Source of the DNA: an uncultured Bacteroidales bacterium
GTDB lineage: Bacteria; Bacteroidota; Bacteroidia; Bacteroidales; Muribaculaceae
Direction: 5' to 3'
Assembly: GCA_947573135.1 (NCBI GenBank)
Contig: CANPDU010000033.1
Span: 1-38,865, forward strand
DNA length: 38,865 bases
Part shown: positions 1-38,865 of the stretch, in pieces
Numbering within the stretch: position 1 is the first letter of the stretch
How the letters are laid out: every line of letters starts with the position of its first letter
Notes under the pieces: generated by a model
Database searches by the model: none
What the model saw: only the letters and a program-made list of their open reading frames with translations
What the model was told of the DNA's origin: nothing
Made by a program: the position numbers and the translations under genes

Positions 1-14
1 ATCAGCGTTGATTG

Positions 15-103
15 CGGAGAGGACGAGATTCGAACTCGTGGACAGGATTGCTCCCGTCGTCGGTTTAGCAAACCGGTGGTTTCAGCCACTCACCCACCTC
101 TCC
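15..103 (-). tRNA. tRNA-Ser (anticodon GCU)
   Basis: On the minus strand this folds as a class II tRNA. The acceptor stem pairs GGAGAGG (103-97) with CCTCTCC (22-16), and the discriminator base is G at 15. The anticodon GCT lies at 69-67 inside a CGGTTT-GCT-AAACCG arm, a long variable arm follows, and the T-arm carries GTTCGAATC. The long variable arm together with the anticodon identifies serine, reading AGC/AGU codons. The 3' CCA is not encoded (the next bases read CAA), so it must be added after transcription. A consensus Bacteroidetes promoter lies just upstream. Confidence 0.96.
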
Positions 104-131
104 TTCAGGTTAGGTTTTGACTAACGTGATG

Positions 132-163
132 CAAAGGTAGGCAATGTTTTTATATCTCACAAA
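132..163 (-). promoter_or_regulatory. Promoter of tRNA-Ser
   Basis: Reading the minus strand, TTTG (163-160), a 20-nt spacer and TACCTTTG (139-132) exactly match the Bacteroidetes housekeeping consensus TTTG-N19-21-TAnnTTTG. Initiation should fall near 125-127, giving a short leader before the tRNA 5' end at 103. Confidence 0.85.
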
Positions 164-303
164 TTTTTCTGCCGTTTTTGATTAAAAAACTGTGCCGCTC
201 AGTTAGTTCGTATTGTGTGTCTATAGATATGATTCTGATAGTAAGCCTGTTTGAACTATCGCTCGTGTCGGGTGTTGATTGCTATATATAAGTGAGCTTT
301 ATT

Positions 304-528
304 ATGACAGATATATTGGTATACGGTGGCGTGACACTCGTGATCATTGGTTGTCTTATTGTAATTATCGGTGCGATAAGATATGCGGTCAAAAGTAATG
401 CCCGAGCCGGACTTTGCATTTCTCACGAGGTTTTGCGACTGCAGTTTGCAAGATGTCGTATGGCGTGGATGATTCTTTCGCTTTTGGGGGTACTTATTGT
501 TTTAGCCGCCGGGCTGCTCGGCGACTGA
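304..528 (+). CDS. Small two-helix membrane protein, function unknown
   Basis: This codes for 74 aa from the ATG at 304. A GTG at 292 would add four residues, but the ATG is preferred because it leads directly into the first hydrophobic segment. One membrane helix spans roughly residues 4-27, a short Arg/Lys-containing loop of about 25 residues follows, and a second helix spans roughly 52-72, so it is probably an inner-membrane hairpin. I do not recognise a family. It stands alone between the tRNA and spt, and a weak terminator-like hairpin follows. Its size makes it less certain than its neighbours, but the hydrophobic pattern is not random. Confidence 0.6.
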   Translation: MTDILVYGGVTLVIIGCLIVIIGAIRYAVKSNARAGLCISHEVLRLQFARCRMAWMILSLLGVLIVLAAGLLGD

Positions 529-548
529 CCGTGCGGTAGGTAGCATTT

Positions 549-576
549 ATTTCAAAACGAGCTCTTGAAATTTTTT
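549..576 (+). terminator. Weak terminator-like hairpin after the small membrane protein gene
   Basis: A 7-bp AT-rich stem, ATTTCAA (549-555) with TTGAAAT (565-571), has a 9-nt loop and runs into T residues (571-576). The stem is weak, so the call is tentative. Confidence 0.4.
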
Positions 577-646
577 AAGTATTAAAAAATGTAATAGAGG
601 CATTGGAAAAATAGTTGGCTACTCAGATAGTTAATGATTTTTTTGC

Positions 647-654
647 TAAATTTG
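647..654 (+). promoter_or_regulatory. -7 element upstream of spt
   Basis: TAAATTTG matches TAnnTTTG and would start transcription near 660, about 60 nt before the spt ATG. No TTTG sits at the expected distance; the nearest is TTG at 615-617, which is too far. The assignment therefore rests on the -7 box. Confidence 0.6.
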
Positions 655-721
655 CAGCCTGATTGACTCATTGATGCCAATCGAAGAGATTTAATAACAG
701 ATCAATCGTTTATCCGCGAAC

Positions 722-1909
722 ATGAAGCTATTACAAGCTAAACTTTCAAAGTACACCGCACCACAGGAGGCAAAAGCCGCAGGTGTATATCCCTATTTCA
801 GAGCTATCTCGTCTGAGCAGGATCCCGAAGTCATTATGGACGGCAAAAAGGTGCTGATGTTCGGCTCCAATTGCTATTCGGGTCTTGTCAATGATCCGCG
901 AATCAAAGAAGCTGCTATCGAGGCAACACGCAAATACGGCACAGGATGCGCCGGTTCGCCGTTTCTCAACGGTACGCTCGACCTTCATAAAAAACTCGAG
1001 GCGCGCATAGCCGAGTATATCGGCAAGGAAGACGTGATGATTTATTCAACAGGCTTTGAGGTTAATCTTGGAGTGGTGTCATGCCTTACCGGACGCGAGG
1101 ATTATATACTTTGGGACGAACAGGATCACGCTTCGATTATCGAGGGTCGCCGTCTCTCATTCAGCCAGTCGCTGAAATATAAGCACAACGACATGGATTC
1201 TCTCGAGAAACAGTTGCAGAAATGCGAGCCTGACCGTGTGAAGCTCATTGTCACTGACGGCGTGTTCTCTATGGAAGGCGACGTTGCCAATGTTCCTGAG
1301 ATCGTCAGACTTGCCAAAAAATACAATGCTGCCGTTATGGTCGACGAGGCTCACGGCATAGGTGTGTTCGGCAAGGGCGGCCGCGGTGTCTGCAACCATT
1401 TCGGCGTGACAGACGATGTCGATCTTGTCATGGGTACGTTCTCCAAATCGTTTGCTTCGCTCGGCGGTTTTATCGCTACCGACAAAGAAATCACCAATTA
1501 TCTGCGCCATCATTCGCGCTCATATATATTTACCGCCAGCATCACACCGGCCTCGACCGCAGCTGCTCTCAAGGCTCTCGAAATTATGGAGGCTGAACCT
1601 GAACGTCAGGAACATCTTTGGGAACTTACCCACTATGCTCTCGACGGATTCCGCAACATGGGATGTGAGATCGGCAACACTTCGACGCCGATTATTCCGC
1701 TCTTTATTCGCGATAATTTCAAGACTTTTGCAATCACACGCGATCTGCAGAACGAAGGTATCTTCGTTAATCCAGTCGTTTCGCCTGCTGTCGCCCCACA
1801 GGATACTCTCATCCGTTTCAGTCTGATGGCTACCCACACTAAGGAACAGGTGACCACCGCTCTTGAAAAGATCCAGAAAGTCTTCCGTGCCCATAACCTT
1901 ATACCCTGA
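722..1909 (+). CDS. spt: Serine palmitoyltransferase (alpha-oxoamine synthase family)
   Basis: This PLP enzyme condenses L-serine with a long-chain acyl-CoA to give 3-ketosphinganine, the first step of sphingolipid synthesis. It is typically cytosolic. The 395 aa length is what I expect for Bacteroidetes SPT. Visible motifs are the ring-stacking His in EQDHASI (H136), the PLP-binding Asp and His in VDEAHGIG (D208, H211), and the Schiff-base lysine in GTFSKSFASLGG (K242). The close relative 2-amino-3-ketobutyrate CoA ligase shares this fold, but the N-terminal segment and the FGSNCYSGL region look like the Bacteroides SPT branch. The gene is monocistronic, with a -7 promoter box upstream and a strong terminator downstream. 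No other sphingolipid gene is in the window. Confidence 0.88.
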   Translation: MKLLQAKLSKYTAPQEAKAAGVYPYFRAISSEQDPEVIMDGKKVLMFGSNCYSGLVNDPRIKEAAIEATRKYGTGCAGSPFLNGTLDLHKKLEARIAEYIGKEDVMIYSTGFEVNLGVVSCLTGREDYILWDEQDHASIIEGRRLSFSQSLKYKHNDMDSLEKQLQKCEPDRVKLIVTDGVFSMEGDVANVPEIVRLAKKYNAAVMVDEAHGIGVFGKGGRGVCNHFGVTDDVDLVMGTFSKSFASLGGFIATDKEITNYLRHHSRSYIFTASITPASTAAALKALEIMEAEPERQEHLWELTHYALDGFRNMGCEIGNTSTPIIPLFIRDNFKTFAITRDLQNEGIFVNPVVSPAVAPQDTLIRFSLMATHTKEQVTTALEKIQKVFRAHNLIP

Positions 1910-1957
1910 AAAGGGTTGTAACCCTTCTGTTATGGCTTTATAATCTGAATTTTCAAA

Positions 1958-1988
1958 GGGATGTGCTTCGGCGCATCCCTACTTTTTT
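1958..1988 (+). terminator. Rho-independent terminator of spt
   Basis: A 9-bp stem, GGGATGTGC (1958-1966) with GCGCATCCC (1971-1979), is capped by a TTCG tetraloop and followed by T6 at 1983-1988. It lies inside the longest possible reading frame of the next gene, which supports the downstream start at 2015. Confidence 0.9.
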
Positions 1989-2014
1989 ACCATAGATCTA
2001 ATTTTAATAAGCTT

Positions 2015-3979
2015 ATGACTATCCGTTCTATTATCCGCACAGGCTTAGCCGCCTCGATGCTCGGCCTCGCAACGATCGCTCAGGCTGCAAATCCCAAACC
2101 GTTTACAGTGCCCGAGGTGCGCGATTGGCACGGCGCAGACGGCTCTTTCGAAATTCCGGCCGGAGCACGTGTCACTTATTCAGACCCGCGACTCGAGAAT
2201 ATTGCCCGTCAGTTTGCCCAGGATTATACTACCATACTCGGTAACAAACTTGAGGTAGCCCATACATCGAAACCCCGTAAGGGTGATATAGCATTCCGGC
2301 TGAAACCCGCAAAAAAGGTATCGCCTGAAAGCTATACTGTCGATATCGCGGATCATGTCACCGTAACGGCTCCGGCAGAGCAGGGTGCGCGTTGGGGCGC
2401 ATCGACTCTCCTTCAGCTCTTCGATCAGGCGCCGTCATTGCCAAAGGGCCGCATAGCCGACGCTCCGATGTACGGTTTTCGCGGTTTTCAGATCGATGCC
2501 GGCCGTAAATATATCCCCCTTGACTATCTTTACAACCTCATTGATGTGATGTCATATTACAAGCTCAATGAACTCAATCTTCACCTCAATGACAATGGCT
2601 TCACTTATTTCTATGACGATGACTGGGACAAGACCCAAGCCGCATTCCGTCTCGAAAGCGAGACTTTCCCCGGTCTTACGGCCCGCGACGGATCATACAG
2701 CAAGAACGATTTCCGCGACTTCCAGCGTTACGCCCTGAGCCGCGGCGTCGAAGTGATACCTGAAATAGATGTGCCGGCCCATTCGCTCGCCTTTACTCGG
2801 TTCCGTCCTTCGATCGGCAGCACACCCGAAGAGTACGGTAAGGATCATCTCAACATCATGTCGGAAGAGACTTACGGTTTTCTTGATTCTCTCTTTACAG
2901 AATATCTCGCCGGACCTGATCCGGTCTTTGTCGGTTCGCGTTTCAATATCGGAACTGATGAATATTCAAACCGCGACTCCGTCGTTGTCGAAAAATTCCG
3001 CTATTTTACCGACCGCTATGCCCGCTTTGCCGAGAAATACGGTAAAAAGCCCATGGTATGGGGGTCGCTCACCCATGCCAAAGGCAAGCAGCCGGTCAAG
3101 GTTGACAACGTTGAGATGATCGTCTGGAGCAACGGTTTCGCCAATCCTCAGGAAATGCATGATCTCGGCTATAAGATGGTGTCGATGCCCGACCAGATTC
3201 TCTACATTGTTCCCCATGCAGGGTATTATCATGACTATCTTGATATCCGCGACATCTACAATACATGGGCTCCTCACGACTTCCGTGGATTCACCTTCGA
3301 AGAGGGCGATCCGCAGATTGTCGGCGGCATGTTTGCAGTCTGGAATGATCATCCCACCAACGGCGTGACTGTCAAGGATATTCATCATCGAGTGATGCAT
3401 GCGCTCCCGACCGTAGCCGCCAAAAACTGGAGCGGTACGAAAGTCACGGTGCCTTTCGACGAATTCGCGGTCAGGAGCGCTGCGCTAAGCGAGGCTCCCG
3501 GGGTGAATTATCTTTCGACATTCGGCCCTGATCAGCTTGATATTCTCGAAGTTGCCGAACTTGCTCCTTCGACTGTTCTGCCCGTCACCGAAATCGGTTA
3601 TGACTACACGGTTGAGTTCGATATCGACGGTGCTGAAGAAGCTAAGGGTACGGTCCTTTTCGAGTCGCCAAACGGCATATTCTGGCTCTCAAATCCAGTT
3701 ACAGGAACTCTTGGTTACAGCCGTGATGACAAACTCTATTATCTCCGTCACGATGTCCGTCCCGGCGAAAAGAGTCATGTCAAGATCCAGGGCGATAAAG
3801 ACGCTCTCCGTTTCTATCTTAACGGCAGACTTGTCGACGATATGAATTTGCGCTGGTGGCGCCAGAACGAGAACAGCCGCAAGATCGCCGAACTGCGCAC
3901 ACTCGTCTTCCCTCTCCACAAGACAGGCGACTTCAAGTCGAAGATCTCAAATCTCCGCGTTTCAAACTATCTGCACTGA
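2015..3979 (+). CDS. Secreted GH20 beta-N-acetylhexosaminidase
   Basis: GH20 enzymes remove terminal GlcNAc or GalNAc from glycans by substrate-assisted catalysis. The ATG at 2015 gives 654 aa with a signal peptide of about 24 residues ending AQA. An earlier in-frame ATG at 1961 lies in the preceding terminator and is rejected. An N-terminal GH20b-like domain (about 25-150) is followed by the catalytic barrel, with the EIDVPAH strand (about 251-257) and the catalytic pair in FNIGTDE (D315, E316). The usual HxGGDE is altered to FNIGTDE, but the Asp-Glu pair remains. The C-terminal ~140 residues are beta-rich and may be a concanavalin/LamG-like domain (inference). A 7-nt gap to the next gene indicates co-transcription. 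Mucin glycans are a plausible but unproven substrate. Confidence 0.88.
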   Translation: MTIRSIIRTGLAASMLGLATIAQAANPKPFTVPEVRDWHGADGSFEIPAGARVTYSDPRLENIARQFAQDYTTILGNKLEVAHTSKPRKGDIAFRLKPAKKVSPESYTVDIADHVTVTAPAEQGARWGASTLLQLFDQAPSLPKGRIADAPMYGFRGFQIDAGRKYIPLDYLYNLIDVMSYYKLNELNLHLNDNGFTYFYDDDWDKTQAAFRLESETFPGLTARDGSYSKNDFRDFQRYALSRGVEVIPEIDVPAHSLAFTRFRPSIGSTPEEYGKDHLNIMSEETYGFLDSLFTEYLAGPDPVFVGSRFNIGTDEYSNRDSVVVEKFRYFTDRYARFAEKYGKKPMVWGSLTHAKGKQPVKVDNVEMIVWSNGFANPQEMHDLGYKMVSMPDQILYIVPHAGYYHDYLDIRDIYNTWAPHDFRGFTFEEGDPQIVGGMFAVWNDHPTNGVTVKDIHHRVMHALPTVAAKNWSGTKVTVPFDEFAVRSAALSEAPGVNYLSTFGPDQLDILEVAELAPSTVLPVTEIGYDYTVEFDIDGAEEAKGTVLFESPNGIFWLSNPVTGTLGYSRDDKLYYLRHDVRPGEKSHVKIQGDKDALRFYLNGRLVDDMNLRWWRQNENSRKIAELRTLVFPLHKTGDFKSKISNLRVSNYLH

Positions 3980-3986
3980 TAACGAT

Positions 3987-5087
3987 ATGCGAAATCTGCT
4001 GATAACAATTATCACAATCCTTGCAGTGTATTGTTCAGCCTCCGGCAAAGAGCGATGCACTGTGAGGATCATGTCGACCGACGGCACCAGGCCTGTCGAA
4101 CTGGCAATATATGATTCAAAGAGCGATTTGCGTAACAGCAATCTGAGGACAAGACTGCTTGACGGGGATACGATAATTAATCTTGAAGCTGATGAGATCA
4201 TCAAGTATTCGGTAACCGATGTCGGAGAAATGCTGGAAAAAGGCGGAACCCGGCGTTTCGGCGATTTCTTTGTCGAGAATGGCGCTTTGGTCGACATCAG
4301 GCTGAGTGCCGAAGGAATAAGCGTCAGCTCAACCGGAAAAGAAGATACTGCATGGCGCGGCATGGAGGCTGAAATGAAGGAAGTCTTTGCCGATGATCTT
4401 GCTTACCTTCGGTCAAAAGGAGATAACCTGACAGAAGAAGAGGCTGACTCGCTGTCGAGGAAGATGTATGACTGGCAGTATGATTATTGTCAGCGTAAAC
4501 CTATGCTGGGTTTCCTTCTTGATCTCGATGAAAGTTTGTCTAATTATAGTTTTACGGATACTGAGATCAAAAACAAGGTAGATGTCTATAAGCGATCTTA
4601 TCTGAATTTCCGTCCGGATCATAGTTCACACAGAAGCATTGCAGCCAATCTTGAGAAAGGTTATCAGATGAAGGGTGGTAAATACAACGATTTCACGGCG
4701 CGTAACGCAGACGGTGATACGGTAAGAGCTTCGGAGTTTTTCCGCGATCGTGTGACTATGGTGATATGTTGGGCTACATGGTGTCTGCCGTGCAGAAAAG
4801 ATGCTCTTGATGCTGTTCCTGTATTTGAAAAATACAAAGACCGGGGGCTTGTCGCATTCAGCCTTGCACATGAGTTTAACTCTCCCGATGAGTTCCGAAA
4901 GGCAATAGCGGAAGATAAACTTCCGTGGCCGTCGCTGTATGACCTTGATGATGAGTTCGGAGTGTTCGAAAAACACGGGACCTCAAATGCCGCATTTTTC
5001 CTCGTCGACCGTGACGGCACGATTGTAGCGACTGCTTACTCTGCCGAAGAACTCGAACCGGCCATCGTCGCCCTGTTGCCGGAATAA
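3987..5087 (+). CDS. TlpA-like periplasmic thiol-disulfide protein
   Basis: This is a 366 aa protein with a short hydrophobic signal (about residues 3-19). Its N-terminal half (about 25-220) resembles the accessory domain seen in front of Bacteroidetes TlpA/AhpC-type thioredoxins. The C-terminal thioredoxin fold (about 228-366) carries CWATWCLPC with redox cysteines C266 and C269. Such proteins reduce or isomerise disulfides, or act in redox signalling, in the periplasm. C16 in VYCSA could be a weak lipidation site, but the lipobox is poor. It follows the GH20 gene after 7 nt and ends before a shared terminator. A functional link to the hexosaminidase is not evident beyond co-transcription. 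Confidence 0.85.
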   Translation: MRNLLITIITILAVYCSASGKERCTVRIMSTDGTRPVELAIYDSKSDLRNSNLRTRLLDGDTIINLEADEIIKYSVTDVGEMLEKGGTRRFGDFFVENGALVDIRLSAEGISVSSTGKEDTAWRGMEAEMKEVFADDLAYLRSKGDNLTEEEADSLSRKMYDWQYDYCQRKPMLGFLLDLDESLSNYSFTDTEIKNKVDVYKRSYLNFRPDHSSHRSIAANLEKGYQMKGGKYNDFTARNADGDTVRASEFFRDRVTMVICWATWCLPCRKDALDAVPVFEKYKDRGLVAFSLAHEFNSPDEFRKAIAEDKLPWPSLYDLDDEFGVFEKHGTSNAAFFLVDRDGTIVATAYSAEELEPAIVALLPE

Positions 5088-5107
5088 ACAATATGGTATT
5101 AAAATAA

Positions 5108-5140
5108 AAAAAGCATCGCTCGGGTGGGGCGATGCTTTTT
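5108..5140. terminator. Bidirectional terminator between convergent genes
   Basis: A 12-bp stem, AAAAAGCATCGC (5108-5119) with GCGATGCTTTTT (5129-5140), has A and T runs at both ends. It can terminate the GH20-thioredoxin unit on plus and the rubrerythrin gene on minus. Confidence 0.88.
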
Positions 5141-5159
5141 CGTTTGTTGTTGAGTCTGA

Positions 5160-5711
5160 TTATTTCTTGAAGAAACGGTTGTAGAGACCCTGGAAGCCCT
5201 GGCCGTGGCGAGCTTCGTCTTTTGCCATTTCGTGAACGGTGTCGTGGATAGCGTCAAGGTTCAGTTCTTTGGCACGGCGAGCGATGCGCATCTTGTCTTC
5301 GTTAGCGCCGGCCTCGGCCGCCATACGTTTTTCGAGATTAGTCTTGGTGTCCCAGACACATTCGCCAAGGAGCTCGGCAAATTTGGCAGCATGTTCAGCT
5401 TCTTCGAATGCGTAGCGTTTGAATGCTTCAGCGATTTCGGGATAGCCTTCGCGGTCAGCCTGACGAGACATAGCGAGGTACATACCGACTTCGCCGCACT
5501 CACCGTTGAAATGCGCGGTAAGATCTGCGATCATCTGATCGTCGCAACCTTTTGCAACGCCGATTTCATGTTCGGTGACGAATTTGAGTTCGGCTGCGTC
5601 GTCGAGTTCTTTGAATTTAGATGCGGGGGCACCGCAGATAGGACACTTTTCGGGAGCGTGGTCACCTTCGTGAACGTAGCCACAGACAGTGCAGATGAAT
5701 TTCTTTTTCAT
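5160..5711 (-). CDS. rbr: Rubrerythrin with N-terminal rubredoxin domain (reverse rubrerythrin)
   Basis: Reverse rubrerythrin is a cytosolic di-iron peroxidase that reduces hydrogen peroxide in anaerobes. In this 183 aa protein the rubredoxin-type Fe(Cys)4 site comes first (C7, C10, C23, C26), and the ferritin-like four-helix domain follows. Iron ligands are visible in the GECGE segment, in FEEAEH and in KDEARH. The reversed domain order distinguishes it from classical rubrerythrin, which has rubredoxin at the C-terminus. It is monocistronic, with a TATATTTG box upstream and a bidirectional terminator downstream. The role in oxidative stress comes from knowledge of the family. Confidence 0.93.
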
Positions 5712-5766
5712 AATTTTGTTTTTGAATGGGTTGATAATTATATACGGATGATATGTTTCTCCGCTG

Positions 5767-5774
5767 CAAATATA
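5767..5774 (-). promoter_or_regulatory. -7 element of the rubrerythrin gene
   Basis: The minus strand reads TATATTTG, a match to TAnnTTTG, which gives a 5' leader of about 50 nt before the ATG at 5711. No clear -33 TTTG was found, which could mean an activator is needed. Confidence 0.6.
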
Positions 5775-5835
5775 CTCTATTTTTTGTATAACGAGTATTT
5801 AAACTTCCCTAAATTTTATGTCTGCCATAGACCGG

Positions 5836-7014
5836 TCATTTCGTTCGTCCGAAAGTATATCCTACACCGAGCATCAGGTTGTTAGGCAGATGGAAATTGC
5901 TGAGCTGATAGCCAACCTGAAGGTAGGCGTTGTCCCAGACGTGAGCTTTTAAGGCCAGGGTCTGGTAGAATATGCGAGTATCGGGGCCATTGGCAATTAT
6001 GTTTCTTCCAAGACCGAGATTGATGCTGAACACCGGGAGTGTGAGTTCCGCCCGGAGCGACAGCCCGGCTGCAAAACAGTCGGCGAACGGCTGGCGGTAA
6101 AACTTGACATTATCGCCGTAGGTGTTCACAGCCCGATGTTTGTCGAGATTAGCGCTTTCGTCATACTGCATGTCGAGCGAGATACCTCCGCGGAAGTAGC
6201 GGTTGAGATCATACATCGGAGCAAAGTTTATTCCGGCGACTGCAAATGAACCGGGAGCAATGGTGTATCCATCCATGCCGTCGCTGACGATGCGTCGTCG
6301 TGCGGCACCGTATGCGGTAAGGTCGTAAGAGAATCCCCGTTTGAATTTTTCATCAGGGATGTTTACTCTATTGTCGGCTTTATCCGGCGACAGATAGTAC
6401 CGGGCGCCAATCATGAGTCCGACAGTGTTAACACCTGCATTTGGCAAATGGGTGTTGCCGTTGGAAAAATGCTGTGCATTAATGGTCGCTTTAAGCTCCC
6501 ATCGGCTGTTGAGCCGATACGCTCCTGACAATCCTATGCCGAGGATGGCATTGACTTTTGATCCGATGGCATTGTTTGCGATCAGAGCCTCGGGATCATA
6601 TTTCGACCATCCGGCCGAGACTCCGAAATTCCATTCACCTTCGAGCGAGAATCGGCCTTCTCCGGCTATTCTTACGTTCTGGAAAAGATAGAGTCCGCAC
6701 GGTCTGCCGAGCGATGAATGCGGAATGATATTATAGAGCGTAAAGCCGAGACCTTGTCTGACATTCGGGTATAGCCGGCCATAACGGCAGCGGTTGCTAA
6801 ATCTGAAACTTGCCCGAAGATCAGGAGCTATGATCGCTTCATTGCCGCTGACGCTTTTCAGGAAAACGTTGGTCGGCAATATCCTCGATGCGTTGACAGA
6901 TCCTTCGACGGCCCATGATCCAATAATGGGGACTGACATTAAACTGTCAGTCTCTGTCGCTATGGCACTTATCTTGATTGCCAGAATTATAAAAAGCAGA
7001 ATGAGCCGTCTCAT
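5836..7014 (-). CDS. PagL-like lipid A deacylase / acyloxyacyl hydrolase outer-membrane barrel
   Basis: This codes for 392 aa with a signal peptide of about 20 residues, alternating beta-strands throughout, and a C-terminal strand ending GVGYTFG as in outer-membrane barrels. The key evidence is INAQHFSNGNTHLPNAGVN, with H182 and S184 in the His-x-Ser-Asn arrangement of PagL-family lipid A 3-O-deacylases. PagL enzymes remove a 3-O-linked acyl chain from lipid A at the outer membrane. At 392 aa it is about twice the size of enterobacterial PagL; the extra ~190 residues look like further barrel strands, as in Bacteroidales proteins annotated as acyloxyacyl hydrolase. It is the last gene of a five-gene operon, overlapping the preceding lipoprotein gene by 4 nt (ATGA), which suggests translational coupling. 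Confidence 0.8.
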   Translation of the reverse strand: MRRLILLFIILAIKISAIATETDSLMSVPIIGSWAVEGSVNASRILPTNVFLKSVSGNEAIIAPDLRASFRFSNRCRYGRLYPNVRQGLGFTLYNIIPHSSLGRPCGLYLFQNVRIAGEGRFSLEGEWNFGVSAGWSKYDPEALIANNAIGSKVNAILGIGLSGAYRLNSRWELKATINAQHFSNGNTHLPNAGVNTVGLMIGARYYLSPDKADNRVNIPDEKFKRGFSYDLTAYGAARRRIVSDGMDGYTIAPGSFAVAGINFAPMYDLNRYFRGGISLDMQYDESANLDKHRAVNTYGDNVKFYRQPFADCFAAGLSLRAELTLPVFSINLGLGRNIIANGPDTRIFYQTLALKAHVWDNAYLQVGYQLSNFHLPNNLMLGVGYTFGRTK

Positions 7015-7973
7015 GGTTTATTAATATGTCCGAATTCGGTTTCAACGGAATAACTTACAGGAACACTCAGCCAATAGACTCCATCTATTGTCTTGTCGGG
7101 GATATCATCAACCGGACTGATCGCCGGGATAGAATAGATGATGCCGTAATGTTCGCCTTTAATCAGAAGTCTGACTTTGGCCCACGAATTTGCCGGAACC
7201 GTAATATTCACATCTTCGTTGTAGAGCAGAGGTGCGTAGTCGGAACGCTTTACCTCTGACGAGTAGACAACCATTTCTCCTGACAGTTCCGGTGACCACA
7301 TTGATGGATCATAGCGCACACCTTCGACTTTAAAACTGTCGCGGCCGAAAATATTGTCGCTAAGCAGTTTGTTCCATGGCTTGAACTGGCTCGACCGCCG
7401 TGCGACAATCTCTCCCTTCCGGCGAAGGGTCAGATCGGCGTCATGATCTGCGGCGCCTCCGATCTGAGCAAGCATGACCGTGTCGGTGCGCTCCATATAT
7501 TGCCAGCTGGACAGGATATATTCGATCTTTCCGTGTCCGAATCCCGGGGACGGTAAGATACGCACCCCCTTTGTCGCAGTCTCAAACGGACTGGAAATCT
7601 CAAACTGCGCATATACGGTGTCCGGAAAAAGATTATAGCCTGATGAAAGGTTAAGTTCATTATTATTATCCAGACTGAGTCTTATGTCGCACAATTCATT
7701 TCTGATAATTGCGGCGCTAGCCCCCTGACCTAAAGTATATTGTATACCGTAATCATCAGTAAGCGGCTTACCCCGATTTTCAGACCAGCGGAATACAATT
7801 GCAGAAACCATGTCAATATCCTGATTGGCCTTGAAGCAGACGTTTCCCCCTGTCCACGGTAACGTCTGGTTTTCAGGCTCTATGCTGAGTTTGCCTATAA
7901 AAGCCTCGTCATTACAAGACATGAATGTCACACAGAATATTGACAATAAAAATATGTGTGATGATTGTTTCAT
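7011..7973 (-). CDS. Lipoprotein of unknown function, fourth gene of ABC/PagL-like operon
   Basis: This codes for 320 aa with an SPII signal: a hydrophobic stretch, then FMSC with the lipidated Cys at residue 20. The rest looks beta-rich without a family I recognise. The opening after the Cys (GKLSIEPENQTLPWTGGNVCF) recalls the start of Ig-like or BACON-type modules in Bacteroidales surface proteins, but this is weak. It overlaps both neighbours by 4 nt, so it is part of the ABC transporter unit and may work with the permease or the barrel at the envelope. No substrate can be inferred. Confidence 0.8.
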   Translation of the reverse strand: MKQSSHIFLLSIFCVTFMSCNDEAFIGKLSIEPENQTLPWTGGNVCFKANQDIDMVSAIVFRWSENRGKPLTDDYGIQYTLGQGASAAIIRNELCDIRLSLDNNNELNLSSGYNLFPDTVYAQFEISSPFETATKGVRILPSPGFGHGKIEYILSSWQYMERTDTVMLAQIGGAADHDADLTLRRKGEIVARRSSQFKPWNKLLSDNIFGRDSFKVEGVRYDPSMWSPELSGEMVVYSSEVKRSDYAPLLYNEDVNITVPANSWAKVRLLIKGEHYGIIYSIPAISPVDDIPDKTIDGVYWLSVPVSYSVETEFGHINKP

Positions 7974-9151
7974 CGTGATGCCTTTTTTATCATTTTTCTA
8001 CACGATGCTACGGATATGACTGTGACCGCGCCCATGATTGCAGCAGCTGCAAGCACTATCAATATAGTATTGTTCCCATCCACACCGAATTCTTTCAGTA
8101 TGCCTGTCCATAGCCGTGACACCAGTATACATGTTATTATAGCACCTGTGGTGACAGCACAGTTTATTATTATGATCAGACGGTCATAGAATGCAGCGAC
8201 CTGACTGCGGCGGTAGCCCAGAAGAGTAAGATCACGTATTTTACCGCTGTTTTTCTGCACAAGCAAAAACATACTCAGCAAAAGAATCAAAACCGACAGC
8301 GCCGCTATGACAACACCGATAGTCCCGACGACGGCTGATACAACGCTTGCAAGGTAGACAGCTTTGCCTGAAGCAGCGTTGTTGTCAGAGCTGTCGAGAT
8401 TGTTATCAGAGATCCACCTGGCGGCAGCCGGATCACCCGGCGATGAAAGTTCGACAATGAGACGCGCCGGTTGTCTGACATCGTTTTTATCTCCATAATA
8501 ACTGTTGGCCCAAGTCATGAAACTGTCGGGAACTGCTATTGTATTGAGCCTTGATGACAGACCCGCAATGCGTGCCGGAAAAACATCGTAGTGCCCGTTG
8601 CCGGCCACTGCTATACGTATGGGAATCTGCTTAATCAGACTTTCACTTAACTGGGGCATTCCTCTTGAGGCTGCAAATCCGTAATTGTATAGTGCGAGAT
8701 AGTCTTTTGGGACGAGAATCGGAATTTCTTTTGACGCAGGATCAAAATGCCATTGATCAAGATCGGTATCGACAAACTCATCGGGCAATGACTCGAAAAA
8801 CAGTGCGGTCGACAGTCCGCGACCCGCGAATTCTACCGCAGCGGAGATATTAAAATCGGCCGAAGTGAATTCCCCGATTCGCCTCACCCATGGTTGGGAA
8901 GCAAGATCTTCAATCTCTGCGGGGGAAAAACTATTGGACGCAGAAGGTGAGCCCCCGAGCGCCGCAAGCAAAGACACAGGTTTTGATAATACAATATAGT
9001 TGCCGGGTTGTCTGTCCTGGCTCTGAGCCGATCTGATGTCGGCATAAAAGTTAATCGATATCAGAAGAATGGACAGCCCGACGAGGCATGCGACTGAGTA
9101 GGCCGCCAGTTGCCAGGCGGAGATATTCTTTCTGAGAAGAGTTGAGATCAT
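7970..9151 (-). CDS. ABC transporter permease of FtsX/MacB-like topology
   Basis: The 393 aa protein has one membrane helix near the N-terminus (about residues 14-35), a large extracytoplasmic domain of about 230 residues, then three more helices (about 268-300, 325-350, 362-387). This 1+3 arrangement is that of MacB, LolC/E and FtsX permeases, which are mechanotransmission transporters rather than channels. The segment between helices 2 and 3 (KIRDLTLLGYRRSQV) fits the coupling region seen in FtsX-domain proteins. It lies 3 nt after the ATPase gene and overlaps the next lipoprotein gene by 4 nt. Likely roles are moving lipoproteins or lipids toward the outer membrane, or powering an envelope protein; which one cannot be told. 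Confidence 0.82.
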   Translation of the reverse strand: MISTLLRKNISAWQLAAYSVACLVGLSILLISINFYADIRSAQSQDRQPGNYIVLSKPVSLLAALGGSPSASNSFSPAEIEDLASQPWVRRIGEFTSADFNISAAVEFAGRGLSTALFFESLPDEFVDTDLDQWHFDPASKEIPILVPKDYLALYNYGFAASRGMPQLSESLIKQIPIRIAVAGNGHYDVFPARIAGLSSRLNTIAVPDSFMTWANSYYGDKNDVRQPARLIVELSSPGDPAAARWISDNNLDSSDNNAASGKAVYLASVVSAVVGTIGVVIAALSVLILLLSMFLLVQKNSGKIRDLTLLGYRRSQVAAFYDRLIIIINCAVTTGAIITCILVSRLWTGILKEFGVDGNNTILIVLAAAAIMGAVTVISVASCRKMIKKASR

Positions 9152-9154
9152 TGG

Positions 9155-9829
9155 CTATAATCTGATATGATTGATATTATCAGTCGGCAACAGAAGCTGA
9201 TTGCCGACCGAAGTTGCTATAATTGACGCATTTTGCGCTTCGGCGGTCTCATATATGAGCGATGCGACAATGCGGTTGTTGTTTTCGTCAAGATGGCTGA
9301 CCGGTTCGTCGAGAAAGATGAAATCAAACGGCTGGCAGAGTGCTCTTATCAATGCGACACGTTGCATCTGGCCTATTGACAGCAGCGAAGCCGGTCTGTT
9401 GATTTTATCGGCAATACCTAGCCGACCGAACATTTCTATGATCTGTTTTTCGGAGCAATAACCGGTAAGCTTGTTTTTGATTCTGACATTGTCAATTGCC
9501 GTCAGCTGGCCGAACAAACGAAGTTCTTGTGGAAGAAGAGCGATGTTATGGCAGCGCAAGTCACTGATTTCATCAGCCGAAAGACTTTTGGCGTCGCGAC
9601 CGTCGAAGCCTATCGAACCTCGGTAATCACTGCGGTTGCGATAAATGAAACTGCACATTGACGACTTGCCCGAGCCGGATGCAGCCTCGACAAGATAATG
9701 GCGTCCTCTGACGAAAGTAAATTCTTTCAGCCATATTCGTGACTCCCCGACGTCTTCAGGCGAGAAGACATCGGGGATCACATGTTGCATACTTATGTTT
9801 GAAAGTCGTTTTGCAGTCTGACAGGTCAT
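9155..9829 (-). CDS. ABC transporter ATP-binding protein, non-canonical motifs
   Basis: This 224 aa ATPase subunit is about the size of LolD/MacB nucleotide-binding domains. Walker A is AASGSGKSS with K55, but the first glycine is Ala (A49). The Q-loop glutamine is Q101 (LLPQE), the signature is LSIGQMQRV (residues 150-158, LSGGQ changed to LSIGQ), and Walker B is FIFLDEP with D174 and E175. The switch histidine is missing: IIATSVG has Ser (S207) where ATH is expected. It probably powers the adjacent permease, perhaps with slow turnover. Its start codon overlaps the stop of the upstream lipoprotein gene by one base (TGATG), indicating coupled translation. Confidence 0.87.
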   Translation of the reverse strand: MTCQTAKRLSNISMQHVIPDVFSPEDVGESRIWLKEFTFVRGRHYLVEAASGSGKSSMCSFIYRNRSDYRGSIGFDGRDAKSLSADEISDLRCHNIALLPQELRLFGQLTAIDNVRIKNKLTGYCSEKQIIEMFGRLGIADKINRPASLLSIGQMQRVALIRALCQPFDFIFLDEPVSHLDENNNRIVASLIYETAEAQNASIIATSVGNQLLLPTDNINHIRL

Positions 9830-11334
9830 CAGAAGCGGCTGATAAAGTTCAACAAGGTTTCAAGAACAGGTGTATCGCAATCTGTAAGTGTGATGTAGCC
9901 TTCGGCTTTTTTATCGGTTGCGGTGAAACGCATTTCGACGCCGAAGGGGCAGTTGACAAGGGCGAGAACCGGATGAGATTTCTTTAGATTTATAGATCCG
10001 TATGCGACAAGTTTGTCGAACGAAGAATTGTCTTTCAGATCAGATGATGCAATGTCGGCGACAGTCGAGATCATGGCAAGATCGTCGCGTCCTGTGATAT
10101 AAAGTTTGAAATCGGGGAATGCAGGCTGGGGAGCGATTACAAAAGTAGAGTCTTCTTTCCATGCATTCCAGCCATTGGTAAGAGTCGCTTTCAGATCGCT
10201 GTTTTCAGCCAAAGCAATCCAGTCTGCAGCCGCACTTTCAGCAATTGATTTGTCGTAAGCCACGGCTGCGGTAGCAGACAAGTCAGTTGGCTTGAAACCG
10301 GCGATTGATGCGTCTTCTTTGAGTGACACGCCAAAAACGACAGATTTCAGAGCGTTCATAGTCGATTTGATGGTATTCTGATATTCGGTACCTAACTGAC
10401 CCATATCCTGGGCGAAGAAAGATACATAGAACTCCTTGGGCGGCTGGGGGATAGCGAAGCCGAAAGCGATCTGGCTGTCTTTGATGAGGTTGAGCGCTTT
10501 TGACGGAATAGGCTCAAAACTGCCTTCAGCATATACTGTAGTCTGTTTTCCGTCATTATCGAAAGCTTCACCGGCCATTCTGATCGACGGACCGTCGAAA
10601 TCAATGTCACTGAAAGAAAATTTACACGTTTCGGAATAAACTGAAGGTATGCTGAAGCCCGGCATCGTCGTTGCGATTATACCGGATATCATGTCAGAAT
10701 ATTTCTCCAGATTGATAAGAATGTTGATGTCGTTTTTCGCGAGACGCTCGATCTTCCATTCCGCGAGCCGATTGTCAGTAGCACGCTGTTTGTTTGCTTC
10801 AACAATTTCTACGGCTTTAGCAGGATCGGCGCAAGAACCGATGAACCAAGCAATGCCATTAGAATCAATTACAATGCCGGGGTTCATGCTGTCGGGAGTG
10901 TGGCAGACAGAGTATGCGCCGACATTTGAGACCTCCATGCCATTGTCGGCAGCCCAGCCTTCGAATTTTGCCTCATCGGAGAGTGAGAAAAGCACACAGC
11001 CAGACTCAGTGCCGCCGGCGATGACGAGAGTGTTATAATCCACTCCTTTAGCAGAAGTCAGCATTTCAGCGACATGCTTAATATCTTTATTTTTGGAGAT
11101 CATTTTTTCGAGTTGAGCAGGAAGTACTACGCCGTCACCCTTGATCTCAGCTCCGGCAGACTTGAGAATTGCTGCGGGAGACAGAGCGACAGTGACAGGA
11201 GCATCGTCGGGTGTCATGGCAAGAAGATCGGCGCGTCGGTCAGCGATCTCGGATTTAGAACAAGAAGTTACGATCGTAGCGATAACCAGAAATGCTGTCA
11301 GGACCGGTAGACTCAGAGGGCGGAAAAGTTTCAT
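9829..11334 (-). CDS. Large lipoprotein (DUF4836-like), first gene of ABC/PagL-like operon
   Basis: Starting at the ATG at 11334 it is 501 aa with a clear SPII signal (hydrophobic segment, then VTSCSKSE; lipidated Cys about residue 25). A longer in-frame start at 11424 overlaps the -7 promoter box and lies upstream of the expected transcription start, so it is rejected. The body has a repeated alpha/beta character and resembles, from memory, the Bacteroidales lipoprotein family labelled DUF4836; this was not checked. It leads the five-gene operon and may be the substrate-binding or outer-membrane partner of the transporter. That function is inference from position only. Confidence 0.82.
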   Translation of the reverse strand: MKLFRPLSLPVLTAFLVIATIVTSCSKSEIADRRADLLAMTPDDAPVTVALSPAAILKSAGAEIKGDGVVLPAQLEKMISKNKDIKHVAEMLTSAKGVDYNTLVIAGGTESGCVLFSLSDEAKFEGWAADNGMEVSNVGAYSVCHTPDSMNPGIVIDSNGIAWFIGSCADPAKAVEIVEANKQRATDNRLAEWKIERLAKNDINILINLEKYSDMISGIIATTMPGFSIPSVYSETCKFSFSDIDFDGPSIRMAGEAFDNDGKQTTVYAEGSFEPIPSKALNLIKDSQIAFGFAIPQPPKEFYVSFFAQDMGQLGTEYQNTIKSTMNALKSVVFGVSLKEDASIAGFKPTDLSATAAVAYDKSIAESAAADWIALAENSDLKATLTNGWNAWKEDSTFVIAPQPAFPDFKLYITGRDDLAMISTVADIASSDLKDNSSFDKLVAYGSINLKKSHPVLALVNCPFGVEMRFTATDKKAEGYITLTDCDTPVLETLLNFISRF

Positions 11335-11421
11335 AGCTTTTGAGCGGGGGATAAGATGGTAAAAAATTAAGTTGATATAAAAATCAGATGTTACGTCAAT
11401 ACATTGTAGAATTATATGAGA

Positions 11422-11453
11422 CAAAGGTAGTGTTTTTTTATTTGCTTTCCAAT
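11422..11453 (-). promoter_or_regulatory. Promoter of the ABC/PagL-like operon
   Basis: On the minus strand ATTG (11453-11450), a 20-nt spacer and TACCTTTG (11429-11422) give a near-consensus promoter with one mismatch in the -33 box. The expected start near 11416 gives a leader of about 80 nt before the ATG at 11334. Confidence 0.75.
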
Positions 11454-11504
11454 AGTTTGCTGTGATATTATGACCGGATTCAGACTAAATTCGATTTTTC
11501 TTTG

Positions 11505-11512
11505 TAACTTTG
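11505..11512 (+). promoter_or_regulatory. -7 element of the aminotransferase gene
   Basis: TAACTTTG matches TAnnTTTG and places the transcription start near 11518, giving a leader of about 20 nt before the ATG at 11537. No good -33 box is visible. Confidence 0.65.
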
Positions 11513-11536
11513 TCTGTATAATAAAATAAAACAATC

Positions 11537-12730
11537 ATGGATTTTATTTCAACGCGTGTCAATAATCTTGCTCAGTCGCAGACTCTTGCCATGTCGCAAA
11601 AGAGCAATGAACTCAAGGCTCAAGGCATAGATGTGATCAATCTTTCGGTCGGAGAACCTGATTTCAATACACCGGATCATATTAAAGCGGCGGCCAAGAA
11701 GGCGATAGATGATAATTTCTCGTTTTATTCGCCGGTAGCAGGCTATATGAGTCTCCGTAAGGCTGTTTCCGAAAAGCTTTCGCGTGAGAACGGCGTAGCT
11801 TTCCTTCCGGAGCATATCGTGGTCTCAGGTGGAGCTAAGCAAGCCCTGTGTAACGTTATTCTCGCAACTATAAACCCCGGCGACGAGGTTATCATACCGA
11901 CTCCGGCTTGGGTCAGCTATGTCGAGATGGTAAAACTTGCCGAGGGTAAGAATGTGCTTGTCCCGACCGGTATAGAAAATGATTTCAAAATGACTCCCGC
12001 GCAGCTTAAAGCTGTCATAACCCCACGGACGCGCATGCTGCTTCTGTGTTCGCCTTCGAACCCGACAGGATCGGTGTACACTAAGGAAGAACTTGCCGCT
12101 CTTGTCAAGGTGCTTGCTGATTATCCCGACATAATCGTTCTCTCAGATGAGATCTATGAGCATATCAATTATACCGGATCGTTTACGTCGTTAGCGTCAT
12201 TCCCCGAGATCGCAGACCGCACTGTGATTGTCAACGGCGTTTCGAAGGCATATGCAATGACCGGCTGGCGCATCGGATACTGTGCAGCGCCATCAGCAAT
12301 CGCCAAGGCTTGCACGAAGCTTCAGGGACAATATACGTCGGGAGCATCATCGATAGCGCAGAAGGCTGCTGAGGCGGCCTACACCGGTTCGCAGGAGTGT
12401 GTTGAAGAGATGCGTCAGGCATTTGAGCGCCGTCGTAATCTAGTTGTAGGGCTTGCCCGACAGATTCCGGGCCTAAAAGTCAATGAACCTAAAGGTGCAT
12501 TCTATCTTTTCCCTGAAGTTAGCGCATATTTCGGGAAAAGCGCGTGTGGGCGCGTGATCAACAATGCATCCGATCTTGCAATGTATCTGCTTGAGGTCGG
12601 TCATGTGGCAACAGTCGCAGGTGATGCTTTCTGTGCTCCCGGCTATATCCGTCTGAGTTATGCTACATCTGACGAGAATATAACCGAGGCAATGAAAAGG
12701 ATCTCCGAAGCTCTTTCGAAATTAAAATAG
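11537..12730 (+). CDS. Class I PLP aminotransferase, aspartate aminotransferase type
   Basis: The 397 aa length is typical of the I-gamma aspartate aminotransferases, which interconvert aspartate and 2-oxoglutarate with oxaloacetate and glutamate in the cytosol. Conserved elements are SVGEPDFNTP near the N-terminus, SPSNPTG with N175, SDEIYEHI with D204 and Y207, the PLP lysine in NGVSKAYAMTGWRIGY (K237), and R245 as a phosphate contact. A C-terminal arginine in GYIRLSYA (about residue 375) fits the carboxylate-binding Arg. Exact substrate range (aspartate or aromatic and other acids) cannot be settled by eye. It is monocistronic, with its own promoter and terminator. Confidence 0.88.
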   Translation: MDFISTRVNNLAQSQTLAMSQKSNELKAQGIDVINLSVGEPDFNTPDHIKAAAKKAIDDNFSFYSPVAGYMSLRKAVSEKLSRENGVAFLPEHIVVSGGAKQALCNVILATINPGDEVIIPTPAWVSYVEMVKLAEGKNVLVPTGIENDFKMTPAQLKAVITPRTRMLLLCSPSNPTGSVYTKEELAALVKVLADYPDIIVLSDEIYEHINYTGSFTSLASFPEIADRTVIVNGVSKAYAMTGWRIGYCAAPSAIAKACTKLQGQYTSGASSIAQKAAEAAYTGSQECVEEMRQAFERRRNLVVGLARQIPGLKVNEPKGAFYLFPEVSAYFGKSACGRVINNASDLAMYLLEVGHVATVAGDAFCAPGYIRLSYATSDENITEAMKRISEALSKLK

Positions 12731-12752
12731 GAATATTAAAAGTATTGACGAT

Positions 12753-12795
12753 GAGGGCGCTGAAGCGATTAAAAGCTTCAGCGCCCTCGTTTTTT
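12753..12795 (+). terminator. Terminator of the aminotransferase gene
   Basis: A perfect 14-bp stem, GAGGGCGCTGAAGC (12753-12766) with GCTTCAGCGCCCTC (12775-12788), has an 8-nt loop and is followed by GTTTTTT. Confidence 0.93.
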
Positions 12796-12980
12796 GCAGT
12801 ATTAAAAGGGATATTAAATCAGGTGAAATCTAAACCTTTTTTCGTGGTGAGGCGTTAGTTAGGAAAAGCATACGAGGGAACGACGTCTGCTGATTTATAA
12901 AGAAATTTGAAATAACAATTAAACGAATTTAGAATCCGGCTGTCAGAAGCCTATGTTTTTTTAATGCTAAATTGACTAAC

Positions 12981-14117
12981 ATGAAAAGAATGATTCTCCT
13001 TCCCGCCATCGCACTCGGTGTTATGACGGCATCAGCTCAAGCAATTGAGCAACCCAGTTTATTTGATAATGTATCGATTGGTGTCAACGGTGGTGTCGTC
13101 ACCCCGATGGACAATCACCCGTTCTTTAAATCAATGCGTCCGATTGTGGGCGTGACAATTGACAAGATGGTCACTCCTAATTTCGGAGTAGGTGTTGAAT
13201 CATTGTTCGGCATCAATACGTCGCAGTTCAATGGCATCGGCCACAGTTCAACGGCATTTGATGATTCTTATGTAGGAATCTACGGCAAGATCGATCTTTT
13301 TAATCTGTTCGGCGGCTATCAGTGTGCTGTGCGTCCGTTTACAATCGAAGCACAGGCAGGTGCCGGCTGGGGTCATTATTACATCAATAAGGCCAACGGA
13401 AGTGATTGGAACTACTTCGGAACAAGAGCGGGACTGAATTTCAGGATCAACACGAGCGAGCGCTTTTCAGTCAATATCCAGCCATCAGTGCTTTTCAACA
13501 TGAACGGTCATGATTTTGATCAGAGTACAGCCGGTTATGCCCGCAAATCAGCTAAATTTATTCTTACAGCCGGTGTTTCATACCGATTTGGTGATGGATT
13601 TGAGTGTGTGCGTCCGTATGATCAGGCCGAAGTGGACGCTCTTAACGCAGAAATCAACGCGCTTCGTGGAGCTGTGGCCGACGCATCTGTGATGACAGCT
13701 GCGGCAGAAGCAACAGCCGCCGATCTGGCTACGCAGTTACAAGCATGCAAAGATCGCAAGCCTCAAGTTGTAAAAGAGGTTTCAAATAATCTCAGTTCAG
13801 TCCGCTACGTGTTCTTCCGCAACGGTTCGTCGACTATCACAGCCGATCAGCAGCCTAACATTGAAATGATTGCCGCTTATCTGAATAATCATCCCGGATC
13901 TAAGGTTGTGGTCAAAGGCTATGCGTCGAAAGACGGTAATTATGATTTCAACGTTAAACTTGCACAGAAACGAGCAGACGCAGTCAAGACAGCGCTTATC
14001 AAGAAATATAAGATTGCATCCAGCCGAATCGTGGCAGAAGGTCAGGGTATCGGTGAAATGTTCGAAGAGCAGTCTTGGAACCGAGTAAGCATCTGTACAC
14101 TTGAAGAGTCTAAATGA
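12981..14117 (+). CDS. OmpA-family outer-membrane protein with peptidoglycan-binding domain
   Basis: The ATG at 12981 gives 378 aa with a signal peptide ending ASAQA; the in-frame TTG at 12972 is less likely. Residues about 22-205 form a beta-barrel domain rich in alternating strands. A short alpha-helical, Ala-rich linker with heptad character follows (about 210-255). The C-terminal OmpA-like domain (about 265-375) contains the NYDFNVKLAQKRADAVK motif and the region that binds diaminopimelate in peptidoglycan. The protein should anchor the outer membrane to the cell wall. The gene is monocistronic with a strong terminator. The upstream ~185 nt is AT-rich and shows no exact TAnnTTTG match. 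Confidence 0.9.
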   Translation: MKRMILLPAIALGVMTASAQAIEQPSLFDNVSIGVNGGVVTPMDNHPFFKSMRPIVGVTIDKMVTPNFGVGVESLFGINTSQFNGIGHSSTAFDDSYVGIYGKIDLFNLFGGYQCAVRPFTIEAQAGAGWGHYYINKANGSDWNYFGTRAGLNFRINTSERFSVNIQPSVLFNMNGHDFDQSTAGYARKSAKFILTAGVSYRFGDGFECVRPYDQAEVDALNAEINALRGAVADASVMTAAAEATAADLATQLQACKDRKPQVVKEVSNNLSSVRYVFFRNGSSTITADQQPNIEMIAAYLNNHPGSKVVVKGYASKDGNYDFNVKLAQKRADAVKTALIKKYKIASSRIVAEGQGIGEMFEEQSWNRVSICTLEESK

Positions 14118-14142
14118 CAAAACAGACAATAACAGCGAAAAG

Positions 14143-14181
14143 GAATCACCCACGGCAATAACGGCCGCGGGTGATTCGTTT
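14143..14181 (+). terminator. Terminator after the OmpA-family gene
   Basis: The stem GAATCACCC (14143-14151) with GGGTGATTC (14169-14177) has additional GC pairing near the loop, and GTTTT follows. Confidence 0.85.
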
Positions 14182-14221
14182 TAACTAAAAATCAAAGGAT
14201 ATTTTTAACACTCGGACAGAA

Positions 14222-14500
14222 ATGGATTTAAGTTTGACAGATATATTCGGTTACCTGGCCAGCCTTTGTATGGTGTTAGGATATTTGCCTCAGGCTATCA
14301 TGACAATAAGAACCCGGGACACTGAGGGTATTTCAATGATGACTTTTTCAATGATGGGACTCGGTTCTGTGTTTTTTGTGATCAATGGTCTTATGTGGCA
14401 CAATTATCCGCTTGCCATCACTAATATCATTACAGCCGGCTGTTCCGTAATAATATTCGGAATAAAGATATATAACGATCATTTCAAAAAGGCAGGGTGA
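14222..14500 (+). CDS. SemiSWEET sugar transporter (PQ-loop/MtN3 family)
   Basis: The 92 aa protein has three membrane helices (about 8-27, 38-58, 65-85), the triple-helix bundle of bacterial SemiSWEETs. These dimerise to form a bidirectional sugar uniporter in the inner membrane. The diagnostic PQ motif is in GYLPQAIMTIRTRDTEGIS, and a conserved Asn lies in the third helix (ITNIIT). The substrate is unknown. It follows the OmpA-family gene but is separated from it by a terminator. A candidate antiparallel small RNA ends about 25 nt beyond its stop. Confidence 0.88.
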   Translation: MDLSLTDIFGYLASLCMVLGYLPQAIMTIRTRDTEGISMMTFSMMGLGSVFFVINGLMWHNYPLAITNIITAGCSVIIFGIKIYNDHFKKAG

Positions 14501-14525
14501 AGCTGACATATGACAATGAGGGCTT

Positions 14526-14627
14526 AAAAAATAAATGCGACTACTCTCACGAGCGGCCGCATCTCTAACCTATGATTCACTTATTAATTGTTGTGCTTTT
14601 ATAAAAATAAGTACTTCCTATGTTTGC
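14526..14627 (-). ncRNA. Candidate structured small RNA of about 100 nt
   Basis: No coding gene explains this interval. On the minus strand a consensus promoter fires into it, and it ends in a hairpin with T6. The 3' hairpin pairs 14562-14551 with 14546-14535: twelve positions with two G-U wobbles and one C-A mismatch, capped by CTC-GTGA-GAG, a GNRA tetraloop. Both the wobble pairs and the tetraloop exist only in the minus-strand RNA, which fixes the orientation. The U-tract (TTATTTTTT) follows at 14534-14526. A second stem pairs ACTTATT (14612-14606) with AATAAGT (14585-14579). A 12-codon frame starting at 14563 and running through the hairpin is the only coding alternative seen. No known RNA family was recognised. 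Confidence 0.6.
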
Positions 14628-14631
14628 ACAG

Positions 14632-14662
14632 CAAAGGTAAAACGAATTTTAGTAAAAACAAA
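14632..14662 (-). promoter_or_regulatory. Consensus promoter driving the candidate small RNA
   Basis: The minus strand reads TTTG (14662-14659), a 19-nt spacer and TACCTTTG (14639-14632), an exact match to the Bacteroidetes consensus. It faces away from the LpxA-like gene and toward the 3' end of the SemiSWEET gene, where no minus-strand coding region begins. Confidence 0.8.
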
Positions 14663-14707
14663 TTAATTAAACTTAATTTAAGTTTTGTAAGATCTTTTTT
14701 AACAGTC

Positions 14708-14749
14708 AAAAAAGCAACCGAGGCAGCGTATATGTGCGGCCTCGGTTGC
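14708..14749 (-). terminator. Terminator of the efflux/LpxA-like operon
   Basis: On the minus strand GCAACCGAGGC (14749-14739) pairs with GCCTCGGTTGC (14724-14714) and T6 follows (14713-14708). It lies 25 nt after the LpxA-like stop codon. Confidence 0.9.
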
Positions 14750-14773
14750 TGAGATATGTGAAAACTAATGCTA

Positions 14774-15562
14774 TTATTCGTCGAAAAACTTATCGGCAAC
14801 AATCTTGAGATTGTTGTCGCGGATGAATGCAAGTATTTCGTCACGGACCGGACACGGCTCAATGTCGGCTTCGATGCGCTTGAGAGCATTGAACACTGTC
14901 GTGGAACACTGATATATGTGGCGGTAGGCTTTTGCTGCTACGTCGATTTCGTCTTCAGTAAACTGACCGCCTTTTCTCATCACAATGGCGTTTACGCCAT
15001 AATAAACAGCGGGATTATGGGCGATAATAACAAAAGGAGGAATATTAGAAGAGACGCGTGTACCCCCTTTAAGCAGGGCATAGCGTCCCATATTGACCTT
15101 TTCGTTGACGATGGCGTTAGACGAGAGTATCGAACCTTCACCTATAACTGCGTCGCCGGCTACTGTCGCGCCGTTGCCAAGGACGTTTCGTCCGACAACA
15201 TGTGTGTCGTGTCCTATATGTGCTTCAGCCATGATAAAACATTTGTCACCGATACGAGTGCCGCCCTGAGAGTAGATGCCTCGGTTGATTATTACGTTTT
15301 CGCGTATGACGACTTCATTGCCGATGTAACAGAAAGATTCGACTCCTTTCCAACGGAAATCCTGAGGGTCGGCGCCTACGATTGCGCCCTGATAGACTTT
15401 GCAGCGGTTGCCCATGCGTGTTCCGTGCATTATGCTTGCGTAGGGCATTATTTCACAGTTGTCGCCGATCTCGACATTTGCGTCGATATAAGCAAACGGA
15501 TGTACGGTAACGTTGTTTCCGAGCTTTGCAGCAGGATCTACGTATGCTAATGGACTAATCAT
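14774..15562 (-). CDS. LpxA-family UDP-GlcNAc acyltransferase, divergent active site
   Basis: The 262 aa protein is close in length to E. coli LpxA (262 aa). Left-handed beta-helix hexapeptide repeats fill residues 1-185, and a helical C-terminal part (about 190-262) resembles the LpxA acceptor-binding region. LpxA transfers a 3-hydroxyacyl chain to UDP-GlcNAc, starting lipid A synthesis in the cytosol. AEAHIGHD supplies H115 and H118, which align with E. coli H122 and catalytic H125. However, E. coli H144 aligns with D137 and H160 with N153, so two conserved histidines are missing. It could be a second, specialised acyltransferase rather than the housekeeping LpxA. It lies 35 nt after the outer-membrane efflux gene and before a strong terminator, so it is probably the last gene of that operon. 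Confidence 0.78.
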   Translation of the reverse strand: MISPLAYVDPAAKLGNNVTVHPFAYIDANVEIGDNCEIMPYASIMHGTRMGNRCKVYQGAIVGADPQDFRWKGVESFCYIGNEVVIRENVIINRGIYSQGGTRIGDKCFIMAEAHIGHDTHVVGRNVLGNGATVAGDAVIGEGSILSSNAIVNEKVNMGRYALLKGGTRVSSNIPPFVIIAHNPAVYYGVNAIVMRKGGQFTEDEIDVAAKAYRHIYQCSTTVFNALKRIEADIEPCPVRDEILAFIRDNNLKIVADKFFDE

Positions 15563-15597
15563 AATTGTTTGATATTAGGGATTAGGGTTAGATGATA

Positions 15598-16977
15598 TTA
15601 ACGGCCGCCTCCAAGAGCCTGATAGAGGTTGATAAATGCACGCGCCTGAGACAGACGGCTTGAAATAAAGGCGGTCTGTGCGCCGAGCAGACTTTGCTGA
15701 GCTGTCAGGACTTCGAGATAGGTTCCGGTGGAGTACTGAAGAAGGTCCTGAGTATATTCGACTGATTTTTCGAGGTTTTTGACCTGTTCGACGAGCAGAC
15801 GCTCTTTTTCGGCGCTTTTCTCATAAACGGTCAGTGCGTCGCTTACCTCTGCCGACGCGTTCAGTATGGCATACTCAAAATTGTTCATAGCCTGTTTCTG
15901 TTGGGCTTTTGTGGCTTCAAGGTTGGCTATGTTCTGTCCGCGGGCGAAGAGTGGCATTGTGAGTGAACCTGCAAGCTGGTAGAACCAGTCGCCCGGATTC
16001 TTGACAAAAGATCCGAGGAGATTAGTGAAGCCGCCGTTAGCTGTAATCGACAGCCCCGGATAGAAAGCGGCTCGAGCGGAGTTGGTAGCGTAATAAGCTA
16101 CGGCAAGAGCCTGTTCAGCTGCCTCAACGTCGGGACGGGAGGCAAGTTCGGCCATGGGAATAGAAGTTCTGACTATCGCCGGTTTCTCGAAATCGAGCGT
16201 AGTGGTTATATTCCAGTTTTGAGGAGATTCGTTAAGAAGCAGAGACATAGTGTTGTTGAGCTGATCGAGCTGAACTTCAAGATCGGTGATCGATGCTTGA
16301 ATGCTGTAATATTGTGCAGTAGACTGAACGACAGCGGCTTCGGTCACTCGGCCGGCGAGTTTTAAGTTTTTCATTACTTCTACACTCTCACCCCAGCTTT
16401 TGGCTGTTGATCTTGAAAGCTCAAGCTGGCTATTGACAGCAGCAATGGCATAATATGTATATGCGACCGATGAGATGATCTGCGAACGTGTCGCACGGGC
16501 ATATGCTTCTCGCATGCGGAAGGCAGCCTCGGCGTTACGCTTACGGTTGAGCGTTTTGGCAAAGATGTCGATTTCCCAGCTTACCTGAGCGGGCAGCTGG
16601 TATGTCCAGTTTATGTCACTGCCGGCATAAGAAGCGCCTGCACCGTTAGGAGCGAGAGCTACGGACGGGAGGTAACTTAAACGAGCGCCTTTCATCTGTG
16701 CATGGGCGATGTCGACGTTAAGACGTGCATTGTTGAGGTCTTTGTTGTTTGTCAGAGCCCGGTTGATGAAATCGACGAGCAGCGGGTCGGTGAATACATC
16801 TTCCCAAAGCAGGTTGCCGAACGCCGCAGAGTCGACCGGGGCTTTCCGGGCCTCAGCGTAGGCGCGTGTGAGCGCCGACGTCTGAGGAGTTTCGTATTTT
16901 TTATATATGTGGCAGCCGGAAAGGATGACGGCAGCGCCGGCAGCCATGGCTACACAAGATAACTGTTTTATTATCAT
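15598..16977 (-). CDS. TolC-like outer-membrane efflux lipoprotein (NodT/OprM type)
   Basis: The 459 aa protein is the outer-membrane channel of a tripartite RND pump. An SPII signal with LSGC places the lipidated Cys at about residue 22, followed by the YKKYETP opening typical of this family. Two OEP repeats (about 60-255 and 270-450) contain long alpha-helical hairpins for the periplasmic tunnel. It begins 15 nt after the RND permease gene, so it is co-transcribed with the permease and adaptor. Substrates, such as bile salts, antibiotics or detergents, cannot be deduced. Confidence 0.92.
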   Translation of the reverse strand: MIIKQLSCVAMAAGAAVILSGCHIYKKYETPQTSALTRAYAEARKAPVDSAAFGNLLWEDVFTDPLLVDFINRALTNNKDLNNARLNVDIAHAQMKGARLSYLPSVALAPNGAGASYAGSDINWTYQLPAQVSWEIDIFAKTLNRKRNAEAAFRMREAYARATRSQIISSVAYTYYAIAAVNSQLELSRSTAKSWGESVEVMKNLKLAGRVTEAAVVQSTAQYYSIQASITDLEVQLDQLNNTMSLLLNESPQNWNITTTLDFEKPAIVRTSIPMAELASRPDVEAAEQALAVAYYATNSARAAFYPGLSITANGGFTNLLGSFVKNPGDWFYQLAGSLTMPLFARGQNIANLEATKAQQKQAMNNFEYAILNASAEVSDALTVYEKSAEKERLLVEQVKNLEKSVEYTQDLLQYSTGTYLEVLTAQQSLLGAQTAFISSRLSQARAFINLYQALGGGR

Positions 16978-16992
16978 TTTTATCTGAGATGA

Positions 16993-19900
16993 TTAGTGGG
17001 TGTACTGTTCAATTTCGGTCTCGATTGTGCCTCCGGCTTCTTCGTCTTTCCAGGTGATCGGTTTGATCTTCTCCTGAATGATTTCGAATACGCAGAAGAG
17101 AGCGGGGACGAAGAATATCTGGAGTATCATACCTATGAGCATACCGCCGACAGAACCTGTGCCGAGCGCGCGGTTACCGTTAGCTCCAACTCCGGTCGAG
17201 AGCATCATAGGGAGAAGACCTATGACCATGGCGAGCGAAGTCATGAGGATAGGACGGAGACGAGCGGCCGCACCGGCAACAGCGGCGTTGAAGATGCTCA
17301 TGCCTGTCTTGCGGCGTTCGAGGGCGAACTCAACGATAAGAATGGCGTTCTTGGCAAGAAGACCGATAAGCATGATGAGTGCGATCTGAAGATATATGTT
17401 GTTGGAGATGCCGAATATGTCAGCAAATATGAACGCACCCATAAGGCCGAACGGCACAGAGAGAATAACCGCCCAGGGGAGAAGATAACTTTCGTACTGA
17501 GCCGAGAGAAGGAGGTAGACGAACAGCAGACATAATCCGAAAATAACGGCTGTCGAGCTGCCTGATGACGAACCGGCTTCCTCACGTGTCATACCGGCGT
17601 ATTCAAAACCGTAGCCCTGAGGCAAAGTCTGTGCAGCTACTCGTTCAATTGCAGCGATGGCGTCACCTGATGAGAAACCGGGGTTAGGGTTACCTGAAAC
17701 GGAGATAGAGTTGAAGAGGTTGAAGCGGTTGAGCAAGTCAGGGCCATAGATGCGTGTCAGTTTGACAAAGTTCTCGATGGAAGCCATTTCTGCGCCGTTG
17801 CGGATCTTGATAGACTTAAGAGTCTCGGGGCTGACACGGCTTTCGGGATTGGCCTGCATCATCACACGGTAGATTTTACCGAAACGGTTGAAGTTGGAGA
17901 CATACATACCGCCATAATAGCCCTGAAGGGTTGAAAGAATGGTTGACGGACTGATGCCGGCCTGCTTACATTTCGCAGCGTCGATGTCGATGAGGTACTG
18001 AGGGAAGGTCGGGTTGAACGTCGTGTAGGCCATCTGTATCTCGGGCTGAGCGTTGAGCTGAGCGAGGAAGGCCTGGACAACCGAGTAGAACTGGTTGATG
18101 TCACCGCCGGTCTTGTCCTGCATCTTGATTTCAAAACCGTTGGTTACAGAGTAACCTGTGATCATAGGCGGAGCGAAGAATACGACACGTCCGTCCTTGA
18201 TCTTTGACGAAAGATAGTAAAGCTGCTTGATAACGTCGTTGACGCTTTCGCCTTTACCGCGTTCGTCCCAGTTTTTAAGTTTGATCATCAGTGTGCCGTA
18301 AGTGGCGCCCTGACCGGCAAGGAATGAGTAGCCGTTGATGGTTTCGCACAGGCGTACGGCAGGAATGCTCATCACGATTTTCTCGAGTTCGTCGAGAACT
18401 TCGGTCGTGCGCTCCTGAGATGTGCCGGCCGGCATGTCGACCATACCGAACATGAAGCCTGTATCTTCGTCGGGAACCATTGCACTCGGAGTGCGAACCA
18501 TAAGCCAGACGAGAATGGCGACAGAAGCAATGACAGTTGCGAATGACGTGATCTTATGACGGCTGCACCAGCTGACGAGTTTTTTATAACGGTCGAGCAT
18601 ACCGCTGTAGCCTTTTTCAAATGCATCGTGGAAGCGTTTGCTGAAAAGGCCGAGGACAGCAAGAAGAGCGACTGCTACGGCGATACAGCTTTCAAGGACG
18701 TTCTCAAAGGTGAACCAGTCTGCGATCATGAAATAGATGGTCGCGCAGAGAAGTAGGATAGTCACAAGCGGAGGGAAGTTGAGGCTGAAGGAACGTTTGT
18801 AGCGTTTAACCACAGCTTCGCCGGCGGCGCTGTAGGCTTTGCCCATGCGTTCGCCGAGTTTTTCCTTGGAGTTGTGAGGCTTGAGGAATATTGCGCAAAG
18901 AGCCGGCGACAGAGTGAGCGCGTTGACAGCCGAGAAGCCGATGGCGATCGCCATTGTCAGACCGAACTGCTGGTAGAATACACCCGCAGTGCCGGGCATG
19001 AATGACACCGGAATGAACACAAGCATCATGACAAGTGTGATCGAGACAAGAGCACCGGCGATTTCATTCATCGCATCGATAGAAGCGCGGCGTGCCGATG
19101 TGTAACCCTGATCAAGCTTGGCGTGGACTGCCTCGACGACCACGATAGCGTCGTCGACCACAATCGCGATGGCAAGTACGAGTGCCGACAGTGTGATAAG
19201 GTTAATAGAGAAGCCGATAAGATTAAGTACAAAGAATGTACCGATCAAAGCGACAGGAATGGCAATTGCAGGGATGATAGTCGAGCGAATGTCGGCGAGG
19301 AATACATATACAACAAGGAACACGAGCACGAATGCCTCGATAAGAGTTCTGATCACATTGTGGATAGAGGCATAGAGGAACTCGTTATTATTCATAGGAA
19401 TGTCAAACTCCAGTCCTTTTGGCAGGTCGCGTTTCAGTTCTTCGACTGTCGAAAGCACGTCGTTGATGATTCGTGTGGCATTTGAACCTGCGGTCTGGAA
19501 CACCATCGCCATTGATGACGGATGTCCGTTGGCTTTGTTGTGGAAACCGTATGTCACGCGGCCGAGTTCGAGTTCGGCAACATCTTTGAGATAGAGAACC
19601 TCGCCTGTATTGCTCGCGCGAATTACTATGTTGCCAAATTCTTCAGGAGTCGTAAGACGTCCGCGATAGCGCATAGTGTACTGGAATGACTGGTCTCCTT
19701 GTTCGCCGAATGCGCCGGGAGCGGCCTCGACGTTCTGCTCGGCAAGCGCTGCCGCAACATCTGAAGGCATCAGATTATACTGAGCCATGACTTCAGGCTT
19801 AAGCCATACTCGCATAGAGTAGTCGGCACCGAATGACATGACGTCGCCGACACCCGAGATACGCTGAAGCACAGGCACGACATTGATCTTCATGTAGTTG

Positions 19901-20367
19901 TCGAGGAACTCCTCGTTGTAGTTGCCGGTTGTGTCGACGAGTGACACGCCTACAAGCATGGAAGTCTGACGTTTCTGGGTCAGAACGCCGACCTGATTTA
20001 CTTCCGACGGGAGAAGGTTTGCGGCTTTAGCCACACGGTTCTGAACGTCGACCGCGGCCATGTCGGGGTCGAAGCCCTGCTCGAATGTCACTGTGATAGT
20101 GGCGGATCCGGTGTTGGTCGCAGTAGATGTGATATATTGCATGCCTTCAGCACCGTTAATCGACTCTTCAAGGGGCGCGATGACAGAGTTGAGCACGGCC
20201 TGGGCATTTGCGCCGTTGTAAGTTGTGGAAACGGAGATCGTAGGAGGTGCTATATCAGGATACTGGGTGATAGGCAGCGATACGAGGCCGATCAGACCCA
20301 ACAGCACGATGAATATCGAAATTACCGTCGACAGCACCGGGCGGTTAATAAATGTATCGAGTTTCAT
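16993..20367 (-). CDS. RND efflux pump inner-membrane transporter (HAE1/AcrB type) with extra membrane hairpin
   Basis: This is the proton-driven exporter of the pump. Its proton-relay residues are present: D405 and D406 in AIVVDDAIVVVE (helix 4), and the helix 10 lysine in LLAKNAILIVEFA. Two porter halves with large periplasmic loops are evident. At 1124 aa it is about 75 residues longer than AcrB (1049 aa). The surplus lies at about residues 515-590, between helices 6 and 7, and contains two extra hydrophobic stretches (about 531-549 and 560-577) with a basic loop. The first gene of the operon ends 43 nt upstream and the outer-membrane gene starts 15 nt downstream. Confidence 0.94.
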   Translation of the reverse strand: MKLDTFINRPVLSTVISIFIVLLGLIGLVSLPITQYPDIAPPTISVSTTYNGANAQAVLNSVIAPLEESINGAEGMQYITSTATNTGSATITVTFEQGFDPDMAAVDVQNRVAKAANLLPSEVNQVGVLTQKRQTSMLVGVSLVDTTGNYNEEFLDNYMKINVVPVLQRISGVGDVMSFGADYSMRVWLKPEVMAQYNLMPSDVAAALAEQNVEAAPGAFGEQGDQSFQYTMRYRGRLTTPEEFGNIVIRASNTGEVLYLKDVAELELGRVTYGFHNKANGHPSSMAMVFQTAGSNATRIINDVLSTVEELKRDLPKGLEFDIPMNNNEFLYASIHNVIRTLIEAFVLVFLVVYVFLADIRSTIIPAIAIPVALIGTFFVLNLIGFSINLITLSALVLAIAIVVDDAIVVVEAVHAKLDQGYTSARRASIDAMNEIAGALVSITLVMMLVFIPVSFMPGTAGVFYQQFGLTMAIAIGFSAVNALTLSPALCAIFLKPHNSKEKLGERMGKAYSAAGEAVVKRYKRSFSLNFPPLVTILLLCATIYFMIADWFTFENVLESCIAVAVALLAVLGLFSKRFHDAFEKGYSGMLDRYKKLVSWCSRHKITSFATVIASVAILVWLMVRTPSAMVPDEDTGFMFGMVDMPAGTSQERTTEVLDELEKIVMSIPAVRLCETINGYSFLAGQGATYGTLMIKLKNWDERGKGESVNDVIKQLYYLSSKIKDGRVVFFAPPMITGYSVTNGFEIKMQDKTGGDINQFYSVVQAFLAQLNAQPEIQMAYTTFNPTFPQYLIDIDAAKCKQAGISPSTILSTLQGYYGGMYVSNFNRFGKIYRVMMQANPESRVSPETLKSIKIRNGAEMASIENFVKLTRIYGPDLLNRFNLFNSISVSGNPNPGFSSGDAIAAIERVAAQTLPQGYGFEYAGMTREEAGSSSGSSTAVIFGLCLLFVYLLLSAQYESYLLPWAVILSVPFGLMGAFIFADIFGISNNIYLQIALIMLIGLLAKNAILIVEFALERRKTGMSIFNAAVAGAAARLRPILMTSLAMVIGLLPMMLSTGVGANGNRALGTGSVGGMLIGMILQIFFVPALFCVFEIIQEKIKPITWKDEEAGGTIETEIEQYTH

Positions 20368-20410
20368 TATCTATTATAATTGAACTGATTGACTAACGAT
20401 TGGATGAAAA

Positions 20411-21577
20411 TTATTGAGCCTTGGCTGCAGTTGAGTCAGTTGTTTTGGCTGTGGGATCGACAGGGTTAACAGGCATGTCACCGCGGACACTGGTTCCGAC
20501 ACCTTCGATTACAATACGGTCGCCCGGTTTTAGGCCTTCGGTCACGACGTACTGTTTTCCGTCGTTGATCGGGAGGATCTTGACCGGAGTAGTTACTGTG
20601 ATGTTGGAATCATTAAGAGTGAACACATATTTGAGATCCTGAAGTTCGAAAGTGGCCTTCTGGGGGATCAGAATAGCATCATGGACGGTAACGGGGATTG
20701 CAACTTGTCCGGTGTTGCCGCTTCTGAGCATTCCCGTCGGGTTGTCGAAAATTGCGCGTACGCTTGCTGATCCGGTGGTGTTGTCAATGACACCGGATAC
20801 AGTTGCGACTTTTCCCGTCAGAGGATAAACTGTGCCGTTGGCAAGTGTGAGCGTTACCGGGGGCAGTGCGGCAATCGCTTCGTCGAGTGATTTTGCTCCG
20901 CCGTCGGTAAGTTCAAGGATGTCTTTTTCGTTGAGTGAGAAATAAGCGTAAACGTCTGAATTGTCACTGACCGTTGTCAGAGGCTGAGCCGACGAGGGTG
21001 ACGCGAGTGATCCTTCGCGGTTGGGGATGGTACCAACCACACCGTCGCTCGGAGAAGTTACGGTCGTATAAGCAAGATTTTTACGGGCAGTTGTCAGTGC
21101 GGCCTGAGCCTGTGAAAGCTGAGCCTTGGCCTGGCTTAGCTGATTGGCAGCCATTTGCCATTCGTATTCACTTATAATGTTTTTGTCAAGGAGATGACGT
21201 TTGTTGCTTTCGGTTAGTTCAGCTGTCGAAACGGCTGTTTTTGCAGAATTGACGGCGGCTTCAGCCTGATCAACGGCAGCCTGATACTGCACCTGGTCAA
21301 TTGTGAAAAGGACCTGTCCCTTGCGGACTTTCTGACCTTCGTCAACATGCACTTTAGTGATAAAACCTGTTACTTGCGGGCGAATGGCAATATCGGTTTT
21401 GCCTTTGATTGTGGCAGGATAGTTGTGGTTGAGTTCGCTGTCTGCGTTTTGTACTGTCAGTACTGCAAGCGAAGGGGCAGTCGCTTGAGTCGCCTGCTGT
21501 TTGTCTCCGCAGGAATGGAGTGAAATGGCGACTGCTGCTAATGACATGCAAGTCAGTTTAGACACTTTAATCTTCAT
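20411..21577 (-). CDS. RND efflux periplasmic adaptor (AcrA/MexA type lipoprotein)
   Basis: The 388 aa membrane-fusion protein links the RND transporter to the outer-membrane channel. An SPII signal with LHSC places the lipidated Cys at about residue 23. Then come the lipoyl-like half motif (GFITKVHVDEGQKVRKGQ, about 70-90), an alpha-helical hairpin rich in Ala and Gln (about 100-165), the second lipoyl half, a beta-barrel and a membrane-proximal domain. It is the first gene of the operon. A TAACTTTG box lies about 70 nt upstream. No adjacent regulator gene is present, so control must come from elsewhere. Confidence 0.93.
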   Translation of the reverse strand: MKIKVSKLTCMSLAAVAISLHSCGDKQQATQATAPSLAVLTVQNADSELNHNYPATIKGKTDIAIRPQVTGFITKVHVDEGQKVRKGQVLFTIDQVQYQAAVDQAEAAVNSAKTAVSTAELTESNKRHLLDKNIISEYEWQMAANQLSQAKAQLSQAQAALTTARKNLAYTTVTSPSDGVVGTIPNREGSLASPSSAQPLTTVSDNSDVYAYFSLNEKDILELTDGGAKSLDEAIAALPPVTLTLANGTVYPLTGKVATVSGVIDNTTGSASVRAIFDNPTGMLRSGNTGQVAIPVTVHDAILIPQKATFELQDLKYVFTLNDSNITVTTPVKILPINDGKQYVVTEGLKPGDRIVIEGVGTSVRGDMPVNPVDPTAKTTDSTAAKAQ

Positions 21578-21643
21578 GTTTAATTGAGTGAAATGTTTTA
21601 TATACTTATACTATGCTATATTTATCTATCTGTTTTAGCGATG

Positions 21644-21651
21644 CAAAGTTA
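21644..21651 (-). promoter_or_regulatory. -7 element of the RND efflux operon
   Basis: The minus strand reads TAACTTTG, a match to TAnnTTTG, giving a leader of about 60 nt before the adaptor ATG at 21577. No -33 TTTG lies at the usual spacing. Confidence 0.6.
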
Positions 21652-21778
21652 GCTAAAAATAGCATGGCGGTTGTAGACTATTAGGACAGGAACTTCGCAG
21701 AAAAGTCGACTGTTGAGCAAAAAAATGCTAAAAAACATATTTTTTTATTTTTTATGCCTGTCATATAGTATTATATAA

Positions 21779-21808
21779 CGAGGAGAAGGCTTTTCAGTCT
21801 TCTCCTCG
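21779..21808 (-). terminator. Hairpin downstream of hpf, probable terminator
   Basis: A perfect 10-bp stem, CGAGGAGAAG (21779-21788) with CTTCTCCTCG (21799-21808), has a 10-nt loop and lies about 27 nt after the hpf stop. The downstream minus-strand sequence is AT-rich (TTATATAATAC) but lacks a pure T run. It may end the rpsU-xerC-hpf unit. Confidence 0.5.
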
Positions 21809-21835
21809 TAGATTAATGACATATAATGTCAGGGA

Positions 21836-22129
21836 TTATTTCTTTTGTTTGAGTTTTTCGAGCTGTCGCTCTGTAGCCTCAAGCGCGAGATCGACGGCTT
21901 CTTCAAAACTATCTGCGATTTTGGTCGCTATTACGTCATCATGCTGAGGAACGGCAAACTTGATGGCCGCTTCCTTATTCATTGACGTCTCGGGTTTAAT
22001 CACTTTGAGGGTTATATCTACCTCTGCGATATTGTCATTGCGTCGTGCAAGTTTGTCGATTTTTTTGTTTATAAATGATTCGAGGCGTTCAGAGATCTCG
22101 AAGTGGATGGCATGAATTCTGATTTCCAT
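21836..22129 (-). CDS. hpf: Ribosome hibernation factor, short HPF/RaiA family
   Basis: The ATG at 22129 gives 97 aa; an upstream ATG at 22156 overlaps the xerC end and adds a segment unlike the family. The protein has the beta-alpha-beta-beta-beta-alpha pattern of HPF/YfiA, opening MEIRIHAIHFEIS, with basic residues in the first helix (INKKIDKLARR) that contact 16S rRNA. It binds in the 30S decoding centre and silences ribosomes in stationary phase. It has no C-terminal dimerisation domain, so it is the short type. It lies 4 nt after the xerC stop. Confidence 0.9.
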   Translation of the reverse strand: MEIRIHAIHFEISERLESFINKKIDKLARRNDNIAEVDITLKVIKPETSMNKEAAIKFAVPQHDDVIATKIADSFEEAVDLALEATERQLEKLKQKK

Positions 22130-22133
22130 AGTT

Positions 22134-23054
22134 TTATCCTCCTGATTTTTGTGCACGTGGATGTGCGAGTTTGTAATTGTTTAAAAGTTCTCTGTATGAC
22201 AGATGTGTATATATCTGTGTTGTAGACAGTGATTGATGTCCCAGCAATTGCTGCACGGCCGTTATGTCGGCACCGTTGTTGAGCATATCGGTGGCGAATG
22301 AGTGACGCAGAACGTGAGGCGAGCATTTTGAAGCGCTTACGCGACCGTCGAGAGTGTCGTGGACGATGGAATATATTTTGCGGCGATAGAGCTGCCGCCC
22401 GTCTTCTCTGACGAAAAAGAATATTGTTTTGTCAGAGCCGATGGCGTCAGCACGCAGGCGACGATAATCTATGATCAGTTTTCTCATTTCTTCACCAAAA
22501 GGTATAATTCTTTCCTTATTACGCTTTCCGAGTACTTTTAGTTCGCCTCGAGAAAGGTTAACGTCGGCATCGAGAAGTTCCATTAGTTCGGAACAACGGA
22601 TCCCTGTAGAATAGAACATGTCGACAATGAGGTGATTGCGTGTTTGGATAAAATCGTTTTGGTCGAAGTCGTCGTTAAGTATTTTTTCGGTTTGTTCAGG
22701 CCTGATGAATGTCGGAAGGCGTTTCGGCATCCTTGCTGCGGTTAGTTCGGCTGCCGGATTGGACAGTAATCCGTGGTGTCGCATCAGAAATTTGTAAAAC
22801 GCACGCAGCGATTGGAGTTTCCGTCTGATAGACCGTGCGGAAATGCCTTCTGAAGACATAAAGGATATCCATAATCTAAGGTCATTGACGGTTACTAATG
22901 CCGGCTTGGGCTTATCAGATGTGCTGCGACATCCGGCCAGAGCTGCAGATGCCGCGAAATCATACCATTGCCGTAGGTCTGTACCATACGACAAAACGGT
23001 GTGATCTGAAAGATTCAGTTCACACCGTAAATATTCTAAAAAGGCATCTATCAT
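22134..23054 (-). CDS. xerC: Tyrosine recombinase XerC/XerD family
   Basis: This 306 aa recombinase is the usual size for chromosome-dimer resolution enzymes acting at dif. An N-terminal SAM-like core-binding domain spans about 1-90 and the catalytic domain about 112-300. All catalytic residues are visible: R153 (TGIRCSE), K177 (LGKRNKE), H247 and R250 (HVLRHSF), H273 (LLGHQ) and nucleophile Y282 (TQIYTH). The position between rpsU and hpf is that of the Bacteroidales housekeeping xerC, and no phage or transposon gene is nearby, which argues against a mobile integrase. A promoter with a near-perfect spacing lies in the rpsU-xerC gap. Confidence 0.92.
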   Translation of the reverse strand: MIDAFLEYLRCELNLSDHTVLSYGTDLRQWYDFAASAALAGCRSTSDKPKPALVTVNDLRLWISFMSSEGISARSIRRKLQSLRAFYKFLMRHHGLLSNPAAELTAARMPKRLPTFIRPEQTEKILNDDFDQNDFIQTRNHLIVDMFYSTGIRCSELMELLDADVNLSRGELKVLGKRNKERIIPFGEEMRKLIIDYRRLRADAIGSDKTIFFFVREDGRQLYRRKIYSIVHDTLDGRVSASKCSPHVLRHSFATDMLNNGADITAVQQLLGHQSLSTTQIYTHLSYRELLNNYKLAHPRAQKSGG

Positions 23055-23097
23055 AGTCCGTTTTTATTTTTGTCTGATTTGTTTCAGACTCACGGAG

Positions 23098-23129
23098 CGA
23101 AGATAGTCAATCCTTTTTATGCTGCCAAA
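23098..23129 (-). promoter_or_regulatory. Internal promoter for xerC-hpf
   Basis: On the minus strand TTTG (23129-23126), a 20-nt spacer and TATCTTCG (23105-23098) match the consensus except for one base in the -7 box. It would give xerC-hpf a supply independent of rpsU. A GTCTGA/TCAGAC hairpin (23072-23089) lies in the resulting leader. Confidence 0.55.
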
Positions 23130-23144
23130 TAAAATAGCGAAAAA

Positions 23145-23336
23145 TTAATCTTCGACTGAGCGGAGTTTCTGAACGTAAACCGCTTTCATCATTTTTTTGC
23201 GGTTTGTTACAGACGGCTTCTGGAATGCCTGACGGCTGCGAAGTTCTTTAACGATGCCGGTTTTTTCAAATTTTCTTTTGAATTTTTTGAGAGCTCTTTC
23301 GATGTTTTCGCCTTCTTTTACTTGTACGATAATCAT
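23145..23336 (-). CDS. rpsU: 30S ribosomal protein S21
   Basis: This 63 aa protein opens MIIVQVKEGENIERALKKFK and continues with the strongly basic helices of bS21, ending in a short acidic tail. bS21 sits near the 3' end of 16S rRNA at the platform of the 30S subunit and influences initiation. Length and sequence fit Bacteroidetes bS21. A consensus promoter precedes it, and xerC-hpf follow in the same direction. Confidence 0.95.
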   Translation of the reverse strand: MIIVQVKEGENIERALKKFKRKFEKTGIVKELRSRQAFQKPSVTNRKKMMKAVYVQKLRSVED

Positions 23337-23388
23337 ATTAGGGTTAAATATTTGAGTTTGTTTATATTCTTTCCTTTGTTTTGCGCGG

Positions 23389-23419
23389 CAAAATTAAGCA
23401 TAGTTTTTCATTTGGCAAA
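23389..23419 (-). promoter_or_regulatory. rpsU promoter
   Basis: The minus strand reads TTTG (23419-23416), a 19-nt spacer and TAATTTTG (23396-23389), an exact consensus match. Initiation near 23384 gives a leader of about 48 nt. Confidence 0.85.
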
Positions 23420-23523
23420 ACTTTTAAGCAACAAAAAGTTCTACTGTCGAAAAAATTATGGCAAAAAATTGCGATGATGTGCTTATTGGAATTTATGGCA
23501 GAATTAATGAAAAAGAATGTGAG

Positions 23524-24051
23524 TTATTTTTCTTCCTGACTGTCGTACCACTTAGAGTACATCAGATAGTTATGGGCGATTTTCTGATTGATTTCGCGAC
23601 TTTGAGCCGGATCGACCATTTTGATAAATTTAGCTGGAGCACCGCCCCACAGTTCGTTGGGCCCGATCTTTGTACGTGACAGCACAACAGCTCCGGCAGC
23701 GACAATGGCGCCTTCTCCGACCTCGGCATCATCCATCACGACAGATCCCATGCCGATAAGAGCGAGATCGTGAATTTTTGCACCGTGGATTGTCACATTA
23801 TGGCCTATTGATACATCATCGCCAATTTCTATTGTTGACTTCTGATAGAGAGTGTGGAGAACTGAGCCGTCCTGAATATTAACCCGGTTGCCGATACGGA
23901 TCGAGTTGACATCGCCGCGCAAAACGGTGTTGAACCAGACGCTGCAACCGTCGCCCATCACGACATCACCGATTATTGTAGCATTTTCTGCGAGAAAGCA
24001 TTCATTGCCGATCTCAGGGGTAAAACCTCTTACTGGTATTATGAGAGCCAT
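23524..24051 (-). CDS. Gamma-carbonic anhydrase-like hexapeptide protein
   Basis: This 175 aa trimeric left-handed beta-helix protein belongs to the YrdA/PaaY/gamma-CA family. Zinc-binding histidine positions are visible in VLHT, IGHNVTIHG, and the supporting RGDVNSIRIG and NIQDGSVLH segments match the family. Some members are true carbonic anhydrases and others have lost or changed activity, so the reaction is uncertain. It follows the aminopeptidase P gene after 12 nt and is probably co-transcribed with it. About 100 nt separate its stop from the rpsU promoter, and no clear terminator is seen there. Confidence 0.88.
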   Translation of the reverse strand: MALIIPVRGFTPEIGNECFLAENATIIGDVVMGDGCSVWFNTVLRGDVNSIRIGNRVNIQDGSVLHTLYQKSTIEIGDDVSIGHNVTIHGAKIHDLALIGMGSVVMDDAEVGEGAIVAAGAVVLSRTKIGPNELWGGAPAKFIKMVDPAQSREINQKIAHNYLMYSKWYDSQEEK

Positions 24052-24063
24052 TGTGTTGTTTGG

Positions 24064-25854
24064 TTATCGTGTTAGTTTCTGAGTCTTGTTTTCGAGCCAT
24101 TTGAGTGCATCGCCTGAAAGCAACGGCGACAGAGTCTGACGCACGCGGTCGTGATAATTGTTGAGCCAGTCGATTTCTTCATCAGTCATTATCTCAGTGT
24201 CGAAAAGCCGCAGGTCGAACGGGAACAGGGTAACAGTTTCAAAACCATAAAATTTACCGAACTCTGTTGTCATGACTTCTGTGCAAAGAACGAGGTTTTC
24301 GCATCTTATGCCATGGACATCGGTGCGATAGAGTCCCGGTTCGTTTGAGGTCAGCATACCGGGCTTGAACGGGAATTTGCTGAGGTTTAATGCTACTTTC
24401 TGAGGCCCTTCATGAACGTTGAGGAAATGGCCTACGCCATGACCTGTGCCATGGAGATAGCTGAGCCCGTTTTTCCATAGAAACTGGCGGGCGATTACAT
24501 CGATCTGGGCGCCGTTGGTGCCTTCGGGAAAGACCATTTTTGCCATGGCGATATGCCCTTTCATTACAAGGGTGAAATCACGGCGTTCCTGAGCTGTAGG
24601 TTCTCCCAGGGCAACAGTACGAGTTATGTCAGTTGTGCCGTCGAGGTATTGTGCTCCGGAATCAACAAGAAGCAGACCCTCAGGCTTAAGTTTCGACGAA
24701 GACTTTTCGTCCGCTTCATAATGGACGATGGCTCCATGACCGGCATATCCGGCAATAGTGCCGAAACTTTCGTCAAAGAATAACGGCTGAGCGCTACGGT
24801 TGCGGCGTAATATTTCGGCGACGTCAATTTCGGCTATGCCGTCGCCGGCGGCTACTCTGCGTTCGATTTCCATGAATGAATGAACGAGGGCGACGCCGTC
24901 TCTTTGCATGGCTGCTTTGATGCCGGCTATCTGTACCGGATTTTTACATGCTTTCATTTCAGCCACAGGCGAAGCACCGAATACAGATCGCTTGCCTAGA
25001 GCTGTGTCAATGGCTTCGGCTGTGCGGTCAGGTTCGATGAGAACTTTTTCATCCGCCGGCAGACCGGAGAGGAAAGACATCACGGTTGTGTAGTCGTTAG
25101 TCTTTACACCTTGTGATGCAAGATATGATGTGACTTCGCCGGTCAGTTTTGCCGGATCGATAAACAGGACTGATCTGCCTTGTGGCGCTATATAGAGAAA
25201 TGCAGTCGCAACCGGATTATACGTTACGTCATTGCTGCGGATATTCAATGTCCATGCTATTTCATCAAGTGCTGAAATAAACATTGAAGAAGCCTGTTGC
25301 GCCGGAAGAGCGGCAATGATGTCCGCGATTTTCTGCGATGCCTCGCGACCGGCGTATTTTACATCGTGGATAAATACTTTTGCTTCGGGCAATGCGGGGC
25401 GGTCAGACCATATTTTGTCTACCGGATCAAAATCTGTCGACAGTTTGATGCCGTGTGTCTGAAGTCTGGCTCTGAGTGTCTCGGCACGCATGGTTGAGAA
25501 CATCATGCCGTTGATGCCTACGCATTTTCCTGCAGGAACATTGGCTGCAAGAAAATCATCAATTGACGGAGTCCCGGGAAGGCCGTCTTTCATAAGCTCG
25601 ATTCCTGTGCCTTCGAGTTGCTGGGCTGCCTGCAGAAAGTAGCGGGAGTCAGTCCAGAGATATGTTTTGTCATTTGTCACAACAAGGTCGCCGGCAGAAC
25701 CGGTAAAACCACTGAGCCAGCGGCGTACCTGCCAGTGAGAGGCAAGGTATTCGCTCATATGGGGGTCTGCCTGAGGTACTATTGTCGCAAATATGCCGGC
25801 TTCGTCCATCTTATTTCTTAAAGCGTTGAGCCGGGTGGTTATTTCTGTTTTCAT
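24064..25854 (-). CDS. Xaa-Pro aminopeptidase, M24 family
   Basis: The 596 aa enzyme removes the N-terminal residue from peptides with proline in second position. It has the three-domain layout of the large APP1-like type: two creatinase-like N-terminal domains (about 1-155 and 160-305) and the pita-bread catalytic domain (about 310-580). Metal ligands are D398 and D409 (VDSGAQYLDGTTDITRT), H472 (GTGHGVGH), E505 (SNEPGLY) and E519 (IRCENLV). No signal peptide is present, so it should be cytosolic. It leads a two-gene unit with the gamma-CA-like gene, and its promoter lies back to back with that of nagA. Confidence 0.93.
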   Translation of the reverse strand: MKTEITTRLNALRNKMDEAGIFATIVPQADPHMSEYLASHWQVRRWLSGFTGSAGDLVVTNDKTYLWTDSRYFLQAAQQLEGTGIELMKDGLPGTPSIDDFLAANVPAGKCVGINGMMFSTMRAETLRARLQTHGIKLSTDFDPVDKIWSDRPALPEAKVFIHDVKYAGREASQKIADIIAALPAQQASSMFISALDEIAWTLNIRSNDVTYNPVATAFLYIAPQGRSVLFIDPAKLTGEVTSYLASQGVKTNDYTTVMSFLSGLPADEKVLIEPDRTAEAIDTALGKRSVFGASPVAEMKACKNPVQIAGIKAAMQRDGVALVHSFMEIERRVAAGDGIAEIDVAEILRRNRSAQPLFFDESFGTIAGYAGHGAIVHYEADEKSSSKLKPEGLLLVDSGAQYLDGTTDITRTVALGEPTAQERRDFTLVMKGHIAMAKMVFPEGTNGAQIDVIARQFLWKNGLSYLHGTGHGVGHFLNVHEGPQKVALNLSKFPFKPGMLTSNEPGLYRTDVHGIRCENLVLCTEVMTTEFGKFYGFETVTLFPFDLRLFDTEIMTDEEIDWLNNYHDRVRQTLSPLLSGDALKWLENKTQKLTR

Positions 25855-25884
25855 CGCAGTATTTCTTTTATTTGTTTAGCAATG

Positions 25885-25892
25885 CAAACTTA
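25885..25892 (-). promoter_or_regulatory. -7 element of the aminopeptidase P unit
   Basis: The minus strand reads TAAGTTTG, a match to TAnnTTTG, about 31 nt before the ATG at 25854. It lies only 13 nt from the divergent nagA -7 box. Confidence 0.6.
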
Positions 25893-25905
25893 CAAAAAAA
25901 ATGAT

Positions 25906-25913
25906 TATCTTTG
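25906..25913 (+). promoter_or_regulatory. -7 element of nagA
   Basis: TATCTTTG matches TAnnTTTG, about 37 nt before the nagA ATG at 25951. No standard -33 box is seen. Confidence 0.6.
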
Positions 25914-25950
25914 CTGAAAAATAACAAGGAATTTATATAATCCAATCGTC

Positions 25951-27108
25951 ATGTTAACACAGATAATCAACGGAAAAATATTTACGCCCCACGGATGGGT
26001 CAACAACGGCTCAATCGTAATGGAAAATTCAAAGATACGCGACATACTCAATTCTGACGATCCTGTCGACGGAGTTGATAAAATCATTGATGCCCGCGGC
26101 GCTTATGTGCTGCCCGGCGCAATAGATATCCACGTCCATGGCGGAGGCGGCCGGGATTTTATGGAGACAACCGAGGACGCATTCCTCGAAGCTATTGCCG
26201 CACACCGCAGTCACGGCACAACAGCCATCGCTCCGACTCTGTCTTCGTCGACAAACAAAATGATCGACGATGCAGCCACTACTTGCGACAAACTCATGGC
26301 TGACCCCAATAACGGCATTATCGGTCTTCACCTCGAAGGTCCGTACTTCAATCCGAAAAAGGCCGGCGCTCAGATGCCTGAGATTATACGCGCAATCAAT
26401 CCTGACGAATACAAAGATCTTGTCGAGCGACATAGCAGTATCCGTCGCTGGGATGCAGCCCCCGAACTGGAAGGGTCGGAAGAGTTTGCGCGTTATCTCC
26501 GCTCAAAAGGCGTCGTCGTATCGCTCGCCCATACTGCGGCAACGCCTGACGATGTAGATCGCGCGGCTCATGCCGGTTTTAGCCATGCAACGCACTTCTA
26601 CAATGCGATGACCCAGTATCATAAAGAAGGAATGTACAGTAAGGCCGGTACTGTCGAAGGAGTCTATGATCATCCTGAAATGACTGTTGAAGTCATCAGC
26701 GACGGCATTCATGTTCCTGTAAGAACTATCCGCCTCGCTCACCGTGTCAAAGGCGTTGAGAATATGGCGTTCATAACCGATGCTCTTGCCGTAGCGGCGT
26801 CCGACAGCACAAAAGCGTTTGACCAGCGGGTGCGCATCGAGAACGGCGTCTGTGTGCTTGCCGACGGTTCGGCTATAGCCGGCTCGATCGCTACAATGGA
26901 CAGAGTTATCAAGGTAGCTGTAACAGAGGCGGGACTTCCGCTCGAAGACGTTGCGCGCATGGTATCGGAGACTCCTGCTAAGATTATGGGAGTCTATGAC
27001 CGCAAAGGCAGTCTGGAGCGCGGCAAAGATGCTGATATTATCCTGATGGACGGTGATCTTAATCTTACAGGTGTTATCCAGATGGGACGCGAGATCGAAA
27101 TTGCTTGA
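25951..27108 (+). CDS. nagA: N-acetylglucosamine-6-phosphate deacetylase
   Basis: NagA converts GlcNAc-6-phosphate to glucosamine-6-phosphate and acetate in the cytosol, feeding amino sugars from mucin or peptidoglycan into glycolysis. The 385 aa amidohydrolase shows the HxH motif (H61, H63 in DIHVHGGG), E129 in LHLEGPY, H194 in SLAHTAA, H215 in SHATHFYNAM, and catalytic Asp D277 in FITDALA. No nagB is in the window. It is followed after 30 nt by a secreted SGNH hydrolase gene, which may read through from the nagA promoter. The GH20 enzyme elsewhere in the window would supply its substrate after phosphorylation. Confidence 0.95.
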   Translation: MLTQIINGKIFTPHGWVNNGSIVMENSKIRDILNSDDPVDGVDKIIDARGAYVLPGAIDIHVHGGGGRDFMETTEDAFLEAIAAHRSHGTTAIAPTLSSSTNKMIDDAATTCDKLMADPNNGIIGLHLEGPYFNPKKAGAQMPEIIRAINPDEYKDLVERHSSIRRWDAAPELEGSEEFARYLRSKGVVVSLAHTAATPDDVDRAAHAGFSHATHFYNAMTQYHKEGMYSKAGTVEGVYDHPEMTVEVISDGIHVPVRTIRLAHRVKGVENMAFITDALAVAASDSTKAFDQRVRIENGVCVLADGSAIAGSIATMDRVIKVAVTEAGLPLEDVARMVSETPAKIMGVYDRKGSLERGKDADIILMDGDLNLTGVIQMGREIEIA

Positions 27109-27138
27109 ATTTAATAATAAATGAAACGATAAAACCTC

Positions 27139-27945
27139 ATGAAAAAACTATTTTTATTTGTCGCTGCCGCTATCGTCGGCATTGCGGCCAGCGCACAAAG
27201 CGTATCTATTGTTCAAAATGGCGAGGAGGTTGTAAGCCTCTCTCCTTCGACAATTGATGAAATCGTGTTCAGCATGGACTCTCCGACCGGCACTATTGCC
27301 GCCTCCGGACCTCAGGCTGTGAATGGAACGTGGTGTTCGGTCGGGACATCGATAACATGGTACAATAATAATGTGTCTGCTTCCGGTGGCCGTTTTACCC
27401 GCGGTTATCAGGACCGCGTTATGGATCAGCTCGTATTTACCAAACTTACAAATGTTGGAGATAACGGTGGTTGCGTAGCCGGTTCGGTTAATAAACCCGT
27501 AAAGGCTGATTATTATTCTATCGAGCACGGTATCAACGATTGGGGACATTCAACACCTGTCGGAACAATCGAGGATTATATCAATAATACCAACAACGGC
27601 ACATTTGCTGCGGATTATCGTCGTCTTATCGATAAGATCTTTTCTCTCAACCCCAATGCCAAAGTCGTTCTTTGCACGCCCCGTAAAGGTTATGGATTCA
27701 GCGGATATTTGCCTGCGCATTGGTATGATGAGAAGGGCGGTATTTATCTGGAGCAATATGCCAAACTCATTCGTGAGATAGCTGAATATGAATCGATGCC
27801 TGTCGCTGATTTCTTCAGCTTATGCGGCGGTCAGCACAATCTCTCGGAACTTTCCATAGACGTAGCACTTCATCCTAATGATGACGGTTATCAGATGATG
27901 GCTAATGTACTCATAAAGGCATTTGAGAAAATTATAGTAAAATGA
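27139..27945 (+). CDS. Secreted SGNH-type hydrolase, paralogue 1 (altered block V)
   Basis: The 268 aa protein has a signal peptide of about 20 residues ending ASAQ. A short N-terminal module follows (residues about 21-47, NGEEVVSLSPSTIDEIVFS). The SGNH fold runs from about 60: block I GTSITW with nucleophile S71, block III GINDWG with N133, and block V DVALHPND with H245. The candidate Asp is D241, four residues before His instead of the usual three, because the segment before it is about ten residues shorter than in the paralogue at 28468-29193. It could still act as a Ser-His dyad esterase or be weakened. Substrates may be acetylated glycans, by analogy only. It overlaps or abuts the next gene. 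Confidence 0.8.
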   Translation: MKKLFLFVAAAIVGIAASAQSVSIVQNGEEVVSLSPSTIDEIVFSMDSPTGTIAASGPQAVNGTWCSVGTSITWYNNNVSASGGRFTRGYQDRVMDQLVFTKLTNVGDNGGCVAGSVNKPVKADYYSIEHGINDWGHSTPVGTIEDYINNTNNGTFAADYRRLIDKIFSLNPNAKVVLCTPRKGYGFSGYLPAHWYDEKGGIYLEQYAKLIREIAEYESMPVADFFSLCGGQHNLSELSIDVALHPNDDGYQMMANVLIKAFEKIIVK

Positions 27946-27971
27946 TATTTCATAACGATCATATTAATATT

Positions 27972-28457
27972 ATGAAAATCATGAAACATTTAGCCGTCAC
28001 GCTGATTGCTCTGGCTGTCTCGATACCGTGTATGAAGGCGGACGACGGAACAAAATTTTATATCCATTTTACTGACGGCAAGCATATGGAGCTTGATTTT
28101 GTAGACCGACCGACAATTTCGTTTAATTCTCAAAACGCTTTGAAAATTCAGAGCGAGACAATGTCAATGAAAGTCAGACCATTTAAGAATGTCAGCAAAA
28201 TTACTTTTGGCAATCTGTCGGGAATAACCGATGCTGTAGACGGAGAAAAAACAATTAAAGCAGATAGAGGTAACAAGGTCGCTTTCTTGGGTTTCACGGT
28301 CGGTACGCAGATAATGGTTACATCGATCAACGGCATTGTTTGCCGTTCCGCTTCAATAGATAATGAAAACAGGTTCGAAATGTCTCTTGACGGATTGTCA
28401 AAAGGGGTCTATATAGTAACTGCTGACAAGGAAATCTGTAAACTGGTAGTTGAATAA
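27972..28457 (+). CDS. Small secreted protein with T9SS-like C-terminal domain
   Basis: The ATG at 27972 gives 161 aa with a good signal peptide (MKIMKHLAVTLIALAV...KA). An earlier in-frame ATG at 27942 overlaps the previous stop by 4 nt and is possible but leads with a poor signal. The middle (about 28-85) has the 'DG...ISF...ITFGNL' pattern common in Bacteroidales secreted proteins. The last ~70 residues look like a type IX secretion/sorting C-terminal domain: INGIVCRSASI..., LDGLSKGVYIV, and a final CKLVVE strand. It lies between two SGNH hydrolase genes and may be a scaffold or secreted partner. The T9SS reading is by pattern, and no T9SS gene is in the window. Confidence 0.72.
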   Translation: MKIMKHLAVTLIALAVSIPCMKADDGTKFYIHFTDGKHMELDFVDRPTISFNSQNALKIQSETMSMKVRPFKNVSKITFGNLSGITDAVDGEKTIKADRGNKVAFLGFTVGTQIMVTSINGIVCRSASIDNENRFEMSLDGLSKGVYIVTADKEICKLVVE

Positions 28458-28467
28458 TTTGATAGAA

Positions 28468-29193
28468 ATGAAAAAGATACTGATTATAATTGCGACAGCT
28501 CTGATTGCGATGCCAGCTTTTTCCCAAATACGGGCGGTGAAAGGACATTGGTGTGCGTTAGGCACGTCAATCACTTGGTATAACGAGAATGTAAGTGCGT
28601 CTAACGGCGGATTTACAAAAGGTTATCAGACTCGTGTGATGGAAAAACTGGCCTTTACACAATATTCTAACAAGGCCGTTAATGGCGGTGCGCTTAAGAC
28701 TGCGCTTGCTAATGTTGTCAAGGCTGATTATTATACCATTGAGCATGGTATAAATGACTGGGGACAGTCGATCCCCGTAGGCACTATGGATGATTACATC
28801 AACAATACCGACAATGGCAGTTTTGCCGCTGAATATCGGAAACTTATCGATGCGATCTATAAGATTAATCCGAAAGCTAAAATCGTGATCTGCACTCCGC
28901 GCAGAGGCTATGGTTTCTCAGGTTATCTGCCGGATCATTGTTATGACCCTAAAAACGGCATCTATCTGAGCGAGTATGCCGAGATGGCACGTAAGATAGC
29001 CGATTATGAGTCGATACCGGTTGCAGATTTCTATAAATATTGCGGAGGTCAGCGTACACTGCTGAATGAATCGCTTAATAACGCCCGTGCTTCAATCGGC
29101 TACACCAATGATGCGGTCCATCCTAATGACTTGGGCTTTCAGCGTATGGCCAATGTTTTGATCGATGCGCTTGAAAATGTGATCGTAGATTAA
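28468..29193 (+). CDS. Secreted SGNH-type hydrolase, paralogue 2
   Basis: The ATG at 28468 gives 241 aa with a signal peptide ending PAFSQ; an in-frame TTG at 28450 lies inside the previous gene and is rejected. Strong similarity to paralogue 1 is visible across the whole fold (for example VKADYYTIEHGINDWG and RRGYGFSGYLP). Block I is GTSITW with S34, block III GINDWG with N96, and block V DAVHPND with D215 and H218 in standard D-x-x-H spacing, so the catalytic triad is complete. Unlike paralogue 1 it lacks the N-terminal module. It starts 10 nt after the small secreted protein gene. A role as a carbohydrate esterase acting on GlcNAc-containing glycans is only a guess from the nagA neighbourhood. 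Confidence 0.83.
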   Translation: MKKILIIIATALIAMPAFSQIRAVKGHWCALGTSITWYNENVSASNGGFTKGYQTRVMEKLAFTQYSNKAVNGGALKTALANVVKADYYTIEHGINDWGQSIPVGTMDDYINNTDNGSFAAEYRKLIDAIYKINPKAKIVICTPRRGYGFSGYLPDHCYDPKNGIYLSEYAEMARKIADYESIPVADFYKYCGGQRTLLNESLNNARASIGYTNDAVHPNDLGFQRMANVLIDALENVIVD

Positions 29194-29219
29194 GACGGAT
29201 CAAGTCCTTGTAAAAAATC

Positions 29220-29262
29220 AGCTTCGAAATGTCGGGTAAGTCCGCTTTCGAAGCTTATTTTT
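29220..29262. terminator. Bidirectional terminator between SGNH and cinA genes
   Basis: AGCTTCGAAA (29220-29229) pairs with TTTCGAAGCT (29246-29255). T7 follows on plus, and a T6 run (complement of A residues at 29213-29218) follows on minus. It separates convergent transcripts. Confidence 0.85.
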
Positions 29263-30507
29263 TTACCTTAAAGCTTTTGCGAGAGCAAGGAGAGCTTCTG
29301 TAGATGCACGCTCGATTACCCGCTGTCGGTTGCCGGGATAGCGTTTTACAAAGGTTTCGGTTCCGCCAGGTGTGACGACAGCAGTCCATACTGTTCCTAC
29401 CGGCTTTTCATCTGATCCGCCTCCGGGGCCGGCTATTCCTGATGTTGCAACGGCGCATTCAGCGCCCGTCAGTTTTGCCACACCTTCAGCCATCGCAGCC
29501 ACAACTTCACTGCTTACTGCTCCGTGCTCTCTGATCACATCGGCTTTTACACCGAGCACATTGGTTTTAACTTCGTTTGAATAACTGACTACTGAACCCA
29601 GATAAATGTCTGAACATCCGGCTGTCGAGGTGATGAGATGTGCGATATTTCCGCCCGTGCAGCTTTCGGCGCTTGCCAGATGCAGCCCTTTTCGGCGTAT
29701 GGCATCAATTGCGATTTCGGCAGCGTTGGCATCGCCTTTAAATATAATGTACTGCTCAGTTTCCTTACACAATTGTTCGAACGCTTCATCAAGGATTTTA
29801 TCTGTTCCGTCGCCTTTGGTTCCGCTTGCGTCAAGCCGCAGACGTATCAGTCCGGGCGTGGGAAGATAGGCCAGATGGAGACGTTTGTCTAAGGCTGATT
29901 CGAAATTCTCAAGCTGTTGAGCCAGAGCTGACTCCGTGATGCCGGTTATCATCAGCGATTTATGTCCGATGAACAATTCTGGAGAGAAGTGTGAGGCTAT
30001 TTCGCTGATGACTGATCGTGTAAGCATTCCTTCGGTTTCGAACGGCACTCCCGGCATTGCGACAAGGACATGTCCGTCTGATTTCCGTTCAAACCACATG
30101 ATCGGAGCTGTGCCGAGCCGGTTTTGGATCACACGGCATGACGCAGGCACGAAGGCCTGGGCTTCGGTGAGCGGATTCATCCGGAGGCCTCTTATGTCGA
30201 ATACCTCACGGATATTAGCTGCAACCTCATCATTAAAAATCATCGGGCCGCCGAAGATCCCACACATTACCCCTTTGGTTATGTCGTCTTTTGTCGGGCC
30301 GAGTCCTCCGGTAGTTATGACAAGCTCACTGTCGGCCATACAAAGTTCGATAGCCGAACGTATATCATCCGCCTTATCTGCTACGGTCACCACTCTTGCT
30401 GTTTCCCAGCCGTATGGCCCTAAAGTCCTGGATATAAAACCTGAATTTGTATCGGTCACCTGACCGATGAGTATTTCGTCTCCAATGACGATTATCGAAA
30501 GTTTCAT
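29263..30507 (-). CDS. cinA: CinA-family nicotinamide-nucleotide amidohydrolase
   Basis: The 414 aa protein has the two domains of full-length CinA: an N-terminal MoaB/MogA-like domain (about 1-170, with VITTGGLGPTKDD) and a C-terminal PncC domain (about 255-414, with ASAESCTGGNIA and ATSGIAGPGG). CinA hydrolyses nicotinamide mononucleotide and, through the N-terminal domain, ADP-ribose, recycling pyridine nucleotides. The S and K residues of the PncC site fall in AESCTGG and the following region. It starts 11 nt after tsaD and is the last gene of a three-gene unit. Confidence 0.93.
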   Translation of the reverse strand: MKLSIIVIGDEILIGQVTDTNSGFISRTLGPYGWETARVVTVADKADDIRSAIELCMADSELVITTGGLGPTKDDITKGVMCGIFGGPMIFNDEVAANIREVFDIRGLRMNPLTEAQAFVPASCRVIQNRLGTAPIMWFERKSDGHVLVAMPGVPFETEGMLTRSVISEIASHFSPELFIGHKSLMITGITESALAQQLENFESALDKRLHLAYLPTPGLIRLRLDASGTKGDGTDKILDEAFEQLCKETEQYIIFKGDANAAEIAIDAIRRKGLHLASAESCTGGNIAHLITSTAGCSDIYLGSVVSYSNEVKTNVLGVKADVIREHGAVSSEVVAAMAEGVAKLTGAECAVATSGIAGPGGGSDEKPVGTVWTAVVTPGGTETFVKRYPGNRQRVIERASTEALLALAKALR

Positions 30508-30518
30508 TTAATCAATTG

Positions 30519-31538
30519 TTATATGCTCACGCGGGCATAAGGAGTTTCGTCGTAACGACAGAATTCTCCTGATTTGAATTTGAAGTAACCGGCGATCGCG
30601 ACCATCGCTGCATTGTCAGTGGTAAATGCTCTTTGTGGAATAAATGCTTTAAGTTTTCTGCGTTTACAGAAATCTGCTATTGCAGCACGCACTCCTGAAT
30701 TTGCCGATACGCCGCCTCCGATCGCTACGGTTTTCACTCCTGTCTGTTTAACTGCTTTTGCGAGCTTGTCGATAAGTATATTGATTATAGTTGTCTGTAG
30801 CGAAGCTGCAAGATCAGCCATGTTGTTTTTTATGAAATCAGGGTCTGTGGCCGACGCGTCGCGCAGAGTGTAGAGAAACGATGTTTTCAGTCCGCTGAAC
30901 GAATAGTCCAGACCGGCGACGTGGGGTTTGGCAAATTTAAACCGAGTCGGATCTCCTTGCGAGGCAAGCCGGTCGATATGCGGGCCGCCGGGGTAGGGCA
31001 GCCCCATGACTTTGGCACATTTGTCAAACGCTTCACCTGCAGCATCGTCGATCGTCTGTCCGAGAACTTCCATGTCATTGTAGCCTTTCACAAGTATGAT
31101 CTGCGAGTTACCGCCAGATATGAGCAGACAGAGGAACGGGAATTCGGGTACTTCGTCTTCAGGCGCAGTGCGCACGAAATGCGACAGTACGTGCCCGTGG
31201 AGATGATTGACGTCGACTATAGGGATCCGCAGACCCAGTGACATTCCTTTGGCGAAGCTTGTGCCGACCAGCAGAGAGCCCAGTAGTCCGGGACCGCGGG
31301 TAAAAGCTATCGCCGACAGATCGTGTTTGTCTATACCTGCGCGTTTGAGCGCGGTGTCTACCACAGGAACGATATTTTGCTGGTGGGCGCGTGATGCCAG
31401 TTCGGGAACAACGCCGCCATACTCTTCGTGAACACTTTGCGACGCTATTACATTACTCAGCAGCAGACCGTCGGCTATAACGGCCGCTGAAGTGTCGTCG
31501 CATGATGATTCGATTCCGAGAATAATGTTTTTTGACAT
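30519..31538 (-). CDS. tsaD: tRNA N6-threonylcarbamoyladenosine transferase subunit TsaD
   Basis: TsaD transfers threonylcarbamoyl to A37 of tRNAs reading ANN codons, working with TsaB and TsaE in the cytosol. The 339 aa ASKHA protein opens ILGIESSCDDTSAAV, carries the metal-binding HLHGH (H112, H116), the nucleotide-binding GGGVSANSGVR region, and a late metal-binding Asp in TTDNAAM. Length matches the family. It lies 2 nt after the stop of an outer-membrane barrel gene and 11 nt before cinA. An essential gene following an unrelated barrel gene implies shared transcription, not shared function. Confidence 0.96.
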   Translation of the reverse strand: MSKNIILGIESSCDDTSAAVIADGLLLSNVIASQSVHEEYGGVVPELASRAHQQNIVPVVDTALKRAGIDKHDLSAIAFTRGPGLLGSLLVGTSFAKGMSLGLRIPIVDVNHLHGHVLSHFVRTAPEDEVPEFPFLCLLISGGNSQIILVKGYNDMEVLGQTIDDAAGEAFDKCAKVMGLPYPGGPHIDRLASQGDPTRFKFAKPHVAGLDYSFSGLKTSFLYTLRDASATDPDFIKNNMADLAASLQTTIINILIDKLAKAVKQTGVKTVAIGGGVSANSGVRAAIADFCKRRKLKAFIPQRAFTTDNAAMVAIAGYFKFKSGEFCRYDETPYARVSI

Positions 31539-31540
31539 AA

Positions 31541-32077
31541 TTAAAAGACATATGCGATACCGGCTGTAATTACGGCTGTCGAGTATCCTTTCATCAGTAC
31601 ATATTTTGCTTCAAGCGATAGCTTTAGCGATTCACTGCATCGTAGATCAAAGCCGGCTCCGAGATTCATACCGAAGCGGGCGGTGCGTGTCGATACATCG
31701 TCACTGCTGTCAAATTCGGTCCCTTGCGTACGATAATGACGGCTCCATGACGAGTAGTTCAATCCGGCTAACGGATAAAAGGCTACTTTTTCTCCGGTAA
31801 AACCGAACGGTACATGGGCGTTGATGTCAAAAGAGAATGCATCCATATCGTTGTTTCGGAAAACGTAAGAGAGCTCAGGTGATATCCTGAAGTGATTGCT
31901 GAAGGAATATTGGAAAACAAGACCGGCAATGGCCGATTTGTTTTTTGAAACGTATCCGACTTTAGGTCCGAGCGACTTCTCGCCTTTTACGATTTGGGCT
32001 TGTGACGGATATGCGAATGCTATCGCCATTGTCGAGGTAATGAAAATCCGTATAAGGGTCTTGCTTAGATTGCGCAT
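31541..32077 (-). CDS. Small outer-membrane beta-barrel protein
   Basis: The 178 aa protein has a signal peptide ending PSQAQ and about eight amphipathic strands, with aromatic-rich segments and a C-terminal ITAGIAYVF that ends in Phe, as recognised by the Bam machinery. This fits the OmpW/OmpX-like or 'porin family' barrels of Bacteroidales. No enzymatic motif is visible. Its promoter (TAACTTTG at 32122-32129) is the only one seen for the unit with tsaD and cinA. Confidence 0.8.
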   Translation of the reverse strand: MRNLSKTLIRIFITSTMAIAFAYPSQAQIVKGEKSLGPKVGYVSKNKSAIAGLVFQYSFSNHFRISPELSYVFRNNDMDAFSFDINAHVPFGFTGEKVAFYPLAGLNYSSWSRHYRTQGTEFDSSDDVSTRTARFGMNLGAGFDLRCSESLKLSLEAKYVLMKGYSTAVITAGIAYVF

Positions 32078-32121
32078 GTTTTTGTTCTTAAGAATTAGCG
32101 TTGACAGAATATCTTGTTGCG

Positions 32122-32129
32122 CAAAGTTA
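32122..32129 (-). promoter_or_regulatory. -7 element of the barrel-tsaD-cinA unit
   Basis: The minus strand reads TAACTTTG (TAnnTTTG), with a leader of about 40 nt before the ATG at 32077. No -33 box was found. Confidence 0.6.
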
Positions 32130-32182
32130 GCAATAATAATCCATCATTATAGCAGCGGCAATCGAAAAAAGGAGTGGTTGCA

Positions 32183-32215
32183 TTGTCTTTTTCTTCTGTA
32201 ATATTGTTATCTTTG
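32183..32215 (+). promoter_or_regulatory. Promoter of the DEAD-box helicase gene
   Basis: TTG (32183-32185), a 22-nt spacer and TATCTTTG (32208-32215) fit the Bacteroidetes pattern slightly loosely. Initiation near 32221 leaves a leader of about 25 nt. Confidence 0.65.
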
Positions 32216-32246
32216 TAGTATTATTATTTATAACAAGACATAAAAC

Positions 32247-33995
32247 ATGACATTTAATGAATTGGGAGTTCGTGACGATCTCCTTCGGGCTATAGCTGAA
32301 CTGGGCTTTGAGAACCCTATGCCTGTTCAGGAAAAAGTGATTCCGGTGTTGCTTGCCGATGACCACGATCTTGTGGCTCTTGCACAGACCGGGACAGGTA
32401 AAACGGCGGCATTCGGTTTGCCGGTCATACAGCGTATAGATACTACTGTTCACCGTCCTCAGGCTCTGATCCTTGCTCCTACGCGTGAACTCTGCCTCCA
32501 GATAGCGGGGGATCTTGCCGATTTCTCAAAATATACACCTGATCTAAAGGTATTGCCTGTTTATGGCGGATCGAGCATTGAAAGTCAGATCAGGGCGCTA
32601 CGTGAGGGCGTTCAGATCATAGTCGCCACTCCGGGACGCCTTATTGACCTGATCAACCGTGGCGTCGTTAAACTGGCTGATGTTCATACGGTTGTCCTTG
32701 ACGAGGCTGATGAAATGCTGAATATGGGTTTTGTCGATTCGATAACCGATATCCTCGGTCACGTTCCTGAAAATAGAAAAATGCTCATGTTTTCGGCTAC
32801 AATGCCTCCGGAGGTCGGACGCATCGCAAAGCGCTTCATGAAAGAGCCCGAGGAAATTGTCATCGGCACGCGCAATGAAGGCGCGGCCAACGTCAGACAT
32901 ATCTATTATATGGTTAACGCCCGTGATAAATATCTTGCGCTGAAGCGTATCGCCGACGACTCCCCGAATATTTATGCTATCATTTTCTGCCGCACACGCC
33001 GCGACACGCAGGAAGTCGCCGACAAACTGATTGCCGACGGTTACAATGCTGAGGCGCTCCATGGAGATCTTTCTCAGCAGCAGCGTGATATTGTGATGAA
33101 GAAATTCCGCGATCGTGTCATATCTATGCTTGTTGCAACGGATGTGGCCGCCCGCGGACTCGACGTCGACGATCTTACGCATGTGATCAACTACGGTTTG
33201 CCCGATGACACTGCGGTTTATACCCATCGTTCGGGTCGTACCGGCCGCGCCGGAAAGACGGGCGTGTCTGTGGCGATTATTCATTCGCGTGAAAAAGGAA
33301 AACTACGTGAGATAGAGAAAATCATAGGTAAGAAATTCGAACGCCGCGAGGTGCCGACCCCTCAGCATATTATCGAGAAACAATTGTATAATCTTGCCGA
33401 CAGACTTGAACGCGTGGAGGTCAACGAAGATGAGATAAATAAATACATGCCCGGAGTATCGCGCAAACTTTCGTGGCTTGGAACTGAAGATCTCCTTAAA
33501 CGCGTGCTTTCTCTCGAATTCAACCGGCTGCTCAATTATTATAAAGATGCTCCTGATATCGATTTTATTGATGAAAAGCCTAAGAAAGACAGTAAGAAAA
33601 AGGGGAAAGGAGAACGGCCGACAGACGCAGATAAAGATCGGCGCACCGCCGAAAAGGGCATGGAACGCATATATGTCAACGCCGGCAAGGCCGACGGCTT
33701 TTTTGCAGGCAACCTGATCGAACTGCTTAACCGTAATTCATCCGGACACCGCATTGATGTCGGCCGTATTGATCTCCTGCCGAACTATTCGCTTTTTGAT
33801 GTGCGTAAAGGCGATGGGAAAAAAGCAGTCAACGCGTTGAAGGGTGCTGACTTTTTCGGACAGCGTCTTTATAGTGAAATCGCAGATCCTGACAAGGATT
33901 ATGCCCGTCAGGGTTCATCGCGCACCGAAAAAAACGGAAAATATGGTCAGCGGAAAGAAGGTTCCAGAAAGTCTAAAAAGTATCGCGACAGATAA
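32247..33995 (+). CDS. deaD: DEAD-box ATP-dependent RNA helicase (DeaD/CsdA-like)
   Basis: This 582 aa helicase unwinds RNA duplexes in ribosome assembly and in mRNA turnover at low temperature. Motifs appear in order: Q-motif FENPMPVQ, AQTGTGKT (motif I), PTREL (Ia), VLDEADEM (II), SAT (III), HGDLSQQQRD and HRSGRTGRAG (VI). After the RecA-like core (about 1-365) comes a linker, then a DbpA-type RNA-binding domain (about 470-555, opening RIYVNAGKADGF), and finally a Lys/Arg-rich tail that would add nonspecific RNA contacts. This layout matches DeaD of Bacteroidetes. The next gene starts 35 nt downstream. Confidence 0.93.
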   Translation: MTFNELGVRDDLLRAIAELGFENPMPVQEKVIPVLLADDHDLVALAQTGTGKTAAFGLPVIQRIDTTVHRPQALILAPTRELCLQIAGDLADFSKYTPDLKVLPVYGGSSIESQIRALREGVQIIVATPGRLIDLINRGVVKLADVHTVVLDEADEMLNMGFVDSITDILGHVPENRKMLMFSATMPPEVGRIAKRFMKEPEEIVIGTRNEGAANVRHIYYMVNARDKYLALKRIADDSPNIYAIIFCRTRRDTQEVADKLIADGYNAEALHGDLSQQQRDIVMKKFRDRVISMLVATDVAARGLDVDDLTHVINYGLPDDTAVYTHRSGRTGRAGKTGVSVAIIHSREKGKLREIEKIIGKKFERREVPTPQHIIEKQLYNLADRLERVEVNEDEINKYMPGVSRKLSWLGTEDLLKRVLSLEFNRLLNYYKDAPDIDFIDEKPKKDSKKKGKGERPTDADKDRRTAEKGMERIYVNAGKADGFFAGNLIELLNRNSSGHRIDVGRIDLLPNYSLFDVRKGDGKKAVNALKGADFFGQRLYSEIADPDKDYARQGSSRTEKNGKYGQRKEGSRKSKKYRDR

Positions 33996-34030
33996 TATTA
34001 TCAATTTAATCTTTTGCAAATAAATTTATT

Positions 34031-34696
34031 ATGTCGAAACTGCTTATCTTATTTCTAATTTCGTTATTGGGGATGCCTGTGACCGTTATGTCTCAGACTA
34101 TAGATATGACAAAAACGGCTGCTGCTGAATTTTTCAATCGAGCCCCGGTCGATGTGGCTACCGGTCTGTCGCCGGTGAGCAGGCTCGATATGATTGATTA
34201 TTTTACGCATGGATCAAGTGTAAAAAGTGAGAACCGTCTTGGTCGGAAGTGTGCGCTGAAATCTATTTCAGACAATATGATAGTATGGCAGGATGATGAT
34301 TCCGTATCCACAGCCATAGTAGTTTTACCTGAAAGTAATACGTCAAGACCCGATACGCTTCTTCTCGTGATACGTACTATTGCTTCTCCTGTTGCTGATA
34401 GCGAATTGTCATATTATAGCAGTGGCTGGCAGAAATTGTCCGACAGATCATTTCCGCGTCCGGTTTTGAAAGATTGGGTTAAACCTGAATATAAAGGCGC
34501 TATACGGGAGATAGCCGACGTGCTTCCGTTTATGTTCATGAGTGCGGAATTCGAGCCGCAAAAGAATACGCTGGTATTTACTGATCGCACTGAAGGCTAT
34601 TTTGCCGACGGCGATGCTCCGTCTCAGCTTTCGATGTTGAAATCACAGTTGAAATATGTCTGGGACGGTAAACGTTTCAGACAGACCGAAGAATGA
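34031..34696 (+). CDS. Secreted protein of unknown function (DUF3256-like)
   Basis: The 221 aa protein has a signal peptide ending VMSQ. The remainder shows a mixed alpha/beta pattern with no catalytic motif I can identify. The sequence and its location before xseA recall a Bacteroidales-restricted family labelled DUF3256; this is from memory. It overlaps the xseA start by 4 nt (ATGA), so the two are translationally coupled although one product is exported and the other cytosolic. Confidence 0.72.
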   Translation: MSKLLILFLISLLGMPVTVMSQTIDMTKTAAAEFFNRAPVDVATGLSPVSRLDMIDYFTHGSSVKSENRLGRKCALKSISDNMIVWQDDDSVSTAIVVLPESNTSRPDTLLLVIRTIASPVADSELSYYSSGWQKLSDRSFPRPVLKDWVKPEYKGAIREIADVLPFMFMSAEFEPQKNTLVFTDRTEGYFADGDAPSQLSMLKSQLKYVWDGKRFRQTEE

Positions 34697-35943
34697 TGGC
34701 TGATCCGATAACCCTGCTTCAGCTCAATTCGCGCATCAGCTCGCTTATCGCCGGCGATGTGTCGTTGCATGACGTGTGGGTTACGGCCGAAACCGGAGAT
34801 CTGCGTGTCAGCGGCGGACATTGTTATCTCGAACTGATTGAGAAAGATCCGGCCAACGGGCGGCCTGTCGCGCGAATGAGAGCGATAATATGGGCTTCGC
34901 ACTATGCTCATATATCGTCGGAATTTGCCGTAGCGACGGGCCAGCAGCTTGTGTCCGATCTCAAAGTGATGGTGAAGGTTACTGTTAACTTTCATCCGGC
35001 GTTCGGACTGTCGGCAGTCATATCGGATATAAATCCTGAATTTACCTGCGGTGATCTGATCCGCCGCCGCATGATGATGATACGTCGTCTGACAGATGAG
35101 GGAATAATAGATATGAACCGCACGTTGCCGTGGCCTGATGTGCCATGGCGGGTTGCGGTAGTCTCGGCGGTCGGGGCGGCCGGATATGGCGATTTTATTA
35201 CCCATCTTTACGGCAATCCGTCGCATCTGCGTTTTTCGACAGAACTTTTTCCGGCTGTAATGCAGGGTGAGAATGCTCCGCAGAGTATAATTGCTGCACT
35301 AGACGAGATCGCAGTTCGGACCGATGATTTCGATTGCGTCGTCATAATCCGCGGGGGTGGGGCGACAGGCGACCTGGCATCATTTGACAATTACGATCTT
35401 GCCGCCAACGTCGCGCAGTTTCCTTTGCCTGTCATTGTCGGCATAGGCCACGAGCGTGATGTCACCATCCTCGATTATGTCGTGGCTGTAAGAGTAAAGA
35501 CCCCAACAGCTGCTGCAGAGTGGCTCATCGGCCGTATGGAGGCTGCGTTGACCCGAGTGCGTGATCTCGCAGCTGAGATATTCCGAGCGGCGACTTCAAA
35601 GGTCAGCGGCGGCCTGCAGCAACTTGCCTATTATCAGGGTCTGCTCCCGTCATTGAGTCTTGGAAAGATTGACCGTGCACGCTCGTCGCTTGATGCGGCT
35701 GTACCTGAGGCGTTGCGTCATGCCGTGGAGCTGATCGTGCGCCGGCAGAATGACAGACTTGATGCCGCCTCTCGTCTCGTCGAGGCTCTTTCGCCTCAGG
35801 CTGTGCTTCGCCGCGGTTATTCTGTCTGTCGCGTCAATGGCCGTGCCGTTACCGATGCCTCAGCTCTTAATGCCGGTGATATACTCACTACTGTCCTTGC
35901 TTCCGGCTCTATAAAATCAACAGTTACAGAAATTGAAATTTAA
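34693..35943 (+). CDS. xseA: Exodeoxyribonuclease VII large subunit
   Basis: XseA with XseB degrades single-stranded DNA from both ends. The 416 aa protein has an N-terminal OB-fold (about 1-105, with VWVTAETGDLRVSGGHCYLEL) and a catalytic domain (about 130-410) carrying AVVSAVGAAGYGDF, IIRGGGATGDLASFDN and GHERDVTILD, which fit the conserved segments of the family. Length is slightly below the 440-460 aa of E. coli-type enzymes, as is usual in Bacteroidetes. The ATG at 34693 or the adjacent one at 34696 is the start. xseB begins 5 nt downstream. Confidence 0.94.
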   Translation: MMADPITLLQLNSRISSLIAGDVSLHDVWVTAETGDLRVSGGHCYLELIEKDPANGRPVARMRAIIWASHYAHISSEFAVATGQQLVSDLKVMVKVTVNFHPAFGLSAVISDINPEFTCGDLIRRRMMMIRRLTDEGIIDMNRTLPWPDVPWRVAVVSAVGAAGYGDFITHLYGNPSHLRFSTELFPAVMQGENAPQSIIAALDEIAVRTDDFDCVVIIRGGGATGDLASFDNYDLAANVAQFPLPVIVGIGHERDVTILDYVVAVRVKTPTAAAEWLIGRMEAALTRVRDLAAEIFRAATSKVSGGLQQLAYYQGLLPSLSLGKIDRARSSLDAAVPEALRHAVELIVRRQNDRLDAASRLVEALSPQAVLRRGYSVCRVNGRAVTDASALNAGDILTTVLASGSIKSTVTEIEI

Positions 35944-35948
35944 CACAT

Positions 35949-36152
35949 ATGCAACCCGTTACAGACCTTACTTACAGTCAGGCTCTTGCCGAACTCGAAC
36001 AAATTCTTGCCGCCTTGCGCGGCGATGACTGCGACGTTGACAAACTGACATCCATGACCTCACGTGCCGTCGAACTTCTCAATTATTGCCGCTCACGTCT
36101 GACCTCGACCGACGAAGAGCTGCGCCGCATCCTCGAATCCTTGCAGAACTGA
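35949..36152 (+). CDS. xseB: Exodeoxyribonuclease VII small subunit
   Basis: The 67 aa helical-hairpin protein contains LTYSQALAELEQILAALR, the usual XseB opening, followed by a second helix with RAVELLNYCRSRL. Several copies wrap the XseA C-terminal helices to form the active exonuclease. The 5-nt spacing after xseA indicates co-expression. No terminator is seen in the ~110 nt that follows. Confidence 0.92.
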   Translation: MQPVTDLTYSQALAELEQILAALRGDDCDVDKLTSMTSRAVELLNYCRSRLTSTDEELRRILESLQN

Positions 36153-36266
36153 GCCTCCCTGATTTTATTTGCCGCTTTGGTGCAATAATTATCTTACGTT
36201 ACTAATCATTTATAGCCATGCATATATTGTCCGAGTTGATTGTTACACCAAATAATAAGGATTATA

Positions 36267-36803
36267 ATGAGGAATAATCAGGTTAAATGCCGTATGGCGT
36301 TATGTTTGTTAGTGCTTTTAATAAGTTTCGCAAAGGTATCAGCAATAGATAAAAATGATGAATTTATTATTGCTCTTAAACTTGACCGAGATTCATATAC
36401 AGATTCCATAAGAGTAATTAATGTTGTTGAGAGCAAAATATACACGGAAAATTCGTCAACGGCAGCAGGCTATATCCCATTGTTCAATTACATGATAGAA
36501 CACCATAACGAGGAGTTTGACGAAAGTATAAGTTTATACTTATATCAGATGTTTTCTACGTTCCCAAACAAACACTCGGAATTTGAACACTATTTGGCTC
36601 TATTACCGGAGAGCGATCAAAAGCAGGTTTTACGTACACTTGCATTATATCTGTTTACTGAATTTACATATGAAATAAATGCTGATACAATCGAGGACTT
36701 AAAACTTTTATTTTGGAAGAAATTTCCATTTCTAAATATGTATGAAGCCAGTCGAGAGGAAGTGGAACGATATTGTACCGAAAATTCTTACCCGTTTGAT
36801 TAA
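36267..36803 (+). CDS. Secreted protein of unknown function
   Basis: The ATG at 36267 gives 178 aa with a signal peptide (CRMALCLLVLLISFAKVSA). An in-frame TTG at 36240 is less likely. The body appears largely alpha-helical and acidic, with no motif I recognise. Base composition is markedly AT-rich compared with the upstream xseAB block, as are its downstream neighbours apart from the Rhs fragment, which fits a horizontally acquired or fast-evolving accessory segment. It is followed 20 nt later by a lipoprotein gene, so the two may form a unit. An immunity or accessory role linked to the Rhs remnant is possible but unsupported. Confidence 0.65.
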   Translation: MRNNQVKCRMALCLLVLLISFAKVSAIDKNDEFIIALKLDRDSYTDSIRVINVVESKIYTENSSTAAGYIPLFNYMIEHHNEEFDESISLYLYQMFSTFPNKHSEFEHYLALLPESDQKQVLRTLALYLFTEFTYEINADTIEDLKLLFWKKFPFLNMYEASREEVERYCTENSYPFD

Positions 36804-36823
36804 ATGACCTAAAGAATACCCAA

Positions 36824-37480
36824 ATGATGAACAGCAAATTATTAAAACTGTGTGCCATGTGCGCCGTTATTGTTTCCATTACCGCATGCAATGGCAAGAG
36901 TCAAAAATCTGAAGTGCCGGCAGTTTCGCTGGACGACAGTCTGACATTGGATGCGGACACTATCAAAGCTATAAACGAACCGGTTAAGATCGAGATTGAT
37001 ACGCTTGCATTCCCTCAGCTTGAATTCAGGATCGGAAGCCATGAATGGCCGTTTACCTACACGGACACGACAGTCAACGGCCGCCATATAATCTGTGGGA
37101 CAGCGGTCACTCATGAGCCTGAAGATATGATATACGTAGTTTATAATGACAGCACGACCGGTTTGTACCCGGGGGAAATGTCATATGTGATGGTCGATCC
37201 GTCAAGTGGCCGCGATTTAATGCTGATTCGCCGAGATCTGGTGATCGATGCATTGAATATAAAAGACGATGTCGGTATGAATTCTAATTTAAAAGCACTG
37301 AGTCTCGGTAAAACGACATTCAAAGAATTGAGAAATGACACAGTCGTATTAGGCGCATTTTTTGGAGAATATGGAACCGACAATGTCTATGTACTTGAAT
37401 TAAAGATCCTGAAGGAAGATGCAGACACAACTATACAGGTAGAGTGGTTACCTGATTATTTTACATATGATGATGAATGA
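36824..37480 (+). CDS. Lipoprotein of unknown function
   Basis: The 218 aa protein has an SPII signal with SITAC, placing the lipidated Cys at about residue 22. A Ser/Asp-rich linker (to about residue 55) leads to a compact beta-rich domain with RIGSHEWPFTYTDT and a late EVEWLP-like segment (QVEWLPDYF). I do not recognise the family with confidence; similar small Bacteroidales lipoproteins carry DUF labels. It follows the secreted protein gene closely and precedes the Rhs fragment by about 40-100 nt. Confidence 0.7.
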   Translation: MMNSKLLKLCAMCAVIVSITACNGKSQKSEVPAVSLDDSLTLDADTIKAINEPVKIEIDTLAFPQLEFRIGSHEWPFTYTDTTVNGRHIICGTAVTHEPEDMIYVVYNDSTTGLYPGEMSYVMVDPSSGRDLMLIRRDLVIDALNIKDDVGMNSNLKALSLGKTTFKELRNDTVVLGAFFGEYGTDNVYVLELKILKEDADTTIQVEWLPDYFTYDDE

Positions 37481-37523
37481 AAATGACCCGAAAATAATTT
37501 AAAAAATATATGCAGGCAAAGAC

Positions 37524-37985
37524 TTGGTGGATATGCACAGTTTTCGCGGCATAGGGGGTGTTTTGTGGGCTTTATTGTCAGTGCTGACAATGAGCGGCAA
37601 GCTTTCGGTGGAGTACTCGCAGGTTCCCGAAGCCATGCTTACGTCGCCCGAGACCGTATATGCCGACAGCGAGTATCAGCTGCAGTCGCGGCGGTCGTAT
37701 GTCGGGCCGCATGTGTTCCGCGACGGCAAGCTCGAATACTCGGCGTTCGCCGGGGGATACTTCGATCCTCAGGGCGGCACGATGTACTATCTGACAGACT
37801 GGCAGGGCAACAACGCCGTCGTGGCCGACAACCGGGGCAACGTAGTTCAGAAGACGACCTATTATCCCTACGGAGAGCCGACGATAGAGCTGAGCGGTCA
37901 GCGTTACCTCTTCGGGGGCAAGGAACGTTTATCGATAAAATTGAAATGTTATTGCAAAATGATGGTATGGATGAGGGATATATAA
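37524..37985 (+). pseudogene. Rhs repeat-associated core fragment, truncated at both ends
   Basis: Residues about 24-134 match the end of a Bacteroidales Rhs core: GKLSVEYSQ, YVGPHVFRDGKLEYSAFAGG, MYYLTDWQGNNAVVADNRGN, TTYYPYGEP and RYLFGGKE. Intact Rhs proteins have well over a thousand residues of YD repeats before this point and a polymorphic toxin after it. Here only about 110 core residues remain, with no repeats before them. After GGKE the frame continues for about 20 unrelated residues to a stop at 37985. GC content is visibly higher from about 37590 to 37925 than in the AT-rich flanks, which marks both junctions. It is very probably non-functional. Confidence 0.85.
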
Positions 37986-38017
37986 ACGTTTTGCCTCAAA
38001 AAATGCGCAAAGAATAA
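37927..38017 (+). pseudogene. Possible leftover 3' tail of a toxin domain, out of frame with the Rhs core
   Basis: In a different frame from the Rhs core, the sequence after the GGKE junction reads about 30 sensible residues (FIDKIEMLLQNDGMDEGYIN and on to a basic KMRKE end) and stops at 38017. Its AT-rich, Lys/Glu-rich composition looks like the natural C-terminus of an accessory protein. The simplest reading is that a deletion joined the Rhs core to the last codons of a lost toxin module. The next gene starts 18 nt later. Short length limits confidence. Confidence 0.4.
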
Positions 38018-38034
38018 AATAATTTAAATTGGTT

Positions 38035-38769
38035 ATGGATATGATAATAAAAAATATAAAGACATTTTATAGACCTGGAAATACAATAGATAAAAAAATT
38101 ACCGGTTGGGTATTTCCCCAATGTCAAAAATATTTAAAAGGAATGGATAGCGCAGTTGATACACCCAGAGGAGTGTATCAGGTGCAACATTTGATAAATT
38201 CAGGCTTAACGTTTCCAAAAGATAAGCCATTGCTAAGTGGATTACAACTGGCAAAGTCAGCAAAACCAACAGATTTCCTGAGTTCAAGCTATTTCAGATA
38301 TTCACTCTTAAGTAAAAAGGCTATTGGCTGTCTGAGTGGACTTAATGTAGGAACTCACAAGGCTTATCCGGTTCGTATATATGTTCGGAACCAACCTGTA
38401 CTTTATTTTTTCGTAGGGATAATCCCTATGAAGCAAGCTGATTATATTCATTGGGATAAATGCCGTTTCTACGAGACAAAACTGGCTTTAAAAAGCGCAG
38501 ATCTCGACAGTATCTATGATAAAAAGTTGGATACAGAAGTGCCGGTTTTTAGATCGGTTGATAACTATGATGCTTTTTGTGCTTTGCATGATCTTCAGGT
38601 TGAAGAAATAGCAGTAAATGCCAGTTTCCCGATGGAACTTGACTGCGTGAAATTCTATAACAGCTTTTCCCCGATATTCGTAAGTGAGAAATTTGTAAAT
38701 ACTGCTATCGCAAATGGCCTTACTGGTCTTGATTTTGAGAAAAAAATTAAGATCGTGCAATATGTCTGA
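38035..38769 (+). CDS. Immunity-like protein (Imm11/DUF1629-like), orphan
   Basis: From the ATG at 38035 the product is 244 aa without a signal peptide; a second ATG at 38041 is equally possible. The C-terminal part resembles DUF1629/Imm11-type immunity proteins: VPVFRSVDNYDAFCALHDLQ, then FSPIFVSEKFVNTAIANGLTGLDFEK, where a '...S.r....i...gltGl.f' ending is typical. This is pattern recognition from memory. Immunity proteins bind and block the toxin encoded just upstream; here the toxin appears deleted, leaving this gene as an orphan. It is AT-rich like the rest of this end of the window. Another immunity family, such as Imm43, cannot be excluded. Confidence 0.6.
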   Translation: MDMIIKNIKTFYRPGNTIDKKITGWVFPQCQKYLKGMDSAVDTPRGVYQVQHLINSGLTFPKDKPLLSGLQLAKSAKPTDFLSSSYFRYSLLSKKAIGCLSGLNVGTHKAYPVRIYVRNQPVLYFFVGIIPMKQADYIHWDKCRFYETKLALKSADLDSIYDKKLDTEVPVFRSVDNYDAFCALHDLQVEEIAVNASFPMELDCVKFYNSFSPIFVSEKFVNTAIANGLTGLDFEKKIKIVQYV

Positions 38770-38846
38770 CTTGGATTAATATTAAAAAGGCGATTTTTTG
38801 AATAAATAATACTCGTTGGTTGAATTAAGAATCTAAATATTTATAA

Positions 38847-38865
38847 ATGAAAAAGTTGCACATAT
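38847..38865 (+). CDS. Start of a possible gene cut by the window edge
   Basis: ATG AAA AAG TTG CAC ATA begins at 38847 and runs off the end. MKK followed by a hydrophobic residue is a common signal-peptide opening in this window, and the preceding ~75 nt is AT-rich and non-coding. Too little sequence remains to judge. Confidence 0.3.

Follow-up and report, generated by a model that had tools for sequence, protein, structure and literature searches.

A predicted small RNA family of Muribaculaceae with a nearly invariant linear element and two genomic arrangements

Functionally studied small RNAs of the Bacteroidota come mainly from Bacteroides thetaiotaomicron. GibS of this species is described as an RNA of 145 nt with its seed in the first 30-50 nt and a non-canonical promoter, expressed most strongly on N-acetylglucosamine (PMC7366714, PMC11697453). 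The members of the FopS family are reported to have the same linear seed and to be driven by canonical sigma-ABfr promoters, with 14 copies in one genome, and comprise intergenic and antisense RNAs as well as one derived from a 3' UTR (PMC11697453). MasB is described as narrowly conserved, with interaction sites at positions 41-50 and 69-74 (PMC10994844). The sigma-ABfr consensus of Bacteroides itself is stated as TAnnTTTG at -7 and TTTG near -33 (PMC7366714).

Here we analysed a stretch of 38,865 nucleotides (the window) from an uncultured Bacteroidales bacterium of the Muribaculaceae, where an earlier note had proposed that the minus strand encodes a new small RNA between a SemiSWEET gene and an LpxA-like gene. 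This proposal is strongly supported by sequence, i.e. by promoter boxes, orientation, terminator and homologues. Searches with Rfam 15 at gathering and relaxed thresholds returned no family at cutoff for the predicted RNA, the window giving only a tRNA, and the predicted RNA had no Rfam match at four homologous loci either. Among the open-access papers found, judged by titles and abstract openings, none names this RNA.

Locus, promoter and fold

Table 1. Features of the predicted small RNA locus and its neighbours in the window.
Feature	Position	Strand	Basis
-33 promoter element TTTG	14659..14662	-	sequence read; sigma-ABfr consensus as described in PMC7366714
-7 promoter element TACCTTTG	14632..14639	-	sequence read, promoter-motif count, box frequency at homologous loci
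Predicted small RNA	14526..14626	-	fold and homologues; 5' end placed 6-7 nt past the -7 box, 3' end taken as the T run
Linear element AATAAGTGAATCATAGGTTAGA, candidate seed; stops in all three forward frames (by eye)	14564..14585	-	
Terminator stem-loop: 12 pairs and one mismatch, GTGA loop, covarying	14534..14563	-	
T-rich terminator tail TTTATTTTTT	14526..14535	-	sequence read
Apparent terminator ending the lpxA-like gene upstream: stem of 11 bp, T6	14708..14749	-	by eye
LpxA-like acyltransferase (PF00132, PF13720), upstream neighbour	14774..15562	-	Pfam
SemiSWEET-like protein (PQ-loop, PF04193), convergent neighbour	14222..14500	+	Pfam

The exact minus-strand promoter that had been described, TTTG-N19-TACCTTTG, is present at 14662-14632, and the GNRA-capped terminator (14563-14526) follows at the spacing of about 100 nt given previously. 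This putative promoter fits the sigma-ABfr consensus of Bacteroides. Matches to TTTG-N18..20-TAnnTTTG occur three times in the 38.9-kb window, compared to 0.57 expected from a first-order Markov model, and 1% of Markov copies of the 273-nt intergenic region contain the motif if either strand is counted. One of the other two matches, with the boxes TTTG-N-TACCTTTG, starts at 163, just upstream of a minus-strand tRNA-Ser (GCT) gene at 14-103, and can serve as an internal standard when the promoter consensus of the source genome is judged; the third is located at 23419 on the minus strand.

A separate terminator for the LpxA-like gene upstream had also been postulated. By eye we indeed identified an 11-bp stem on the minus strand (14749-14714) with a loop of 14 nt, followed by six T, an apparent terminator that would set the small RNA apart from read-through. 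The simple terminator scan has a loop limit of 8 nt and therefore does not list this site; the 3' stem of the predicted RNA is missing from the scan output as well, probably due to its mismatch. On the other side of SemiSWEET, between this gene and a gene ending at 14117, lies a strong inverted repeat of 14 pairs (14143-14177), which the scan lists as a minus-strand terminator-like site and which may instead end the plus-strand gene.

The RNA from 14627 to 14526 folds at -23.8 kcal/mol (z -3.3), with one of 200 shuffles being as good. Its terminator stem (14563-14534) has 12 pairs and a single C x A mismatch around the GTGA loop; if the closing G-U is counted, the number of wobbles is three instead of the two given in the earlier note. 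The second stem of 7 bp in the 5' half (ACTTATT/AATAAGT) exists and is again predicted to form in L173 and L205, the closest relatives, but it is no general feature among the 49 predicted folds of homologues. An own promoter, an own terminator and a non-coding sequence, the sequence features of an intrinsically terminated bacterial small RNA, were all found at the window locus.

Conservation, covariation and spread

A BLAST search with a 196-nt region (E ≤ 0.01) matched 40 of the 49 genomes of the genus, among them the one that contains the window; a few matches are weak and devoid of the core (e.g. in G001). Thirty sequences from this search were aligned with MAFFT before any model was made. 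Common to them is the linear stretch AATAAGTGAATCATAGGTTAG, after which come a hairpin with varying letters and a T-rich tail; 8 of the 12 pairs of the hairpin are changed on both sides, 99.4% of the cells are paired, and none of 500 shuffles was as good. From this alignment we built the covariance model R1. Scanning public genomes for the 17-mer AAGTGAATCATAGGTTW gave at least 117 loci, and the 80 of these that were scored with R1 split cleanly into 52 at 54.5 bits or more and a remainder at 29.8 bits or less, the latter including 17-mers in Pelagibacteraceae that look like chance. The titles of R1-positive records include Heminiphilus faecis (L098), Muribaculum sp. (L132) and Candidatus Limisoma (L158) as well as Duncaniella sp. 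(L174, 70.6 bits) and Candidatus Amulumruptor (L198, 69.2 bits). Some positive metagenome records carry other titles, namely Staphylococcus sp. (L126), Clostridium sp. (L143), Lachnospiraceae (L115), Bacteroides sp., Prevotellaceae and Porphyromonadaceae; as two of them, L126 and L115, match contigs from genomes of the window's family in their positions, such titles were taken as unreliable.

The final locus set was derived from 181 core matches, 131 of which passed a stem-energy filter, 75 of these being distinct; L200 and L202 were removed by eye because the GNRA terminator was absent, leaving 73 loci. Together with the diverged locus L261 these yielded 74 sequences, in whose alignment, which was fitted to R1 and so leans to this model, 11 of the 12 terminator pairs are changed on both sides (169 such cells) with 98.4% of the cells paired. 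Covariation was as high in none of 500 shuffles, and structures slid by 1-3 columns pair in at most 47.8%. All 74 loops start with GNRA, 56 having exactly four letters and 18 being one letter longer, which supports the minus-strand reading of the earlier note.

The stem contrasts with the adjoining element in its letters: 55 distinct 5' stem arms are found next to AAGTGAATCATAGGTT, 15 of whose 16 positions are invariant in the 73 loci, the sixteenth being kept in 72, an invariance that is overstated because most loci were found by requiring this string. Variants with one change occur, for example in G440, G464 and G408, and the element of L261 reads AAATCATAGGTT. Another variant, AAGTTTATCATAGGTTA, is present in G395, G403 and G419, together with the exact element in one of the three genomes, and may represent a paralogue or chance. 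The distance from the element to the stem differs by single bases among loci which, together with a stop codon in each frame, argues that the element is non-coding. A 12-codon frame, MRPLVRVVAFIF, can be read by eye from 14562, but the same stops and spacing shifts, and stem letters that are free while their pairing is kept, make a conserved small peptide extremely unlikely. The predicted RNA begins with a part that varies, continues with a linear element of 16-22 nt that hardly changes and closes with the terminator hairpin. We regard the predicted RNA as a real, conserved and covariation-supported small RNA family of Muribaculaceae.

To survey its spread we used a broader model, R2, at E ≤ 1e-6. 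The search of related genomes that the earlier note had named as a check was positive, the terminator stem covarying and 108 of the 297 family genomes being matched, with 74 of the 204 genomes of good quality and 21 of the 30 genera, some of the matches having been used to build the model; the family was presumed to be Muribaculaceae from record titles. At this threshold 189 of the 297 genomes were unmatched, nine genera had no match (g190, g197, g198, g199, g201, g206, g207, g209 and g210), and g3 was matched in one genome only. Each matching genome has one copy except G524, where two copies with equal scores (G524:C21 and G524:C30) may be due to duplication or an assembly artefact.

R1 matched 49 of the 295 genomes of an order sample at E ≤ 0.1, none of those outside the family exceeding 41 bits; three family genomes scored 72-86 bits and a fourth, G187, had no match. 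Among 30 family genomes without a genus-BLAST or 17-mer match, R1 gave 17 at E ≤ 0.05, the best at 41.5 bits. G599 is a record with the title Prevotellaceae; in its family R2 (E ≤ 0.001) matched 20 of 201 genomes, of which one reached 73.8 bits and none of the others exceeded 43.7 bits. We read the letters of nine weak matches of the order search, ten of the 30-genome search and five of the G599-family search. Judged by their letters, L261 of the 30-genome search is clearly a diverged true copy and L263 of the same search may be another; the others look like ordinary GNRA-tipped terminators. As the weak matches are mostly of this kind, the E-values of these models come out too small where a genome is rich in terminators, and scores were trusted from about 48 bits upwards only. 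GNRA-tipped terminators such as CTCGTGAGAG are found across the order (L067, L073, L077, L260-L267 and L286-L290), so that a covariance model covering the terminator will give false matches up to near 40 bits. The 73.8-bit match in G600 is a full copy directly after a NagB-PIG-L gene, and may reflect a native contig, a misbinned contig or a misplacement of G600 itself.

Among described families, the Prevotella-2 RNA (RF03043) has a similar length and likewise a GNRA-tipped terminator with an internal mismatch. Its model aligns end to end with the predicted RNA, including a similar GCUCGUGAGAG terminator tip, yet the score of 17.7 bits (E 4.4) is far below the gathering cutoff of 72.1 bits, similar tips occur elsewhere in the order, and linear part and neighbours differ: in L284, a real copy of RF03043 (90.1 bits), the linear element is absent, and the flanking frames are methyltransferase-like on one side and Mrp/ApbC-like on the other (named by reading). 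That the predicted RNA is a Muribaculaceae branch of Prevotella-2 RNA is thus very unlikely. A search for RF03043 itself gave matches in none of the 295 order genomes, where the control was also silent so that this is no sign of absence, and in none of three single genomes, where the control matched once, below cutoff, in Sulfolobus. With stricter filters Prevotella-2 RNA was found in one of the 201 genomes of the G599 family (L284, in G750) and seems narrowly spread in this sample.

Independent genes and NagB-PIG-L 3' UTRs

The flanking genes differ widely among the 73 loci, as expected for a trans-acting RNA, and a role in SemiSWEET or lpxA expression is therefore unsupported. Of the two modes of action considered in the earlier note, interference with the convergent SemiSWEET transcript and action in trans, the latter is favoured. 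The genes do converge in the window (L001) and in three close relatives (L155, L168 and L173), but in the other 69 of the 73 loci the nearest downstream frame is a different one and the RNA is nevertheless kept, rendering interference very improbable.

A nagB-type gene is found in the flank at 22 of the 73 loci. At 13 of them the core is preceded at 22-142 nt by the end of a NagB-PIG-L fusion gene (PF01182 and PF02585) with the same orientation, at eight nagB lies 217-291 nt upstream in divergent orientation, and at one further locus nagB is located downstream. A fourteenth UTR locus, L193, is cut at the edge, the gene being visible in its longer copy L039, via which it was moved into the UTR class (the counts before were 0 of 13 versus 49 of 55, p 9e-10).

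We then counted TAnnTTTG boxes within 150 nt upstream of the core, leaving out five of the 73 loci with too little upstream sequence. Overall 49 of 68 loci have a box, compared to 7% expected in letter shuffles. None of the 14 UTR loci has one, whereas 49 of the 54 other loci do (Fisher p 9e-11, which ignores shared ancestry, seven UTR loci being from one genus); 13 UTR loci were checked up to 800 nt where the sequence allowed, again with no box. The UTR form occurs in g194, g195, g196, g203, g205 and g208, and boxes in g1, g2, g4, g185, g186 and g189; five loci with a box and one with too little sequence are without genus placement. Sharing of an mRNA terminator and lack of an own promoter, which characterise 3' UTR-derived small RNAs, were hence found at 14 loci in six genera, while the window locus has its own promoter. 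In the window's genome the fusion protein matches nothing but a NagB-type frame (34% identity), and the RNA seems to persist there without a NagB-PIG-L gene.

The 14 promoterless loci could also be read as a cis-acting stability or termination element in the 3' UTR of the NagB-PIG-L mRNA, with the independent copies being relics. Such relics would hardly be expected to look like the independent copies, which retain the element, the covarying stem and, in all six box-bearing genera, promoter boxes, nor would the window genome, with nothing closer to the fusion protein than the frame described above, be expected to keep the RNA; we consider this explanation improbable, although within the genera that have the UTR form the RNA may act purely in cis. 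The arrangements suggest that the ancestral home of the RNA is probably the nag locus. Tentatively, one regulator may alternate within one family between a processed NagB-PIG-L 3' UTR and a self-promoted gene that is retained even after NagB-PIG-L has been lost, its 16-nt targeting element remaining frozen, and might form a hub coupling amino-sugar use to a regulon.

Possible mode of action and comparison with known systems

A variable 5' part, a frozen element, a terminator and changing neighbours together suit a trans-acting pairing RNA, and from these sequence features we consider it reasonably probable that the Muribaculaceae have a family of small regulatory RNAs which pair in trans and whose origin is tied to amino-sugar metabolism. 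The window RNA would be transcribed from its own sigma-ABfr-type promoter and end at the intrinsic GNRA-loop terminator, and its linear element, with AAGTGAATCATAGGTTA as candidate pairing stretch, would pair in trans with one or more mRNAs, like GibS, FopS and MasB in Bacteroides. In genera with the UTR form the RNA would be processed from the mRNA, and its level would track amino-sugar metabolism. The sequences themselves show conservation, covariation, promoter boxes and the two arrangements, from which we infer transcription, processing, trans action, the amino-sugar link and which of the two forms, UTR or independent gene, came first.

Searching 48 genus genomes with a wobble-complement pattern of the element gave 157 sites, self-matches included, versus 65 for the reversed pattern, a control that loses dinucleotides, so that no enrichment is claimed. 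In the 20 site contexts that were read there was no recurrent start site, and the sole recurrent gene, coding for an ECF-type sigma factor in four genomes, was rejected as a target since the match is explained by a conserved protein motif. Duplexes with the start regions of nagB and NagB-PIG-L were no better than shuffles (z between -1.9 and 2.1), and the accessibility of the element (mean unpaired 0.55) was not distinguishable from that with a shuffled 5' part (0.53, p 0.14).

Sixteen almost unchanged positions, a usually single copy and no convincing target would also agree with a protein-binding site, the RNA titrating or guiding an RNA-binding protein, e.g. an RRM-1 protein of the RbpB type, instead of pairing with mRNAs. 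In titrating RNAs, however, the site is usually repeated many times, whereas it is present once per RNA here, and we regard this possibility as rather unlikely. RbpB of Bacteroides is described as preferring single-stranded regions of its RNAs (PMC11697453), which speaks in favour of this possibility.

The analysis provides a covariation-supported RNA family of Muribaculaceae with a covariance model and a fixed element to mutate. Its two-arrangement history is the most interesting part of the finding: the 3' UTR form and the independent form of one RNA offer a natural comparison, and how small RNA genes emerge from 3' UTRs, or turn into them, can be put to a direct test inside a single family. 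The 3' UTR-derived small RNAs of Enterobacteria share the terminator of an mRNA; the predicted RNA differs from them in that it also stands as a separate gene elsewhere in its family, in genera other than those with the UTR form.

Compared by their descriptions, MasB and the predicted RNA are both intergenic and about 100 nt long, MasB acting by base-pairing (PMC10994844). With FopS, as described, it would have in common the short length, a linear seed, a sigma-ABfr promoter and a 3' UTR-derived form, but it is normally present in one copy per genome and not in 14. Like GibS it would be a conserved intergenic small RNA of gut Bacteroidales with a terminator and a link to N-acetylglucosamine or amino sugars. 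GibS, according to its description, has a conserved unstructured seed; its counterpart here would be the conserved linear element, whose predicted accessibility is similar with the native and a shuffled 5' part. GibS is a Bacteroides RNA of 145 nt with a non-canonical promoter, and its amino-sugar link is one of expression, that of the predicted RNA one of location. The expression of GibS on N-acetylglucosamine and the nag location of the predicted RNA form an attractive parallel, which we take as a parallel only.
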